Shown piece by piece: positions 1 through 64,000 of a stretch of DNA of 64,000 nt. Under the pieces are notes generated by a model, which did no database searches, had not been told where the DNA came from, and was given only the letters and a program-made list of their open reading frames with translations. This DNA is from Candidatus Poribacteria bacterium (GTDB lineage: Bacteria > Poribacteria > WGA-4E > PCPOR2b): the NCBI GenBank assembly GCA_022822785.1, contig JAJEAL010000053.1, positions 62,001 to 126,000 on the forward strand, given 5' to 3'. The number at the start of each line of letters is the position of its first letter. The stretch's first letter is position 1. Both the position numbers and the translations under genes were made by a program.

Positions 1-3000
1 CCAACCCCAGGTCCAAATGACCGCTCCGGCTGTGGGCATTCCGACCACTTTACCCAGTCCCAATCTTTGGAATCCCTCGCTGAACATCTCCGCATTGCTT
101 CCGGAATGTTCATTGGTAATTAAAATAACAGGCTGCTCTAAGATGCGATTGCCTGCGAGATTCGTGTCGGTCGTGCTGACTAAACCGCGATAATTCGATT
201 GGGTATAGGCTCTCCGGTTCAAAACATCAAGGATAAAAGGCGCGATATGTCCACCGGGGTTAAATCGGACATCGATCACTACCCCTTCTTTATCGTGTGT
301 CTCGGTGTCAAGGTCAGCGATAAAGCGGAGATACGCTTCGTAGGACATCTCACGGATGTGAACGTATCCCAGCCGTCGATTGCTCTTGTCGTGGACGTAG
401 GCCTCATTCCACCGCACCCATTCCTTGTAACGGAGGTGTCGGTGCTGGCCGCTGTCAATCGGCTGGACGATGATTTCACGGGCGCCTTCAAGCTGGGGCG
501 TATTGTTGAGCTTCAGGGTTACCCGTTTCCCTCTTTTGCGCTGCAGCTGCTCAGGAAGGTTGATCTCTCGGTTGAGGGCAATCCCATCAACTGCAACCAG
601 ATACTCTCCAGTTTGTGCGGGCTCTTCTGGAAGCGTTAGTGGAGATTCAGGGGTGATTGCGGAAATTTTGAAGTGTCCATTCCTCTCCAGCGTCTCTCGA
701 TCGAAATCTGCTCCGAGAAAACTATCCGGCGCACTGTCAGCCCAACCACCGGCGCCGAGATGGGACGCATTCAATTCCCCAACCATAAGATTCAAAAGTT
801 CTCGGAACTCCGCCTGTGTTTGCACCCCTTGCACCATCGGGCGAAACGTCCGATGTACCTGTTCCCAATCACAACCGTGGAATTGTGGGTCGTAAAATCC
901 ATCCCGAATCAACCGCCACGCTTCATCGAAGGCTTGCATCTTTTCGAGGTGGAAGTTGACCTGCACCTCTGCTCTCGTATCTAACGCTTTTGCCTCCCCC
1001 TCCTTCGCGCCATCTTCACCCATCCCCAGGGAGTGAATGCGGCCACCATCGGTGTAATAGAACTTTTTGCCGTTCGGTATGAAATGTACGCTGCCCTTTC
1101 CGCTAGCTGTTGCTGTCAACTGTTTGGGTAATTCATCTCGCTTATCCTCCTCAAGAGACATGCTCCATAGATTTGGCTGGCCCGTCATGGCAACGCGAAA
1201 GACGAGCGTTTTGCTGTTAGGTCGAATACTTTCAACGCGGGCGTTGAGCTTGAAATCAGTGAGAAAGCGTAACCGATGTTTAATCCCTTCAAATTCAATC
1301 TCAATAGGCTCAATCTTCTTTTTAGGTTTTTTGTCTGCTGCTTTTCTGTTCTCGGTATCCTGTTCGTTTTCTGATTCGTCCGGGCTTTCCGTTCCTGAAT
1401 CGGCTTGCTCTTTTTCACTGGATTCTGCTTCCGGTGGCAGTGGTTCGTCCGGCTGCTCCTCCTGAAATAGTCGATCGAAATCATCCTCCTTGAAAACCGG
1501 TCGAATCGGCTTTAGATCTACCCGCGCAATCTGTGATTCAGCGCGATACTGTCCTGTATTAAATGTAATAAATTTTCCGTTGGGGGACCAGATGATACTA
1601 TCCATGCCGATGTTACTCAAGAAGGTCAGCTGAGTGGGGGTATCCGCTTCGATATGTTGGACATAAAGGTTGTTGAAGAAGTTGGTATCCGTTGCGATAA
1701 AGGTTAACCACTGACTATCCGGCGACCATTCAAACTCTGTTGGCTCTGGTGCGCTTATAAACGCCTGATTAGTAATAAAAGGTCGTTTCTCCTCCGTTTC
1801 TACATTCATCAGCCAGATGTCGCCCGTGCTTCCAGCTGTATCAGAATGCAGCGGGACCTGAATATATGCAAGCCACTTCCCATCTGGTGAATACTTCGGT
1901 GCGTATTTCTGCTCCGGCGAGTCCGTCAGTTGCGTCTCCCCCCGTTCTTTGAAGTGATAATGAAAAACTTCGTTGTGCCCCGTCCGATCCGAAATGTACA
2001 CAATACGGTCGCTTTCAGGATGCCACTGAAGCTGGCTCTCGCGGAAAGACGTGTCCGTAACCTTGAACGAATCTCCTCCCTTTTTAATTTTATCCCCTTT
2101 GTCCGCCAAATCTGCGAAAATCTCGCCGTGGACAATAAAAGCGACCTTCTTGCCGTCAGGAGCAAGTGCAAATTCGTTGATACCGGAGGTATAGCTCTGG
2201 TGACGGATAGGGTTCGATTTTTCGTCGGTCTGAAGAGTAATCTCCACCGGCTCAGCTGCTCGATTTTCGAGATTCAGTCGCCAAATCTGAAAATCACGTT
2301 CAAAAACGATCCTCCTCCCATCGGAGGAGATTGATGGGCGCAACACACGTCCGTCCGTGAAATGCGTGAGCTGTTCAGTTTCCGCATCGCCTTCCAGGGT
2401 CATATACCAGATGTTCTCCTCACCGTCGCGATCACTCAGATAATAAAGCCCGGTACCATCGCTGTTCCACATCGGTCTCAGATTTCTACCGAGATATTGC
2501 GTCAATCGACGGTGATCATCCGCCCCAACCGCCTCGCGGACTATCCAGATATCAGAATGCCCGGAAGCGTGCTGTCCATGCCGCCACCATGGGGTCCCAT
2601 TATTGTTAAACGCCAGTGTCTGTCCATCGGGCGAAATCGCTAAATTGTAGTGTGTTTCGCGTGGGTCGCCGGCGACCTGAATCGGTGTGCCTCCATCAAT
2701 ATGAATCTTGTAGCTTGCGCCGCGAAGTCCGTCGTAATCCGATGAGAAGTAGAGCCATTGCCCGTCCCGAGACCAGCAATCTGGTGGAACAGATTCGTTG
2801 TGATAGGTCAAGCGTTTGGGCGGTTGGTGGGATTGGAGGGAGATGGTGTAGATATTTCCGCTACCTGTGCGTTCAGATGCAAATGCCAACTGTGTGCCGT
2901 CGGGAGAGAAGATTGGGTGTGAATCGTTGTTTGCATGAGAGGTTACACGGCTTGCCTGCCCACCGTCTGCTGGAACAATCCAGACATCCCCCGCATAACA

Positions 3001-3087
3001 GAAAGCAATGGTGCTCCCATCCGGCGAAAGGGAAGGCTGCCGCAAATACGGGAGGTCCCCACTTTGATTGTTTTTATCCGATTTCAT
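1..3087 (-). CDS. Tricorn-like S41 protease (C-terminus beyond window)
   Basis: The reading frame stays open from an ATG at 3087 to the window edge (1029 codons seen); an in-frame TAA lies just upstream, so this is the first possible ATG. Residues about 1-530 hold repeated beta-propeller units of the LSPDG/FSPDG type. A very acidic, Glu/Lys-rich linker follows at about 532-600, then a second region with a tricorn core segment (AWRLIRDGFYDPQFHG near 717), a PDZ-like stretch near 810-870, and the S41 active-site region NEHSGSNAEMF near 990, whose Ser before Asn-Ala-Glu is the expected nucleophile. Tricorn proteases are large self-compartmentalising enzymes that degrade peptides released by other proteases. 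No signal peptide is visible, so a cytoplasmic location is likely. The last part of the catalytic domain is outside the window. Confidence 0.88.
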   Translation of the reverse strand, partial: MKSDKNNQSGDLPYLRQPSLSPDGSTIAFCYAGDVWIVPADGGQASRVTSHANNDSHPIFSPDGTQLAFASERTGSGNIYTISLQSHQPPKRLTYHNESVPPDCWSRDGQWLYFSSDYDGLRGASYKIHIDGGTPIQVAGDPRETHYNLAISPDGQTLAFNNNGTPWWRHGQHASGHSDIWIVREAVGADDHRRLTQYLGRNLRPMWNSDGTGLYYLSDRDGEENIWYMTLEGDAETEQLTHFTDGRVLRPSISSDGRRIVFERDFQIWRLNLENRAAEPVEITLQTDEKSNPIRHQSYTSGINEFALAPDGKKVAFIVHGEIFADLADKGDKIKKGGDSFKVTDTSFRESQLQWHPESDRIVYISDRTGHNEVFHYHFKERGETQLTDSPEQKYAPKYSPDGKWLAYIQVPLHSDTAGSTGDIWLMNVETEEKRPFITNQAFISAPEPTEFEWSPDSQWLTFIATDTNFFNNLYVQHIEADTPTQLTFLSNIGMDSIIWSPNGKFITFNTGQYRAESQIARVDLKPIRPVFKEDDFDRLFQEEQPDEPLPPEAESSEKEQADSGTESPDESENEQDTENRKAADKKPKKKIEPIEIEFEGIKHRLRFLTDFKLNARVESIRPNSKTLVFRVAMTGQPNLWSMSLEEDKRDELPKQLTATASGKGSVHFIPNGKKFYYTDGGRIHSLGMGEDGAKEGEAKALDTRAEVQVNFHLEKMQAFDEAWRLIRDGFYDPQFHGCDWEQVHRTFRPMVQGVQTQAEFRELLNLMVGELNASHLGAGGWADSAPDSFLGADFDRETLERNGHFKISAITPESPLTLPEEPAQTGEYLVAVDGIALNREINLPEQLQRKRGKRVTLKLNNTPQLEGAREIIVQPIDSGQHRHLRYKEWVRWNEAYVHDKSNRRLGYVHIREMSYEAYLRFIADLDTETHDKEGVVIDVRFNPGGHIAPFILDVLNRRAYTQSNYRGLVSTTDTNLAGNRILEQPVILITNEHSGSNAEMFSEGFQRLGLGKVVGMPTAGAVIWTWGW

Positions 3088-3157
3088 TAGTATGCCTTTG
3101 CCTGTTTCTGTTTAGGGTGATATTATCTTTTCAGTGACGGTAATCTATAGATATCAT

Positions 3158-4249
3158 TTATTCAAAATCTTGTTCCGTAACCAGATACCTTTTAACCGCA
3201 TCGTGATTCAGAGTATATCCTAAACCAGGACGATCCGGCACCAGAAAACACCCATCTTCAAACGGGAAATCCTCGTTGACTAAGGTATCCTCCCACGCCA
3301 TGGGCCCAACCATATCATAAGGTTGAGTCAAGTGGGGCATGCAGGCAGCCACATGCAATCCCATCGCCGCCCCCGGTCCGTACGCCACCGTTTGTGACCA
3401 ACCGTCCATACCCAATTCATGGGCGAGACGTGAGTGGTTAATCGTTTCAAATGCGGTCTGACCGCCAACTATCGCATAATCAAGTGCCTCTGCTTGAAAG
3501 CGCTGGATAAGGTCTTCGTTGTTGTAGACATGATCGCCCACAGGTAGGTGGATGGTCTGTCGTAGACGACGCCACTCAGAAAAGGTGCCGCCTGCTGCGC
3601 GTTTGGTTATCGGGCTCTCTAGACTCTCCACCCGGTGGCCCTGCAAACGGCGGGCAAGTTCTTGCGCCACCCAAACCTCCTCAAGCCGCCAACGAATATC
3701 AGGGCGCACTGCCATCTCTGGTAAGACTTTGTGGATGGCTTCGATGCGGTCAGTGACATACCGGATGCGTTCCTCCGGTGTGGCTTCTCTACTAGTGATG
3801 CACTTCATCTTGTAGGCGCGAAAGCCATGTTCCCAGCCCCACTGGGCGTCCTCTGCCGTATGCTCCGGGGTCTTGTAACCGGTGCACTGAGTGACAAAAA
3901 TGCGATCCCGGAGTCTACCGCCGAGTAAACTCCAGATCGGCACACCAAGTGCTTGACCGCGCAAATCGAGTATCGCTTGTTCAAAAGCACTTGCCATTGG
4001 CGACATCAACGTTGCGAGATTAATCCCTAGTACATCCTGACCTAACCACTCCTTTAACGTTACCTCGATGGTTGGTATCGGCGTCCCCCGGCCTATCTGG
4101 GTGAGGCCTATCAAGCCTTCACTGGTTTCGACTTCTGCAATGCCGTGTTCCGATCGCTGATGTGCCGGTTGACCATAAAAGTCGTCAGACCACCACCACT
4201 TTCGTTCCGGTACGTTGACGATATAGAGTTTGATGCGGGTGATTTTCAT
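3158..4249 (-). CDS. Enolase-superfamily (mandelate racemase/muconate lactonizing) enzyme
   Basis: A 363-residue protein with the capping domain and TIM-barrel layout of the mandelate racemase group. Visible catalytic features are a KxK pair at Lys147/Lys149 (AYKMKC) and probable metal ligands Asp184 (RPDIRW), Glu211 (SLESPI) and Asp239 (VGDHVY). These enzymes abstract a proton alpha to a carboxylate and dehydrate or racemise sugar acids; the substrate cannot be read from sequence. I chose the ATG at 4249 (MKITRIK), with GGAGGG about 11 nt upstream, over a TTG eight codons earlier. It lies 34 bp downstream of the zinc-ribbon gene and follows the FAH-family gene on the same strand, which fits a small catabolic group. 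Confidence 0.85.
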   Translation of the reverse strand: MKITRIKLYIVNVPERKWWWSDDFYGQPAHQRSEHGIAEVETSEGLIGLTQIGRGTPIPTIEVTLKEWLGQDVLGINLATLMSPMASAFEQAILDLRGQALGVPIWSLLGGRLRDRIFVTQCTGYKTPEHTAEDAQWGWEHGFRAYKMKCITSREATPEERIRYVTDRIEAIHKVLPEMAVRPDIRWRLEEVWVAQELARRLQGHRVESLESPITKRAAGGTFSEWRRLRQTIHLPVGDHVYNNEDLIQRFQAEALDYAIVGGQTAFETINHSRLAHELGMDGWSQTVAYGPGAAMGLHVAACMPHLTQPYDMVGPMAWEDTLVNEDFPFEDGCFLVPDRPGLGYTLNHDAVKRYLVTEQDFE

Positions 4250-4283
4250 AAGCGGTGGTACCCTCCATTTCAAAGATTGATTG

Positions 4284-4829
4284 TCAGTGGTGTTGCCGGG
4301 TAATCGGTTTCAAGCCGTGTTCCCAATCGCAGTCGAGGCAAAAACTCACTCCCTGTCCCAAATGCTGAATCTTGCCGCCACAGGCGGGGCAGTCTGTACA
4401 GTCGGAAACCAGAGGCGGTAAGGAAGGCGGTTCAGGAGGCGGATGGTTGCCGATTCGGAGATGTGTGCATTCGTAGATATGTCCATTGCATTCGGGACAA
4501 CGGTAGAAGAAATTGGAGTGCAAACCAGTAATGTCTGGCGGGATGGTATAGTCCAGCTCATAAATGACCGCATTATCACGGATAAGCCGTGCTTTTCCTG
4601 AATCTTCAATGGCAATTGCGTCCACTTCATCCAGATTGGGTTCTAGCTGTACGATGAGCCCGTCTATCCGATAAGCGGCGACAGCCCACGGTAGTTCGGT
4701 TACCCCAAAGATGATACTCGTCCGCTGCGGTGCGAGCCCCTCAAAAATATGGTGGCCGGCAAGTATCTTCACCGGAACAAAATCGTCCTGAAAAGTAAGA
4801 TAGGAATTTGCCGAATTCAGGTCGTTCAT
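4284..4829 (-). CDS. Hypothetical protein with C-terminal zinc ribbons
   Basis: 181 residues, ATG start, no family recognised. The N-terminal 100 residues look like a compact beta-rich domain without motifs I can name. The C-terminal third carries cysteine pairs typical of zinc ribbons: CPEC, then a proline-rich spacer (PPPEPPSLPPL), then CTDCPACGG and a final CLDC. This suggests two treble-clef or rubredoxin-like zinc sites joined by a flexible linker. No signal peptide or membrane segment. It lies between an FAH-family hydrolase and an enolase-superfamily gene on the same strand, so it is probably co-transcribed with the latter. A role in nucleic-acid or protein binding is possible but not shown. 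Confidence 0.75.
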   Translation of the reverse strand: MNDLNSANSYLTFQDDFVPVKILAGHHIFEGLAPQRTSIIFGVTELPWAVAAYRIDGLIVQLEPNLDEVDAIAIEDSGKARLIRDNAVIYELDYTIPPDITGLHSNFFYRCPECNGHIYECTHLRIGNHPPPEPPSLPPLVSDCTDCPACGGKIQHLGQGVSFCLDCDWEHGLKPITRQHH

Positions 4830-4957
4830 AATTGCTTACACTCAATCCCTGAAGCGAGGTTGGCTAATCCGTTGAGATTACGGGAATATGCGCCTTGGGC
4901 TCGCTTCTCTTTCTCGGTTGTCCCGATGTTTTCTAGTGGTCTGATGTACGCGTTAGC

Positions 4958-5710
4958 TTAGGCATCAACAACGCTATTTTTTAGTAGACCGATTCCCTCA
5001 AGCTCCACTTCGACTACATCGCCAGCTTTCAAAGCTGACGTAGTTCCGGGGGTTCCGGTAAAGATAATATCTCCCGGTTCGAGTGTCATCGCCTGCGAAA
5101 CGAAGCTGACGATTGCCTCTACAGGAAAAATCAGGTCAGCGGTGGTCTGTGACTGCACGACCTCACCATTAATCCGTGTTTCTAATTGGAGCGCATTGTA
5201 GTCGAGGCCCGTCACAACAGCGGGACCAACGGGTCCGAATGTATCAGAAGCTTTTGCACGCCACCACTGCAAGTCGTTGCTCTGCCACGTTCTCGCACTA
5301 ACATCGTTGCCGCAGGTCACCCCCAATATGTTCGCCGCTGCTTCTTCAGGGGTCGCTCCTTTCGTGCGGTTCTTGATGACGACGACCAATTCCCCCTCCG
5401 CGTGAACGTTATCATCCCCTGCGGGCAGCACAATGTCTCCCTCCGGATCGTTCAGACAAGTCGGTGTCTTGATGAAAATCTCCGGGTTCGCAGGTTCCGG
5501 CGCACCGTTGAGATGGCTCCTATAGTTCAGTCCAACCGCTAAGACTTTCCCCGGCGTGACCGGCGCAAGCAATTTTACATCCCCCAAGGCAACTGTATTC
5601 CCGGTTTCACTATAGCCGCTAATCGGATCGCCATTTAATTCATTAACGGTATCGTCCGAAAGCGTCCCGTAACTTACATGCCCATCAGATAGATATCGAA
5701 CAAATTTCAT
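4958..5710 (-). CDS. Fumarylacetoacetate hydrolase (FAH) family protein
   Basis: 250 residues matching the single-domain FAH family, which cleaves or isomerises C-C bonds of 2-oxo/2-hydroxy acids in aromatic and sugar-acid breakdown. Signature stretches are VLAVGLNYRSHL (57-68), EIFIKTP, the metal ligands Glu105/Glu107 in VHAEGELVVV, and Asp136 in GNDVSARTWQ; IFTGTPGTTSAL near the end is also typical. The ATG at 5710 follows GGAGACC. A sigma-70-like promoter lies about 80-105 bp upstream (5789-5817). The neighbouring enolase-superfamily gene suggests a dehydratase-hydrolase route for a sugar acid, although the exact substrate is not visible. Confidence 0.9.
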   Translation of the reverse strand: MKFVRYLSDGHVSYGTLSDDTVNELNGDPISGYSETGNTVALGDVKLLAPVTPGKVLAVGLNYRSHLNGAPEPANPEIFIKTPTCLNDPEGDIVLPAGDDNVHAEGELVVVIKNRTKGATPEEAAANILGVTCGNDVSARTWQSNDLQWWRAKASDTFGPVGPAVVTGLDYNALQLETRINGEVVQSQTTADLIFPVEAIVSFVSQAMTLEPGDIIFTGTPGTTSALKAGDVVEVELEGIGLLKNSVVDA

Positions 5711-5788
5711 AAAGGTCTCCAGTAATTTTTCCGCAGATGGTCGCGGTTTTTTGAATTGTAAGGATGATGTTCGGTATAAACCGCGAAC

Positions 5789-5817
5789 AATTTATCTTAA
5801 TTCGGCGATATTGTCAA
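5789..5817 (-). promoter_or_regulatory. Predicted sigma-70 promoter for the FAH-family gene
   Basis: On the minus strand TTGACA (5817-5812) is followed after 17 nt by TAAATT (5794-5789). The -35 is perfect and the -10 matches four of six positions. The predicted start near 5782 gives a leader of about 72 nt before the ATG at 5710. Judged by eye only. Confidence 0.45.
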
Positions 5818-5842
5818 GGGATAATTCGTAAGCAGCTGTGAT

Positions 5843-5888
5843 AAAGTATGCTAAAGTGTTGCGAAAGCCAGTGAAAGTGTGCTAAAGT
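5843..5888. repeat. Direct repeat AAAGTRTGCTAAAGT, two copies
   Basis: AAAGTATGCTAAAGT at 5843-5857 and AAAGTGTGCTAAAGT at 5874-5888 match at 14 of 15 positions. Their starts are 31 bp apart, close to three helical turns. They lie in the divergent interval between the FAH gene and the methyltransferase gene, so they could be an operator for either; a dispersed repeat is the alternative. Confidence 0.5.
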
Positions 5889-5951
5889 TAGAGACCGTAA
5901 TTTTAAGGCTCACTAGGCATTTTAGACATATTGATCATAAAGGGAGAACTC

Positions 5952-6989
5952 ATGCCATACGAACAATTGCTTCCGACTACGGTAATCGGTTCCCATGCGA
6001 TGCCAGGTTGGTTGTGGACCGCCATGGAGGCACAAAAGCGCGGCGATTATGGACCTACCGACGAGAGAGAGGTCTACGATGATGCCGTCCGTCTAGCAAT
6101 CTGGGATCAGAAGGAAGCGGGCATTGATACCATCACGGATGGCGAAATGCGTCGCTGGTACTTTGTGCAAAACTTCTACGGACGGATGGAAGGATTGCGC
6201 GAACGACCCGCCCTCCGCCAAACCGGACTGTACGCCTACGATAGCGTCCCGCGTTACAATCTTGATGGTCGGGTGCGTATCCCGGCAGGTTTGGGGATTG
6301 TAGAAGAATTTCAGTTCCTGAAAGCAAACGCTGGTGAAGGACAGCTAATCAAGGCGTGTTGCCCAGGGCCCCTGACGCTGACCATGCACATCCAAGTTCG
6401 TGAGGGCGATCCATACGAAGACCGCGTCGAGCTTGGCTGGGAATTCGCTGAAGTCATCAATCGAGAATTGAAAGCCCTTGAAGCGGAGGGGTGTACCGAA
6501 ATTCAACTTGACGAGCCAAGTTTCGGCATCATCCCCGGCAAGCTCGAAGATTGGGTAGCACTGCTCAACCGGGCACTTGAGGGAATCTCAGCGCGAAAGA
6601 ACCTACATATCTGTTTCGGCAATTTGGGGTCTCGCCCCCGTGGCAAACGTCGGTACGACTGGATGTTCCCGGTGCTGTTAGATATGAACGTAGACTGTCT
6701 GTCAATGGAATTTGCTAACCGTGAAATGGTTGAACATGACATCTACAGCAGATTTGAAGGCAAGTTCGACTTTATGGCGGGGGTCGTGGACATTAAGAGT
6801 TTTTGGAACGAGCCACCTGAAGAGGTCGCTGACCGCATCCGCCAAGTTTTACAGCACTGTCCCCCCGAACGATTGAGCATTTCACCTGACTGTGGGTTCT
6901 TCCAACTCCCGCGTTGGCTGTGCTGTTTGAAGCTACAAAATCTCGTCGCCGGGACGCGAATCGTCCGCGCCGAGCTGGAAGGCAAATAG
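5952..6989 (+). CDS. MetE C-terminal-like (cobalamin-independent methionine synthase family) protein
   Basis: 345 residues covering only the catalytic C-terminal half of cobalamin-independent methionine synthase; full MetE is about 750. Zinc ligands of the family are present: His219 and Cys221 in LHICFGN and Cys314 in SISPDCGF. The substrate-binding QLDEPSFG segment is at 185-192, and FMAGVVDIKS precedes the last ligand as in MetE. Such short stand-alone proteins transfer methyl groups to thiols from various donors, so homocysteine may not be the acceptor. The ATG at 5952 sits a few bases after AGGGAGAA; an upstream TTG in frame is less likely. The gene diverges from the FAH gene and shares with it a regulatory interval containing a direct repeat. 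Confidence 0.85.
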   Translation: MPYEQLLPTTVIGSHAMPGWLWTAMEAQKRGDYGPTDEREVYDDAVRLAIWDQKEAGIDTITDGEMRRWYFVQNFYGRMEGLRERPALRQTGLYAYDSVPRYNLDGRVRIPAGLGIVEEFQFLKANAGEGQLIKACCPGPLTLTMHIQVREGDPYEDRVELGWEFAEVINRELKALEAEGCTEIQLDEPSFGIIPGKLEDWVALLNRALEGISARKNLHICFGNLGSRPRGKRRYDWMFPVLLDMNVDCLSMEFANREMVEHDIYSRFEGKFDFMAGVVDIKSFWNEPPEEVADRIRQVLQHCPPERLSISPDCGFFQLPRWLCCLKLQNLVAGTRIVRAELEGK

Positions 6990-7076
6990 GAGAACTTATT
7001 CCACAAGAAATAGTCTTTTGTACCACAATCTGTATGAAGATTAATTTATTAATTCGGTAATTTCCGAGCGATGCGT

Positions 7077-7097
7077 GGTGCGGTTGGAAACCGCACC
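7077..7097. repeat. Hairpin repeat, GGYGCRGTT family (copy 1)
   Basis: GGTGCGGTT (7077-7085) and AACCGCACC (7089-7097) form a perfect 9-bp stem with loop GGA, followed by TACC. Two related copies occur at 31040-31060 and 31081-31101 with GGCGC/GCGCC arms; the T-A pair at stem position 3 becomes C-G there, a compensatory change. It lies upstream of the TPR-VCBS gene. Confidence 0.75.
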
Positions 7098-7140
7098 TAC
7101 CGGGCCTGGGGAAAATATAGAATTGCTGAATTAGCAACAT

Positions 7141-7163
7141 CAAAATGGCAACACGCCCTAGTT
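7141..7163. repeat. Dispersed 23-nt repeat, copy 1
   Basis: The stretch ending in CAACACGCCCTAG recurs at 19965-19987. The two copies differ only at a G/T and a T/C position. Both lie between genes, near AT-rich hairpin sequence. Confidence 0.5.
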
Positions 7164-7202
7164 TTATCAGTGAGAGCTGCGTCCCCTTCAGACAATAGAG
7201 AT

Positions 7203-10200
7203 ATGAACTTCCGCACCCCTAAACTCATGAAATCTCTCTTATCATGTTTCACGCTTCACGTTTTACTGTTTGTCTCTATCTCAGGTGCCAATGCCCAAGA
7301 GACTGCCGACGAGACCATTTCGGCTGCCATACGTCACCAAAACCTCGGATTAGCGTATCTGGAAGAGTCTCAACCGTATCAAGCGATTGAACAGTTTCAG
7401 GAGCTTGTCAACCTAGCCCCTGATGAGTCGATCGGTTACGGTAACCTTGCCGTCGCGCATCTACGCCTCAAGCAGCGTGAGGAAGCTGAAGCGTGGGTCA
7501 AACGCGGACTTGAGGTCGAGCCGATGGACAGTCAGTTACATTTTATATCGGCGGAAATCTATCAATCACAAGGGAAAACTGCTGAAGCGATTGCAGCCAT
7601 TCAGGAGGCGATAAGACTTGCCCCCGACGACCTCGAAGTGCGGTATGAACTAGTGCGCCACTATCTGGGACAGCGGAATAACCCGGAGGCGACGGATGAG
7701 GCGATTTTCCACCTGCGAGCGTTGCGTGAGAGGACTCCAGCGAATGTGGTGGTGCTACTCAAGTTGGCGAACTCATTTTTACGGCGAGAACAACTGAACG
7801 AAGCGAAACGAATCTGTATGGAGTTAAATGCCTTGCTATGGGATGCCGATGAAGAATTCCTCAAGTATCTTCAACAGGCGTTGCTTCTGATAGGCCAAGG
7901 TGATGCCAATGGGGCAGCCCGATATATTCAAATTTTTGAGAACGTGCAAAAGCGAAGTCCTCGCTACCAACAAGGGATTGGTGAGTTGGTGACAAATATC
8001 TTAGGGCACCCGATCGAGGAATTCAGCGGTGGGTTCAAGGCGCGGGTGAAAGCGAAGCGTACACCATCAATCGAGGTCCGCTTTGTTGATGTGACTCAGG
8101 AGATTGGGCTTGGCGTTCTGAACGGGGGGTGCTCCAGCATTCTGCTGATGGACTACGATAATGACAGCGATCTCGATCTATATGTCTCCTCCGCCGAACC
8201 GAATTTCTTTCGGAATGAGGATGGAAAATTTGTCCTCGCCGCAAAAATCGGACGTCCCGGAGATGTCGCTACCTTTGCTGATATTGATAAGGATGGCGAC
8301 CCCGATCTGTACCTGATCGGAGCCGAGAGAAGTGTTCTGCTTCGTAATGATGGAACGGGGGATTTCACTGAGATGGCAGATTTCAGTAATTTCCAATCGA
8401 ATCAGGGCTCACAGAGCAGAGGAGTAAACCTATTCGTCGATTATGACCATGACGGCGATCTGGATCTGTTTAGGGCAGACCACCGGCTGAAGATGTACCG
8501 CAGCAATGCCGAGGGGGTCTTCAGCGATGTTAGCGATCAGACCTTTATTCCGCCCAAACGCCCCGGTGCACGGGATGCAGCGCTCGGTGATTTTGACGAT
8601 GATGGCGATACCGACCTATTAATTGCAAATGATGATAATGGTTGTACGCTCTACACAAACCTGCGTCAGGGAAAACTTGCAGCGTTGACCGATGAAATAG
8701 GGTTGCCCCAAAACGGTGCTTTTACAGCGGTTGCAGTTGGTGACTATGACAACGATGGCGATATTGACCTGTTTCTGACAACTGATGGTGGAACCCCGCA
8801 TCAGCTCTATCGAAATCGCGGCGATGGCACCTATGCCCTTGATGCGCGTTCGGGTGAGAAAGCGATTGACGCTGCACACGGTGTCTCCAGCTCAGCCACT
8901 CATTTCCTTGATTATGACAACGACGGCTTTTTGGATCTATGGCTTATCGGTGAGTCGCAAGCTGTAGATGGACGTGGCGTTTTTCTGTTTCGGAACGATG
9001 GTACAGGCCGTTTCACCAATGCCTCAAATTTCCTGTCCGATACAGTTCGGAGTGGACGCGATGGTGTTGTCGGTGATTATGACAACGACGGAGATCTTGA
9101 CCTTTTCCTAATTAATTCCAATGGCGGAGTCGTTGCGCTGCGAAACGAAGGCGGGGACCAAAACAGTTGGCTGCAAGTGAAGCTAGAGGGCGTCAACGCC
9201 GGCAACAACAAGAACAATATCGACGGCATCGGTGCCAAGGTGGAACTCAAGACTGGCGAGCTCTACCAGATAAAGTACGTTACCGAACCGATAACGCATT
9301 TCGGCTTGGGACAAGAGAAACAGGGGGATGTGCTGCGGGTTGTCTGGACAAACGGCGTTCCACAAAATGTTATCACCCCCAAGTCCAACCAGCGCATCCT
9401 CGAAAAGCAGGTATTAAAGGGGTCCTGTCCATTCCTCTATGTTTATGACGGTCAAACCTATCAGTTCGTAACGGATCTCCTGTGGCGCAGTCCGCTTGGG
9501 ATGGTCACGCCGATGGGATTTCTTGCATCCGCGGAAACCACAGATTACGTCAAAATTCCCAGCCAACTCATGAAGCCGAAAGCGGATGCCTATTCGATTC
9601 AGATTACGGAGGAGCTCTGGGAAACCGCCTATTTTGATTTGGTTAAGCTACTTGTTGTAGACCATCCCACTGGAACGCAAATTTTTGTTGATGAGAGATA
9701 TACCCCACCGCCGTTTCCAGAGTTCAAGATTTACACGGCTAAAGAGGTTCATCGTCCGGTTACCGCACTTGACCACCGTGGATACGATGTTTCCGACGCG
9801 CTCAAAGCCGTCGATTATCGCTATGCGATTGAACACGAGCCGGGGGCGTTCCAAGGCGTGGTTGACCCTCACTCCATTGTTCTCGATTTAGGGGTCGTGC
9901 CCGATGACCAGCAACTGACTTTATTCCTCACCGGCTGGATCTTTCCAACAGATACCAGTATCAATGTAGCGCTCTCACAGAGTCCGTCGATTAACCCTGC
10001 TTTCCCTTATCTTCAAGTGCGTGATGAAGATGGGAGGTGGCAGACCGTCATCAATCCCATTGGCATTCCGGCAGGCAAGAACAAAACCATTTGCATCGAT
10101 CTAACCGGCAAATTCCTCTCGGACGATCGGCGGATAAGGATTACGACCGATATGCAGATTTACTGGGATGCAGCGTCTTTCACAGTCGGCGGGGATGACG

Positions 10201-10691
10201 TGCCGACCCGTATCACGGAACTGTCTCCAAATCACGCGGATCTGCACTACCGCGGCTTTTCCAAGATGTATCGCCCGACCCCCCACGCGCCACACCTGTT
10301 TGATTACAGTGAAGTTGAAACGGCGAAGCAGTGGCGGGATTTGGCGGGTAACTATACCCGATATGGAGAAGTAACACCCTTGATAGAAGATATTGACGAT
10401 ATGTATGTCATCTTGAATGCCGGGGACGAAATGACTGTCGAGTTCGATACGAAGGGATTGCCGCCTCTAGAAGCGGGGTGGAAGCGAGATTTTATCCTCT
10501 ATAGCGACGGGTGGGACAAGGATGGTGACATCAATACGCTATCTTCACAGACGGTTACGCCGCTGCCTTTTCATGACATGTCCACCTATCCGTATCCGGA
10601 TACAGAAAAGTACCCGGAGACCTCAGAGCACCGGCGCTATCAACTGGAATACAATACACGCCGCGTGACACATGAGCTGCCGCGCTTTTAA
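7203..10691 (+). CDS. Exported TPR-VCBS/FG-GAP-ASPIC (UnbV) protein
   Basis: 1162 residues from the ATG at 7203. An N-terminal export signal (LLSCFTLHVLLFVSISGANA) is followed by TPR units at about 40-190. Seven FG-GAP/VCBS-type calcium-binding motifs follow, such as DIDKDGDPDLY, DYDHDGDLDLF and DYDNDGDIDLF, at about 300-650, and form a beta-propeller. An ASPIC/UnbV domain (DGIGAKVELKTG) is at about 690-750. The remaining 400 residues contain no motif I recognise apart from a repeated beta-rich character. Such proteins are secreted or surface-held and are thought to bind carbohydrate or protein partners. An in-frame start at 7071 was rejected because it would translate a hairpin repeat and lose the signal peptide. 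Confidence 0.85.
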   Translation: MNFRTPKLMKSLLSCFTLHVLLFVSISGANAQETADETISAAIRHQNLGLAYLEESQPYQAIEQFQELVNLAPDESIGYGNLAVAHLRLKQREEAEAWVKRGLEVEPMDSQLHFISAEIYQSQGKTAEAIAAIQEAIRLAPDDLEVRYELVRHYLGQRNNPEATDEAIFHLRALRERTPANVVVLLKLANSFLRREQLNEAKRICMELNALLWDADEEFLKYLQQALLLIGQGDANGAARYIQIFENVQKRSPRYQQGIGELVTNILGHPIEEFSGGFKARVKAKRTPSIEVRFVDVTQEIGLGVLNGGCSSILLMDYDNDSDLDLYVSSAEPNFFRNEDGKFVLAAKIGRPGDVATFADIDKDGDPDLYLIGAERSVLLRNDGTGDFTEMADFSNFQSNQGSQSRGVNLFVDYDHDGDLDLFRADHRLKMYRSNAEGVFSDVSDQTFIPPKRPGARDAALGDFDDDGDTDLLIANDDNGCTLYTNLRQGKLAALTDEIGLPQNGAFTAVAVGDYDNDGDIDLFLTTDGGTPHQLYRNRGDGTYALDARSGEKAIDAAHGVSSSATHFLDYDNDGFLDLWLIGESQAVDGRGVFLFRNDGTGRFTNASNFLSDTVRSGRDGVVGDYDNDGDLDLFLINSNGGVVALRNEGGDQNSWLQVKLEGVNAGNNKNNIDGIGAKVELKTGELYQIKYVTEPITHFGLGQEKQGDVLRVVWTNGVPQNVITPKSNQRILEKQVLKGSCPFLYVYDGQTYQFVTDLLWRSPLGMVTPMGFLASAETTDYVKIPSQLMKPKADAYSIQITEELWETAYFDLVKLLVVDHPTGTQIFVDERYTPPPFPEFKIYTAKEVHRPVTALDHRGYDVSDALKAVDYRYAIEHEPGAFQGVVDPHSIVLDLGVVPDDQQLTLFLTGWIFPTDTSINVALSQSPSINPAFPYLQVRDEDGRWQTVINPIGIPAGKNKTICIDLTGKFLSDDRRIRITTDMQIYWDAASFTVGGDDVPTRITELSPNHADLHYRGFSKMYRPTPHAPHLFDYSEVETAKQWRDLAGNYTRYGEVTPLIEDIDDMYVILNAGDEMTVEFDTKGLPPLEAGWKRDFILYSDGWDKDGDINTLSSQTVTPLPFHDMSTYPYPDTEKYPETSEHRRYQLEYNTRRVTHELPRF

Positions 10692-10706
10692 GAAAATCGA
10701 CCTATA

Positions 10707-10815
10707 AGAGGGCAACCACAAGTGCTTGCCTCCCGATTTATCGGGGGGGTTGCCCCTACAAGAATCAACAAATGTAGGGTCAGGCTTCTTAGTCCCGATG
10801 CCTCGTCGGGGACTT
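10707..10815. repeat. Intergenic palindromic repeats (GGGCAAC..GTTGCCC and flanking hairpin)
   Basis: GGGCAACC near 10709 pairs with GGTTGCCC near 10748, with a nested hairpin built on CCCGATTTATCGGG. A second hairpin-like unit follows (GTCCCGATGCCTCGTCGGGGAC near 10793-10814, with small interruptions). The unit lies in the 159-bp gap between the VCBS protein and the dehydrogenase. No gene is seen in the gap. Confidence 0.6.
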
Positions 10816-10850
10816 GTGTCTGCCCAAAATACTTGCACGAGGTATGAAAA

Positions 10851-11867
10851 ATGCACGCCAAAGCACTTGTCAGTGACGAAAATCAGAACTTTAGCTATGC
10901 GGATGTCACCCTACCCGATCCGGGACCGGAACACCTCCTGATACGAACATTGTACAGCGGGGTTAGTATTGGAACGGAGTTTGCGCTGATCCGTAACAAG
11001 ATATCTACTTGGGGACAGTATCCAATATGCACCGGCTATCAAGGAATCGGTGTTATCGAGTATGTTGGTGACAAGGTCGATGCGTTCAAGGTTGGCGATA
11101 AGGTGTATTACCGCGATAACCGGGAGGGGATGCAGTTGTCCGGTGGCGTGGCGGTTTCAGCCGCATCCGGTGTTCATTGCTCTGCCGCTGTCGTTAATCC
11201 GCAAACGACGCACGGCTTAGAACTGCTGCCCGAAGGGGTTCCCGAAGATGCTGCGAGCCTGTTTGTCATGCCAGCAGTTGGCTTGAACGGCGTTGATACA
11301 GCAAACCCACGGATGGGGGATGTCGTCGCGGTTTACGGTGCCGGATTGGTTGGGTTGGGGGTTATGGCTGCCTGTAGCCATCGGGGCTGTATCGTCGTTG
11401 CCGTTGACCTTGAGCAGAACAGACTGGAGGTCGCCCGAAAACTCGGTGCGGATTACTTAATCAACGGTGTCACCCAGAATGTGGTCGAGGAGTTACAAAA
11501 AATTGCGCCTGAAGGTGCTGATGTCGTCTTTGAATCCACCGGCGTTCCTGCATGTGTTGATCCGGCAATTGAACTGTGTAAGCGGCACGGTAAGTTTGTG
11601 TATCAGGGGCATTACGGTACAGAACCGCTCTCCTATCAATTTGCCCTGCCCCACGGCAAGCGCCTGACGATGTTCTATCCGTGTGACGACGGTTTCGCAC
11701 CGTGCCGACGTGCTGTGCTCAAAAATATGGCGACGGGTGTCCTCCCGTGGCATCATGTCATTACACATCGGGTCGAATCGGAGGAGTCACCAGTCCTATA
11801 CGATGCTATCAACAGAAACGAAACCAGGAATGTGGTCGGTGCGGTCATACGATGGTCGAAAGATTGA
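10851..11867 (+). CDS. Medium-chain (zinc-type) alcohol dehydrogenase family protein
   Basis: 338 residues, GroES-like fold followed by a Rossmann domain with AVYGAGLVGLGV near 160, which binds NAD(P). Near the N-terminus the position usually held by the first catalytic Cys reads SGVSIGTEFAL, so Ser-Ile-Gly replaces it and the structural four-Cys zinc loop is also absent. This puts it in the cysteine-less group of sorbitol/threonine-dehydrogenase relatives that often act on cyclic or sugar-derived alcohols, possibly without catalytic zinc. ATG at 10851 with a weak ribosome site. The next gene, an epimerase, starts 41 bp downstream on the same strand and is probably co-transcribed. Confidence 0.85.
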   Translation: MHAKALVSDENQNFSYADVTLPDPGPEHLLIRTLYSGVSIGTEFALIRNKISTWGQYPICTGYQGIGVIEYVGDKVDAFKVGDKVYYRDNREGMQLSGGVAVSAASGVHCSAAVVNPQTTHGLELLPEGVPEDAASLFVMPAVGLNGVDTANPRMGDVVAVYGAGLVGLGVMAACSHRGCIVVAVDLEQNRLEVARKLGADYLINGVTQNVVEELQKIAPEGADVVFESTGVPACVDPAIELCKRHGKFVYQGHYGTEPLSYQFALPHGKRLTMFYPCDDGFAPCRRAVLKNMATGVLPWHHVITHRVESEESPVLYDAINRNETRNVVGAVIRWSKD

Positions 11868-11908
11868 TTATTGTGCCGTCCGAATATGTGCGGAAGAAGG
11901 AGCGTAAG

Positions 11909-12763
11909 ATGAGCGGAATACTAATCACCGGAACCAGTGGGTTTATCGGGAGTGCACTCGCTGAAGCGATAGCGCAAGACCATGACGTTTTCTGTATATC
12001 TAGGCAAAAAACAGAGGTAGAAGGCGTGACAGCGATTCAGGGGGATTTTACATCGCTTGACGACCTGCGGAAGTTAGACCCGCACCGGGTCGATGTTGTG
12101 ATTCATCTCGCCGCGGTAACAGGCGGAGGGACCGAAGCCGAACAACTGCGGGTCAACGTGTTGGGAACCCACCAGCTTGTGCGATACTTTCTGGCTGGCG
12201 GCTGCAAGAAATTCGTTCTTGCAAGTTCGATTGCCGCGGTCGGGTTCCAGTCTCCACTGTTCAGACCGTTGCAGCTGCCGATGCCCGATGAACACCCATG
12301 CCTGGATCGGATGGGGTACGGCTTCTCGAAGTATATGATGGAGGAGGTCTCGCGTTATCTGGCGCGTCAGAATGAAGACCTCGACTTTGTTAATATCCGC
12401 CTAGCGAGTATCGCTCCAGATGACCGTGGGTTGACACCTAGGAAAGTGGGACCGGTAGGACAGTGGGCGATGGGATCGATTTCGTACATGTATCTCAGTG
12501 ACACGGTGCGCTGTCTGACGCTTGCCGCCGAAGCCGCACATAAGCCGGGGGTTCGCATCCTAAATGCGGTGGGGACACAAGCTTGCGCCGAGGATACTGT
12601 CCCCGAAATTATCCGTGGGTGGTACGGGGCGGATGCTGATCGGATAGATCTCTCCCACTATACGCGCCCCGGACATGAAAGAGATCCTGTATACGAAATC
12701 CACCGTATCGAAGAAGAGTTAGGCTTTGTACCTGAACGGAGTGTACTCGGAAATGAGGAATAA
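11909..12763 (+). CDS. NAD-dependent epimerase/dehydratase (extended SDR)
   Basis: 284 residues. TGTSGFIGSAL at 7-17 is the TGxxGxxG nucleotide-binding motif of extended short-chain dehydrogenases, and YGFSKYMMEE supplies the catalytic YxxxK pair. These enzymes epimerise or dehydrate nucleotide sugars or reduce sugar-derived ketones; the substrate is not evident. The ATG at 11909 is chosen because GAAGGAG lies 7-8 nt upstream; earlier in-frame starts overlap the dehydrogenase gene and have no SDR homology. It is likely to act with the preceding medium-chain dehydrogenase. Confidence 0.87.
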   Translation: MSGILITGTSGFIGSALAEAIAQDHDVFCISRQKTEVEGVTAIQGDFTSLDDLRKLDPHRVDVVIHLAAVTGGGTEAEQLRVNVLGTHQLVRYFLAGGCKKFVLASSIAAVGFQSPLFRPLQLPMPDEHPCLDRMGYGFSKYMMEEVSRYLARQNEDLDFVNIRLASIAPDDRGLTPRKVGPVGQWAMGSISYMYLSDTVRCLTLAAEAAHKPGVRILNAVGTQACAEDTVPEIIRGWYGADADRIDLSHYTRPGHERDPVYEIHRIEEELGFVPERSVLGNEE

Positions 12764-12811
12764 TACTTAATTTGTGATGCGTAAAAAAAGCCGTTTTGAA
12801 TCCGTTGAATG

Positions 12812-12862
12812 CGTAGGGGTTGGGTCTCCCAACCCGTTGGGCGAGGAGACCTCATACCTACG
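12812..12862. repeat. CGTAGG...CCTACG nested palindrome
   Basis: Outer arms CGTAGG (12812-12817) and CCTACG (12857-12862) enclose a perfect inner 8-bp stem GGGTTGGG/CCCAACCC with loop TCT (12817-12835). It lies between convergent genes (epimerase and PhyH). Shorter relatives with GTAGG/CCTAC arms are at 27407-27440 and 31163-31187. Confidence 0.65.
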
Positions 12863-12938
12863 ATTGAGTGCTAATCAGCAAGTTACGGACACGCCTCACA
12901 TAAAAGTTAACAAAAGGCTAGCAACTTGGCTGCTGTCG

Positions 12939-13811
12939 CTAGCGTTTCCAGCGATAACGCACAGCGTCTTTCCCTGCCATCAACGCAAACTCCCACCGCT
13001 CACACCACGTCTTATAATCCGTCTGCAAGGCATCTGGGCGGAATTTGCTGCGCATGAGGAACGTCGGATAGAAGGGGCGTCCCGACGGTTGATAGGCGTC
13101 ATGATAGCGCAGATCAAAGCTCCAGCGAACTTCGTCCGACTCGTTGGCGAGTGCATGATGTAGCGTGTAGTTGTGGAATAGGATAAGCCCACCTGCGGGT
13201 ACGGGCAACGGCTTAGAGTGGATCGGCGGACGTTCTTCCGGAGGGATGTCCAATCCGGGCATATACGCATGTTGCCGTAGACCGTACTTGTGACTGCCGG
13301 GCAGCACCGCCAAACAACCGTTCTCCAACGTCGCATCTACGATAGGCACCCAGACGGTCAGCATAAAGTATTGATCTGTATCGGGCCAACACACGCCGAC
13401 GTCTTGATGGAAATGGGTCGGGGACCCGCCGGTCGCACGATGCGGCAGAACCGCTCGAATATGCTGGATGGGATTGCACACAATCTCCGAACCGCAGAGC
13501 GATTCCGCCACGTCCAGAATCTTCGGGTTTTTTAGAAAGTTGAAAGTTGCCTCGCCGCGTTCCTGCATAATGTCCAGATTACCCGCGACTTCCGGTACTT
13601 CCTTCGCTAGCAGCAGCAACCGCCGCGTAAATGGTTCGTCCTCATGCAGCGAACTCACCTTTCCCTCGGTGTACAACTTCTGTGCACGTTTGTCAATAAT
13701 ATCGGAGTACTCGTCAATGACTGGCTGTAGGTCGTCTGTATCCAGCACATTTTCCAACCGTAAGTAACCGTCCTCATGGAACGAAGAAATCTGAGCCTCT
13801 GTCAAGTGCAT
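12939..13811 (-). CDS. Phytanoyl-CoA dioxygenase (PhyH) family protein
   Basis: 290 residues of the Fe(II)/2-oxoglutarate-dependent PhyH family. The iron-binding HxD is His135/Asp137 (HFHQDVG), and the distal His is probably His218 in HHALANES, followed by Arg229 (EVRWSF) which should hold 2-oxoglutarate. The family hydroxylates diverse small molecules; the substrate is unknown. The ATG at 13811 is preceded by AAGGAGAT at good spacing; an upstream in-frame extension lacks family similarity. The gene converges on the epimerase gene across a 175-bp repeat-bearing gap. Confidence 0.9.
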   Translation of the reverse strand: MHLTEAQISSFHEDGYLRLENVLDTDDLQPVIDEYSDIIDKRAQKLYTEGKVSSLHEDEPFTRRLLLLAKEVPEVAGNLDIMQERGEATFNFLKNPKILDVAESLCGSEIVCNPIQHIRAVLPHRATGGSPTHFHQDVGVCWPDTDQYFMLTVWVPIVDATLENGCLAVLPGSHKYGLRQHAYMPGLDIPPEERPPIHSKPLPVPAGGLILFHNYTLHHALANESDEVRWSFDLRYHDAYQPSGRPFYPTFLMRSKFRPDALQTDYKTWCERWEFALMAGKDAVRYRWKR

Positions 13812-13905
13812 AATGTATCTCCTTGTTATTTGATATGCGGGACTGGTGCTTGCATAAGCACCCTCACCCATTCTGGACTCGTCACTGAAAACCCCTGAAC
13901 AATGA

Positions 13906-14127
13906 CTACGCCTGTGAAGCAGACAACAACGCCTTTTCAACGGCGGTAGGCAGTTGCATCAGGTGAAAGCGACTCGCTGTATAAGCATAATCTTTGCCAC
14001 TTTCATCTATAACGCGAATATAGCCGTGCGCCGTAGCGTCATCATCAGGAATCACACGATACAATTTCCCTACCTCCAGAGAAGCGGGGTATCCTTCACT
14101 GTTGAGACATAGGCCAAATTGTGGCAA
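13906..14127 (-). CDS. Small conserved hypothetical protein
   Basis: 73 residues starting at a TTG at 14127, preceded by AAAGGAAA about 5-8 nt away; no in-frame ATG is available, so the ribosome site decides the start. The compact sequence LEVGKLYRVIPDDDA followed by GYIRVIDESGKDYAY resembles a widespread small beta-barrel family of unknown function found in bacteria rich in toxin-antitoxin genes; no catalytic residues are apparent. It heads a run of small minus-strand genes (antitoxin, BrnT remnant, DUF4926) that looks like an accessory island. Confidence 0.65.
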   Translation of the reverse strand: MPQFGLCLNSEGYPASLEVGKLYRVIPDDDATAHGYIRVIDESGKDYAYTASRFHLMQLPTAVEKALLSASQA

Positions 14128-14266
14128 CTGGTTTCCTTTTTTATTTATGGTTAATCAAGAAACCGAAACTTAATTTGAATTCTCTCTCAACCAAGCCCAT
14201 GGCTTCATACAGCCATAAAATTACGGACTCTGCCGTCGACAGCAACGGCGATTTAGGATCGTTTTT

Positions 14267-14506
14267 TCAGTCGTTACCGTTCGCACCCCTGAATGTAGAT
14301 TTATGTTCTTGAGTGATTCGGATTAAAAATCGCAGCGCCTCATTTACCGATTCAGAATCCGGAAATACGGCAGCGACATCCGGCTCCAATTGGATAGATC
14401 GTTCCTTGAAACTCTGCCGCTTAGGACCAACCTTTCTTACTCGTAAGCTTTTCAAATCATACTCCGGACGGAGTTCATCGTCCATCTCAATATCAACTTT
14501 CTTCAT
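14267..14506 (-). CDS. BrnA-like / CopG-type antitoxin
   Basis: 79 residues from the ATG at 14506 (MKKVDIEMDDELRPEYD). The short DDELRPEYDLKSL segment and the C-terminal VNEALRFLIRI helix are typical of antitoxins paired with BrnT-type toxins. These bind their toxin and repress the shared promoter. The start codon overlaps the last 14 bases of the toxin reading frame, the usual translational coupling. An in-frame start 12 codons earlier exists but lies inside the toxin gene. With the toxin gene interrupted, the antitoxin may be an orphan or act in trans. Confidence 0.7.
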   Translation of the reverse strand: MKKVDIEMDDELRPEYDLKSLRVRKVGPKRQSFKERSIQLEPDVAAVFPDSESVNEALRFLIRITQEHKSTFRGANGND

Positions 14507-14765
14507 AATCTTCTCTTTCCCTTTTGGTTGCTTCTCTGGCACTAATTAAACGAATTTTATCCTCGCGCTCTGTATATGACACAATCAATAAACGACGCTG
14601 CTGCGACTCGCCAATAATAATATACCGGTCTTCATCATCAGAGCAGTCAGGATCGTAAAAGTCAATATAGAACAGATCATCAAAAACGGTCTTCGCTTCG
14701 TCAAACGAAACCCTATGCTTCGACAGATTGGTTTTTGCTTTGTTTTCATCCTACTCGAATTCCAT
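14493..14765 (-). pseudogene. brnT: BrnT-type toxin with in-frame amber codon
   Basis: From the ATG at 14765 the frame reads MEFE, TAG (14753-14751), then DENKAKTNLSKHRVSFDEA and continues to a TGA at 14493, about 90 codons in all. The fifth residue of BrnT proteins is normally Trp (MEFEWDENKA), so a single TGG to TAG change explains the stop. The rest matches BrnT: a DLFYIDFYDPD segment, then DEDRYIIIGESQQRRLLIVSYTER and the ending RLISAREATKRERE. BrnT is a ribonuclease toxin of the RelE fold. No good alternative start lies just after the stop, so the gene is probably inactive. Confidence 0.75.
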
Positions 14766-14857
14766 AGTCGTAACACTACTGTCTTACGCAGACGATTCAA
14801 TCCTCCGTTTCTTCCTCGGTCAACTCGACAGCAGATATTGGCTAGGCCTTTATCGAT

Positions 14858-15139
14858 TCATAGCGAAGTCATAATCTGATCACGGCGTAAACCAACTGAC
14901 TCACAGGTACGGCCGTCACGATCACTAAATTCAACTTCAAACGCTTTGCCATCTGCAAGAATTTCAACCACAGTACCGACTTGCCCACGTCTAAGATTAT
15001 ATTCGGGTAAATCACTAAGGACAACGCTATCGAATAGCTTGATGCAGTATCTCTGGACGTATTTGCCCTGAACCCCTTTACTGAAATCGTATTCATCAAG
15101 TAAATCCGGATCTTGCTGATTGAACACCGCTTTCTCCAT
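14858..15139 (-). CDS. DUF4926 protein with antitoxin-like N-terminus
   Basis: 93 residues. The C-terminal two thirds (IKLFDSVVLSDLPEYNLRRG through RDGRTCESVGLRRDQI) match DUF4926, a small beta-barrel family often near toxin-antitoxin genes. The first 30 residues (LLDEYDFSKGVQGKYVQRY) resemble the conserved start of a separate small antitoxin family, which normally continues differently. The join falls around YVQRY/CIKLFD, suggesting a deletion that fused two formerly separate genes. ATG at 15139 with a GAAGGGAT ribosome site. Function unknown; DNA or RNA binding is possible. Confidence 0.7.
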   Translation of the reverse strand: MEKAVFNQQDPDLLDEYDFSKGVQGKYVQRYCIKLFDSVVLSDLPEYNLRRGQVGTVVEILADGKAFEVEFSDRDGRTCESVGLRRDQIMTSL

Positions 15140-15267
15140 AGCTTATCCCTTCGCAAATACTTTCCGGTTGAAACCGCCGGGAAAACCTGATAGAATTAGA
15201 AACAATTATACAACCCCTTCCAAACCCTTGTCAAACCCAAAACTGTGGTTAGGAGAAAGCCCCAGCC

Positions 15268-18117
15268 ATGCGATTTCGGACAAAACTCCTACTTCTCGGT
15301 TTCCTCGTTCTACTGATTAACAGCGCGTACCTGATCAGCTTCGGGGAACCGACCCTATTTTATATCGGGAACGTCTTGTTTCACATCGTCCTCGGCGTTG
15401 CGCTAATTGTCCCGTTTATTGTCTATGTGTGCAAGCGTTTCGCCGGCATGTCGATTATCGGTAGAGGTGGGATGATCTTTCTGGGAATCGGGATAATTTC
15501 GGGCGTGTACCTGATGTTTGTCGGTGCCACGACGCCCAACCGCTGGCTGCTTGTCCTCCACATCGTGGCGGTGACACTCGGCGCGATCCTATTTGTCGGA
15601 CATCTATTGATTTTGGGGAGACACGTGGAGAACGAGTTTTCACGCAAGGCCTCACAAGTTACTGGGATTGTTCTGCTCGTTAGCCTGCTGTTTCCCGGTG
15701 GGGCAAGGCTGATCCAACACTATCGCCCCAACCCGGACTATCTGGTGACAAACCCGCTCTCCCCACCGACCAGTATGTATGAGGAGGGAGGCGGCACTGA
15801 TGGACCGTTCTTCCCTGCCTCCGTCGAGACCTATACCGGCGACCTGATCCCCACCGACTTCTTTCTGACCTCCCAAACCTGCGCCGAAAGCGGCTGTCAC
15901 CCGGACATCTACAAACAGTGGAACGAATCAGCACATCACTTCGCCTCCTTCAACAATCAGTGGTATCGTAAATCGATTATGTATATGCAGGATGTCAACG
16001 GGATCCAGTCCTCCAAATGGTGCGGTGGCTGTCACGACCCCGCAATCCTGCTGAACGGCGCGATGGATCGACCGATCCGGGAGAATTTGCACACACCCGC
16101 CGCCCAAGCCGGGCTCGCGTGTACGGCGTGCCACTCGATGGAAAAGGTCAAAGATACGATGGGCAACAGCGGATATGTCATCAAGTATCCGCCCCTGCAC
16201 GAAATGGCTGCCAGCGAAAATACTGCAATCCGCAAACTCCACAATTATCTTATCCGCCTCGATCCCGAACCCCATAAAAAGAGCTTCCTCAAGCCGTTCC
16301 ATCGTCAGAATACCGCAGAGTTCTGTTCCACCTGTCACAAGGTGCATCTCGATGTGCCGGTCAACAATTTCCGCTGGTTCCGCGGATTTAACGACTACGA
16401 TCAGTGGCAGATGAGTGGTGTCTCGCATCAGGGGGCGTTGTCTTTCTACTATCCCGAAGAACCGAAGAGGTGTGTCGATTGCCACATGCCGCTGGTTCCC
16501 TCCAAAGATGCGGGGAATCTCGACGGGAAGGTGCACAGCCACCGTTTTCCTGCAGCGAATACGGCGCTCCCTTTCGTGAACAAACACGACGACCAACTCA
16601 AGGTGACGGTCGAATTCCTCCAGAGCAATCAGGTGAGCGTGGATATCTTCGCGCTAAGTCCTGCGACACCGATCCAACCCCAATCCCATGGTGCAGCGGG
16701 TATCAGCACGTCCCCCGCCAGATCGCAATTGCGTACCTTCAGCATGATGGATGGCGGGAATCAAGGGCACGCTGTCGGCACAGTAACGGATATAACGAAG
16801 CTTGTCGCACCCATTGACGAAGGCAACGCAACGGTCCGGCGTGGCGAGGAGGTTCGGGTTGATGTGGTCGTTCGGACAAGGAACGTGGGGCACCGATTCC
16901 CCGCTGGCACCATTGACGCCTTCGATCTCTGGCTGGAACTGAAAGCAACGGACGAAAACGGAAAGGTCATTTTCTGGAGTGGACGGATTGAAGCGGAAGA
17001 TGGAAATGGACCTGTTGATCCGGGGGCACACTTCTATCGAGCGTATCTGCTAGACGAACACGGAAACCTTATCAATAAACGTAACGCGTGGGCGGCGCGG
17101 ACTGTCCTCTATGCGAACACCATTCCCCCCGGCGCTGCGGATACTGTCCACTATCGCCTCTTCATTCCACCGGATTGTGGGGAGGAAATCCATCTACACG
17201 CAAAGTTGAATTACCGCAAATTTAACTGGTGGCATACGCAGTGGGCCTATGCGGGGGTGCGCGATCCGGAGGATACCGATTTTCAGGTCGGTAAAGGCTA
17301 TGACAATGGCCGTTGGGTCTTCACAGGGGATACATCGAATGTCGCCGGGAAAATCAAAGCGATTCCCAACCTCCCAATCGTCCCGATGGCGGAGGATACG
17401 GCAACGCTACGGGTGGTTGACCGGGGTGAACCGAGCGAACCGGTAACCGGGGGTTCAGCCGCGAATCCGAAATCGAACGAGCGTGAACGTTGGAATGACT
17501 ACGGGATAGGGCTACTCCTTCAAGGCGATCTCAAAGGTGCGGAAGCGGTATTCTTGAAGGTCACGGAGATTGAGCCGAGCTATATGGATGGCTGGGTCAA
17601 CGTCGCACGGTGTCGGGTTCAGGAGGGCGATATGAGAGGGGCAGAAGATATGCTTGACAAAGCGATGGCGCTCCAGAAGGAACTTCCTCCCGACAACCCG
17701 CATCGAGCGAAGGTGCACTATTTCTATGCCTTGGTCCAGAAGGCGTACGGAAAATATGACGATGCTCTCGAACACCTACGGGCAGCTGCCCTCCAATTTC
17801 CGCGGGATCGGCGGGTTCTGAATGAGATGGGCAGGCTGCTTTACCTCCAACGGAAGTATGAAGCAGCGTTGGCAGAGTTTCAGAAGACGTTGGCGGTCGA
17901 TCCAGAAGATCTGGATGCCCACTACAACATGATGCTGTGTTACCGGGCGCTCAAGAATGAGGTGATGGCAGCGAAGGCGCAGAAACTTTATCTGCGGTTC
18001 AAGGCAGATGAATCGGTTGACGCTATCACCGGGATCACCCGTCGCGCTGACCCGTATGCGAATATCGAGCGTCAACGCATCCATGAGCACACTTCTGGAT
18101 TGATCGAACCGAAATGA
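15268..18117 (+). CDS. Membrane multihaem c-type cytochrome with C-terminal TPRs
   Basis: 949 residues. The N-terminus holds about five membrane helices (within residues 1-155). A periplasmic part follows with haem attachment sites CGGCH (252), CTACH (285), CSTCH (353) and CVDCH (402), plus CAESGCH at 205, a CX4CH variant; a cytochrome c554-like fold is suggested. After a beta-rich stretch, TPR units occupy about 735-910. The protein should carry four or five haems and move electrons between the membrane and a periplasmic partner held by the TPRs. AGGAGA lies 11 nt before the ATG. A perfect 15-bp hairpin follows 16 bp after the stop. Confidence 0.85.
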   Translation: MRFRTKLLLLGFLVLLINSAYLISFGEPTLFYIGNVLFHIVLGVALIVPFIVYVCKRFAGMSIIGRGGMIFLGIGIISGVYLMFVGATTPNRWLLVLHIVAVTLGAILFVGHLLILGRHVENEFSRKASQVTGIVLLVSLLFPGGARLIQHYRPNPDYLVTNPLSPPTSMYEEGGGTDGPFFPASVETYTGDLIPTDFFLTSQTCAESGCHPDIYKQWNESAHHFASFNNQWYRKSIMYMQDVNGIQSSKWCGGCHDPAILLNGAMDRPIRENLHTPAAQAGLACTACHSMEKVKDTMGNSGYVIKYPPLHEMAASENTAIRKLHNYLIRLDPEPHKKSFLKPFHRQNTAEFCSTCHKVHLDVPVNNFRWFRGFNDYDQWQMSGVSHQGALSFYYPEEPKRCVDCHMPLVPSKDAGNLDGKVHSHRFPAANTALPFVNKHDDQLKVTVEFLQSNQVSVDIFALSPATPIQPQSHGAAGISTSPARSQLRTFSMMDGGNQGHAVGTVTDITKLVAPIDEGNATVRRGEEVRVDVVVRTRNVGHRFPAGTIDAFDLWLELKATDENGKVIFWSGRIEAEDGNGPVDPGAHFYRAYLLDEHGNLINKRNAWAARTVLYANTIPPGAADTVHYRLFIPPDCGEEIHLHAKLNYRKFNWWHTQWAYAGVRDPEDTDFQVGKGYDNGRWVFTGDTSNVAGKIKAIPNLPIVPMAEDTATLRVVDRGEPSEPVTGGSAANPKSNERERWNDYGIGLLLQGDLKGAEAVFLKVTEIEPSYMDGWVNVARCRVQEGDMRGAEDMLDKAMALQKELPPDNPHRAKVHYFYALVQKAYGKYDDALEHLRAAALQFPRDRRVLNEMGRLLYLQRKYEAALAEFQKTLAVDPEDLDAHYNMMLCYRALKNEVMAAKAQKLYLRFKADESVDAITGITRRADPYANIERQRIHEHTSGLIEPK

Positions 18118-18133
18118 GTAAAAGGTAGTTCAG

Positions 18134-18167
18134 AGAAACCGAGTTTTTTCGGAAAAACTCGGTTTCT
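18134..18167. repeat. Perfect 15-bp inverted repeat (AGAAACCGAG family), possible terminator
   Basis: AGAAACCGAGTTTTT (18134-18148) and AAAAACTCGGTTTCT (18153-18167) flank loop TCGG, 16 bp after the cytochrome stop. T-tracts on both strands would allow bidirectional termination. A second copy with one G-T pair is at 19887-19920. Confidence 0.7.
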
Positions 18168-18200
18168 TTGGTTCTTTATTTGATTCCCAACACCCCGCTC

Positions 18201-18261
18201 GGCTTGGATAGACATATCCAAGCCATACCCGCAGAGGTGCAGTGGATTTGTCAATCCACTG
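18201..18261. repeat. Two adjacent perfect hairpins with complementary tetraloops
   Basis: GGCTTGGATA/TATCCAAGCC (18201-18224) has loop GACA; CAGTGGATT/AATCCACTG (18240-18261) has loop TGTC, the reverse complement of GACA. The second hairpin read on the other strand shares a GGAT-N-GACA-N-ATCC core with the first, so they look like two members of one repeat family in opposite orientation. Confidence 0.7.
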
Positions 18262-18311
18262 TGAGCGGTGATCGACTCAATTCAATTCTCAAACAAAGGA
18301 GCACATCAACA

Positions 18312-19139
18312 ATGGCTTACACACTCGAAGACGAATTTGGAGACATCATCGGCAAAGCAAGGCGTGGAAACGGTCTGAGCGTGAGTGACGTTGCCGCCCA
18401 ATCAGGACTTACAGAGGCACAACTATCCCAGATGGAAGACTACACGCTGAAACCGACAGAGGAGCAGGTCCACAGCATCGCAGAATGCCTCAACCTCAAC
18501 GGTGACAGGTTGGCAGACATTGCGATGGAACGCTGGGCACCGGAACCGATCCCATCGGGATACGATGACGCGTTGGAGGTTGTTACTATCACAGCGGATG
18601 TGGGTGGATGGCCCGTTCATGCGTACCTGTTGGTGTGCAAAGCGACCAATAAAGCTGCGATTATCGACACAGCGGCGCACCCGGACGATGTGCTGCAAAA
18701 GGTGTCAGAGACCGGCGTCGAGCCGACCCTGATTCTGCTGACGCACGCACACGGCGATCATGCGAACGGTTTGATGGAGATTGAACGGGCGACGGGCTGC
18801 CCGACATACATCCACGCACAGGAGCCACAGCCGCGTAGCACCCGACAACTTCGGCTCCTCAACCATGGGGATGAAGTGGCGGTCGGCAACCTCTCCGTGA
18901 AAACGCTCGACACACCGGGCCACACGCCCGGCGGTTGCAGCTTCCACACCCGTTCCACAGTGATTGTCGGTGACGCGCTATTTGCGGGGTCGGTCGGCGG
19001 TGCGAACATTTCCTATACCGATCTGCTGTCTGGGGTCAGGAATTACCTGCTTTCGCTGCCCGACGATACAAAACTCTTCCCCGGACACGGTCCCGCCACA
19101 ACCGTCGGCGAAGAGAAAGCGCATAATCCTTTCTTCTAG
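18312..19139 (+). CDS. HTH (Xre-type) - metallo-beta-lactamase fold fusion protein
   Basis: 275 residues. Residues 1-62 form a Cro/C1-type helix-turn-helix (IIGKARRGNGLSVSDVAAQS then LSQMEDYTLKPTEEQVHSIA). The remainder is a metallo-beta-lactamase hydrolase with THAHGDH (His145, His147, Asp149, His150), a PGHTPGG His near 204, GDALFAG Asp near 221 and GHGPAT near 259, a full binuclear metal site. Members of this fold hydrolyse thioesters such as glyoxalase II substrates, among others. Fusion to a DNA-binding domain suggests a ligand-sensing repressor or an enzyme tethered to its operator. AAAGGAG lies 9 nt before the ATG at 18312. Confidence 0.85.
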   Translation: MAYTLEDEFGDIIGKARRGNGLSVSDVAAQSGLTEAQLSQMEDYTLKPTEEQVHSIAECLNLNGDRLADIAMERWAPEPIPSGYDDALEVVTITADVGGWPVHAYLLVCKATNKAAIIDTAAHPDDVLQKVSETGVEPTLILLTHAHGDHANGLMEIERATGCPTYIHAQEPQPRSTRQLRLLNHGDEVAVGNLSVKTLDTPGHTPGGCSFHTRSTVIVGDALFAGSVGGANISYTDLLSGVRNYLLSLPDDTKLFPGHGPATTVGEEKAHNPFF

Positions 19140-19230
19140 GGTTGACAAACACACTTAATGAATGTTATCGCCGCTCGTGCCTTGCCCCCGGCATATCAGT
19201 GGTTACTCTAGGGGGCAATGGGAGAAAAGC

Positions 19231-19758
19231 ATGAATCATAAACAGAAGTTGGGCTATACAGTTTTGGGCGCGGTTATCATGCTGATTGGGATTGGTGTGG
19301 GATCTATCGTTTCACCCCCTTTGATTGCACAAAGGAATGGTGTGTTTGATGAAATTCAGTGTACCACGCTAACGATGGTGGACAAAGCGGGTAATCCTGC
19401 GATTGATTTATTCGCCCGCGATGAGGTGAATGGCATAATCGCATTCGATAAGTCAGGCAAACCTGCGATTAGCTTACTTTCCGCTGAAGAAGGCGTGAAT
19501 GGGATAGCCATCTATAGCCCAGCTGGGGAAGAGGCAGTTATTTTAGTTGCCACTGAACAGCAGAGTGAGATAGACATTTACAATCCGGCAGGGGTAAAAG
19601 CAATAAAATTGTTCAGTGACAGCGAGATATTAGCTAATGGTGTAACTGTCTACAATCAGACAGGAGTAAATGCGGTTAACTTAGCCTCCCATAAAGAATT
19701 GGGCAATAGAGTAATTCTCTGTGATAAAACGGGTAATGCTAAGTGGACAAGACCTTAA
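19231..19758 (+). CDS. Secreted or membrane-anchored repeat protein of unknown function
   Basis: 175 residues with an N-terminal signal or anchor helix (TVLGAVIMLIGIGVGSIVSPP) followed by LIAQRNGVFDEIQCTTL. Then come about five degenerate repeats of roughly 23 residues with the pattern NGIxxYxPAGxxAxxLxSxxE, predicted to make a beta-helix or solenoid. No enzyme motif. The layout resembles a small family expanded in Poribacteria-like genomes, where copies differ in repeat number; this is recall, not a search result. GGGAGAA is 6 nt before the ATG at 19231; an upstream in-frame start lacks a signal peptide. The gene is followed by a repeat-rich 317-bp gap. Confidence 0.7.
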   Translation: MNHKQKLGYTVLGAVIMLIGIGVGSIVSPPLIAQRNGVFDEIQCTTLTMVDKAGNPAIDLFARDEVNGIIAFDKSGKPAISLLSAEEGVNGIAIYSPAGEEAVILVATEQQSEIDIYNPAGVKAIKLFSDSEILANGVTVYNQTGVNAVNLASHKELGNRVILCDKTGNAKWTRP

Positions 19759-19886
19759 CAGGAAGGTTTCACATGAATAACTTAGTGACTCAAAGCCAAG
19801 AAAATGGGCTAGGTTCTGTTGACATTTCATCGTAACCAGATAATAGAAAGACATAAATCGGTTCACTAACGTAGAACCCCCAGAAA

Positions 19887-19920
19887 AGAAACTGAGTTTT
19901 GAAGAAAAAACTCGGTTTCT
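19887..19920. repeat. AGAAACCGAG-family inverted repeat, copy 2
   Basis: AGAAACTGAGTTTT (19887-19900) pairs with AAAACTCGGTTTCT (19907-19920), a 14-bp stem with one G-T pair. It matches the copy at 18134-18167 with a slightly longer loop. Confidence 0.6.
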
Positions 19921-19964
19921 GGCAGCTTTTCCAGTGACTTGAGCGTTTCTCGCGGCAGCAAAAG

Positions 19965-19987
19965 CAAAATGTCAACACGCCCTAGCT
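19965..19987. repeat. Dispersed 23-nt repeat, copy 2
   Basis: Matches the copy at 7141-7163 at 21 of 23 positions (shared core CAACACGCCCTAG). Confidence 0.5.
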
Positions 19988-20075
19988 ATAAGCACCGAGA
20001 CAGTTTCGTTAATCTAGTCCCCTGTTGCACCGCTTGACGATGTCTAGTTATTGGATGATGGAGGAGCGTAAACTT

Positions 20076-20318
20076 GTGCAATCCAAACCCCTTCAAAAAT
20101 GGACAGATCGAATTGTTACTGACGAAACTATTTTGATCGGAAAGCCTGTTATTAAAGGTACCCGTTTAGCCGTCGAGTTCATCATTGATCTACTAGCACA
20201 CGGGTGGAGTGAGGCAGAGATTCTTGAAAATTATCCTGGTATCGTGATCGAGGACATTCGCGCATGTCTCGCTTATGCCAGTACATGGAAAAAACAAGGA
20301 TATGAGAACAGTAAATAA
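20076..20318 (+). CDS. DUF433 protein (antitoxin-like)
   Basis: 80 residues from a GTG at 20076, chosen because GGAGGAG lies 9-10 nt upstream; in-frame ATGs just before it overlap that ribosome site. The sequence QKWTDRIVTDETILIGKPVI, then KGTRLAVEFIIDLLAHGWSE and EILENYPGI, is a classic DUF433 domain, a winged-helix-like family that usually precedes a DUF5615 PIN-like toxin. Here the next gene is instead a nuclease-like protein whose start overlaps the DUF433 end by 17 bp. The pair is therefore probably translationally coupled and may form an unusual toxin-antitoxin or defence module. Confidence 0.75.
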   Translation: MQSKPLQKWTDRIVTDETILIGKPVIKGTRLAVEFIIDLLAHGWSEAEILENYPGIVIEDIRACLAYASTWKKQGYENSK

Positions 20319-21117
20319 CCTAGTTGATGAATATAAACATTTTCTGGATGCTAATCAACATGAACACGCTAACTCTTTCCATCAAAGGTGTAATAACCAG
20401 CCTGAATCCGCCCGAGCTGAAGCAGTAGTATTCTCTTTTTTTCAGCAGAATGGCTATGATATTCAGGTAGAGGAAACTCCGAGTAGAGGTGGGGTAGACT
20501 TTCGGGTACAAAAAGAAAACATGGATTTTGTAGTTGAAGTCACCTCTATTCTTCGAGAAACTTTTGCTAAACGCTATGGAGCACCAGAGAGACCGGTATC
20601 AGGTCAAGGTTACAGTGTGAATTTGTATAGAGTAGCTCGCCAAATACGACATGAAGCATTTGACAAAGCAAAACAAATGTCAGGATATGACTGTCCTACG
20701 ATTCTGGTGATTGCCTGTGAACACCCGGAGTATGCCGAGATTCTCGATGATAAAGGGGTATTTGGACCAAAAATGTTACTCACAAGCCCACCAAAGATAG
20801 CGGTTCCAAGCGGCAATAGCATAACACACTTGGAAGACTCCTTATTTTTTAAATTTCAAAATGACAGAATAGTTTTTTGTAGGCAAAGTATTTCAGCGGT
20901 GCTGCTATTTTATATAAATAAAAGAATCGGATCTGAAATTGTGGGGCTTTTACACCCAAAGCCTGCTTATAATTTTTCGACCGAACTTCTACCATCAGTA
21001 CCTTTTGTGGAAGCATTAGTGCCCGAAATAGAAAATTATTCAGTAGGGGACTTTTATAACATAGAAGCTAGATGGATACCTGACAATTTACCTGATGGAT
21101 TGTTTTGGTATAACTGA
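20302..21117 (+). CDS. Hypothetical protein, possible PD-(D/E)XK-type nuclease
   Basis: 271 residues from the ATG at 20302 with AAGGA just upstream; the start overlaps the DUF433 gene. Residues about 45-85 read ESARAEAVVFSFFQQNGY, then GGVDFRVQ and MDFVVEVTSI. The Asp followed after about ten residues by a hydrophobic-Glu-Val motif resembles the core of restriction-endonuclease-like folds, but the usual Lys after Glu is replaced (EVT), so catalysis is uncertain. The rest has no recognisable domain. The sequence is AT-rich relative to neighbours, which hints at acquisition by transfer. Coupling to DUF433 suggests it is the effector of a two-gene module. Confidence 0.55.
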   Translation: MRTVNNLVDEYKHFLDANQHEHANSFHQRCNNQPESARAEAVVFSFFQQNGYDIQVEETPSRGGVDFRVQKENMDFVVEVTSILRETFAKRYGAPERPVSGQGYSVNLYRVARQIRHEAFDKAKQMSGYDCPTILVIACEHPEYAEILDDKGVFGPKMLLTSPPKIAVPSGNSITHLEDSLFFKFQNDRIVFCRQSISAVLLFYINKRIGSEIVGLLHPKPAYNFSTELLPSVPFVEALVPEIENYSVGDFYNIEARWIPDNLPDGLFWYN

Positions 21118-21203
21118 CAGGGCCAGTTTAATCTAAGTGGATTTAACCGCTCAAAATGAGACTCTCGTGAGCGAAAAAAAATCATGGGAGAAGAGAGGAT
21201 TCG

Positions 21204-23504
21204 ATGAAACATCAAAACAAATTGTTGTGGCAGCTGTCTCTATTTACACTTGTAAGTGCACTGTTATTCTACACCTTGGGCAATACGCCTGCCCAGACTG
21301 TGCCACAGATTGCCGAGAAAGCGTTAGCCGCTACCGTATCTTTGGAGATGCAGGACAGCAACGGTGTGATACTCGGACAAGGCAGCGGCTTTTTCGTTCG
21401 TCCCAACCTGATTGCAACGAACTACCACGTCATCGAAGGTGCAGCAAGGGGTACTGCGAAGTTGGTCGGTAAAAACACCACATACGTTCTTGAAGGTATC
21501 ACAGCAACGGATAAAACAAACGACCTCACACTCTTAAAGATCAGGACACCCATTATTCTTGTCAAGTTAGCTGGCATCCAACCCCTGCCACTTGGTAATA
21601 GCGACACGGTTCGGATTGGCGAAACAGTTTATGTGGTAGGCAACCCACGTGGGTTAGAGGGCACGTTCTCGGACGGGATTATCAGCGGTCGCCGCGATAG
21701 AAGCGCAAAAGAACGCCTCCAGATGACTGCTCCTATCTCCCCGGGAAGCAGTGGGGGACCAGTGTTGAACGGCAAGGGTGAAGTAATAGGGGTATCAGTT
21801 TCTATCTATCGGGGGCTAGACTCACAGAATCTTAATTTTGCGATTCCCTCAAATACACTCAAGGCACTACTTGTGCAATCAGGAAGTGCCAAACCTCTGT
21901 CTGAAGAAAAGTCTATATCTGCTGAAACCTACTTGTTTAGGGGCTATGAAAAGTTCATGTCAGGAGATTGTAAGGGGGCTATTGCGGACTACACACATGC
22001 TGTTCGTCTCAAACCCAATTATGCTGATGCCTACGCTTTTCGAGGGCTTGCCAAGTCAGTCTTAGGACAAAACAGATCTGCTATTGCTGATTTCGATACC
22101 GCTATTCACCTTGAACCCGATGATGCCTACACCTACCACAGTCGAGGACATGTCAAGTTAGACTTAGGGCAAAATATGTTTGCTATTACAGACTTTAATG
22201 CAGCTATCCGCCTTCAACCCAATAATGCTGACTTCTACCATAGTCGTGGAAAGGCGAAAGCTCGCTTAGGGCAAAATAGATCTGCTATTGCTGATTATAA
22301 TGCTGCCATCCGCCTTCAACCCAATAATGCCCTTACCTACGAATATCGGGGAATCGCAAAGTCAGACTTAGGGCAACATGAGGCTGCTATTACCGACTAT
22401 GACGTGGTTATCCATCTCAAACCCGATTATGCTAGTGCTTACTCCTTGCGGGGAGATGCGAAGTCAGACTCAGGGCAATATGAAGCCGCTATCACCGACT
22501 ATGACACCGCCCTTCGCCTCAAACCTGATGATGCTAGTACCTATATCAGTCGAGGAAGTGCAAAGGCTCACTTAGGAGAATATTTCTCTGCTATTACAGA
22601 TTATGACACAGCTATCCAACTCAAACCCGATAATGCTGACAGTTACTCCTTTCGGGGAAGGTCAAAGCTTTTGTTAGGGCAACACGAAGCCACCATTGCC
22701 GATTTTGACACGGCTATTCGCCTTCAACCCAATTATGCTCTTGCCTACACTAGCCGGGGACTTACGAAGTCAGACTTAGGGCAACACGAAGCCGCCATTG
22801 CCGATTTTGACACGGCTATCGGTCTCAAACCCGATAATACCTATGCTTACTTCGGCCGAGGAAGTGCAAAAGCAAGCTTAAGGCAATATGGAGCCGCTGT
22901 TGCTGATTATGACACAGCTATCCGTCTCAAGTCTGATTATATCGCTGCCTACATCAGTCGCGGAAATGCAAAAGCAAACTTAGGAGAATATTTCTCTGCT
23001 ATTACAGATTTTGACACGGCTATCCGTCTCAAGCCCGATTATGCCCATGCTTACTTCAAGCGGGGAAATGCGAAGTCAGACTTAGGGCAACATGAAGCCG
23101 CTGTTGTTGATTATGACACGGCTATCCATCTCCAACCCGATTATACCATCGCCTTTTACAATCGGGGAAATGTGAAGTCAGACTTAGAGCAATATGAAGC
23201 CGCCGTTGCTGACTATGACATAGCTATCCAACTAAGACCCGATTACGTCGAAGCTTACCTGAATCGAGGAATTGCAAAATCTCGATTAAATCAGTACACT
23301 GCCGCCATCACTGACTTTGACTCTGCCCTCCGCCTCAATCCCAACTTTGCTAATGCTCACTACGCGCGAGGACTTATGAAAAAGATTCTAGGGAAACCTT
23401 CGGAGGCAAAGGAAGATCTGAGAATCGCCCTGAAACTTGCGGAACAGAATGGCGATGAAAGTCTCAAAGCCAAGATTAGGGAGTTTCTTCAAAAATGGAA
23501 TTGA
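21204..23504 (+). CDS. Secreted trypsin-like serine protease with 15 TPR units
   Basis: 766 residues. A signal segment (LWQLSLFTLVSALLFYTLG) leads to a DegP/HtrA-like protease domain with the triad His75 (TNYHVIEG), Asp107 (TNDLTLLKI) and Ser183 (SPGSSGGPV). From about 243, fifteen 34-residue TPRs of the AIADYDTAIRLKPDYA type run to the end. The TPR DNA (about 21930-23480) is highly repetitive, with blocks such as GACTTAGGGCAACA recurring, so the array grew recently by duplication and length may vary between strains. The protein likely acts in the periplasm or outside, the TPRs holding substrates or partners. ATG at 21204 follows AGAGAGGA; the protein lacks a visible PDZ domain. Confidence 0.85.
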   Translation: MKHQNKLLWQLSLFTLVSALLFYTLGNTPAQTVPQIAEKALAATVSLEMQDSNGVILGQGSGFFVRPNLIATNYHVIEGAARGTAKLVGKNTTYVLEGITATDKTNDLTLLKIRTPIILVKLAGIQPLPLGNSDTVRIGETVYVVGNPRGLEGTFSDGIISGRRDRSAKERLQMTAPISPGSSGGPVLNGKGEVIGVSVSIYRGLDSQNLNFAIPSNTLKALLVQSGSAKPLSEEKSISAETYLFRGYEKFMSGDCKGAIADYTHAVRLKPNYADAYAFRGLAKSVLGQNRSAIADFDTAIHLEPDDAYTYHSRGHVKLDLGQNMFAITDFNAAIRLQPNNADFYHSRGKAKARLGQNRSAIADYNAAIRLQPNNALTYEYRGIAKSDLGQHEAAITDYDVVIHLKPDYASAYSLRGDAKSDSGQYEAAITDYDTALRLKPDDASTYISRGSAKAHLGEYFSAITDYDTAIQLKPDNADSYSFRGRSKLLLGQHEATIADFDTAIRLQPNYALAYTSRGLTKSDLGQHEAAIADFDTAIGLKPDNTYAYFGRGSAKASLRQYGAAVADYDTAIRLKSDYIAAYISRGNAKANLGEYFSAITDFDTAIRLKPDYAHAYFKRGNAKSDLGQHEAAVVDYDTAIHLQPDYTIAFYNRGNVKSDLEQYEAAVADYDIAIQLRPDYVEAYLNRGIAKSRLNQYTAAITDFDSALRLNPNFANAHYARGLMKKILGKPSEAKEDLRIALKLAEQNGDESLKAKIREFLQKWN
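21930..23480. repeat. Coding tandem repeat of about 102 bp (TPR array)
   Basis: About fifteen 102-bp units encode the TPR array of the protease above. Several neighbouring units are nearly identical at the DNA level, which points to recent unequal recombination or slippage. Confidence 0.7.
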
Positions 23505-23710
23505 GGCCTATCGTGAGAGAAGCTTCTTCAATCAAATCCGAAGTTGAACCATTGTGGTTGGTCAAGATGAGTTTCTCCCGATCAGAGAAGTGGGCGATTG
23601 GTTTCGGATCTAGACATCCACAATCGCCTCAAGCAAGAAACAATTACAAAGCCGGGAGTACGCGCGATTTTTGTAAAAGTGTCAAATATTGTCAAATATT
23701 GTAAAGTTGT

Positions 23711-23770
23711 AGGGAACAACGATCCTCCGGGCCACGACTGAGAGTCCGAGAGTTGTTCCCTATTTTTATT
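23711..23770 (+). terminator. Predicted intrinsic terminator
   Basis: AGGGAACAAC (23711-23720) pairs with GTTGTTCCCT (23752-23761), directly followed by ATTTTTATT. It lies 207 bp after the trypsin-TPR gene and just before the EamA promoter, so it would separate the two transcripts. The preceding 206 bp contain no convincing gene. Confidence 0.55.
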
Positions 23771-23775
23771 CCTAC

Positions 23776-23804
23776 TTTACCAAACTGGCAATTTCGGTTA
23801 TAAT
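23776..23804 (+). promoter_or_regulatory. Sigma-70 promoter giving a leaderless mRNA
   Basis: TTTACC (23776-23781), 17-nt spacer, TATAAT (23799-23804), then only seven bases before the ATG at 23812. No ribosome site can fit, so transcription should start at or beside the A of the start codon. Confidence 0.6.
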
Positions 23805-23811
23805 AAATTCG

Positions 23812-24861
23812 ATGACACAAAAACCCGAAATAGACCCCATCGAATCCCGAAAAGGCAAAATCTATCTGTGGTTCGCGATCTTGATATTCGGTGCCGCCTC
23901 CGCGGTGGTCGCCAAGCTGGTAATGATCGGGGAAAACGCGCTGCTAGACGGACGGAACCCGATAGCGTTCTGCAACCTGCTTTTCGCCGGGAACGTCGTC
24001 GCTGGACTCACGTTGTTGGCTATCTTCCACAGGGACTGGAAGCCGTCTAGACTCAAAGAGCTCACCCCCAAACAGTGGCTTATACAGCTTGTCTTGGCGG
24101 CGACCTCCGGCGCGTTGGCACCGTCGCTGATGTTCCGCGCCATTGAGCAGACTTCAGTCACAAACATTGTCCTGATCGAAACAGTTGAGATCCCACTGGG
24201 ACTGTTCCTTGCGTGGCTGCTCTACCGTGAGAAATCGAGTTGGAGCGCGGTCATTGGTGCGTTGCTGGCGTTAGTTGGTGTTGCGACCACCATTTGGTTA
24301 GAGATGGGTCAACCCAGCGAAATGATGCAGCAAGGCCAGATGCAGGGCGGTATCGGGCTCGGTGAAATCTACGCGACGTGTGGCACGTTTTTGCTGGTAC
24401 TCGGTGCGGAACTTGGTCGCAAGCAGCTGCAATCAATTCCTTTGGGTGTCTTCAGCGTCTTCCGCAATGTCGTAGGCTCGATTATCTTTTTCGTGGTCGT
24501 GCTCATCATGCTCGGACCGGAACACTTCATAGATCTTTTCCGGCCTGTACTCTGGGGGTGGATGGCGCTGTATGGGAGCGTCATTGTCGTCGGGGGGCAG
24601 CTCTGCTGGTTTTCAGGGATTAAGCGGGTAACACCGGCTGACATTTCGCTAGCCTCCGCATTTTCACCGATTGCCGGTGTCATCTTCGCATTCCTGATAC
24701 TCGGCGAAATCCCGATGACCGCGCAGATTATCGGCGGTGCCGTGATACTCTGCGGCATCGGGGTCGGACTTGCCGGCGACCTAAAATTCCCACATAGGGA
24801 AGCAAAGCGGACGCGATCCGTCAAATCAGAAGACAAGCCCAAGGCATTTACAGGCGTTTAG
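23812..24861 (+). CDS. EamA/DMT-superfamily transporter
   Basis: 349 residues with ten predicted membrane helices forming two EamA halves (about 15-155 and 190-325), typical of the drug/metabolite transporter superfamily. Substrates of this family range from amino acids to sugars; none is apparent here. The C-terminal tail is short and basic. No Shine-Dalgarno sequence precedes the ATG; a perfect -10 TATAAT ends seven bases before it, implying a leaderless transcript. The Gfo/Idh/MocA gene follows after 31 bp and is probably in the same operon with the M24 peptidase. Confidence 0.88.
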   Translation: MTQKPEIDPIESRKGKIYLWFAILIFGAASAVVAKLVMIGENALLDGRNPIAFCNLLFAGNVVAGLTLLAIFHRDWKPSRLKELTPKQWLIQLVLAATSGALAPSLMFRAIEQTSVTNIVLIETVEIPLGLFLAWLLYREKSSWSAVIGALLALVGVATTIWLEMGQPSEMMQQGQMQGGIGLGEIYATCGTFLLVLGAELGRKQLQSIPLGVFSVFRNVVGSIIFFVVVLIMLGPEHFIDLFRPVLWGWMALYGSVIVVGGQLCWFSGIKRVTPADISLASAFSPIAGVIFAFLILGEIPMTAQIIGGAVILCGIGVGLAGDLKFPHREAKRTRSVKSEDKPKAFTGV

Positions 24862-24892
24862 AACCGAGTTCACCGAGGAGGCGCAAACGACT

Positions 24893-26044
24893 ATGACCAT
24901 TTCCAAAACGCCCAAATATCGTGTCGGCGTCATCGGTTGTGGGAGGGCAGGGACAAGCCGTGCCCGTGCCTTCGACATGCATCCGTTGTGCGAGGTCGTC
25001 GCCATAGCCGACACCGATCCCGAAAATCTGGAACTAGGTTGCCAGCGCTTCAATGTGCCGGGATACAACAGTTTCGACGAGATGTTCAGGCACGAACAGA
25101 TTGATATTGCAATGCCGGTCTTGCCGGTCCGACCCAACGCTGATGCCGTTGTTGCTTCAGCGGAGGCGGGTGTCAAGGCGATTTTCTGTGAGAAGCCACT
25201 CACCGCTAGTCTCGAAGATGCTGACCGCATGGTCGAGGCATGTCGCTCACGGGGTATTTACTTCGCCGCAGGGGTTGTCATCTCCAGCCATCCAGACTAC
25301 CAAAAAGCCTACGAATTGGTTGCGGCGGGTGAGATCGGCGAAATCCAGCGGATTGACCTGTACAGCCCTAACAATCAGGGCGGGTGCCACGGGCTGAACC
25401 TCGTCCGTAAGTTCACAGGAAAAGCTCCGGTCGATTGGGTGGTCGGTTGGGTGGATGGCGATCCCTTCAGCGACTACGAACATCCGTACGATGACGCCAA
25501 GACCGGATTTGGGAATATTGGCGGCTATATCCGTTTCGCCAATGGGGTTGAGTGTTTCAGCAACTATAAGGACATCGGGTGGAAAGGGATCGAGATAGTA
25601 GGCACTCAAGGAGTGATATATAACTGGAACAACACCGGGTTGGGATTACATCTCTTGAAGAACGATAACACGGAACGGGGACCCGCCAAGCTTAGGGAAG
25701 TCGAAGGGGTGTTTGAGGCATACGACGCGACGGAACGGGGTTATGATGACGAGGGGTGGCTTGACCCAGGGGCGCCGATGATTGGGATTGTTCAGGCTGT
25801 TGTTGATTCGCTGGAAACGGATGCCCCGCTCAAAGTAACGACTGGGGATGATCTGCGCCACGCGTTAGAGATAGCCATCGGCTTGCGGGAATCTCATCGA
25901 CGGGGACACACGCCGGTGAAGTTTCCCATCGAAGATCGGAGTTTTGTCATGCAGCCACAGCAGTCGCGCTGGCACTATAAGAAAGATATTTTGGGTAAGG
26001 AGTGGTATATGGAACAGATGCGACAGCAGAGGAGGGATTCATGA
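24893..26044 (+). CDS. Gfo/Idh/MocA family oxidoreductase
   Basis: 383 residues. GVIGCGRAGTSRARAF at 12-27 is the N-terminal NAD(P)-binding glycine motif and CEKPLT near 100 is the family EKP signature with the catalytic Lys. Such proteins oxidise or epimerise sugars and inositols using NAD(P). A GAGGAGGCG ribosome site precedes the ATG. The stop codon overlaps the start of the next gene (ATGA at 26041), so translation is coupled. Together with the transporter and peptidase this looks like a three-gene uptake and processing operon. Confidence 0.92.
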   Translation: MTISKTPKYRVGVIGCGRAGTSRARAFDMHPLCEVVAIADTDPENLELGCQRFNVPGYNSFDEMFRHEQIDIAMPVLPVRPNADAVVASAEAGVKAIFCEKPLTASLEDADRMVEACRSRGIYFAAGVVISSHPDYQKAYELVAAGEIGEIQRIDLYSPNNQGGCHGLNLVRKFTGKAPVDWVVGWVDGDPFSDYEHPYDDAKTGFGNIGGYIRFANGVECFSNYKDIGWKGIEIVGTQGVIYNWNNTGLGLHLLKNDNTERGPAKLREVEGVFEAYDATERGYDDEGWLDPGAPMIGIVQAVVDSLETDAPLKVTTGDDLRHALEIAIGLRESHRRGHTPVKFPIEDRSFVMQPQQSRWHYKKDILGKEWYMEQMRQQRRDS

Positions 26045-27249
26045 AAGTTGATGAAATCCAACGTTTTCTCACCGAGTACCGGGGCGGATCCCGTTGGCAT
26101 CCAAAACGCCTCGATGGTTGGTTGATGTACGATTTTCGGGGATCAAACCCAATCGCACGAAGTGTTACCGGCATCAATGACCCCGGGATCACCCGGCGTT
26201 GGTTCTGTTATATTCCATCGGCGGGAACACCGATATGGCTTGTCCACCGGATTGAATCTTCCCGCTTTGTTGATGTCCTTGGTGAAGTTAGGACCTACAC
26301 CGATTGGGATGAACTGCACCGTGAGATGGGAACCATCCTCGCCCGCAGTCATCGGGTTGCGATGGAGTATTCTCCCTTTGCCGCTATCCCTTATGTTTCA
26401 AGAGTAGATGCCGGCACAGTTGAGAGTATTCGTTCTTTGGGGGTTGAGGTGGTCTCTTCCGCGGATTTGGTACAGCAGTCCGAGGCGCGTTGGACCGCCG
26501 ATCAGCTCGCCGGACATCAGGAATCGGCACGTTTAATCTTGGAGATCAAAGACGAAGCGTTTGCGTGGTTGGGTGAGCGGTTGAGCACTGGATTGTCAGT
26601 AACAGAGTATGATGTACAAAGTCTCATCATGGAACGTTTTGATGCTATGGATTTGATACCGGGGCATCCGCCAATTGTAGCGGTCAATGCGAAAGCGAGC
26701 GATCCTCATTATGCACCGACAGCGGACCGGTATCAGTCTATCCGGCTGGGGGATTTCGTCCTGATTGACCTCTGGGCAAAGGGGGAGTCACCGGACGCGG
26801 TCTATGCAGATACAACGTGGGTTGCATATGCCGGGCGGGTCGTCCCTAAACGCTATGTCGACATATTCGAGATTGTTCGCGATGCACGAGATCTCGCGGT
26901 CTCGTTTATCCGTGAATCCTTCGCATCGGACAAAACCGTTTATGGCTACGCTGTGGATGATGTGGTACGGAATTATATAACGGGGAAGGGATATGGCGAG
27001 TTTTTCATCCACCGGACCGGACATAGCCTCGGGACGGAGATACACGGCAACGGCGTTAATATCGACAATCTAGAGACGAAAGATGAGCGTGCTTTAGTCC
27101 CCGGTGTCTGTTTCTCAATTGAGCCGGGGATTTATCTGCCTGAGTTCGGTGTTAGGAGCGAGATAGATGTCTTTATAGCACACCTTGCACCCGATGGCGT
27201 CATTGTAACGACCCTTCCCGCCCAAGATGAGGTCCTCACGCTGTTGTAG
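26041..27249 (+). CDS. M24 family metallopeptidase (Xaa-Pro aminopeptidase-like)
   Basis: 402 residues from the ATG at 26041 that overlaps the preceding stop codon. The N-terminal creatinase-like domain is followed by a pita-bread catalytic domain. Metal ligands can be recognised: Asp in LIDLWAKG and Asp in VYADTTW, His in HRTGHSLG, Glu in SIEPGIYLP and Glu in VRSEIDVFI. Related enzymes cleave Xaa-Pro peptides or act on creatine-like compounds. Gene coupling to a Gfo/Idh/MocA oxidoreductase and a DMT transporter suggests use of a small imported nitrogen compound, but this is inference. Confidence 0.9.
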   Translation: MKVDEIQRFLTEYRGGSRWHPKRLDGWLMYDFRGSNPIARSVTGINDPGITRRWFCYIPSAGTPIWLVHRIESSRFVDVLGEVRTYTDWDELHREMGTILARSHRVAMEYSPFAAIPYVSRVDAGTVESIRSLGVEVVSSADLVQQSEARWTADQLAGHQESARLILEIKDEAFAWLGERLSTGLSVTEYDVQSLIMERFDAMDLIPGHPPIVAVNAKASDPHYAPTADRYQSIRLGDFVLIDLWAKGESPDAVYADTTWVAYAGRVVPKRYVDIFEIVRDARDLAVSFIRESFASDKTVYGYAVDDVVRNYITGKGYGEFFIHRTGHSLGTEIHGNGVNIDNLETKDERALVPGVCFSIEPGIYLPEFGVRSEIDVFIAHLAPDGVIVTTLPAQDEVLTLL

Positions 27250-27406
27250 ATTTAACGCAGCTAGTAGGAGGTATGCTGTTTGAGCCTCCTGACAAATCGG
27301 GATTCCTCCGATTTATCGGGGTTTCACCCACTATAACTCGCATCCCTCGTTATGGGGTCCCAGATCCGCGTTCCATTTCCTTCTAGCATTAGGCTTCATT
27401 AATGTC

Positions 27407-27440
27407 GTAGGTTGAGTTGAACGGGCCCCGTGATACCTAC
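27407..27440. repeat. GTAGG...CCTAC palindrome
   Basis: GTAGG (27407-27411) and CCTAC (27436-27440) flank an inner ACGGG/CCCGT stem. It lies in the 222-bp gap between the M24 gene and the DUF4340 gene, which also holds a hairpin built on AAATCGG/CCGATTT near 27296-27315; no gene is seen in the gap. Confidence 0.5.
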
Positions 27441-27471
27441 TGTTCACGTTTCATATGCTATCGGTTTCTGC

Positions 27472-28467
27472 TTATTCCCCGTCCAACGTCACGGAAGCAC
27501 TGTCGCTATCAGATACTGGGCCGGGGGATTCAGGTTTCAAATCCGCTGATTTTCTGATAAGTTTGTCTACATTTGCTTTGGTCAGTTCAAAGATTTGCGC
27601 TTTGTCCGGCCGTTTTACGTAATGCGATCCGCTCTCCTCCGACCCAATTAGAAGTGTTCTCGCTGTCCCATCCTTGAGCGTGGCGGTAATCGATGCCTGT
27701 GGCGTATCAAGCCCATACTCTGAAAGATCCTTGGATTCTGCAAAATCGTCGGTCTCCAACGCACTCATCAACTCCGTGATTGCCTCGACCTCCGCTTTCT
27801 CAGTGGCAGAAACAGGTGGTTTGAGCATCTGCCATTCGCCAGCGGCGTCGATTTGAAGTTCAATCTCTTCCTCCCCTGATTGGATTGCCAGATGGGTCAC
27901 ATCCTCCTTCAGGAAGGCAAAGATCGTCCGATCCCTCCACGAGCGATAACCTTTATCGAAGGTCGCTTTGAGATATCCTTTGACGACATAAACGTCGTTG
28001 GAATCTGCGGCGCGGATATAGCTATTAAAAATTTCTGGGGTGGTTTTTCCAGCGAAGAGGTGCGCTAGCAGGTTGCCACTTGCATCGGTAAGTTTGGCTT
28101 CGACGCCGGAGCTATCAACCTGAAAGACCGCTTGCTTTTCTGGATTGCTAGAAACGCGTTGGATCGCTTTCATTTCAGCAACCTGATCAAGTAATTCTTC
28201 AACGGCCTTCTGATCCGCAGGATAGTTATCCATCGATTCCACAAGCCACTGATCGTTCTGTTTAACGAGCGTTGTGGTTGTCGTTCCCAATGCAGCGATA
28301 ATCTCTATTTTCGCTACCTCCGCCTGATTAACGGATGGAAACAGCAGTTGTGCCTCATCAACCCTCCGCTGCTCTTCGCTCTTACCGAACGGATTCTCAA
28401 GCATAAGGACGAGCAAACCTAAGACGACAAGCACACCAACTAAGATTAAAAGTTGTTTTATTTTCAT
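27472..28467 (-). CDS. DUF4340 domain protein (Gld-type ABC accessory)
   Basis: 331 residues with one N-terminal membrane helix (LLILVGVLVVLGLLVLML). The rest is a DUF4340 region made of paired beta-rich repeats, such as KNDQWLVESM, RDRTIFAFL and SEYGLDTPQASITA. DUF4340 proteins typically sit next to GldG/GldF-like ABC components and are thought to form periplasmic beta structures. The gene is the last of the module and starts 30 bp after GldG. Confidence 0.85.
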   Translation of the reverse strand: MKIKQLLILVGVLVVLGLLVLMLENPFGKSEEQRRVDEAQLLFPSVNQAEVAKIEIIAALGTTTTTLVKQNDQWLVESMDNYPADQKAVEELLDQVAEMKAIQRVSSNPEKQAVFQVDSSGVEAKLTDASGNLLAHLFAGKTTPEIFNSYIRAADSNDVYVVKGYLKATFDKGYRSWRDRTIFAFLKEDVTHLAIQSGEEEIELQIDAAGEWQMLKPPVSATEKAEVEAITELMSALETDDFAESKDLSEYGLDTPQASITATLKDGTARTLLIGSEESGSHYVKRPDKAQIFELTKANVDKLIRKSADLKPESPGPVSDSDSASVTLDGE

Positions 28468-28497
28468 AATTCACTCGGCTGATGATGGAACGGGACC

Positions 28498-30147
28498 TTA
28501 CGACATAGATCCGTACGCTTCAACCAACCGTTTAGCCCTCCTTCTCAAGAAAAATCGAACCAATCCAAAGGCTACGACGAGCAGGGGCACGCCGGCAATG
28601 CTTATAAACTTAAGGAAGAATTTCTCACTTTCGGAGACCTCTTTTAACGGACGGTCTGTAGCACCGTGCGATCGGATGTTAATCAGCTCTTCGCCAAGTG
28701 TAAGCCAGTCCACCGTGTTCAGAAAAAAGAGTTGACCATCCCGCCGTCCCTGCTGTAAAAATTGAGAGTTTCCGACCACCACGATCTGAGTCGCTTCACT
28801 CTCAGTCTTTGTGATTCGTTCTGTTTCCGACAGTTCGGCCACCATCGTTTCGTCGGATTCACTAGATTCAGCGGGCGGGATAGCCTTATCTGCGTAAAAG
28901 CTCTTGAACACTCCCGAAAGCGACACCGCAACGGTATGTGCCTGCTGCACATCAGCTGGGGGTTGAAATTGACGATTCATTGGGCTAATACTGTAAGGAC
29001 TTTGAACTGTCCAACCTCCCCTGCTGGTCTTGGCGAGTGCAATCGCTTCAACGGGAGCATCCGATTGCGGAATCAGTTCAAGCGAGCGCGCCCAGGGGAA
29101 TGTCAAGCTCTCCAACTGGTTTGTAATAATACTGTCTGTCGAGAGCCCTTCTGAAGTCTCCCCTGTGCGGTATTGGTACTGCTTCAGCACCTTAATGAAG
29201 TACGCATAACCTGTCGTTACCGTCATGAAGCCCTGCGAATAGGTGAGCTGATCCATAGAGACATCAAGCACAAGGTTATCGTTGAGTTTCACGCCGTAGT
29301 GCTCCAACATATCGTTCAATCCTGTTGTCAGAGGGCTTACGTTTAGTCCTTCGTATTGAATAACGACCGGATCGACTAGAAAAAGGGCGCGTCCCCCTCG
29401 CATGATGAACTGATCAATCTCATATTTTTCACGCTCAGTCAGCTCTGTTTTAGGTCCCGCGATAACCAGTGTAGCAACATCGGCATCAATCGCTTGACCA
29501 GGCTCCGTTGGCACCTTTCTCACATCATACTGCTTGCTCAACTCCTGGCGCAGCTGCCCGAACGCCTGACCAAAGACATCTATCTCATCGTGTCCGGTGA
29601 GGAAGCCAATCGTTTTGACCTCTTTGCTTGTGACTTTGAGAATGGCAGAGGTCAGGTCATATTCAAGGTTAGCAGTCGTTTGGACGACAGGAAGCACCTC
29701 TTTTTTATCCGCATAGAGGATTGCGATGCCCATGTAAACGTTGGCAACTTCCGCTTTGTCTTTTTCAATAACGTTCACCTGCACTTCAGGAATCCCCATA
29801 AACCGGAGTTGCTGTTTTTGGGCGTCGTCCCCTGTGGCAGGGTCAATAACGTTGATCTGCAAATTTTTAGAAAACGCGCGATATTCCTCAAGCATATCGC
29901 GGACAGCTTGACGAATCTGTGCAACGCGTGCCGGCTGTCGCGAAAAATAGGCATCAATAGTCACGATGTCGTCCAGCCGCTTAAGGACATTTTTGGTTGA
30001 TTGCGAAATTGTGTATCGTTTGTCCGCTGTCAGGTCCGCACGAATAAAACGACGACTCGATAAAAAATTAATTAACGCGACAATACCGAATACGACTAGA
30101 ATAAAGGCAAGTGTATTGCCGCCATATTTTAGTGTTTTTGCAGCCAT
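28498..30147 (-). CDS. GldG-like ABC auxiliary protein
   Basis: 549 residues with N- and C-terminal membrane helices (near 14-30 and 515-535) and a large periplasmic domain of the GldG/ABC-type uncharacterised transport family; characteristic stretches are RADLTADKRYTISQSTKNVL at the start and GGRALFLVDPV centrally. In Bacteroidetes GldFG with GldA support gliding motility, but the same trio occurs widely with unknown substrates. It follows the permease after 4 bp. No gliding genes are seen here, so motility is not implied. Confidence 0.87.
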   Translation of the reverse strand: MAAKTLKYGGNTLAFILVVFGIVALINFLSSRRFIRADLTADKRYTISQSTKNVLKRLDDIVTIDAYFSRQPARVAQIRQAVRDMLEEYRAFSKNLQINVIDPATGDDAQKQQLRFMGIPEVQVNVIEKDKAEVANVYMGIAILYADKKEVLPVVQTTANLEYDLTSAILKVTSKEVKTIGFLTGHDEIDVFGQAFGQLRQELSKQYDVRKVPTEPGQAIDADVATLVIAGPKTELTEREKYEIDQFIMRGGRALFLVDPVVIQYEGLNVSPLTTGLNDMLEHYGVKLNDNLVLDVSMDQLTYSQGFMTVTTGYAYFIKVLKQYQYRTGETSEGLSTDSIITNQLESLTFPWARSLELIPQSDAPVEAIALAKTSRGGWTVQSPYSISPMNRQFQPPADVQQAHTVAVSLSGVFKSFYADKAIPPAESSESDETMVAELSETERITKTESEATQIVVVGNSQFLQQGRRDGQLFFLNTVDWLTLGEELINIRSHGATDRPLKEVSESEKFFLKFISIAGVPLLVVAFGLVRFFLRRRAKRLVEAYGSMS

Positions 30148-30151
30148 AGGT

Positions 30152-30868
30152 CTATCTCCATTTCTGAACTGTAATCATCAAGACGCTCAAATAGAGGAAA
30201 AAACCGATAACCGAAAAGTAATAGATGAGGTCCCGTGAATCGATTACTCCCCTGAGAATGCTGCTAAAATGGGCGCCCAAGCCGAGATAGCTGAAAATCG
30301 GGACAATCCAGTCCGGTGCGTTGAAAAGCACGATGTCTTCGCCGATGATGAGCAGTGCAAAGCACATCACAATACCAAGGATGAAAGCGATAATTTGGTT
30401 TTCCGTAATGGTGGAAGCAAACACCCCGATAGCAAGGTAAGCGCCGCCCATCAGGAAAAGACCAATGTAGCCGCCGAGGATAGGACCGCCATCCGGCTCC
30501 CCAAGGTAGGCGACAGTAATCGGTATAGAGAGTGAGAGCAGAATAGTCACCCCAAGCAAACTAAAACTAGCGAGGTATTTTCCGATTACCACCTCGTAAT
30601 CCTTAATGGGAAGGGTCATCAGGATTTCAACAGTGCCTATCTTCTTTTCCTCCGCCCATAGTTTCATAGTGACCGCCGGAATGAACAGAAGGAATATCCA
30701 AGGCACCCAAGTAAAAAAACCTCTCATTACCGCTTGGCCCACAAAGAAAAAGCCTCGAAAGAAAAACCAAGCCGAGAGAGCTAAAAAAAATGTGATAAAG
30801 ATATAGGCGATAGGTGAATTAAAGTAGCTTCTAAACTCTTTCTTGAAAATTGCTGCGATGTTATTCAT
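30152..30868 (-). CDS. ABC-2 type permease, GldF-like
   Basis: 238 residues with six membrane helices and the ABC-2 permease signature AEEKKIGTVEILMTLP near 70. It should form the membrane channel partner of the ATPase at 31916-32869. The AAGGAGGT ribosome site is about 17 nt before the ATG, which is rather far. A SprT-like gene and a 328-bp repeat-containing gap separate it from the ATPase gene, unlike the contiguous arrangement usual for this family. Confidence 0.87.
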   Translation of the reverse strand: MNNIAAIFKKEFRSYFNSPIAYIFITFFLALSAWFFFRGFFFVGQAVMRGFFTWVPWIFLLFIPAVTMKLWAEEKKIGTVEILMTLPIKDYEVVIGKYLASFSLLGVTILLSLSIPITVAYLGEPDGGPILGGYIGLFLMGGAYLAIGVFASTITENQIIAFILGIVMCFALLIIGEDIVLFNAPDWIVPIFSYLGLGAHFSSILRGVIDSRDLIYYFSVIGFFLYLSVLMITVQKWR

Positions 30869-31039
30869 TTTCTTTTTGCGGTGTTACCTCCTTGAAAATC
30901 GCTAACAACTTGCGTGAAAAGTCGCTTTGGATAAAGTAATTTGCCCGGAAGCCGGGCTTTTTCTTACAAACTTAGTTTTGCTTAGCGTTTCGCGCTTTCT
31001 TTTATCGTGAATTTTAGAATTACTTGGACACTCTATACC

Positions 31040-31101
31040 GGCGCAGTTGGAAACAGCGCCTACCAAATGGGAGACTGGACGGCGCAGTTGGAGACAGCGC
31101 C
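31040..31101. repeat. Tandem GGYGCRGTT hairpins (copies 2 and 3)
   Basis: GGCGCAGTT-GGA-AACAGCGCC at 31040-31060 and GGCGCAGTT-GGA-GACAGCGCC at 31081-31101, each followed by TACC. The period is 41 bp. They match the copy at 7077-7097 with a paired C-G for T-A change. Confidence 0.75.
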
Positions 31102-31162
31102 TACCAGACATGGGGATCGAAAGTGTCTACATATTTATATTGTTCACCGTAATTTAACTTCC

Positions 31163-31187
31163 GTAGGTTGTGATCCAATGAACCTAC
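31163..31187. repeat. GTAGGTT/AACCTAC palindrome
   Basis: A 7-bp perfect stem (31163-31169 with 31181-31187) and 11-nt loop. It falls 10 bp after the SprT-like stop codon read on the minus strand, so it may help end that transcript. Confidence 0.55.
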
Positions 31188-31196
31188 AGGTTCTGT

Positions 31197-31859
31197 TTAA
31201 TCCTTTATTTTTGCTCGTTTCCATTTAATAGTCCCCTTGCATTTCCGACATCTTGATGTTCTTAAGCGCTGACTCAGACGTTGTCGTTCCCACTGTTGAC
31301 CGCAGCCACACTGCCCCTGCCAACGCGGGGGTGTATGTTGGACCTGGTGACACCGTTCCGCTGTGCAACCAATCCGTTGTGCAGCTGCCTTCCATGTCGC
31401 ATCGTGCCCGTGATTGGGGCCGACTAGCGCGTGTGCAATCTCGTGTAGGATTGTATCAATAATCTGTTCCTTAGATGCTTTCAAACAGTAGGTAACCGAG
31501 AGTGTAATCAGTTTCTCTCGGTAGTTGCATGAACCCCCGCGCGCGGGGGCAAGATCAAATGCAAACTGCCAACCCGGTTTGAGTCCACTTGTAGCTTCAT
31601 GTGCTTGGATTAGATACTTTCCTATCCCTGCGACCTCCGTGAGCGACATCGCAGATTCCTGTATAGGCGTTGTCACCGTTAAGAGGCCGTATGAAACGTT
31701 CCACTGCTCTCCTTGTTGCGTTACCACCCGTGCGTGCCGGGGCAAGAGTCGCTGTACAGTGCCATGCAGCGTGCTCCCCGTCTTGCTTATGAATGATACT
31801 TGGGTCCCCGGCGGGTACGCCGCTCCTGCAAAATCAGCTGTTACAATTCTCATGCTCAT
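31197..31859 (-). CDS. SprT-like zinc metallopeptidase family protein
   Basis: 220 residues. The N-terminal 45 residues have an SH3-like look (GTQVSFISKTGSTLHGTVQ). The SprT-like domain carries the zincin motif HEIAHAL at 139-145 (His139, Glu140, His143) and a downstream GHDATWKAAAQ segment. It ends with a zinc ribbon (CGCGQQWERQRL and CRKCKG). SprT-like proteins include DNA-protein crosslink proteases of the Spartan type in eukaryotes, and many bacterial members are uncharacterised. Here it lies between ABC ATPase and permease genes, where it looks inserted. Two ATGs, at 31859 and 31853, are possible. Confidence 0.87.
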   Translation of the reverse strand: MSMRIVTADFAGAAYPPGTQVSFISKTGSTLHGTVQRLLPRHARVVTQQGEQWNVSYGLLTVTTPIQESAMSLTEVAGIGKYLIQAHEATSGLKPGWQFAFDLAPARGGSCNYREKLITLSVTYCLKASKEQIIDTILHEIAHALVGPNHGHDATWKAAAQRIGCTAERCHQVQHTPPRWQGQCGCGQQWERQRLSQRLRTSRCRKCKGTIKWKRAKIKD

Positions 31860-31915
31860 GATCCACTTGCGGGAACTGTGGGTTGTGTTGGAGGCAAAAC
31901 GGAGACTGATTGACT

Positions 31916-32869
31916 TTAGGGGGTAGGTGGCTGTGCGGATTCGTTGCCGGTCAGTTGTAGGAAGACATCTTCAAGGCTGATCGCTTCTTGACGCAATTCC
32001 GTCAAACTCCAACGGTTCTGCACTACAAAATGGAAGAGCTCTTCTGCCGCATTCTTCCCTTTTTGGGAGGCAATCTGATAGCCACACACACCATCATCCG
32101 ATTTCACCCGTCTGAAGTCTGAGATAAAACTGAGTGTTTCAAGCTTGGCTTCAATCTCTTCGCGTGGGCCTCGGATGGAGAGATGCACGACCTCTTCCCC
32201 TCGTGCCCGACCCGCTAGCTCGTCCGGCGTACCGTTTGCAACAATCTGTCCATCATTAATAATCAAAATTCGGCTACAGGTCGCAGAGACTTCGGACAAG
32301 ATATGCGTGCTGAAGATAATCATCTTCTCCTTGCCAATCTCTCGAATCAGATTGCGAATTTCAATGATTTGGTTGGGGTCAAGCCCGGAGGTGGGTTCAT
32401 CAAGCACAAGGATTGGGGGGTCATGAATCAAACTTTGTGCGAGACCGAGGCGCTGACGATAGCCCTTGGAGAGCTCACCGACGTCCTTTTGGATCATCGT
32501 CTCAAGTCCACATATGTCGACGACAGCCTTAATTCGTTGGGAGCATTGACTTCTTGGAATATCCCGGATTTGGGCGATAAATTTAAGATAGTCGATAACT
32601 CCCATATCTGTATAAAGGGGTGCGCTTTCGGGTAGGTAGCCAATCCGTTTACGGACCTCAATAGACTCTTCAAAAACATCATATCCAGCGACTTTGGCGG
32701 TTCCCTCGTCTGCTGAGAGGTAGCAGGTCAAGATACGCATCGTTGTGGTTTTGCCCGCTCCGTTTGGGCCTAGAAAACCGAGGACCTCTCCTGCTTTTGC
32801 CTCAAAGGAGACATCATCTACCGCAACAGTTGGGCCATACCGTTTCGTCAAATTTATCACTTCAATCAT
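31916..32869 (-). CDS. ABC transporter ATPase, GldA-like
   Basis: 317 residues. Walker A GPNGAGKTTT, ABC signature LSKGYRQRLGLAQ, Walker B ILVLDEPTSGLDP and the His-loop STHILSE are all present. The C-terminal extension is typical of ABC-2 exporters and gliding-type systems. A sigma-70 promoter with TTGACG and TATCAT is seen 63-92 bp upstream. The permease and the GldG- and DUF4340-like proteins further downstream are the probable partners, although an unrelated SprT-like gene intervenes. Confidence 0.93.
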   Translation of the reverse strand: MIEVINLTKRYGPTVAVDDVSFEAKAGEVLGFLGPNGAGKTTTMRILTCYLSADEGTAKVAGYDVFEESIEVRKRIGYLPESAPLYTDMGVIDYLKFIAQIRDIPRSQCSQRIKAVVDICGLETMIQKDVGELSKGYRQRLGLAQSLIHDPPILVLDEPTSGLDPNQIIEIRNLIREIGKEKMIIFSTHILSEVSATCSRILIINDGQIVANGTPDELAGRARGEEVVHLSIRGPREEIEAKLETLSFISDFRRVKSDDGVCGYQIASQKGKNAAEELFHFVVQNRWSLTELRQEAISLEDVFLQLTGNESAQPPTP

Positions 32870-32931
32870 GCCTGATAATCACCTCTATTCCTTTGAGTTT
32901 CTAGGGTTGAATAATGGCAAAACAAACATAA

Positions 32932-32961
32932 ATGATAGCATGTTAATCGAAAAATCGTCAA
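32932..32961 (-). promoter_or_regulatory. Predicted sigma-70 promoter for the ABC module
   Basis: On the minus strand TTGACG (32961-32956), 18-nt spacer, TATCAT (32937-32932). The predicted start near 32925 gives a leader of about 55 nt before the ATPase ATG. Confidence 0.5.
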
Positions 32962-33133
32962 GCAAAAATTAGGGGATTGTCAGGGCAACTACATGCCCAT
33001 CCATATTGTGTAAGATTTACACACCTTTCGTGGACATAGGTTTCCTAAATTGCGATTATCTCTATTTCGTTGAGTGCACTTTCTACGCCACAGCAGTGGC
33101 TACCACCAGTCAAGTATTGCTCTATGTTTCGGC

Positions 33134-33185
33134 CGTAGTCGCGCAATTCATTACGCGTTGGAATGTGGGGCAAGTCGCACGACTA
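33134..33185. repeat. GTAGTCG...CGACTAC palindromic element
   Basis: Arms GTAGTCG (33134-33140) and CGACTAC (33179-33185) surround an inner CGC/GCG-flanked segment. Architecture is like the CGTAGG palindromes elsewhere in the window. Not inside any gene. Confidence 0.55.
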
Positions 33186-33380
33186 CAAACCGATTTTACG
33201 AACTATAAATTGTGGTGCAGTAAACAGGAGAGTGATGGATAAGGCAGGAAGGTGACAATTTTTTAGTAAAACGATGGGGAGTCAGACTTAGCATTTACAC
33301 GCTTCAGTAAAGCGTAACAATCGGTGTAACCTGCGGATTAGGGGAGGTGGGTGAGATGTGGCGATGAATCGCTTCAAGGG

Positions 33381-33434
33381 CACAAATATAGGGGGCGCCT
33401 CCCTCCAATAAAGGGATTGCCCCCTATATTTGTG
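33381..33434 (-). terminator. Perfect 16-bp hairpin downstream of glnB
   Basis: CACAAATATAGGGGGC (33381-33396) is the exact reverse complement of GCCCCCTATATTTGTG (33419-33434), with a 22-nt loop. It lies 25 bp past the glnB stop codon. There is no long T-tract after it, so it may end or stabilise the transcript rather than act as a classic intrinsic terminator. Confidence 0.55.
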
Positions 33435-33458
33435 TTGTTGTATGAATTGGGGTTTGTG

Positions 33459-33800
<342 letters not shown>

Positions 33801-33856
33801 TTATCTCTCCTTTGTTCAGACGGTGACGCTCACAACCCCTCAACCCTGTGAATCTA

Positions 33857-33903
33857 GTAAAGCGTAAAAACGTAAGCACCCCGCTTAACGGTTTACGCTT
33901 TAC
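33857..33903. repeat. 12-bp inverted repeat between glnA and glnB
   Basis: GTAAAGCGTAAA (33857-33868) pairs with TTTACGCTTTAC (33892-33903); a GTAAGC/GCTTAAC hairpin nests in the loop. A related AGTAAAGCGTAA stretch lies at 33306-33317 on the other side of glnB. It could attenuate read-through from glnA into glnB or be another dispersed repeat. Confidence 0.6.
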
Positions 33904-33942
33904 CCTCTTTGTAATATACAACTCCGAGAAGAATCCAACCAA

Positions 33943-35358
33943 TTAAATATCATAGTAGAGGTGAAATTCGTGTGGATGCGGACGGAGGTTGACTGCATCG
34001 ACCTCGTTTTCACGTTTATACTCTATCCATGTATCAATCACGTCCTGTGTGATTACATCACCTTCGAGCAGGTAGTCATGGTCGTCCTCCAAGGCATCAA
34101 GCGCCTCAGCTAAGGAGCCTGGCGTTGATTCAATTTCTGCCAGTTCCTCCGGCTCCAGATCATACAGGTCTTTATCAAGCGGCTCACCGGGGTGAATCTG
34201 ATTCCGGATACCATCAAGACCCGCCATCAGCATTGCGCTAAAGGCAAGATATGCGTTACAGGAGGGATCTGGTGTACGGAGCTCTAGTCGCTTTCCCCTC
34301 TCGCTCCGAGAATAGACAGGAATGCGAATACACGCACTCCGGTTTCTTTGCGAGTATGCCAGATTCACCGGTGCCTCATAACCCGGGACCAACCGCTTGT
34401 ACGAATTGGTTGTCGGTGCAATGATAGCACACAGCGACGGTAAGTGTTTAAGAAGTCCGCCAGCGTAATATAATGCGGTCTCGCTTAACCCAGCATATCC
34501 CTGCGAATCATAGAAGATATTTTGCCCATCTTTCCATAAACTCTGATGGGTGTGCATACCCGAACCGTTGTCTTCAAAAAGCGGCTTTGGCATAAAGGTC
34601 GCCGTCATGTTGTGGGCGCGGGCTGTATTCTTGATGATGTACTTGTACAGTGCCATCTTATCGCCCATCCGGGTCATGGTGTCAAATCGCACATCAATCT
34701 CACCCTGACCGCCGGTGCCAACCTCATGGTGGTGAAGCTCTACATCAATTCCACAATCGATCATCTTCAGAATCATCTCAGACCGAATATCTTGCAGCGT
34801 ATCCGATGGCGGAACAGGGAAATACCCCTCCTTGTAGCGCGGTTTATACCCGAGGTTTGGACCTTCATCGGTACCAGTATTCCAACTCCCTTCAACCGAA
34901 TCAACAGAATAGAAGCCTGAATGCTGATTTTGACCATAGCGAATATCATTGAATACAAAAAATTCAGCTTCAGGTCCCCAATAGCTGGTATCCGCGATGC
35001 CGGTGCTAATGAGATAAGCTTCCGCTTTTTGAGCGATATGCCGCACATCTCGGCTGTAGCTTTCGAGGGTAACTGGATCCTTAATGTTGCAAATGAGACT
35101 GAGTGTCGGAATTTTGCAAACCGGATCTACAAGGGCTGTATCCGGATCTGGGAAAACAAGCATATCGCTTTCGTTAATCGCTTGGAAACCGCGGATACTT
35201 GAACCATCAAAACCGACTCCATCTTCAAACAGATCCTCCTCTAACTCCGTCGCTGGAATCGAAAAGTGGTGCCACATGCCAGGTAAATCCGTGAATTTAA
35301 AGTCAACAATTTTGACCTCTTTTTCCTTTGCAAACGCTACAACTTCACTTGGTGTCAT
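33943..35358 (-). CDS. glnA: Glutamine synthetase, type I
   Basis: 471 residues, normal for [21 protein letters not shown] is the N-terminal family signature, [10 protein letters not shown] and NRSACIRIP lie in the active site, and Tyr399 in LYDLEPEE corresponds to the adenylylation site of GlnA-beta enzymes. It makes glutamine from glutamate, ammonia and ATP. AAGGAGA precedes the ATG. A sigma-54-type promoter sits about 170-200 bp upstream, which fits nitrogen-starvation control through an NtrC-type activator. glnB follows. Confidence 0.96.
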
Positions 35359-35783
35359 CTACACTCTCCTTAAAATTTGAAATGTTGAACCGAGCAATGA
35401 CAGTTAAATTAAGCAGGGCTAAACTGTCTAGCAATCCCATGTAGAACGCATATAGAGGCAATTTGCTACTTTTCATACACCCTACTCAATAGATTACGAG
35501 AACCAATGAAATTTAAAAACAGGACACCCTAAAAATATAGAGCAAGCGATATGCCAATAATCACATCACTGCTGAAATAAAAAAACCGTCGCCGAGTTTT
35601 TCCCGCCTCGTTTTGTCTTATTTATAAAGGAAATTTAGTTCTGATAGGTAGCTCGACCCTGATTAGGTCGTTGTGTGAGGCGTCTTTCCCATAAAGAAAT
35701 TAGTGCGGTCAAGCAAAGTCCTTAATTCAGAGTTGCTGAATTATTGGGCAAATCACTGCCAAAGTTTTTAGCAATGCAAATCT
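35359..35783. other. glnA upstream region, no gene seen
   Basis: The 425-bp gap contains the sigma-54-type element at 35541-35557 and, farther upstream for glnA, a dyad TAATTCAG-AGTTG-CTGAATTA (35723-35743) that could be an activator site but resembles AT-rich repeats elsewhere. An upstream region this long is compatible with enhancer-type control. No reading frame with a ribosome site is seen. Confidence 0.5.
35541..35557 (-). promoter_or_regulatory. Predicted sigma-54 (-24/-12) promoter of glnA
   Basis: Read on the minus strand the site is TTGGCATATCGCTTGCT. GG and GC are separated by exactly ten bases, and it matches the consensus TTGGCACGN4TTGCW except for two internal positions. Predicted start near 35530, leader about 170 nt. 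glnA is a classic sigma-54 target. Confidence 0.6.
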
Positions 35784-36359
35784 CTATTGGTTTAAATCCT
35801 TCACAAAGCGGCTGGCTTCTGGTTCAACCTGTCCCGCATATTTGTTCCCTGGTTTTTGACGATAGGGCACTTTTGCAGGAGAGGATAACTCTTCAAATGT
35901 AAACGCACAAATCCGCATCCCGGGGTAGAGCTTAACAGGCATGCGCCCAAGGTTTCCCAACTCCAATGTAGCGGTTCCAACCCAACCCGGATCAAAAAGC
36001 CCCGCCGTGCTGTGGACAATAATGCCAAGCCTGCCAAGGCTGCTGCGTCCTTCGAGTCGTGCCATCACATCGTCAGCGAGTTCAAGCGTTTCGAGGGTCG
36101 CAGCGAGGACAAATTCTCCCGGCTGCATGGTGAACGCCTCACCATTAGGAACTTCCACTTTGTGCATCAGCTCGTTGAGATTAATGTCTTCACGAAGATC
36201 TATATAAGCGTATTTACTGTGCTCAAACAACCGAAAGGTATTCCCCAACCGAAAATCGATGGAGCAGGAACCGAGCTGTTTGGTCAGGTCTGGGGGAGGC
36301 GTGATTTTGATTTTCCCCACTTCCTGATAACGCATAATATCCCGATCTGATAGAACCAT
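35784..36359 (-). CDS. dcd: dCTP deaminase
   Basis: 191 residues, close to E. coli Dcd (193). Family motifs are CSIDFRLGNTFRLF at 32-45, EGRSSLGRLGIIVHSTAG and LFDPGWVGTATLEL, with the catalytic Glu expected in the last, and PGMRICAFTFEEL near the end. Converts dCTP to dUTP for dTMP synthesis, or to dUMP in bifunctional relatives. A sigma-70 promoter lies about 50-80 bp upstream. AAAGGGAAAG precedes the ATG. Confidence 0.93.
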   Translation of the reverse strand: MVLSDRDIMRYQEVGKIKITPPPDLTKQLGSCSIDFRLGNTFRLFEHSKYAYIDLREDINLNELMHKVEVPNGEAFTMQPGEFVLAATLETLELADDVMARLEGRSSLGRLGIIVHSTAGLFDPGWVGTATLELGNLGRMPVKLYPGMRICAFTFEELSSPAKVPYRQKPGNKYAGQVEPEASRFVKDLNQ

Positions 36360-36407
36360 CCGCTTTCCCTTTTGATTGTTACGCTATCCTGTGCAAATTC
36401 GCCATTC

Positions 36408-36437
36408 ATTATATACTAAAATTACCAAAAATGTAAA
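36408..36437 (-). promoter_or_regulatory. Predicted sigma-70 promoter for dcd
   Basis: TTTACA (36437-36432), 18-nt spacer, TATAAT (36413-36408) on the minus strand. Predicted start near 36401, leader about 42 nt. Confidence 0.55.
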
Positions 36438-36529
36438 GATTTATTTCCTTGTAATAACCGCAGTTGTTACTAATGCATGGATTGCTCTGAATTTTGATAA
36501 AATTAGCACCAAAGGTTAAGCAGCTTGGG

Positions 36530-37276
36530 TCACTTTGTAAATACTAGGTCTTCGGCATTTGCTCCCGCATCAGAAGCGAGGTCTGTCAGTGCCTTAGCGA
36601 CCACTTCCGGACTGAATAGAGAAGACCGTGCGGCAGCCACAGCCGCTTCGGGTGATTCTCCACCCCTTTCTGCAATTTCGGCGATTGCCCTGAGTTTCAA
36701 GGGCGTATTAAGGTTACCGGGACAAACGACGTGCACCCGGATATTTAACGGGTCGACTTGATGCTTCAAAGTAAATCCCAACCCCCGTACGCCACCTTTG
36801 CTGGCTCCGTAGGCGACGGATGCGCTAGGACCTGTCACCCCGGCGCCCGATGCAATCAGCACAATTACCCCGCCGCCACTCTTTTCCATCAACGGAACAG
36901 CATGTTTAGTGCACAGGAAAGTCCCCCGTAAGTTGACCCTGATGACTTTATCCCATGCGTCCGCCTCAAACTGATCTATACGAATAGCTGCGCCTAGCAA
37001 GATACCGGCGCAAGTCACGAGCACATCAAGGCGCCCAAAGCTTTCCTGTACCGCTTCTACTAGGGCAGCAACGTCCGGCTCTTGAGACACGTCCGTCCGC
37101 ACAAACTTGGCAGTGCCGCCTTTTTCTTCAATAGATTGGACAGTTGCGGTGCCATCTGATTCATTTACATCAGCGATGACGACTTTTGCTCCTTCTCGTG
37201 CATACATCATCGCTGTAGCAGCACCGATGCCTGTTGCCCCACCGGTGACGACAGCAATTTTATTCTGTAATCGCAT
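36530..37276 (-). CDS. Short-chain dehydrogenase/reductase (SDR)
   Basis: 248 residues of a classical SDR. TGGATGIGAATAM at 12-24 is the cofactor TGxxxGxG motif; Asp36 after the second strand (VVIADVNES) favours NAD over NADP. Catalytic Tyr-Lys is YGASKGG, and NLRGTF and the active-site Ser region IASGAG are present. Substrate unknown. AGAGGAAAACC precedes the ATG. Situated downstream of mraY on the same strand after a 171-bp gap, so unlikely to be part of the cell-wall operon functionally. Confidence 0.92.
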   Translation of the reverse strand: MRLQNKIAVVTGGATGIGAATAMMYAREGAKVVIADVNESDGTATVQSIEEKGGTAKFVRTDVSQEPDVAALVEAVQESFGRLDVLVTCAGILLGAAIRIDQFEADAWDKVIRVNLRGTFLCTKHAVPLMEKSGGGVIVLIASGAGVTGPSASVAYGASKGGVRGLGFTLKHQVDPLNIRVHVVCPGNLNTPLKLRAIAEIAERGGESPEAAVAAARSSLFSPEVVAKALTDLASDAGANAEDLVFTK

Positions 37277-37447
37277 GGTTTTCCTCTTATGGAAAATATA
37301 AAATAACCCGAGGCGCGAGTAGTAGACATATTACTTTGAATTCCGAACCTATTGAGCGTCAATAAACTAATTATTTCGACGTTTCCGCTGCTAGTCTGCC
37401 GTACTTTTGATATGAATCTCACTGTTTTTTGCTTGTCCCGTCTCTCA

Positions 37448-38551
37448 CTAGCGCAATTTGAGGGTACTCAGTGCGATGAGCATCAAAACTAACCCGATAA
37501 TCCAGAAACGGAGAACGACCTTCGGCTCGGGCCAACCGAGTTGCTCGAAATGGTGATGCAGCGGTGACATTCTAAACACCCGCTTTTTGCGCGTCTTATA
37601 GGAGGCGACTTGGATAATGACCGACAGCGCCTCCGCCACGAAAATCCCGCCGACAATCACAAGCAAAATCTCTTCCTTGATTAGGATGGAAATGGTTCCT
37701 AGTGCCGCGCCTAAGGCTAACGAACCTGTATCTCCCATGAAGACCTGCGCCGGGTGACAATTATACCACAAAAAGCCCACACCGGCACCGATCAACGCAG
37801 CGCAAAAGATAGTTGCGGCCTCTCCACTAGCTGGAAGATGTGCAATGTCGAGATAATCCGCTAACTGTTGATGGCTTGTGAGGTAGCCTAGCACACCAAA
37901 TGTAACTGCCACAAACAGGGTACAGCCAATAGCCAGACCATCAAGTCCATCCGTAAGATTCACAGCGTTCGACGCACTGATAATGACGAACGCTGCAAAT
38001 GGAATAAAGAATATACCTAGGTCCGGACGAAGATTTTTAAAGAAAGGAATAATAATCGATGTTTTTTCGGTCAAACTATCTTTTGGAATAGGTCCCCATT
38101 GATACAGAAAATAAGCGATAGCGAACGCTCCAACCGTTTGCAAAAAAAGCTTATGCCAACCCTTCAATCCAAGTGATTGTTGCCTGGTAATCTTCCGATA
38201 ATCGTCTAGAAACCCGAGCCCACCAAACCACAGAACGCTGAAGGTGAGGATAAAAATATATGGCTGATCCCATCGTGCCCACAAGAAAATTGAAATTAGT
38301 ACGGACGCGATAATAAGTACGCCACCCATCGTCGGCGTACCTTCCTTGCTAAAATGCGTTTCGGGACCATCATCCCGGACATGCTGACCGATTTTCAATC
38401 GTCTCAAGTGTTTGATAACAAATGGACCTAAAATTAAAGCTATAAGTAGTGCGGTTACTGTTGCGTAGATAGACCGAAAGCTGATATAACGGAATACATT
38501 CAGCGGGGAAAAAAAACTGGTCAATTGTTCAAAAAATAGGTGGTAAAGCAT
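37448..38551 (-). CDS. mraY: Phospho-N-acetylmuramoyl-pentapeptide transferase
   Basis: 367 residues with ten membrane helices. EGTPTMGGVL, the catalytic Asp-rich FLDDYRK, NLTDGLDGLA, MGDTGSLALG and SPLHHHFEQLGWPE are all hallmark MraY motifs. It makes lipid I by moving the phospho-MurNAc-pentapeptide to undecaprenyl phosphate. The last recognised gene of the cell-wall cluster here; murD, ftsW and murG do not follow, their place being taken by an SDR gene. Confidence 0.96.
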   Translation of the reverse strand: MLYHLFFEQLTSFFSPLNVFRYISFRSIYATVTALLIALILGPFVIKHLRRLKIGQHVRDDGPETHFSKEGTPTMGGVLIIASVLISIFLWARWDQPYIFILTFSVLWFGGLGFLDDYRKITRQQSLGLKGWHKLFLQTVGAFAIAYFLYQWGPIPKDSLTEKTSIIIPFFKNLRPDLGIFFIPFAAFVIISASNAVNLTDGLDGLAIGCTLFVAVTFGVLGYLTSHQQLADYLDIAHLPASGEAATIFCAALIGAGVGFLWYNCHPAQVFMGDTGSLALGAALGTISILIKEEILLVIVGGIFVAEALSVIIQVASYKTRKKRVFRMSPLHHHFEQLGWPEPKVVLRFWIIGLVLMLIALSTLKLR

Positions 38552-38823
38552 AGCAGTATAAAAGTTTATCCTCTGAATCTGTACGATTTTTGAAAATTAA
38601 AGATAATAAAAAGGAAGGACAGGAAGTAATCTCTCCCTTCCGCTGAACCGACAATTTCAAGCACGGCCCTGCGACGGTAGCATAGGTTGACATTTGATAC
38701 TAGGTAGGCTGAGCATGTTGCCTGATTTTCCGCTCGGCTCAATGCCGATAGGTATCCTGTAGGTCGAGATTCATCTGTTGACCTCCAAACATCCAAAAGC
38801 CAGTGGAATCCAAGGGCTTGATT

Positions 38824-40191
38824 TCAGGCTATCCCCATCAGTTCTTCCAAAACCTGTTCCAATTTTATCCCACGTGACCCTTTAATAAGAACCGCGTCGC
38901 CGGGGCGAGCGTATTCAATCAGATCTCGTGCCGCTTGCTGTGGTGTATCACAAGAGGTGATAAATTCGACTCTACCTTCTGCACCACAAGCAATTTCACG
39001 GCTATGAGGACCGACAGTAATTAATAGGTCGATATTGGTGGGGACAGCCTTGCCCGCTTTCAGATGAAACGCATCGGACGCTTCGCCAAGTTCAAGCATA
39101 TCACCAAGAATTGCAATTCGCTTGCCATTTATCTCAATATCGCTGAGAAATGCCAAAGCAGATTTGAGCGACTCCGGATTTGAGTTATAGGCATCGTTGA
39201 TAATAAGTAGGTCGTTGTGGGCAATCGGCTCCATTCGCATGTCCGCTGGCTGAAAATGTTCTAGTCCGATACAAATTTCTGTCGGTGCTAAGCCTGCCCA
39301 GACGCCAACGCTGACAGCAGCGAGGGCGTTGTAAATGTTGTGTTTTCCCAGACAAGGCAGATGTACCCTGTCGATTTCGTCTCCACTAATTTTTAGCGTG
39401 AACGCGGGGTTACCGAATCGGTCAATTTCAATTTCGCTCGCGGAAATATCTGCATCAGTTTGCCAACCAAATGTGGTGATTTGACCACACACACGGCCGG
39501 CAAGCCTCGGCGTCATCGGATCATCGGCGTTGAGGATGGCATGTTTGACGTGGGCTAGCAATGCCCCTTTCTCTTCAGCGACCCCTTCAATTGAGCCGAG
39601 CAACTCCAAGTGTGCTGGTCCGATGTTAGTAATCACACCGACGGTCGGGGCTGTTATCTGTGACAGGCGTTCAATTTCCCCGGGCCAGCTGGTGCCAATC
39701 TCTAACACAGCAATCTCATTGGTTTCGCTGAGTTGCATTAATCGTGAAGGAATGCCAATCTGATTATTGTAACTTTTCTCGGATTTGAAAACGGAAAACC
39801 GCTGTGCCAACACAGAGGTTGTTATGTCCTTTGTCGTGGTCTTGCCGTTGCTGCCCGTAATCGCGATGATCGGCAAATCGAACTTGCGGCGGTGACAGTT
39901 GGCTATATCTCCCAACGCAACGAGCGTGTCGCTTACTTGCACAATAATCGGTGGCGCAAGTTGGGAAAAATCCGCTACCGGCTTTGAGACAACCGCTCCA
40001 ATCGCGCCCTGTTGACACACGTTCTCTAGGAAGTTATGTCCGTCGAATTTTTCACCGACCAGTGCGACAAAGAGGTCCCCCTTTTTTATTATTCGTGAGT
40101 CTGTTGAGACCCGCGTTATTACGGTGTTGGGATTACCTTCGATGAGGTCGCCCTGTGCTGCTTGTAAGATTTCAGCAATTGTAAGGTTCAT
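38824..40191 (-). CDS. murF: UDP-N-acetylmuramoyl-tripeptide--D-Ala-D-Ala ligase
   Basis: 455 residues. ITGSNGKTTTKDIT near 109 is the ATP-binding loop, IGTSWPGEIERL carries the metal-binding Glu region, and INDAYNSNPESLKSAL is a MurF-specific signature. Adds D-Ala-D-Ala to the UDP-MurNAc-tripeptide in the cytoplasm. Follows the small membrane gene by 77 bp and precedes mraY across a 272-bp gap that carries GTAGG-type repeat fragments (38680-38785). Confidence 0.95.
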   Translation of the reverse strand: MNLTIAEILQAAQGDLIEGNPNTVITRVSTDSRIIKKGDLFVALVGEKFDGHNFLENVCQQGAIGAVVSKPVADFSQLAPPIIVQVSDTLVALGDIANCHRRKFDLPIIAITGSNGKTTTKDITTSVLAQRFSVFKSEKSYNNQIGIPSRLMQLSETNEIAVLEIGTSWPGEIERLSQITAPTVGVITNIGPAHLELLGSIEGVAEEKGALLAHVKHAILNADDPMTPRLAGRVCGQITTFGWQTDADISASEIEIDRFGNPAFTLKISGDEIDRVHLPCLGKHNIYNALAAVSVGVWAGLAPTEICIGLEHFQPADMRMEPIAHNDLLIINDAYNSNPESLKSALAFLSDIEINGKRIAILGDMLELGEASDAFHLKAGKAVPTNIDLLITVGPHSREIACGAEGRVEFITSCDTPQQAARDLIEYARPGDAVLIKGSRGIKLEQVLEELMGIA

Positions 40192-40268
40192 GATGATAGA
40201 TGGGTTGTAAGGCTGTTGTATTCTGTGCCCAATCTACTCAGACTGTGCTTGAACAGATCAATTTGTCT

Positions 40269-40481
40269 TTACTCTCTGGTATTCTCGTTGTCTGCGATTC
40301 TCTCAATCCTATCTGCGACCTTTTCGATCGCTTCAACAGAGCGCGTGTTCGTCCTTGAAATTGCCCAGAGATTGTCTGCGATCTTTTCAAGTGAGCGAAT
40401 AGCTCGCATAATAATCCAAAAAAGGAAAATATAAAGTGCTACCGTCAATACGAATGGGAAGAAAGCATTAACAAAGTCCAT
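40269..40481 (-). CDS. Small membrane protein with coiled coil, between murE and murF
   Basis: 70 residues from the ATG at 40481, with AGGAGG 11 nt upstream (a GTG four codons earlier overlaps that site). One membrane helix (FFPFVLTVALYIFLFWIIM) is followed by a charged segment with heptad-like spacing (IRSLEKIADNLWAIS and IEKVADRIERIAD). No known family is recognised. Its position inside a cell-wall operon suggests a structural or scaffolding role at the membrane, but this is inference; the clear ribosome site and short flanking gaps argue that it is a real gene. Confidence 0.65.
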   Translation of the reverse strand: MDFVNAFFPFVLTVALYIFLFWIIMRAIRSLEKIADNLWAISRTNTRSVEAIEKVADRIERIADNENTRE

Positions 40482-40527
40482 ATTGAGCCTCACCTCCTGA
40501 CCCTATGGTTGAATGACATTGCCTTCA

Positions 40528-41988
40528 TTAGTGTGACCTTAATTGCTCAAGGAATTCCCCTGCGACTGCCCGATCGTCGAAATCAAATCGGACCCCCTTA
40601 ATTTCTTGATATGGCTCATGCCCTTTGCCTGCAATGGTAACAAGATCGCCCGCCTTTGCTAACTCAATCGCATGACCGATGGCGGTCCGGCGATCCTGAA
40701 TCAAGTCGTAACTTGCGTCGGCGGGTAAGCCGTCCACAATGTCAGCAAGGATTGCATCTGGTTCTTCGGTGCGTGGATTGTCGGAGGTAATCACACTGTG
40801 GTCGGCGATGGTGGCAGAGATATTGCCCATGTTTGGGCGTTTGCCGCGGTCCCGATCTCCGCCGCAGCCGAAGACACAGATTAAATTGCCTTGGGTAATC
40901 TTTCGTGCAGCGGTCAACAGGTTTTCCAAACCGTCAGGCGTGTGGGCGTAGTCCACAACAACAGCGAAAGGTTGTCCCCGGTCGACTAACTCAAATCGTC
41001 CGGGCACAACTGTAGATGCCAATCCTGCTTGGATTGCCTCAATCGAGCAATTATGATGTAACCCGACCCCAATTGCAGCAAGGGCATTATATAGATTATA
41101 ATCCCCCAACAGGCGCAGATTTGCTGAGATCTTGCCACTTGGTGTGTCCGCTACGAATGAAAGTCCTTTGAGCGTTGATTCGACGTCGCAAACCGTCAAA
41201 TCCGACTGTTGCTCAATCCCGAAGGTAAGGCATGGGACGTTGGTTTGCTGACGAATCGAATCGGAGGCTGCGTCGTCGGCGTTAAGGATTGCTAGGCCGT
41301 TATCAGGATTAAGTTGCTGAAACAACATCATCTTGGCGTTCAGATATTCCTCCATCGTCTCATGGTAATCGAGATGGTCTTGTGTCAGATTAGTGAAAAC
41401 CGCTGTTTCAAAGGTGAGCCCAGCCAATCGGTGTTGTGCGAGTCCTTGAGATGAGGTCTCCATGATAACATACTCCACGCCCGCATCGGCGATGTCTTGG
41501 AACAGCTTATGGAGCGTTAAGGGTTCAAGCGTCGTAATCGTTGGTTCCACAAAGACATCTGCGTACCGGGTGCCAACGGTACCCATGAGCCCTGACTTTA
41601 ATCCGGCAGCGTTGAAGATTGAATGTGCCAAATGTGCTGTTGAGGTCTTGCCGTTTGTGCCGGTGATCCCAATCAGCTTCAACCGATCTGCTGGGTTCTG
41701 ATACCAGTTTGCTGCGATGAGCGAGAACGTAGGGCGTCCGTTTGGTGTCTGGATGTAAGTGACGCCGGGCGGGGTCGATTCTGGTTTCTCTCCAATAATT
41801 GTTGTCGCCCCATTTTGGATCGCTTGCGGGATAAAGGTGTGTCCATCAACATTGACGCCATCATAGCATACAAAGGCATACCCTCTCTCTACAATGCGAC
41901 TATCGCTCGTAATGCCGGTAATCTCTTTGTCAAGTCCCCCAGCTGATGAAATGATATTTATCCCTTGAAGCAAGCGATGAAGTTTCAC
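40528..41988 (-). CDS. murE: UDP-N-acetylmuramoyl-tripeptide synthetase (mDAP type)
   Basis: 486 residues. GITGTNGKTSTAHLA is the ATP loop, VIMETSSQGLAQHRL is the family metal-binding strand, and DNPRTEEP is the DNPR motif that selects meso-diaminopimelate over lysine. The cell therefore makes mDAP-type peptidoglycan, as in Gram-negative bacteria. Follows ftsI by 173 bp. Confidence 0.95.
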   Translation of the reverse strand: MKLHRLLQGINIISSAGGLDKEITGITSDSRIVERGYAFVCYDGVNVDGHTFIPQAIQNGATTIIGEKPESTPPGVTYIQTPNGRPTFSLIAANWYQNPADRLKLIGITGTNGKTSTAHLAHSIFNAAGLKSGLMGTVGTRYADVFVEPTITTLEPLTLHKLFQDIADAGVEYVIMETSSQGLAQHRLAGLTFETAVFTNLTQDHLDYHETMEEYLNAKMMLFQQLNPDNGLAILNADDAASDSIRQQTNVPCLTFGIEQQSDLTVCDVESTLKGLSFVADTPSGKISANLRLLGDYNLYNALAAIGVGLHHNCSIEAIQAGLASTVVPGRFELVDRGQPFAVVVDYAHTPDGLENLLTAARKITQGNLICVFGCGGDRDRGKRPNMGNISATIADHSVITSDNPRTEEPDAILADIVDGLPADASYDLIQDRRTAIGHAIELAKAGDLVTIAGKGHEPYQEIKGVRFDFDDRAVAGEFLEQLRSH

Positions 41989-42161
41989 AATCTGTTCTAC
42001 CTCCAGTCCAAATCAAGGCTTTCAGGATTAAGAGAAAGCGGCTTTGAATCTCAGGGCTTATTGTCCGAATTAACTTTCACTCTTACACTTTTGAATCACA
42101 GTGGCGAAGTGACTACATTCCAAGTTGCAACTTGATTGGCCTGCTGGGTCTAACTTGACTT

Positions 42162-43892
42162 TCACCTATGGGTAAAGAGATGCTTTTGACTCAAATAGCG
42201 CATCGCTTGATCCGCAATTTTTTGGAAAATTGGAGCTGTAACATAGCTGCTCAACGGTGCACCCGCGGGCTCGTCAACGACAACGATGATTGAGAGTAGC
42301 GGATCCTCCGCCGGAAGGAATCCGGCAAAAGTAGCAACCACTTTGCCTTCAACATATCCTTTTCCCGGTTCCGCTTTCTGAGCTGTGCCGGTTTTGCCGG
42401 CAACACTATATCCTTCGACTCGTGCCCTCAACCCGCCCCCGGCTTCTGTCACACCGACAAGCATTTCTGTCATCATCTGTGCACTCTCTGCGGAAATAAC
42501 GTGGCGTATCGGCTTCGGAACTGATTTTTCTAGCAAGTTGCCGTCCTGATCAATAATTTGTTGAGTGACATACGGCTGCAACAACACCCCGTTGGTAGCG
42601 ATTACGTTGAGGGCATTCAACATCTGCATGGGAGTCACGGAAATACTTTGACCAAACGGAACGGAGGCAATCGTGTAGTCGTCCCACTTTTCTATACCTC
42701 TCAAGCTACCGATACGTTCGTAGGGTAGATCGATACCAGTTTTTTTACCGAATCCGAATCTGTGTGTGTAAGTCTCCAACTGTTCTTTATTAAGATGGCT
42801 CGCAGCCTTGAGAATACCAATATTGCTCGACTTCGCGATAATCTCGCGCAGCGTTAGCCACCCATTGGGCTTGATATCGTTAATGACATGTCCATTGGAC
42901 AAGCGATATTCCCCCATTTCACAGTATTCACCCGAGTCCGGAGACATCAGTTTCTCGTTGATAAGGGCGGAAGCGGTAACAACCTTAAATACAGAACCAG
43001 GTTCGTATTGCATCCAGATAGCGCGATTCCGCTTGGCTGCTTCTTGGCTCTGTGAGTAATGGTTGGGGTTGTAGTTCGGATAATTCGCTAACCCCAGAAT
43101 CTCGCCACTTTTGGAGTGCATTACGATTGCAGCCCCTGATTGTGCACCCCACTTTTCGCAGCCGGCAATCAATTCTGTTTCTGCGATATGTTGAATATAC
43201 TCATCAAGTGTGAGGACGACGCTACGACCGCGTTGAACTCCCTGTTGATAAAGCTGTGATGGCCGAACCGGGCGTCTCTTACCATCGGTGGTGATTCGGC
43301 TGCTGTTTGACTGCGACTCTCGGAGTTCGGTTTTTTCGGCTTTACTTAGGTAGGCATTGTACTGATGTTCAATTCCGTCTACGCCTCTGTTTTCAAAATT
43401 GGTGTGTCCAATAATATGGCAGGCTAGCTCATCTTTTGGATAAGATCGTTTGCCATGGATTCGATATCCGATTCCATAGATACTTCTGGCGACTGGACGG
43501 ATGTCGTTAAGCTGCTCGTAATTTATGTTCCGTTTTAGCCAAACAAAACGTCTTTTCTCCTCCTGTAGCATCGGTAGCAATGTATCTGCTGAAACGTTGA
43601 GCACCGGTGCAAGTTTACGAGCAACCTCTTCAGGTTTAGCCTTCAACACTTTTGGGTCCGCATAAACCGAAACTAAGTCTTGATTGATTGCGAAAATACT
43701 TCCGTGCCGATCTACAATCGTAGCCCGTTTTGCCTGAGAGGGTACTTGTGTGTTATGCTGAACCTCGGAGCGTTCGCGTAACTGATGACTGTGTACATAT
43801 TGGATCAGGAATAAGCGACCTATCAATAATCCTAAGCAGATCTCTAGACCAACCCATACGATTGCAATGCGGGAGAAAGGTATATTTTTCAT
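42162..43892 (-). CDS. ftsI: Peptidoglycan D,D-transpeptidase (FtsI/PBP class B)
   Basis: 576 residues. An N-terminal membrane helix is followed by a PBP dimerisation domain and a transpeptidase domain with SVFK (SxxK), SSN and KTGTAQ motifs. FtsI cross-links septal peptidoglycan and is part of the divisome. The position after ftsL and before murE is that of the standard division/cell-wall cluster, which supports the FtsI over a general PBP2 identity. The 205-bp gap to ftsL contains two short hairpins (near 44007-44020 and 44025-44042). Confidence 0.93.
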   Translation of the reverse strand: MKNIPFSRIAIVWVGLEICLGLLIGRLFLIQYVHSHQLRERSEVQHNTQVPSQAKRATIVDRHGSIFAINQDLVSVYADPKVLKAKPEEVARKLAPVLNVSADTLLPMLQEEKRRFVWLKRNINYEQLNDIRPVARSIYGIGYRIHGKRSYPKDELACHIIGHTNFENRGVDGIEHQYNAYLSKAEKTELRESQSNSSRITTDGKRRPVRPSQLYQQGVQRGRSVVLTLDEYIQHIAETELIAGCEKWGAQSGAAIVMHSKSGEILGLANYPNYNPNHYSQSQEAAKRNRAIWMQYEPGSVFKVVTASALINEKLMSPDSGEYCEMGEYRLSNGHVINDIKPNGWLTLREIIAKSSNIGILKAASHLNKEQLETYTHRFGFGKKTGIDLPYERIGSLRGIEKWDDYTIASVPFGQSISVTPMQMLNALNVIATNGVLLQPYVTQQIIDQDGNLLEKSVPKPIRHVISAESAQMMTEMLVGVTEAGGGLRARVEGYSVAGKTGTAQKAEPGKGYVEGKVVATFAGFLPAEDPLLSIIVVVDEPAGAPLSSYVTAPIFQKIADQAMRYLSQKHLFTHR

Positions 43893-44097
43893 CGGGTATC
43901 AATGCCGAGGTGTAATTGTGTGCGATTTCGGTGAGGAGCCCTACAAGGACTGAATCGCTTGATCAGAACGTAATGCTTATCATCCATTACGTTTCACATG
44001 CATACGCCCCGTTGCAGGGGAATCCTCCACGGAAATGGAGGGGCTAGAACGAACTAAAGATTAACGAATTGTACGATTAAGCGCTCGATTCGCATAC

Positions 44098-44391
44098 TTA
44101 GTCGGCTCGCAGCACATATGCTGGCTTGGAGGGTTGAACCATCTGGAGATCTTTTGCAATTTCATGAATCCGTTCGATCGAGGTGAGTCGTGTTTCCTCT
44201 ATTTTGAGTCTGTTAATTTCGTTTTGGAGCCGATCTCTTTGCTGCTCAAAACCCTCACGCATCTGCAGGGCAACCTTATTTTGGTATGACGAAAACCACG
44301 CACTCAGAAAAAAGATACAAATATAAATGGCAAGTGCAAGGTATGCAAAGGGCTGGAACTTTGCTGACTGAGCTGCTTTCTGATATCTCAT
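44098..44391 (-). CDS. ftsL: Cell-division protein FtsL-like
   Basis: 97 residues with one membrane helix (YLALAIYICIFFLSAW) followed by a coiled coil (FEQQRDRLQNEINRLKIEET) and a short conserved-looking tail (IHEIAKDLQMVQP). This is the compact layout of FtsL, the small bitopic divisome protein that bridges FtsB and FtsQ. FtsL sequences diverge strongly, so the name rests mainly on size, topology and position between rsmH and ftsI. Confidence 0.8.
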   Translation of the reverse strand: MRYQKAAQSAKFQPFAYLALAIYICIFFLSAWFSSYQNKVALQMREGFEQQRDRLQNEINRLKIEETRLTSIERIHEIAKDLQMVQPSKPAYVLRAD

Positions 44392-44451
44392 AACTATAAT
44401 TGTTTCTGTGGGTTCCTTTGCAAACCGCTTCGTCCGGTTTTTAGGAAACGT

Positions 44452-45453
44452 TTAATCTTTCGTTTTAGATTCGTTGATTTTCGCTGCAACCCGCAATTTC
44501 GCACTTCGGGACCGAGGATTTTGTCGAATTTCATTGGGGGTTGGAGTTATCGGACGTTTAGTTAGTGTTTGAAGAGTGGGTGTATGCTCACACACACAAA
44601 TAGGGGTTTTCGGTGGGCAGATGCAGGCACGCGATAGAGCACGAAACTGTTCTTTTACAATTCGATCCTCGAGAGAATGGAAAGAGATAATGCATAAACG
44701 GCCACCCGGCCTCAACACGGAAACAGCCCCGCTTATCCCGGAATGCAGATTTTTGAGCTCATCATTAATATAGATTCGTAGCGCTTGAAAAACCCTTGTC
44801 GCGGGATGAATGCGCCACCCTGTTGATTTGGGGGGAATTGCAGCCAGAACAATTTCGGCCAGTTGACTGGTCGTTGAGATGGGCTTGCGTTTTCGAGCGT
44901 AAACAATTCCGCGTGCAATTTTTTTTGACCAACGTTCTTGACCGAATTGCGTAAAAATCTTTGCGAGTGCGTCTTCTGGGTGGCGGTTCACTACCCGCGC
45001 TGCCGATAGCGACTGGTTGGGATCCATCCGCATATCTAAGGGACCAGAGTGAGTAAAACTAAACCCTCTTGCTGGTGTATCCAGTTGCAAGGAAGACACC
45101 CCTAGGTCGAGTAAAATACCATCAACTTGCGGAATCGCCGTTTCCAGCTGATCTGCACTGCGATGTAATTGAGGCAGCTGATCCAAGTGAGCGAAATTTC
45201 CACCAACGAATGTCACCCGGTCCTTATATTTGTACAGCCTGTCCTTGGCAACAGCTAGTGCTTGCGAGTCCAAATCGATGCCCAGAAGGGAACCAGCCGG
45301 CGCGGATCTCTGTAAAATGACAGCAGCATGTCCACCTAATCCGACCGTACCATCCACATAAAAGCCATGATTTTGCGGTTGTAAAAATTGAACCACTTCA
45401 TTGACTAGGACGGGTATGTGTTCCTGACGGCTCCCGGCTTTCATTCCGGACAA
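44452..45453 (-). CDS. rsmH: 16S rRNA (cytosine1402-N4)-methyltransferase
   Basis: 333 residues, 10-11 nt after GGAGGG at a TTG start (45453); an ATG three codons later (45444) is the alternative. GLGGHAAVI is the SAM-binding motif, DLGVSSLQLDTPARGFSF and NRHPEDALAKIF are RsmH signatures, and IISFHSLEDRIVKEQF closes the family pattern. It methylates C1402 of 16S rRNA. The first gene of the cluster; no mraZ precedes it. A short out-of-frame reading frame of six codons starts at 45461 and ends overlapping the rsmH ATG. Confidence 0.94.
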   Translation of the reverse strand: MSGMKAGSRQEHIPVLVNEVVQFLQPQNHGFYVDGTVGLGGHAAVILQRSAPAGSLLGIDLDSQALAVAKDRLYKYKDRVTFVGGNFAHLDQLPQLHRSADQLETAIPQVDGILLDLGVSSLQLDTPARGFSFTHSGPLDMRMDPNQSLSAARVVNRHPEDALAKIFTQFGQERWSKKIARGIVYARKRKPISTTSQLAEIVLAAIPPKSTGWRIHPATRVFQALRIYINDELKNLHSGISGAVSVLRPGGRLCIISFHSLEDRIVKEQFRALSRACICPPKTPICVCEHTPTLQTLTKRPITPTPNEIRQNPRSRSAKLRVAAKINESKTKD

Positions 45454-45506
45454 TTACGCATACCCTCCTTTCGTAGGCTTATCTAGAGTTCACCCTAGTT
45501 GAGGGC

Positions 45507-45534
45507 ATTATATCATAGGTGCGGCCCATGTCAA
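45507..45534 (-). promoter_or_regulatory. Strong sigma-70 promoter of the division/cell-wall cluster
   Basis: TTGACA (45534-45529), 16-nt spacer, TATAAT (45512-45507) on the minus strand, with TGA just before the -10 giving an extended -10 (TGnTATAAT). Predicted start near 45499, about 46 nt ahead of the rsmH start. Confidence 0.7.
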
Positions 45535-45645
45535 GCATAAAATTGAGTGGTGGGAGGGACTTCCGAATCCTGACTCAGACAGGGCGAAGAACATCAAGTG
45601 CCGCGCTTCAGAAGTCCTCTGTGAATGAGAAATTGCCCGTCAACG

Positions 45646-46212
45646 TCACGCGCATTCTGTGAGAATTTGATGGACGGGGACATCCCACGTCTGCGGAAAG
45701 GTATCTGCCACAATCTGCGCCTCGTAAGCCAATCCGAGCCAAACTGACTGCGGACATTGTGGCAGGAATCGGTCATAAAACCCTGCACCGTATCCGATGC
45801 GATAACCCTTGGGGTCGAAGGCAACCCCGGGAACAAAAATTAAATCGATTTGTTCTAAAGGAAAAGGAGGACCGGTTTTCCGGCTAGGTTGATACATACC
45901 GTAACGATGGAGCACTAAATCTTTTTTCGCATCTGTGATACGGTGCGGGATAAGGCGGTGCTGTTTCGTATCCATCACAGGGGCAAGCGCAATCTTATTT
46001 CGAGCCAATAGGTAAGCGAGTAAGCCACTGGTCTCCACCTCACTCCGCATACTGAGGTACAGCAGTACCGCATTCGCTCCGTTCCCTTCAATCCAGGCTA
46101 TTGCACGGTTGACAATCTGTCGACTCAGCGTGGTTCTCACACGTCGCGGAATACCGTCCCGTTTGCGGAGCGCTTCTGCTCGAAGGCGTTCGCGTTCCTG
46201 TCGCCGGTTCAT
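45646..46212 (-). CDS. 5-formyltetrahydrofolate cyclo-ligase
   Basis: 188 residues. Basic N-terminal RRQERERLRAEALRKRD, then YLSMRSEVET and FVPGVAFDPKGYRIGYGAGF with YDRFLP are family motifs; the last is the ATP/substrate loop. It converts 5-formyl-THF to 5,10-methenyl-THF at the expense of ATP. It is the last gene of a row EutN - kinase - regulator - cyclo-ligase with short gaps (21 bp after the regulator). Confidence 0.92.
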   Translation of the reverse strand: MNRRQERERLRAEALRKRDGIPRRVRTTLSRQIVNRAIAWIEGNGANAVLLYLSMRSEVETSGLLAYLLARNKIALAPVMDTKQHRLIPHRITDAKKDLVLHRYGMYQPSRKTGPPFPLEQIDLIFVPGVAFDPKGYRIGYGAGFYDRFLPQCPQSVWLGLAYEAQIVADTFPQTWDVPVHQILTECA

Positions 46213-46233
46213 CTGATTTGTAACCCTCCCCTT

Positions 46234-47553
46234 TCATGTCCGCCCTCCAATCTGATCAATATATTTGGCGAGGGTATCGCGGAAGGTTGAAGGTTTCATT
46301 TTGAGCAGCCTAGCAGCCTGTGTCTTGTTGCCTTTTGCTTTTTTCATTGCCCAACCGATGAGTTCGCGTTCTGTTGACCGGATAATATCCTGAAAAGATA
46401 TTTCAGTCAACGTCTCATCTAAACTGATATGTGTCGGCAGCTTCAACTCAAGTGGAATATCGTCATCGGTAATTTGGTTTCCGTCACCAACGGTTACTAG
46501 CCGCTCAATCACGTTTTCTAATTCGCGAATATTGCCAGGCCATGGATAATCTGTGAGCACTCCGATGGCTTCGGGGGCGATTTGAATGGCGGTATTGGGC
46601 GAGAATAGGTCTAAAAAGTGATTGATTAAGAGGGGAATATCCTCCACCCTTTCACGTAACGGTGGTAGAAAGATTGGGACAACGTTCAATCGATGGAAGA
46701 GGTCATCTCGAAACTCGCCATTCTGGACTTTCGCGCGCAAATTCTTAGTTGTCGCGGCAATAATTTGAATACCCTCCATCTGTCCGTTTCTATCTAGGCT
46801 CAGCTCTTGGTCCTCTAGTGCCTGCAGGAGTTTAACCTGCAGTGCAGCGGGAAGCCCGGCGACATCTTTAAGAAAAAGTGTCCCTTTGTGCGCGAACGCG
46901 CTTTCTGTCTGCTTATCTCCGAAAAGGTCTCGATCTAATGTTTCGGCGGACACTCCTGAACAGTTGATAATCTTGAAGGGGTGGTGCCGACGTGCGTTGT
47001 TAAAATGAATTGATTTTGCAAGTAATGTTTTTCCGGTACCGGGCTCCCCGTATATAAGCACGGTGCTCTGTGTGTCGGAGATGTTTTCAAGCAGGTCAAA
47101 CAGGTCTTGTATTACCTGACTCTTCCCAATAATATGGTGATATGGAGAACGGCCTTTCATGGGAACTTTTAGCTGCGAACGCTGTTTGCCTTTGCCATGC
47201 AGCATCTTCAGTTTGTCCAACATCTGAATCAGCTCTTCACTGGAAAAGGGTTTCTTGATATAGTTATACGCGCCAAATTTCATCGCTTCCACAGCGGTTT
47301 CAACGCTCGCGTAAGCGGTCATAACTATCACAATTACATGGGGCTGCTCCTTCTGGACGCGCTTGAGAAATTCGATTCCATGCATCTTCGGCATCCGTAA
47401 ATCCGTAACAAGAACATCGAAATGCTCGTGCTGCACAAGCTGGAGTCCAATCGCTGGAGATTCGACCGCAATGGTATCGTAATTCGCCTCGCGCAAATCG
47501 TCGCGTAGTGTGATTAGTTTGATTTTTTCGTCATCGACAACTAATACTTTCAT
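46234..47553 (-). CDS. NtrC-family response regulator without the GAFTGA loop
   Basis: 439 residues. The receiver has Asp51 in VTDLRMP, Thr79 in MTAY and Lys101 in IKKPF. The AAA+ domain has Walker A GEPGTGKT (169-176) and the arginine region EFRDDLFHRLNVVP, and a Fis-type HTH (GNKTQAARLLKMKPSTFRD) ends the protein. Between LFG (210-212) and GTLFL (224-228) only 11 residues are present, where normal family members have about 22 including GAFTGA, the loop that contacts sigma-54. Walker B reads FLKDVA instead of FLDEIG. It should thus act with sigma-70 or as a repressor. Start overlaps the kinase stop (ATGA). Confidence 0.9.
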   Translation of the reverse strand: MKVLVVDDEKIKLITLRDDLREANYDTIAVESPAIGLQLVQHEHFDVLVTDLRMPKMHGIEFLKRVQKEQPHVIVIVMTAYASVETAVEAMKFGAYNYIKKPFSSEELIQMLDKLKMLHGKGKQRSQLKVPMKGRSPYHHIIGKSQVIQDLFDLLENISDTQSTVLIYGEPGTGKTLLAKSIHFNNARRHHPFKIINCSGVSAETLDRDLFGDKQTESAFAHKGTLFLKDVAGLPAALQVKLLQALEDQELSLDRNGQMEGIQIIAATTKNLRAKVQNGEFRDDLFHRLNVVPIFLPPLRERVEDIPLLINHFLDLFSPNTAIQIAPEAIGVLTDYPWPGNIRELENVIERLVTVGDGNQITDDDIPLELKLPTHISLDETLTEISFQDIIRSTERELIGWAMKKAKGNKTQAARLLKMKPSTFRDTLAKYIDQIGGRT

Positions 47554-49292
47554 CCCTTTTCCCCTCCTCTCCTAATCGGTAGTTTAACTGTAAACGCAGA
47601 GCCCTGTTCAACCTCGCTGTCGAACTCAATGACGCCTTCGTGTTGTCTGACGATCCGGTTGGATACCGAAAGACCAAGCCCCGTGCCCTTCTCAGTTATC
47701 TTTGTGGTATAGAACGGATCGAAAATCCGATCTTGAACGGACTTCGGAATGCCGATTCCTGTGTCCGCTACCTGAACAAAAACCGCCGCTTTACCCAGTA
47801 GCGCATCAAATTCAATTTCTCCAGTTGTGAAAGTCAGTATACCGCCATCGGGCATCGCTCCAATTGCATTTAGGGCAAGATTCAGGACAACCTGTTCTAA
47901 CAGGTGCTTGTCTCCGCGGACTAAATCGAGGTCCTTCTGGAAGTGCTTCTCAATCTGTATTCCTTTTTCGTCGGTGCTGTATGTGATCAGCCCGACGACT
48001 TCGGAGACGACCTCATTGAGGGAGACCGATGTGAGTGCTAAATCTCGTTGGCGTGAGAAATTGAGAAGCTGTCCAACCGTCGTTTCAATCCGCCGAAGCG
48101 CTTCTTCCATGAGGCCGAGGTATTCTTTAGTCTGCCGCTCGTTCTGTGGGGCGCGCCTTATCCGAAGGATGCAGTTAAGTAGGCCGTCAAGCGGGTTATT
48201 AATCTCATGTGCAACTCCTGCTGCCAATTCACCAATCGCTGCCATCTTCTCTGATTGGATCATCTGCTGCTCCATCCGTTTGCGATCTGTCACGTCTCGG
48301 CAAACCAAAACCGTACCTAAATAATTATCCTCTCTGTCACGTACGGCCGCATAAGTATTTTCAAAAAATTTATCCTTGATCTGTAGGCTTTGCTGTTCGA
48401 TGACCGCATGTCCTTTCGACAAATCCTCTGCAATTTGCAGGAAGATACCATCAGCTTCTGGGGGATGAACGGTTTCTGTATCAAGCCCGAACTGCTCTCT
48501 TTGAATCTGTTGCCCTGCCTTGTTAAAGAGTGACACGTGGTTCTTGTTGTCAACGAAGATGACCCCTTCCTGCATACACTCAATAATCGATGTGAGCTTG
48601 TTTCGCTCGAAAAGTACTGCGCCTCGTGCCTCTTCTAATTCTATCACTTTTTCTTCAAGGTTATCTTTCAGCTCGCGGGTTTCCGCCTCACGTGCCCTTG
48701 CGGTATCCATAATTGATGTCGCTAGATAGACCGAGAAAAACAGGGTGCTTGTAAACACGAACAGCACACTTGAAATGTAAATCGGGTTTCGCCAGAGTGT
48801 TTCTGGCAGAAAATTTTGCAGATGGTAATGCGGCAGAATATGGTAATACTCAAGGAGGATAAGAGCGCTTAGGAGGATTGTATTGAGAGTAGCGAGGATG
48901 TAGCTGACTTTTTTAGAGAGAAGTATACTCGCGATAACGAGATGGAAGATAAAGTAGAAAATAAACGGGTTCTCGACGCCACCGCTGAAGTGGATGAGCG
49001 CGGTCAAAGAGAACAGGTCTAGGATAATATGCCTGCCCGCGTACCGCTGAATTGATATGAGCGACTTGTCCGCGAGATGTTTAGGATAGATTTGCGGCTC
49101 AAAGTTATAGAGCGTCATCAACGCCGCGATGATATACAACGGCGTTGGATTGTCAATGATACGGAGCCCCCAACTTGCAATGCTTACAGTTAGTAAGACG
49201 CCGGTGATAGCGATCCAACGCAGATTGACAAGCCAACGTATCCGCTTGATGAGCTCAATTTTGAGCGGTAAATCTGTTGAATTGACATGCAT
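47550..49292 (-). CDS. Membrane histidine kinase with PAS domain
   Basis: 580 residues. About five or six membrane helices lie in the first 215 residues; a coiled coil (ELKDNLEEKVIELEEA), a PAS domain (about 245-360), the phospho-acceptor H-box GVAHEINNPLDGLL, and an HATPase domain with DTGIGIPKSVQDRIFDPF and GTGLGLSVSN follow. It belongs to the NtrB-like group of kinases, paired with the overlapping regulator gene. Signal unknown; the EutN-like gene precedes it by 44 bp. Confidence 0.92.
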   Translation of the reverse strand: MHVNSTDLPLKIELIKRIRWLVNLRWIAITGVLLTVSIASWGLRIIDNPTPLYIIAALMTLYNFEPQIYPKHLADKSLISIQRYAGRHIILDLFSLTALIHFSGGVENPFIFYFIFHLVIASILLSKKVSYILATLNTILLSALILLEYYHILPHYHLQNFLPETLWRNPIYISSVLFVFTSTLFFSVYLATSIMDTARAREAETRELKDNLEEKVIELEEARGAVLFERNKLTSIIECMQEGVIFVDNKNHVSLFNKAGQQIQREQFGLDTETVHPPEADGIFLQIAEDLSKGHAVIEQQSLQIKDKFFENTYAAVRDREDNYLGTVLVCRDVTDRKRMEQQMIQSEKMAAIGELAAGVAHEINNPLDGLLNCILRIRRAPQNERQTKEYLGLMEEALRRIETTVGQLLNFSRQRDLALTSVSLNEVVSEVVGLITYSTDEKGIQIEKHFQKDLDLVRGDKHLLEQVVLNLALNAIGAMPDGGILTFTTGEIEFDALLGKAAVFVQVADTGIGIPKSVQDRIFDPFYTTKITEKGTGLGLSVSNRIVRQHEGVIEFDSEVEQGSAFTVKLPIRRGGEKG

Positions 49293-49336
49293 TTTGATCT
49301 AAATAGCTGATGTCCCTTAAAGATGTGTATCAATTG

Positions 49337-49624
49337 CTACTTCTGAAACAGAATTTCCCCGTGCACCTCAATCGAATCGATGATTGCCATAATCACTGCA
49401 TCAACAGGTTTATCCTTGGTCACATCGGTTTGACGCGCCGAACTCCCTGCGGCAGTAAGTACCAACTCACCGACCCCTGCACCGACTGCATCGACAGCAA
49501 CCGTATATCGACTGAGAAGCGTTCCATCGAGCTCCGTATCCTGCACAATCAGCAGCTTACTGCCTCTCAGTTTCGCATCTTTTTGTGTTGCAACGACTGT
49601 TCCCACAACTTTTCCAACCGTCAT
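49337..49624 (-). CDS. EutN/CcmL-type microcompartment vertex protein
   Basis: 95 residues matching the EutN/CcmL pentamer family. It begins VGKVVGTVVATQKDAKLRG, continues through LLIVQDTE, and includes VAVDAVGAGVGELVL, the family core, followed by GSSARQT. Such proteins cap the vertices of bacterial microcompartments. No hexameric BMC shell gene or enzyme of a known microcompartment is within this window; the downstream kinase and regulator genes follow closely, so it may be part of a separate regulatory module or a stray member. Confidence 0.9.
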   Translation of the reverse strand: MTVGKVVGTVVATQKDAKLRGSKLLIVQDTELDGTLLSRYTVAVDAVGAGVGELVLTAAGSSARQTDVTKDKPVDAVIMAIIDSIEVHGEILFQK

Positions 49625-49696
49625 GCAAAATCTTTCCTTGTTGATTTCTATTCTGAACGCAGATCCCGTAAACCATAATGCGCTATCAAAACACTA

Positions 49697-49726
49697 TTGA
49701 CAAAGTTATCTGAGCATAGGTATAGT
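49697..49726 (+). promoter_or_regulatory. Predicted sigma-70 promoter for the Gfo/Idh/MocA gene
   Basis: TTGACA (49697-49702), 18-nt spacer, TATAGT (49721-49726). Start near 49733, 72 nt before the ATG at 49805. Its -10 overlaps the -10 of the opposing promoter by five bases. Confidence 0.55.
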
Positions 49727-49750
49727 AAACTGAAGCGGTCAAAAAGTCAA
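49722..49750 (-). promoter_or_regulatory. Predicted sigma-70 promoter for the EutN operon, overlapping the divergent one
   Basis: On the minus strand TTGACT (49750-49745), 17-nt spacer, TACTAT (49727-49722). Start near 49715. Because the two -10 boxes share bases, one polymerase must exclude the other. Confidence 0.5.
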
Positions 49751-49804
49751 GATTTTATTGTAGTCTAGACCGGTCAACGGTTCATGAATCCTAAGGGGAA
49801 AGCT

Positions 49805-51007
49805 ATGTCAGATAAGGTTCGTTTAGCAGTCATTGGTTGTGGTGGAATCGCAAACGCCCACCTGCGAGGATATCAAGCACTTGTAGAAAAGGGAGTTGAC
49901 ATCTTTTCGATCGAGGCAACGTGCGATGTGCGTAAGGAAGCGGCCCAAGATTATGCGGGACGGGTTGGAGAATTACAAGGAACTATACCTCGCGTTTACG
50001 ATAACGTTGAAGAGATGCTAAAAGCAGAGGATTTGAACGGAGCGGATATTTGTACATCGCATGCCTATCACCACATTTCCGCTATCCCGTGTCTCGAATC
50101 GGGCGTCGATATTATGACGGAGAAGCCGTTTGGAGTAACAATCAAAGCCAGTCGGAAAATGATTGAAGTCGCAGAGAAACATGGGCGGCTTACCGCTACG
50201 GCGGAGAATTGTCGTAGGACACCCGGACAACGGACCGTTAGATGGGCACTCAACGAAGGAAAGGTTGTCGGTGCTCCCCGAATGTTCTTCGCACAATCAG
50301 GGACTTGGAACGATCCAGCGAATATCGGGGATTGGCATTGGCGACTGAGTAAAGAGCTCAGCGGCGGCGGTATGGTGATGGACAGTGGCGCACACATGAT
50401 GGATACCATCCGTTACTTCTTCGGTGATGTCGACAAGGTTTACGCCGAAGTCCGTCAGATTGATGGACGGTTCGCCAATCACGCCGAGAAGGGAAGAGTT
50501 CCCTCTTGTCATGAGGATACTTGGGTAGCGATTATTACATTCAAGAGTGGCGTTGTCGGGACGTGGAGCTGGACAGTTGCTGCGCCGTGTGCTAGCTACC
50601 TGAATGTCGCTTTCTACGGTGCCGAAGGTGTCATCCGTGATAGCGGCGATGTCTTTCATCCGTTTACAGCTCAAGACCGAGGAGAGGCGGAGAGGCTTGA
50701 TGGGAAAAGATACACCATGCAGAAGCTCCGCGAGATGTACCTTGAAACATTGAGCGATGACGAGAAAGCGCGGCTTTTCCCGCATGGACTTGAGGACGGT
50801 TTCGCGTTGGAAATCTACGATTTTATTGATGCAATCAAAAATCGGCGGGCACCCGAAGTGGATGGGTGGACCGGCTTACAAGCCAAAGCCATCTCGATGG
50901 CAATCTATGAATCAGGCTATTCTGGCGAAGCAGTAACTATCGCTGATGTGCTCGATGGAAAGGTCAACGGATACCAACAAGAAATCGATGAGCATTGGGG
51001 GCTTTAA
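49805..51007 (+). CDS. Gfo/Idh/MocA family oxidoreductase
   Basis: 400 residues from the ATG at 49805, 7-8 nt after AAGGGGA. AVIGCGGIANAHLRGY is the NAD-binding motif, TEKPFG carries the EKP signature Lys, and GGGMVMDSGAHMMDTIRYF contains the typical substrate His region. No substrate is evident. An upstream ATG seven codons earlier lacks a ribosome site. The gene diverges from the EutN-kinase operon and shares an overlapping promoter region with it. Confidence 0.92.
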   Translation: MSDKVRLAVIGCGGIANAHLRGYQALVEKGVDIFSIEATCDVRKEAAQDYAGRVGELQGTIPRVYDNVEEMLKAEDLNGADICTSHAYHHISAIPCLESGVDIMTEKPFGVTIKASRKMIEVAEKHGRLTATAENCRRTPGQRTVRWALNEGKVVGAPRMFFAQSGTWNDPANIGDWHWRLSKELSGGGMVMDSGAHMMDTIRYFFGDVDKVYAEVRQIDGRFANHAEKGRVPSCHEDTWVAIITFKSGVVGTWSWTVAAPCASYLNVAFYGAEGVIRDSGDVFHPFTAQDRGEAERLDGKRYTMQKLREMYLETLSDDEKARLFPHGLEDGFALEIYDFIDAIKNRRAPEVDGWTGLQAKAISMAIYESGYSGEAVTIADVLDGKVNGYQQEIDEHWGL

Positions 51008-51057
51008 GCGAGAGTAATTCGCATTAAGGAATCGTCCAACAGAAACTGGAGGGATAG

Positions 51058-51098
51058 GGAACCCCCGCTCTATACTTGCCAAAAACTTGGTTCCTTTT
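51058..51098 (+). terminator. Weak terminator candidate after the Gfo/Idh/MocA gene
   Basis: GGAACC (51058-51063) pairs with GGTTCC (51089-51094), followed by TTTT. The stem is only six base pairs and the loop is long, so this is a low-confidence call. Confidence 0.3.
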
Positions 51099-51190
51099 GG
51101 TGCTGTGTGCTCTCTTTTGACATGAGTCTAATCGGTTCAGACTTGAACCTGTCGATTCGAGCGACAGTGTGGAGGTATGCGCTGACACTG

Positions 51191-52807
51191 CTACCTAAGA
51201 ATGGTATCTAGTCTGTGCAAATCGGCATTTTTCAGTGCTGAATCTTCCTTGTACTGATAGTAATAATCGAAGACTCGACTAACATGCCGTTCCACTGAAC
51301 GAGAGAGCTTCCTGTTTTTCCGCACGTTTCCTGGACCCGCGTTATAAGCGGCGAGTGAGAGACTGTAGTCACCATCATACCTTTGAAGCATATCTGCCAG
51401 ATATTTGACTCCCGCCTCTAGGTTTTTGAGCGGGACGAAACGTTCATCGATGTTTGGATTTGATGTTGGCTTTCTTACATTCTGATAGGAAGGTACCTTG
51501 AGGCCAAGGTCTCGCGCTGTCGGCGGCATCAATTGCAGCAACCCAGCGGCACCATTAGGCGAGATTGCTTTGGGGTTGAAATTTGACTCCGTTTTGACCA
51601 GTGCGAGGATGAGATCCACCTCGACGCCGTGCCGCTCAACGATCTGCTTAGTTGGAGATTTCGTATCGTCGGTTACCGATTGAGCTAGGCTTTCTGTTGC
51701 TGTTTTCGCTCTTTCCTTTAGGGGCTCCTCCTTCTCCTTCGCTAGAGGCACGCTTTGCCTTATGAGAGTATTCTGTTTCCCTGCGGATTTTACCCGTGCC
51801 TGTGTTGCAATTTCCTTTCTCTCCGCGACAATTGTTACTTTACTCACAGATGCCGAGGTTGCACGGACAGGGAAATCGAATGTTAAACCAACGGTGAGAA
51901 GATGTTTATACGCCACATCGGATTGGTTCAAGTAGGCGTAATGGAGATGTTTACCGTGGAGGTTGACAGAAAATCCCAAACTCCAGTCCGGCTCCGGCTG
52001 TATTCCGATGAGGTCGATTGCTGTGCCTAACCGGAGCGCCAGTCCATATGCACCAGCTTCAGCACCCATTCTGAGCTGCCACAACGCTGTATCCAACACA
52101 CTGTTCAGCTGAAGTGGTCGAACCGGTTTCCATGCTACCCCAACGGCAAATGTCTGATCGAACTGCTTCAGGAGCCTACCCTCTCGATCTGGAATAGTAA
52201 CCCCAGATATATCTATCAACGTTGCTCCCAAGATTACATGCGGGGGTAGCTTCACGATAGCGCCGAGATCGTAATTAGGTATCCATTGGCTGTCAGGGTT
52301 AGGGGCGCGATTGTATCCGAGGTTCCCGCCAAGCTGAAATCGACTGCCGATTGATCGAGCATAAGATAGCAGAACTTGGTTATAACCTGTCTCGAACGTT
52401 CCAACCGGGTTATTAGGGTGGTCGTGGAAGAATCGATCTGTGCCGTTCAAATCTAAGGCGCTCAAGCCGAATGTCCCCACGCGGTGAATCGGATAGCCCA
52501 CGGAAACCGCGCCTTGGGAAAGGTCGTAAACGAGGCTACCGCGCTCTAGGTTAGCGAGCCCCGCTGGATTCCAGAGTGCTCCCATCGAGTCATCGACATT
52601 GCTGATAAATGCCCCACTCATACCAAGCACCCTTGCACCAATCACCGGACGATAAGAAGCAGAGGCTAGTGAACTACACAGTAGCCATAAAACTAAGCTC
52701 CCAACACAGAAGGAGTACCGGTGGCTACGATATCCGTTTGTAGTTGGCAGCACTGCCTTTTTGCCTTTCTTATTCAGTTTCACAGTACAGGTAGAAACCT
52801 GTCGCAT
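51191..52807 (-). CDS. Outer-membrane beta-barrel (PorV/UPF0164-like) fused to lytic transglycosylase
   Basis: 538 residues. A signal helix (FCVGSLVLWLLCSSLASA) leads into a beta-barrel region resembling the PorV/UPF0164 group (GARVLGMSGAFISNVDDSMG, then ALWNPAGLAN) up to about 335. A Lys/Glu-rich linker is followed by an SLT domain with catalytic Glu407 (LVKTESNFNPKAI) and the GAAGLLQLMPPTA and LAAYNAGPGNVR motifs. The enzyme would cleave peptidoglycan glycan strands with a non-hydrolytic mechanism, anchored through a barrel in the outer membrane. I do not know a named family with this domain order. Last of a four-gene row. Confidence 0.85.
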   Translation of the reverse strand: MRQVSTCTVKLNKKGKKAVLPTTNGYRSHRYSFCVGSLVLWLLCSSLASASYRPVIGARVLGMSGAFISNVDDSMGALWNPAGLANLERGSLVYDLSQGAVSVGYPIHRVGTFGLSALDLNGTDRFFHDHPNNPVGTFETGYNQVLLSYARSIGSRFQLGGNLGYNRAPNPDSQWIPNYDLGAIVKLPPHVILGATLIDISGVTIPDREGRLLKQFDQTFAVGVAWKPVRPLQLNSVLDTALWQLRMGAEAGAYGLALRLGTAIDLIGIQPEPDWSLGFSVNLHGKHLHYAYLNQSDVAYKHLLTVGLTFDFPVRATSASVSKVTIVAERKEIATQARVKSAGKQNTLIRQSVPLAKEKEEPLKERAKTATESLAQSVTDDTKSPTKQIVERHGVEVDLILALVKTESNFNPKAISPNGAAGLLQLMPPTARDLGLKVPSYQNVRKPTSNPNIDERFVPLKNLEAGVKYLADMLQRYDGDYSLSLAAYNAGPGNVRKNRKLSRSVERHVSRVFDYYYQYKEDSALKNADLHRLDTILR

Positions 52808-52829
52808 TGTTACGCCTCACATATACACT

Positions 52830-52858
52830 GATATAGTACCCAGTTTTTTGCATGTCAG
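52830..52858 (-). promoter_or_regulatory. Possible sigma-70 promoter for the barrel-SLT gene
   Basis: CTGACA (52858-52853), 17-nt spacer, TATATC (52835-52830) on the minus strand, ahead of the ATG at 52807. Both boxes are imperfect. Confidence 0.3.
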
Positions 52859-52899
52859 CGATGGACTGCCTTAAAAATGTGGGCCTCGCGATGCGGTCA

Positions 52900-53394
52900 T
52901 CAATTTGTGACGGTGAGCAGTATGGTTCTGGTTGATGTCAAGACTTCAGTATCTGCATCAACTCCCGACGCTGCGACCGAAACAACTTGGCTAATCGCCG
53001 TTACAACTAGCTGGAGCACTTCAACTTTGACCCCGCCCGTATCAGCTATTTCCGGCGCAGACCAAATCGCCTTATTTTCATCTACTGCAGTCAATGTGCC
53101 GTAACCGGTTGTGTTGATCCAATTAAGGATGATGTTCGTGCCTCGAAGTTGCTCAACTGTTGCCGTCATGTTCACTGTCTCACCGGCGCGGACGGTATCT
53201 TTGCTTATCTCGACATCAACCTTAAGCGATTGATTTCCCGAGTCTGCCTGAGTGAGTGTGTTGTCGGGTTCAGTTGCTTCCGACTCTATAAGTGGGTTCT
53301 CAATACTGCTTCCCCCACAACCAATCAAGCATAAAGCAATAGTGAGAAAGACCGTGTATAATGGATCTGGTGTTGGGCGTAAGATTTTAATCAT
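52900..53394 (-). CDS. Putative lipoprotein with Ig-like/beta-sandwich domain
   Basis: 164 residues. A signal segment ends in the lipobox LIGC with Cys26, so the mature protein is probably lipid-anchored in the envelope. Then comes an acidic, Asn/Thr/Glu-rich linker, followed by a segment (VDVEISKDTVRAGETVNMTA, then YGTLTAVDENKAIWSAPE) that resembles bacterial Ig-like or cadherin-like beta-sandwich repeats. No enzyme motif. Flanked on the same strand by the NTF2-domain membrane protein and the barrel-SLT gene, with 133-bp and 92-bp gaps. Confidence 0.75.
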   Translation of the reverse strand: MIKILRPTPDPLYTVFLTIALCLIGCGGSSIENPLIESEATEPDNTLTQADSGNQSLKVDVEISKDTVRAGETVNMTATVEQLRGTNIILNWINTTGYGTLTAVDENKAIWSAPEIADTGGVKVEVLQLVVTAISQVVSVAASGVDADTEVLTSTRTILLTVTN

Positions 53395-53432
53395 CGTTCT
53401 TGTCCTTTAAGGTGAGATTTTAGATGTATTCA

Positions 53433-53461
53433 ACTGTAGATAACAGCCAAATGCGCGTCAA
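53433..53461 (-). promoter_or_regulatory. Possible sigma-70 promoter for the lipoprotein gene
   Basis: TTGACG (53461-53456), 17-nt spacer, TACAGT (53438-53433) on the minus strand. Moderate match only. Confidence 0.3.
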
Positions 53462-53527
53462 TAACAGAAACGCATAGACAAATGTACGGTTTCAGTCAAT
53501 CGGTGATACCGACTTGGTCCAAGATAG

Positions 53528-54625
53528 TTAGAGTTTCGGAGACTTAGGAACGTTTTTATAGTGTGTCCAGCTCTCGGAGTAAATCTTCCAGAGACCATCA
53601 GCGGGATCGACCATAAAGACCAACTCTTTCTTGCCAAAATCCGAGTAGATGGGTTGATTGCCGGAGGTACGGGTGCCAACAAATTCTTGGAAGAAATTGA
53701 CATCCGCTACTGCACTATCCCCGTTGATCTGTAAATGAAAAATATTGATTCTGATTCGACTATACGTCTTGTTGAGGGCTATCATCTTTTCATGCAACTG
53801 TTTTTTGTTTAATCGGGTCGGCTGCGCTTGTTCCTTGTCAATAGTGACTCGCGTAATCTCTGCTTCCGCCGCATACTTCGACATATAGGCGTTAAGATTC
53901 TTGCCTTGCCAAGCTTGCTGCCATTCCCCCAAAATCTGGCTCAATTTCAGCTGAGTATCAAGCGGTGCCCCAGAGACAACTGGTGCGGAACTATCCGGTT
54001 CAGGGGTTTGAGGTATTATAGTGTTACTGAGCGCTTCCCCATCGTCGAGCGGCTGCACCGGTGAACTTTTGGGGGTCGGGTTAGCGGATTTAGCGGCAAG
54101 CTCAACGGGCGCTTCTTGAACAACATGTTCCTCGGTAATCTCAGGATATTCTAGGTTTTCGTGGATTCTATCATCTATTAGTTTCCAGCGTTGCAAGAAT
54201 CCTTTCTTTTCGATCGTTAAATCTCGATGGATTGTAACTAGGACCTCGCCATCTTGATAGAGCGTAACAGGGAGACGTTCAATCCGTCGCCGGTTCGTGT
54301 CCGTGAAATCTTTGCGAGAAAAAAATCCATTTATATCTGCTTCAAGCTTTTCTCTGCTAAAAAGTTTCAATGCACGTTCATACTGATTCTGATTTTTGAT
54401 TCGCGCAGTCGAGTCCCATAGCTGCTCATACAACGCTGGTTTTTTCGATTCGACAGCTCGCTCCCACTGTTCAAGGAAGAAATCAATTGTCCCAATCCTT
54501 TCAAAAATCTGTAGTCCTACTACCATTGCTAGAAGGATGATAACTGCCCCAATAATACCAATCGCAGCGAAACGGGTGTTAGGATTTTGAACCGTAGTGG
54601 CAAATCCAGCATTGCCGGATCGCAT
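53528..54625 (-). CDS. Membrane protein with two NTF2-like (Cds6-like) domains
   Basis: 365 residues. A membrane helix (FAAIGIIGAVIILLAMVVGL) follows a short cytoplasmic start. Two NTF2-like regions follow, at about 45-170 (FLEQWERAVESKKPALYEQL) and about 220-360 (GEWQQAWQGKNLNAYMSKY, then LWKIYSESWTHYK), separated by a Pro/Ser-rich linker. The second region matches the pattern of C-terminal Cds6-type domains seen on L,D-transpeptidases and other peptidoglycan proteins, and resembles the C-terminal domain of the neighbouring coiled-coil protein. Likely periplasmic, inner-membrane anchored. Starts 12 bp after the upstream gene. Confidence 0.75.
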   Translation of the reverse strand: MRSGNAGFATTVQNPNTRFAAIGIIGAVIILLAMVVGLQIFERIGTIDFFLEQWERAVESKKPALYEQLWDSTARIKNQNQYERALKLFSREKLEADINGFFSRKDFTDTNRRRIERLPVTLYQDGEVLVTIHRDLTIEKKGFLQRWKLIDDRIHENLEYPEITEEHVVQEAPVELAAKSANPTPKSSPVQPLDDGEALSNTIIPQTPEPDSSAPVVSGAPLDTQLKLSQILGEWQQAWQGKNLNAYMSKYAAEAEITRVTIDKEQAQPTRLNKKQLHEKMIALNKTYSRIRINIFHLQINGDSAVADVNFFQEFVGTRTSGNQPIYSDFGKKELVFMVDPADGLWKIYSESWTHYKNVPKSPKL

Positions 54626-54637
54626 GAATCTACCCTC

Positions 54638-55987
54638 CTAATTAAAAGCTGTACTATACCGTGGAACAGCCTCGTAGACTCGCCAGCTTTCACGAAAAAT
54701 TTTCCATTCGGTGTCAACTTGACGGACCCATATTTCCCGTGTCCACACATCGTGGAGAGCGGGAGCATTCTCTCCTATTGAATCTTGTGAAAGACAGCTG
54801 AACCGATAAGTGCCAACAACATGCTTCCCATCTGCATCAAACTTGGAGTTCGTTTCCTGCCACTCAGTATTCATCATCTTTTTCAACGCATTGACCATTT
54901 GCGGACGGTGCAGCTCGGTATGCCTTTCGTTGCTGGAGCGGATAATAGTGTGCTCTAACACTGCATCTTGGGTATACTTATTCAAGTATTGATCTATATC
55001 CTTTGCTGCCCAAGCGAGTGCCCAATCACTAATGGCTGCTCTACCTCTAGCAACCTGTGCACCCGTTAACGAAGTGCTGTTTGTCCGAGCCGGCTGTCGT
55101 CTGTGCTGTTGTTGGACATAGGCTTTAGCTGCCTGTCTTTTCTGCACTAGTGTATTGGATCGCTGTTTTGTCACATTGGATTGCTCTAGTCTCTCAATCT
55201 GTTTTGAATAGCTTTGCGCCTGTGCCGCTGCCCTCGTTTGTGCTTCCGCTGCTTCTTTGCGAGCCGTTTCTACTAGTGCTTGAGCATCTACCAGCTCACG
55301 ACGCAGTTGGCGAATTTGACGCTCATGTTCTTCAACCTGACTCTGTGCTTGAAGAAATTCCGTTTGGGTCGTATCCAGTTTTGACTGAAGGCCTGCATAC
55401 TCAGTTTTTACTATACTATAATCGTGTAATGTCGCTTGATGCGCTTGTTCGCTCTCTTGGAGCTTCTTGCCCATGTTAACTTGCAGCTGATTTTTCTGTG
55501 TTTTCAACTGCTGTATATCAGTTCGAGATTGTTCAACTGCCTTATCCGCTGTTTCCAGCTTTCCTTGAAGCGCGACGATTGTCACGTCTCTGCTTTTAAT
55601 GATAGCGTTGAGCCCATTTCCCTGCGATTTATACATCGCCTCTTGCTCAGCAATCTGGGCGTAGGTCAGGGCGTTATACGCGAGGTGCATTGCCCTTAAC
55701 CCATCCTTGGCTTGTATAGCGTCCTTCGCACTTGCAAGCGCATCTTCCGCTTGTTGCACGGTATCTGAAGCAAGCGTTTGAGCGTTCACACGACGTGCCT
55801 GTTCAATAGCCATTTCAGATTGGGTAATAATCGCATCAACATTTTCCATCTGAATTTTCCCAAGAGAACTGCTGCAGGCAATGAAGAGTATCGGCAGGAG
55901 ACACATCCACGCATGGTGAATCCAATTATTCTTCCACACTCTAGGTAATCCCCGTTTTCCTATGCTCTTTTCTCTGGCCAATTTCAT
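54638..55987 (-). CDS. Envelope coiled-coil protein with C-terminal NTF2-like domain
   Basis: 449 residues from the ATG at 55987, 7 nt after TAGGAGT; an earlier in-frame ATG (56035) lacks this. A signal-like helix ends near Cys38 (LPILFIAC), a weak lipobox. A DUF4398-like helical region (EMAIEQARRVNAQTLASD, then VQQAEDALASAKDA) and a long coiled coil (about 125-290, Gln-rich) follow. Residues about 315-449 form an NTF2-like domain (WALAWAAKDIDQYLNKY, then WKIFRESWRVYEAVPRY) similar to that of the next gene. It may span or brace the periplasm. First gene of the four-gene envelope row. Confidence 0.75.
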   Translation of the reverse strand: MKLAREKSIGKRGLPRVWKNNWIHHAWMCLLPILFIACSSSLGKIQMENVDAIITQSEMAIEQARRVNAQTLASDTVQQAEDALASAKDAIQAKDGLRAMHLAYNALTYAQIAEQEAMYKSQGNGLNAIIKSRDVTIVALQGKLETADKAVEQSRTDIQQLKTQKNQLQVNMGKKLQESEQAHQATLHDYSIVKTEYAGLQSKLDTTQTEFLQAQSQVEEHERQIRQLRRELVDAQALVETARKEAAEAQTRAAAQAQSYSKQIERLEQSNVTKQRSNTLVQKRQAAKAYVQQQHRRQPARTNSTSLTGAQVARGRAAISDWALAWAAKDIDQYLNKYTQDAVLEHTIIRSSNERHTELHRPQMVNALKKMMNTEWQETNSKFDADGKHVVGTYRFSCLSQDSIGENAPALHDVWTREIWVRQVDTEWKIFRESWRVYEAVPRYSTAFN

Positions 55988-56348
55988 TTTTTTACTCCTA
56001 ATTGCGGTGACTAACTGCGGCTTAATCTTTCCCATCCACGGATAGCTGCAACCCTTAATTCAGAGATTTCTTTTTTATATTAGGATAAGACTTCCGATTC
56101 TCAGCCAATAAAAACGAACAGAGTGGATGAAAGGTTGAATTTGAATAGAATATAGCCTAGCATATAACGTGAGTATAGCTGATTGGTTTCCTTTTTTAGG
56201 GGTATAGACATAAGAAGAGGGCAGCCGATGCGGCTCCACATCTCTCTTTGCGAGCCGCGTTTTCCCTCGTTCTCGCCCTTCCTTACCGATTCTGGTTGTG
56301 TTATCTTTTTTATCTCTGAGTAATTTCACCGTTTGCCGGGACAATATC
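55988..56348. other. Intergenic stretch, no convincing gene
   Basis: The 361-bp gap between the coiled-coil gene and the cupin gene carries a 7-bp hairpin GCGGCTC/GAGCCGC (56230-56258) followed on the plus strand by GTTTT. A weak 89-codon minus-strand frame (56075-56344) is basic and motif-poor with no ribosome site, and was not accepted. Confidence 0.5.
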
Positions 56349-56699
56349 TCAATCCAGTGTCACAAAAATACTCTTCCGAGGTTGGGCATTGACTGCCCGG
56401 CTGCGATGCCCCTTGCCAGTGGTATCTTCTGCCAAAAGAATATCCCCCGGACCGAATCGCCGTATCGTGCCATTCCCTACTTCAATGTCAACTCCACCAC
56501 TTAACGTAATGACGTATTGTCTTCGTGGAACGGTGTGCCAATCATAGTCGTAATCGGGACCAGTTTCTCTAAAGATAATGCCGGTCACATCTTGCAATTG
56601 TGACATTACCCCGATGGCACCCCGGTCTTCAAGCGGAATTTCTATATCTTCAAAATGGGATTCGCCATCGGAGCCAGTATAGAGACGGGTTATTTTCAT
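56349..56699 (-). CDS. Cupin-domain protein
   Basis: 116 residues from the ATG at 56699, with AGGAGG about 13 nt upstream; a TTG four codons earlier is too near that site. The central stretch DYDWHTVPRRQYVITLSGGV with GPGDILLAEDTTGKGHRSR fits a single-domain cupin, a small beta-barrel that usually binds one metal ion through His/Glu residues (His59 in YDWHTVP and His103 in GKGHRSR by position). Function unknown; possible small-molecule dioxygenase, isomerase or sensor. It lies 96 bp downstream of the PaaK-like gene on the same strand. Confidence 0.85.
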   Translation of the reverse strand: MKITRLYTGSDGESHFEDIEIPLEDRGAIGVMSQLQDVTGIIFRETGPDYDYDWHTVPRRQYVITLSGGVDIEVGNGTIRRFGPGDILLAEDTTGKGHRSRAVNAQPRKSIFVTLD

Positions 56700-56795
56700 T
56701 ACTGTTTTCAAACCTCCTGTTAATGAATCAGCGTACTAATGAACAAATGGTTTTCACGCTTCACGTTCTTATTATTGAGCACTAACCAAAAAGCA

Positions 56796-58148
56796 CTACA
56801 ATTTTCTGGCGAACGCCGGTCTCTCCTCTGTCACCCGTTTTGCCTTAAACGCCGTACGCTCTAGGTCGCCTTGATCGACAAATTCTACCTCTGGTCGAAA
56901 ACCCAAGGTTTCTCGTAGCGCGTTTATAATCTTTGTCCGAAGCACCGGCACCTGTTCTTGAAGTATCTTCTCCTGTTCCAATTCGACTGAAATAGTGCAG
57001 ATATCCCGATGTGTTGAAGCCTCATGCGTCAAGCGAATGCGGTATTCGGGACTTAGCTCATCAAAGGAGCGCACTACCTGCTCCACCTGCATCGGATAGA
57101 AGTTGACACCCATGAAAACTATCATATCGTCCGCTCTACCCAATATTCCTTCAGGAGAACGCGCATGGGTGCGTCCACACGGACATGACGATCGATCAAG
57201 CCGCACGAGGTCATTTGTCCAGTACCGAATCATGGGGGTGGCATTCCGCTTAAGGTGGGTGATAACCAGGATTCCAACTTCCCCTTCCGGGACCGGTTCC
57301 TGTGTTTCGGGGTCAATCACTTCAATTAAATGGAGGTCCTCACTCCAGTGTAACCCCGTTTTCTGACTGCATTCGCTGGCGAAAGTAGGACCAATTTCGG
57401 CGAGCCCGTAGTAGTCATAGGCTTCAATACCCAGACCGTTCTCAATAGCTCGGCGCGTTGCTGGCACCTCCGTACCCGGTTCTCCACCAAAACAGCCAAT
57501 TCGTAGATTGATATCTGATGTGTTGTAGTTATGTGCTTTCAGTTGTTCAGCGAGATAGATGGCATAAGAGGGAGTCGCGATAAGTACAGTGCTCTCAAAG
57601 CCCACCATATAATCAATCTGCCTTTCGGTTAACGCTGCGCCGATTGGAATAACGAGGCAGCCGATTTCCGCACCGGCATAATGCACAGCCAGACCTGCTA
57701 CCCAAAGTCCGTACGCAAAAGCATTCTGCAAAACGTCCCCCGGACGAACACCAATACTCCAGAGCGTCCTCGCTGTCACCGTTGTGATGTATTGCACATC
57801 GGTCGCACTCCAAATTGTGTTAACGGGTGTGCCTGTCGTGCCGGTACTTGGGTGAACCTCCCGGAAATCTGTCTCCGATGCAACGGTAAATCGCCCCAAA
57901 AATGGGTATTGTGCTTGCTCATCGCGCAACTCCTCCTTGCGGACGAAGGGAACCCTACGAATATCATCTAAGGTATTGATATCTGTTGGCAATACACCCG
58001 CTGCATCGAAACGTTCTCGGTAAAATCCACTTCCATGATAGCATCGATTAACCTGCCATTTGAGTCTCGCTAGCTGTAACGCCTCCAAATCGTTTCTTGA
58101 CATGGTTTCGATTTTATGGTCATAAAACATTGAGGTATTGCGTCCCAT
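56796..58148 (-). CDS. Phenylacetate-CoA ligase-like (AMP-forming) enzyme
   Basis: 450 residues, typical PaaK length. STGTTGTPVNTIWS is the ATP-binding P-loop of adenylate-forming enzymes, DYYGLAEIGPTFASEC is motif A5, and GILGRADDMIVFMGVNFYP near 340 is the hinge/PaaK-type motif. It activates an aromatic or related acid with CoA; substrate not determined. An extended -10 promoter is seen at 58241-58270. It diverges from an enolase-superfamily gene and lies upstream of a cupin gene, consistent with small-acid catabolism. Confidence 0.9.
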   Translation of the reverse strand: MGRNTSMFYDHKIETMSRNDLEALQLARLKWQVNRCYHGSGFYRERFDAAGVLPTDINTLDDIRRVPFVRKEELRDEQAQYPFLGRFTVASETDFREVHPSTGTTGTPVNTIWSATDVQYITTVTARTLWSIGVRPGDVLQNAFAYGLWVAGLAVHYAGAEIGCLVIPIGAALTERQIDYMVGFESTVLIATPSYAIYLAEQLKAHNYNTSDINLRIGCFGGEPGTEVPATRRAIENGLGIEAYDYYGLAEIGPTFASECSQKTGLHWSEDLHLIEVIDPETQEPVPEGEVGILVITHLKRNATPMIRYWTNDLVRLDRSSCPCGRTHARSPEGILGRADDMIVFMGVNFYPMQVEQVVRSFDELSPEYRIRLTHEASTHRDICTISVELEQEKILQEQVPVLRTKIINALRETLGFRPEVEFVDQGDLERTAFKAKRVTEERPAFARKL

Positions 58149-58240
58149 CCTTTCCTCCGTAACATGCCTTTCATCGAATCAGTGCGAGGATTAATATAAC
58201 TTCGACCGTGAACAGTCTAATCTGGGGTTCTAAACCCTCA

Positions 58241-58270
58241 ATTATAGCAAAGCACCAAGCGGGTTCTCAA
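58241..58270 (-). promoter_or_regulatory. Predicted promoter for the PaaK-like gene (extended -10)
   Basis: TTGAGA (58270-58265), 18-nt spacer, TATAAT (58246-58241) with TGC before the -10, on the minus strand. Start near 58233, leader about 85 nt. Confidence 0.55.
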
Positions 58271-58282
58271 GTGAAAAGGTGC

Positions 58283-58311
58283 TTGACTTTAGAGGGGTTG
58301 GGTGCAATAAT
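58283..58311 (+). promoter_or_regulatory. Possible promoter for the enolase-superfamily gene
   Basis: TTGACT (58283-58288), 17-nt spacer, AATAAT (58306-58311). Start near 58318, leader about 140 nt. Confidence 0.4.
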
Positions 58312-58460
58312 TGTCGTGGAACTGCTACAGTTAAAAGCTGATGCAGGTTAATCAATTGCTGTTCACATCTCCTTGTGGGCGTAAAACAAATTAAAAGATT
58401 TATTCAACTCAGCCACGATGCAACACACCGGCTTGTTCCATCAGAATGGGAGTGTAGAAT

Positions 58461-59675
58461 ATGAAAATTGCTGACATTGAGATTATCCCGATTTATCCAC
58501 GTATCGCTGCTCGCAATGAAGACTACAAAGCCCGGTTCTCTGCTATCAACCATCGGACGGTTTTCAAAGTGCACACAGATAACGGGTTGGTCGGCTACGG
58601 TGACTATCGTTGTTCGGCGCCCGATCGGTCAAGTGTAGAACCGCTCATCGGTCGCAACCCGTTCGATTTTATCAACAACAATTTGAATATAGGGTTGTGT
58701 GGTGCGCTATACGATGTGATGGGCAAACACCTAGAGGTCCCCGCCTATAAACTGATGGGCCAGAAAGTCCGGGATGCAATTTCGGTTGCCGCATGGACGC
58801 GACCAGCATCGCCGGAAGCGTTCCGCGACGAAATCCGTCGGGCAGTGGACCAAGGATATATGACCTTTAAGATGCACACGTGCGAATATTACGATGTGAT
58901 GGAGCAGACACGGCTAGCAGAAGAAGTGGCGCCGGAAGGGTTTAAGATTCACTACGATTTTAATAGCAATCGCAGCTTGGCGGCAGTGCTGCCTATCGTG
59001 CGTGAATTAGAGAATCACCCCGTCGTCGGTTTCATTGAGGATCCAATTGTGCGAAACGATATAGACGGTTGGCGGCGGTTACGGGAGCAGAGCCGTCTCC
59101 CAATTGTTATGCACGCTCCGCAACTCGGCGGAGTGCAGGAAATCATCCACGGACTTGCCGACGTATATATGGTCGGGGAAAGTGGTATTGGTGATAGCGT
59201 GATACGCGGTTTTGCGTGTGGGAAGGCAAACGTTCAGGTGATTATACAGCTGACCGGCGGCACGCTTACTAAGGCTTTAGCAATGCACATGGGAGCTGTT
59301 CTACCTACGATGACGGGACACTCGGTAAATCTTGATGATCAGTATGAGGAAGACATCACTACGGAGCGGATTCCGGTGATTGAAGGGTTTTCGCCTGTCC
59401 CAGAGGGCCCCGGGTTGGGGATTGAAGTAGACGAAGATGCCTTAGCACGAGTTGCGGCGAACCAACCGACGGAGATTCCCAAACATGTGGGTGTCCTGCA
59501 CATGCCCGGCGGTCATAAAATCTATACCCCGTCCTTCGCTCCGGTGAGCCGACTCACCGGACGAGAGGAAGGCACTATCCGCGGGCTCAAACAGGAACTA
59601 TTGAATGACGATGGTTCTGAGGATTTCGCCCGAATCTATGACCGAGTACAGCGAGAGGGTTCCTTTATCGAATAG
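58461..59675 (+). CDS. Enolase-superfamily enzyme with altered KxK
   Basis: 404 residues, mandelate-racemase-type fold. At the position of the usual KxK base pair it has FKMH (Lys137, His139), so the second Lys is replaced by His. Metal ligands likely are Asp166 (IHYDFNSN) and Glu193 (GFIEDPIV); the third position carries His218 (IVMHAPQLGG) rather than Glu/Asp. The chemistry may therefore differ from classical members or follow the KxH subgroup. GGGAGTGTAGAAT precedes the ATG. Likely acts on a sugar acid. Divergent from the PaaK-like gene. Confidence 0.85.
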   Translation: MKIADIEIIPIYPRIAARNEDYKARFSAINHRTVFKVHTDNGLVGYGDYRCSAPDRSSVEPLIGRNPFDFINNNLNIGLCGALYDVMGKHLEVPAYKLMGQKVRDAISVAAWTRPASPEAFRDEIRRAVDQGYMTFKMHTCEYYDVMEQTRLAEEVAPEGFKIHYDFNSNRSLAAVLPIVRELENHPVVGFIEDPIVRNDIDGWRRLREQSRLPIVMHAPQLGGVQEIIHGLADVYMVGESGIGDSVIRGFACGKANVQVIIQLTGGTLTKALAMHMGAVLPTMTGHSVNLDDQYEEDITTERIPVIEGFSPVPEGPGLGIEVDEDALARVAANQPTEIPKHVGVLHMPGGHKIYTPSFAPVSRLTGREEGTIRGLKQELLNDDGSEDFARIYDRVQREGSFIE

Positions 59676-59816
59676 CGCCAAGAACTCCTGTGCCAGCGAA
59701 GATGGTTCTGGAGGCAGCGGTTTTCAACTCGGCCTCTAGAACCTCAACCCCCGCAATTTCTTTGTGGAATGACGTACATACTGTTAAGGTTTATTTATCG
59801 TTTCCTCATTTGAGGA

Positions 59817-60116
59817 TTACTTTTCTAACCTGCCTACAACCTCAAACCGTTCCGATTCAGTGGGCTTCGACCATAATACCGATGCACCACCCATGATAGC
59901 TGCCCGCTCTGGAGAGGCGCGCCAAGCGTCGTAGATTTCGTTGCTCTCCCAAGTCACCAACGAGGTTATTTTTGTTGGATCAGTGGTAGATACAAGTGTC
60001 ACTCGACTAATAAATCCAGGGGCTTTGCTCTGCGCTAGCCCATTGCGGTCCAACAGCTCACGCGCCTCATCAAACTGTTCCTCATTCGCCCAATGGTGAG
60101 TTAATACGCCAATCAT
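59817..60116 (-). CDS. ABM-type dimeric alpha-beta barrel protein
   Basis: 99 residues from the ATG at 60116, five bases after GGAGGG; an upstream in-frame start is less well supported. The pattern WANEEQFDEARELLDRNG, then APGFISRVTLVS and ITSLVTWESNEIYDAW is that of antibiotic-biosynthesis-monooxygenase-like domains, small homodimeric ferredoxin-fold barrels that act as oxygenases without cofactor or bind haem or other ligands. Function here is unknown. Convergent with the enolase-superfamily gene and followed on the same strand by nothing within 141 bp. Confidence 0.8.
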   Translation of the reverse strand: MIGVLTHHWANEEQFDEARELLDRNGLAQSKAPGFISRVTLVSTTDPTKITSLVTWESNEIYDAWRASPERAAIMGGASVLWSKPTESERFEVVGRLEK

Positions 60117-60233
60117 TATTCCCTCCGTGATAGTTTTTGTCATATCTTGCGGTCAAGATCCCGCAATAAAATTTATCCACACCACACTGTGATGTGAGAG
60201 ACTAGGTTGGTTCGAGTATCCACGGACGCAGCA

Positions 60234-61475
60234 TCAACCCGTTATCAGGCGCCAGATCGCCGCCACGATTAATACTAACGAAAAAGCGAGCCCCATCGCA
60301 CTCACAACAACAATGCCCGCTTCTGCGAAGACTGCGCCTGTTCCCAAACTGCCTGCGCCCGCTGCTAGCGCAACCATCATCTCACCAGCGCCCTGTGCCC
60401 GGCCCCGCTCGAAGGGCAAAAGTCCACTAAAAAACAGCGTAGAACCCGCGATAAAACAGAAATTCCAACCTAATCCCAGTAGAAATAGGCTGAAAGCAAG
60501 CATAGAAACCTCATTGGAAATCGGCGTTAGCACAGTAGAAACACCTAGTATCAATGCACCAACGAACACTATTTTTACCTGACCAAAACGGTCCGATAAG
60601 CGACTAGTCAGACTTGACAGTCCATACATCCCCAATGTATGCGCCATTATTACCCACGAAATCGCCTGTGCTCCATGAGCGTGATGATCCATGTGCAGCG
60701 GTGTTATCACCATAATTAGCGTCATGACAAATTGACCAATTATCATCGCCGCTAAACCAAGTCTCACGGTCCTATCAATAAAAATTCGCCACAACCTTCG
60801 TCCAGTATTCCGTTCCTCTGCCCCGTTTAGGTCTTGTGCTAATGCTCTCCCCACTTTCATCGGATCCGGGTATAGTAGACACAGAATCAACATCAAAGCA
60901 AGGGCGGTAAGCACTACCGAAACCAAATAAGGACCAGAGTGAGCGTCTAAGCCGAAGTACGTCGCTAGCCAAGTGGAAGGCGCGACCAATAGCGGACCAC
61001 CTACGGCGCCTATGGTCCCTGCAAACACAATAAGACCGATCACCCCTGCTCGCTTGACGGGATGATAGACTTCAGCCGCAACAAACCGCGCTTGCTCACT
61101 CACCCCGCGCCCCATACCAATGAACAACACACCAGCGCACAGCCACGGAAAAGACTCCCATAGGCTGATTGATAGCACGCTGATTACTGACCCAACTGTA
61201 GCAAATAGATACCCGATCGATAACCCTGACCGTCGTCCTATGCGATCCATTAACCATCCTATAGGATAAGCGGCAACAGCTCGTCCCAACATCATCATTG
61301 TGGGTGGTACTCCTGCGGCACGATCCGTCCCACTTAGATGGGCAGAAATAATCGGCAGGAGTGTAAACGACAAAATCGTCGATGCACTAAACAAGCTCTG
61401 CGAGATAAACAGCGTTGCTGTTATTCGCTGCTGCACCGAGCGAGGTATTGTTGATATGGACATAGGTGCTTTCAT
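60234..61475 (-). CDS. Major facilitator superfamily transporter
   Basis: 413 residues, twelve predicted membrane helices. Between helices 2 and 3 it carries GWLMDRIGRRSGLSIGY, the MFS loop signature, and a second copy is SRLSDRFGQVKIV in the C-terminal half. The substrate cannot be deduced. The gene lies upstream of the ABM-domain gene with a 117-bp gap, so co-transcription is possible. ATG at 61475; a second ATG 4 codons on is an alternative. Confidence 0.9.
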   Translation of the reverse strand: MKAPMSISTIPRSVQQRITATLFISQSLFSASTILSFTLLPIISAHLSGTDRAAGVPPTMMMLGRAVAAYPIGWLMDRIGRRSGLSIGYLFATVGSVISVLSISLWESFPWLCAGVLFIGMGRGVSEQARFVAAEVYHPVKRAGVIGLIVFAGTIGAVGGPLLVAPSTWLATYFGLDAHSGPYLVSVVLTALALMLILCLLYPDPMKVGRALAQDLNGAEERNTGRRLWRIFIDRTVRLGLAAMIIGQFVMTLIMVITPLHMDHHAHGAQAISWVIMAHTLGMYGLSSLTSRLSDRFGQVKIVFVGALILGVSTVLTPISNEVSMLAFSLFLLGLGWNFCFIAGSTLFFSGLLPFERGRAQGAGEMMVALAAGAGSLGTGAVFAEAGIVVVSAMGLAFSLVLIVAAIWRLITG

Positions 61476-61897
61476 TCAGAACTGAAATTGGGGCGCTCCA
61501 ACACGTGACGCCCTTCGGTATGATGTCTTTGAACTGGAGTTACTACCATCTCTCTGTGTCCTCGACATCAAATTATATCTTATCATGTGTGCAATATCGG
61601 GTCAATTCTAAAGTAGTGCTACAAAACCTGCCGCATGAAAAATTAGATTCAATTTAATCCATCTAGCCAATGTCGTTGACAACGGTTGAGAGAATAATTA
61701 TAATGAGTGTAGTCGGTTTATGCCGCTTGACATCAGCGCTTCACACCAATAACGAGGATAGGGCTCCGCCCAATAAATCCGGATTTACAGCTGCTCGCCC
61801 CAAACAGTCTCTTTTTTTGGACGTGGCACGTTCTCAAGCCCGTGTCGAGAGCTATAGGGATACAACGTGCCTTGACGAAATTCAAAAGGATTCAAAA
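61476..61897. other. Divergent leader region with strong promoter and palindrome
   Basis: The 422-bp gap between the MFS and dehydrogenase genes holds a consensus promoter (61676-61704) and, within its 186-nt leader, a perfect 14-bp palindrome TAAATCCGGATTTA (61774-61787) and a T7 tract at 61812-61818. A frame entering the dehydrogenase gene in phase from 61670 has no similarity to any family and was not taken as coding. Confidence 0.5.
61676..61704 (+). promoter_or_regulatory. Consensus sigma-70 promoter (TTGACA-17-TATAAT)
   Basis: TTGACA (61676-61681) and TATAAT (61699-61704) are both perfect and 17 nt apart. Start near 61711, leaving an unusually long leader of about 186 nt before the dehydrogenase ATG. 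Confidence 0.7.
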
Positions 61898-62932
61898 ATG
61901 CCCAGAGAACTCATTGCTATTGCGCCACGGACGCCTGTACTTCGTGAATACGAGGAGCCACCCCTTAACCCCGGTGAAGTGCGATTGCGAAGCATCTTTT
62001 CCGCTCCCAAACACGGATCAGAACTTCGCGGCTATCGTGCCGAAACGAAAGACCACACCTCCCCTTTTGAGTGGGAACGACGCATACATGTTGGAGAAGG
62101 AGGCTCCCCGAAGTTCCCAACACGGTTGGGTAACATGACAGTCGGTGAGGTGATTGAAGCTGGCACAGGGGCTACACGTTTTCAGGTAGGCGATCGTGTT
62201 TTCGGACATCTGCCTATTCGTGAAACACACACCGTCCATGAAACGCGTTTAGACACCGCGCCGGATCAGATGTCTGCCGAAGCAATTGTCTATTCCGATC
62301 CGGCCGGTGTCGCACTCAGTCCGGTACGGGATGGCAAAGTCGGTCTCGGCGATCGTGTGGTGGTGTTTGGGCTTGGCGCAATTGGGCAGATGGCGGTACA
62401 GATTGCACGGCTTCAAGGCGCGCGATGGGTCGCTGCAACCGATCCGATTCCTATTCGTCGTGAACTTGCCAAACGCCACGGCGCAGACGTGACTATTGAT
62501 CCCATTGCCGAGGATGCCGGACTAGTTATCAAGGACCTGACAGACAGAATTGGCGTTGATGTCTCCCTAGAAACAAGCGGCGTTTATGCTGCACTAAACG
62601 ATGCGTTACGGGCGACAGGTTACATGGGCACGATTGTATCTTCGGCATATTACACAGGGGATGCCCGTGCGTTGAGTCTTGAAGGGGAGTGGCACCGAAA
62701 TCGGTTGACGATGATTTCGACCCGCGATGTGAGCCAACCGCTCCCGGCCCATCCGTTGTGGGATACACAGCGGCTGCATACCGAGGCGTTCGCACTGCTG
62801 CAGGAGGGCAGACTTTCGGCGGAAGGCTTGGTTTCCCCTATTGTCCCGTTCAGTGAATCCGCTGAAGCTTACCGTGATATTGATGAAGCACCGGAAAAGA
62901 GCATCAAATTGGGCGTGGTTTATGAGGCGTAA
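61898..62932 (+). CDS. Medium-chain alcohol dehydrogenase family protein
   Basis: 344 residues from the ATG at 61898 with AAGGA 8-9 nt upstream. It has a GroES-like first domain with SAPKHGSELRGY near 40, where the usual catalytic Cys is Ala/Pro (no canonical Cys-Gly-Ser-Asp), and a Rossmann domain with VVVFGLGAIGQMAVQIA near 150. The metal-binding set of classical zinc dehydrogenases is thus incomplete, like the dehydrogenase at 10851. Likely oxidises a sugar-derived alcohol. The next gene starts 14 bp downstream, so the two are co-transcribed. Confidence 0.85.
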   Translation: MPRELIAIAPRTPVLREYEEPPLNPGEVRLRSIFSAPKHGSELRGYRAETKDHTSPFEWERRIHVGEGGSPKFPTRLGNMTVGEVIEAGTGATRFQVGDRVFGHLPIRETHTVHETRLDTAPDQMSAEAIVYSDPAGVALSPVRDGKVGLGDRVVVFGLGAIGQMAVQIARLQGARWVAATDPIPIRRELAKRHGADVTIDPIAEDAGLVIKDLTDRIGVDVSLETSGVYAALNDALRATGYMGTIVSSAYYTGDARALSLEGEWHRNRLTMISTRDVSQPLPAHPLWDTQRLHTEAFALLQEGRLSAEGLVSPIVPFSESAEAYRDIDEAPEKSIKLGVVYEA

Positions 62933-62946
62933 AAGGAGGTCGTAAA

Positions 62947-64000
62947 ATGTCTGACCGCAAAAAGATTGCAGCAATCATTACCGAGTATCGTCCAGGGTCG
63001 CATGCGGATGTTATCGTTACCAAGTTCCTGAGAGGGATTCCGACCGATGACGGACTAATTCAACCGCGGGTCGAAATTGCGTCGATGTATGTCGACCAGT
63101 TTCCCGAAAATGATTTGAGTCGCGGGTACGCCGCAGCGCATAATGTTCCAATTTATCCGAGTATCGTCAAGGCGTTGACGCTCGGCGGAAGCGAACTTGC
63201 TGTCGATGGCGTGCTGCTGATCGGGGAGCACGGCGACTACGCTTGGAACGAAAAAGATCAGCAACTCTATCCCCGCAAATACTTCATGGAACAGATCTGC
63301 GGCGTTTTCTCGACAAGCGGCAGAGGTGTCCCCGTCTTTAATGATAAACACCTCTCCTATAGCTGGCACGATGCCAAATGGATGTTTGATCGTGCAGCGC
63401 AGCTCGGTGCACCGTTCATGGCGGGTTCATCGCTGCCTTTCGGTTACCGTAACCCGTGGTTGGAGCATCCGTTGGAAACCCCAATTACGGAAGCAGTTTC
63501 GATCGGTTATTCAGGGCTGGACATCTACGGCTTTCATACGTTGGAAACACTTCAGTGTATGGTCGAGCGACGCGTTGGCGGTGAAACCGGTGTCGCAGCC
63601 GTGACCTGCTTGGAAGGTGATGCGGTGTGGGAAGCGGGGAAAGCGGGCGCATGGTGGCGAGAAATAGCAGAGGCTGCTTGTGCGCCAATTGAGAACAAAC
63701 CGTCCGGGGCGATGGAGGATCATTGCGAAAATCCCGCGCTTTTTCTCCTAGAATATCGGGACGGATTTCGCGGCGCAGCCCTGATGCTGAACGGTTATGT
63801 AACAGACCTCGCTTACGCGGGACGGGTCGGCGGTGAGATCTACGGCTCAGAATTCTACTTACACGGGGATCCACACCCACATTTCAGCTACCTCAGTCTG
63901 AATATCGAGGAGATGTTCGTCACCGGGGTGCCAACCTATCCAGTCGAGCGGACATTGCTTACGTCGGGCGTGTTGGAAGCCGCTTTGGACTCACGCCATC
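62947..64000 (+). CDS. Hypothetical protein (C-terminus beyond window)
   Basis: At least 351 residues; the frame continues past the window end. It opens with KKIAAIITEYRPGSHADVIV and includes the segments VDGVLLIGEHGDYAWNE and GVPVFNDKHLSY. These resemble Rossmann-like cores seen in proteins that accompany Gfo/Idh/MocA and dehydrogenase genes, but no named family is recognised. Conserved-looking His and Asp residues (IGEHGDY, FNDKHLS) could bind a metal or substrate. AGGAGGT lies 6 nt upstream of the ATG and the dehydrogenase stop is 14 bp before it, so the pair is co-transcribed. Confidence 0.7.
   Translation, partial: MSDRKKIAAIITEYRPGSHADVIVTKFLRGIPTDDGLIQPRVEIASMYVDQFPENDLSRGYAAAHNVPIYPSIVKALTLGGSELAVDGVLLIGEHGDYAWNEKDQQLYPRKYFMEQICGVFSTSGRGVPVFNDKHLSYSWHDAKWMFDRAAQLGAPFMAGSSLPFGYRNPWLEHPLETPITEAVSIGYSGLDIYGFHTLETLQCMVERRVGGETGVAAVTCLEGDAVWEAGKAGAWWREIAEAACAPIENKPSGAMEDHCENPALFLLEYRDGFRGAALMLNGYVTDLAYAGRVGGEIYGSEFYLHGDPHPHFSYLSLNIEEMFVTGVPTYPVERTLLTSGVLEAALDSRH

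Follow-up and report, generated by a model that had tools for sequence, protein, structure and literature searches.

Two conserved envelope gene units in Candidatus Poribacteria: a PorV-family barrel fused to a predicted lytic transglycosylase, and a pair of proteins with NTF2-type domains

Hydrolases of the bacterial wall need to be confined locally, as otherwise the cell is lysed. The known family-1 lytic transglycosylases are soluble, lipid-anchored, or equipped with LysM or TPR domains. The outer-membrane barrels of the FadL superfamily, to which PorV and PorQ of type IX secretion belong, are transporters. Csd6, Pgp2, and Bd1075 are peptidoglycan-trimming enzymes that determine cell shape. 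In the case of Pgp2, helical shape depends on residues Y233, F242, K257, K307, and E324 of a pocket that binds peptidoglycan (PMC8038945), and the NTF2 domain of Bd1075 directs its enzyme to one cell face (PMC8938487). Relatives of these proteins, arranged differently, are encoded by the gene row described here.

The window, a stretch of 64,000 nucleotides, originates from the Candidatus Poribacteria genome G000 (contig C90, positions 62001-126000), and the named close relatives of this genome are all Poribacteria MAGs. A row of four open reading frames is present on its minus strand (Table 1), separated by 12, 133, and 92 bp. The four genes are real and had been placed correctly in the earlier note: all have orthologues with 64-77% identity in relatives of the same genus (g1), which support the start sites, including that of the coiled-coil lipoprotein gene at 55987. 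The domain assignments of that note were also largely right, with the addition that the coiled-coil NTF2 protein is a DUF4398 lipoprotein. The flanking genes (cupin, AMP-ligase, GFO/IDH oxidoreductase, EutN, and histidine kinase) are, however, fixed within genus g1 as well, so that gene order kept within the genus is by itself weakly informative. Rfam and tRNA scans of the 64-kb window gave no match, and promoter and terminator scans gave hits at the chance level only.

Table 1. Features of the gene row, with positions in the window
Position	Strand	Feature	Evidence
54638..55987	-	Predicted outer-membrane lipoprotein (signal ...LFIAC/SSS), DUF4398, long coiled coil, C-terminal NTF2 domain at about 54641-55039	PF14346, homology
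53528..54625	-	Predicted inner-membrane protein, N-terminal TM helix (residues 20-38), putative periplasmic NTF2-like domains (residues 52-151 and 229-351)	DUF4440, Cds6_C, hydropathy
53573..53941	-	C-terminal NTF2 domain of Csd6/Pgp2/Bd1075 type; A238, W239, Y247, Y251, K274, K333, E351	Profiles, conservation
52900..53394	-	Lipoprotein of unit A, lipobox LIGC/GGS, putative Ig/PKD-like beta-sandwich	Adjacency, weak fold matches
52808..52899	.	Gap that holds the LysM2-M23 endopeptidase gene in relatives; deleted in genus g1	Remnants in relatives
51191..52807	-	PorV-family barrel fused to SLT lytic transglycosylase	Profile matches, conservation
51866..52660	-	Predicted barrel domain (residues 50-314), aromatic last strand GLTFDF	PorV_fam profile, hhalign, amphipathic strands
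51290..51643	-	SLT domain (residues 389-506), catalytic Glu407 at 51587-51589	PF01464 E=5e-30

Among Poribacteria relatives the row is composed of two conserved units, and is not one ancestral module. Unit A includes the Ig-like lipoprotein, the LysM2-M23 endopeptidase, and the barrel-SLT fusion, and unit B is the NTF2 pair. The earlier note had taken all four genes as one module, to be refuted by scattering in related genomes, and the gene neighborhoods go halfway toward that refutation. The four genes are contiguous and in the same order in all six g1 genomes, but only this genus joins the two units; in every other genus examined units A and B are located on separate contigs or far apart, the distance in six long assemblies being 2.41 (G019), 1.53 (G026), 2.03 (G041), 1.50 (G048), 1.11 (G030), and 1.80 Mb (G046). 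Moreover, in three genomes (G006, G009, and G012) the barrel-SLT gene is present and the NTF2 pair was not found, indicating that unit A can do without unit B. Within genus g1 the two units are probably co-transcribed.

The C-terminal part of the fusion protein matches the SLT profile PF01464 with a score of 103.8 bits against a cut-off of 21.3, and Slt70 and MltC are among the solved structures nearest to it. At least 93% of the 29 homologous loci retain the motifs E407-S408, G422-L-x-Q, and A487-Y. With the family-1 enzymes Slt70, MltC, and MltD, the domain shares the catalytic Glu and the E-S, GLxQLMP, and AAYN motifs, and it is predicted to be an active family-1 lytic transglycosylase; it differs from them in its position C-terminal to a barrel of outer-membrane type. 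The two parts are connected by an unconserved linker (approximately residues 315-385), of which both flanks, barrel and SLT, are conserved. Literature searches for PorV together with lytic transglycosylase returned no account of a barrel-SLT architecture, and Poribacteria and PorV were found together only in work about Flavobacteriaceae. Both families are thus known, but they are combined here in an architecture without description in the searched literature; likewise, no named system was found for the combination of four genes, in agreement with the earlier note.

The identification of the barrel as PorV-related, also made in that note, was substantiated by several profile comparisons. The PorV_fam profile matches the region of residues 50-314 in all 21 homologues tested, and alignment by hhalign to four PorV-type paralogues from G000 gave 99.8% and E=2e-27 over 255 of 265 columns (columns 6-261), the homology thus spanning the barrel from end to end. 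In the PDB profile search, the sole plausible match was PorV of the SprA translocon (6h3i, E=0.0065), and weak Toluene_X/FadL matches were obtained for 10 of the 21 homologues. The N-terminal signature G-x-R-x-LG...WNPAGL is shared with PorV and PorQ. However, the barrel is shorter, carries the SLT domain, is outscored by other proteins as the PorV candidate of G000, and misses the PorV/PorQ family cut-off of 90 bits (NF033709), with 43 bits at full length and 45 bits for the domain. Judged by this cut-off, it falls outside the PorV/PorQ family and is better described as a divergent PorV relative.

A total of 12 strongly amphipathic strand segments were detected in the barrel region against 4.2 in shuffled sequences (0 of 500 shuffles), and a scan at low threshold gave 18 segments against 17.5 in shuffles, with no excess. 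The strand periodicity fits about 12 strands, compared with 14 expected for the FadL type. A signal-peptide-like stretch, as read from the sequence, stops shortly before residue 50. An AlphaFold2 model of the fusion, built on an alignment of five close sequences, reached a pLDDT of 37, too low for use. From the homology and the strand pattern, residues 50-314 are predicted to form a barrel in the outer membrane.

The fusion is a class-wide trait as far as sampled. Matches to it were found in 78 of 78 genomes of relatives, one of which (G069) shows only an SLT fragment in a short open frame, probably at a contig end. Every class genome sampled contains one strong barrel-profile match inside an open reading frame of about 440-640 residues. 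The two members of the phylum outside the class (G078 and G079) have short PorV-like frames only, and no fusion. A scan of genome contigs, which reaches close relatives only, gave full-length matches in Poribacteria alone.

The order of unit A in relatives is lipoprotein, M23, and barrel-SLT. The lipoprotein gene adjoins the fusion gene in all g1 genomes and in 18 of the 22 non-g1 genomes examined; its fold is weakly supported, with PKD matches in 3 of 16 members (E 0.036) and a match to an Ig domain (8bl3, E=0.002). In 17 of the 22 non-g1 genomes examined with wider context, the fusion gene has a neighbor encoding two LysM domains plus M23. This domain set resembles that of the NlpD-EnvC type factors, but the metal-site motifs H-x-G-x-D and HLHFE are intact in all copies checked except that of L061, a truncated open reading frame call. 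Since the metal-site residues are present, the M23 protein is likely to act as an enzyme and not as a degenerate activator.

At this position the M23 gene is missing from the window and the rest of genus g1, as well as from G008, family f2, and family f5. In g1 relatives, remnants of it were detected in the equivalent gap (L038, E=2e-6; L041, E=2e-5), and a search of the gap in the window detected none. Genus g3, the closest to g1 in the tree, which was used solely for placing g1, has the gene. G008 keeps a 3' remnant between the lipoprotein and barrel-SLT genes (L045:1483-1606; 65% identity, E=1e-15), possibly reflecting gene decay in progress or an assembly fault. The remnants in g1 relatives and G008 indicate loss of the endopeptidase rather than a late gain. 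The barrel-SLT gene thus had the LysM-M23 endopeptidase gene as its ancestral partner, which genus g1 has lost; three other M23 domains are encoded elsewhere in the window genome.

For unit B, the coiled-coil protein matches DUF4398 (PF14346) with 39 bits against a cut-off of 27.9, and its lipobox is consistent with sorting to the outer membrane. The second protein has a putative TM helix, assigned by hydropathy, in front of two NTF2-like domains; its AlphaFold2 model, from an alignment of five close sequences, gave a pLDDT of 36, again too low for use. The relatedness of the C-terminal NTF2 domains of the two proteins, noticed earlier, is confirmed by E-values of 8e-7 within G000 and down to 2e-14 in relatives. 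The pair is widespread, with matches in 75 (coiled-coil lipoprotein) and 74 (inner-membrane protein) of 78 genomes, and in each of the 18 non-g1 loci examined its two genes are neighbors.

Cds6_C is the family that these domains match best and most often, with matches for 10 of 10 homologous C-terminal domains tested. Against the PF24125 cut-off of 27 bits, the isolated C-terminal domain of the inner-membrane protein scored 30, the full protein 26.1, and the coiled-coil protein 16.8. PDB profile matches with weak scores were obtained to Bd1075 (7o21, E=0.002) and Csd6 (4xzz, E=0.13), and the SnoaL_3 and DUF4440 profiles also match. As in Csd6, Pgp2, and Bd1075, the domain carries the W-x2-A-W-x7-Y-x3-Y and K...E pocket positions, and the A-W-x7-Y-x3-Y spacing, as mapped by sequence only, is the same between A224-W225-Y233-Y237 of Pgp2 and A238-W239-Y247-Y251 of the inner-membrane protein. 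K333 and E351 (K114 and E132 of the domain) are invariant in the family of this protein, with a K-E spacing of 18 against 17 in Pgp2, and K274 may be the counterpart of Pgp2 K257, an assignment by spacing that is less certain. In the coiled-coil protein, R and E occupy the positions of K333 and E351, and His mostly replaces the first pocket Tyr; the W, A-W, K/R, and E pocket positions are kept in both proteins. The pair differs from the cell-shape enzymes in the lack of the LD-carboxypeptidase, the YkuD profile giving no match in either protein, and in that the NTF2 domains are paired, one on a coiled-coil lipoprotein and the other on a predicted inner-membrane protein.

In the explanation that we favor as a whole, with moderate confidence, the barrel would serve as an outer-membrane anchor for an active transglycosylase, and the NTF2 pair would form a peptidoglycan-binding tether. 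In unit A, the N-terminal PorV/FadL-type barrel would be inserted in the outer membrane, with the family-1 enzyme hanging into the periplasm on a linker of about 70 residues that is poorly conserved. There the enzyme would cut glycan strands near the outer membrane, aided by the small Ig-like lipoprotein, likewise of the outer membrane, and by the LysM-M23 endopeptidase that most relatives have and that would cut peptide cross-links. The lipoprotein of unit B would span the wall by its coiled coil and bind peptidoglycan with its NTF2 domain, the inner-membrane protein would offer the same type of domain from the opposite side, and together they may hold or sense the wall. The link of these genes to peptidoglycan proposed in the earlier note is plausible, and its idea of connecting the membranes and trimming the wall fits each unit considered singly. 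That the four genes form a single dedicated trans-envelope complex agrees with their common strand, short gaps, and invariant order in g1, and with the fact that each unit points to peptidoglycan; nevertheless, with the units separated in every other genus examined, unit A found without unit B in three genomes, and a junction that may be due to chance, such a complex is very unlikely. An NTF2 pair unrelated to peptidoglycan, acting as a VirB8-like or SnoaL-like scaffold or as a ligand-binding pair, would accord with the great breadth of the NTF2-like superfamily and the additional SnoaL_3 and DUF4440 matches, but appears unlikely given that Cds6_C is the best family for all 10 domains and that positions matching residues of proven role in Pgp2 are invariant. 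Wall binding is the best reading of these domains, favored by Cds6_C membership, relatedness to Bd1075 and Csd6, and the Pgp2-like pocket.

Two other roles can be considered for the barrel. Poribacteria appear to have a type IX secretion system: in G000 and 20 relatives, an SprA-like open reading frame of about 2150 aa was found in 21 of 21 genomes, together with 34-82 sorting-domain matches (52 in G000) and 9-26 PorV-type barrel-profile matches per genome. A PorV-family barrel could thus work as a type IX accessory, docking on SprA in the manner of PorV while the fused transglycosylase opens the wall. However, the SprA-like match does not reach its equivalog cut-off, the loci examined contain no recognized type IX gene beside the fusion, and other proteins of the genome score better as PorV-family members (for instance, one with 217 bits against 43 for the fusion). 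The fusion therefore probably does not act as the secretion shuttle, and an accessory role seems quite improbable. The transporter nature of FadL-superfamily barrels and the Toluene_X/FadL matches would suit a channel, through which the fusion exports released anhydro-muropeptides across the outer membrane or imports a ligand controlling the enzyme, but the barrel is only about 265 residues in length and no recycling or transport genes were seen to be conserved beside it; we give little credence to this role. At its widest, the anchored-enzyme explanation would extend to a class-wide peptidoglycan-opening machine of barrel-borne SLT, adjacent endopeptidase, and lipoprotein, possibly coupled to the type IX translocon, and to an NTF2 coiled-coil tether, separate from this machine, by which the intermembrane space is measured or fixed, a proposal that we regard as speculative and rather unlikely.

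To our knowledge, no member of the class has been cultured. The object of interest is the class-wide barrel-SLT fusion with its lipoprotein and M23 neighbors, rather than the four-gene row. An integral outer-membrane barrel that carries a hydrolase, conserved throughout a class, would be an unusual solution to the problem of keeping hydrolases local, and the fusion offers a defined target for studies of the coupling between outer membrane, wall, and type IX secretion in Poribacteria. If the NTF2 pair binds the wall, a domain of three cell-shape enzymes extends to non-enzymatic proteins on facing membranes.

Several features of the surroundings were also observed. A single gene for an EutN/CcmL microcompartment vertex protein (49337-49624), kept in the genus, lies between a PilS-like histidine kinase and the oxidoreductase. 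GFO/IDH oxidoreductase genes adjoin the barrel-SLT gene both in the window genus (49784-51007, convergent) and in family f3 (L048-L056, co-directional), the f3 proteins being about 30% identical to that of the window. Across the loci L119-L135, the inner-membrane partner of unit B varies in its number of NTF2 domains: the proteins of families f1 and f4 have two, and those of f3 (about 469 aa) apparently three, as judged from repeated matches to residues 23-157. A disA gene precedes the NTF2 pair on the same strand in f3 (L122:8238-12397; also L124, L125, L126, L127, L133, and L135), and the pair is usually located upstream of a YbgC-like thioesterase gene and ABC genes. The disA product, a diadenylate cyclase, scored 371 bits against a cut-off of 201, and its position beside the pair raises the possibility of a c-di-AMP link to wall tethering.
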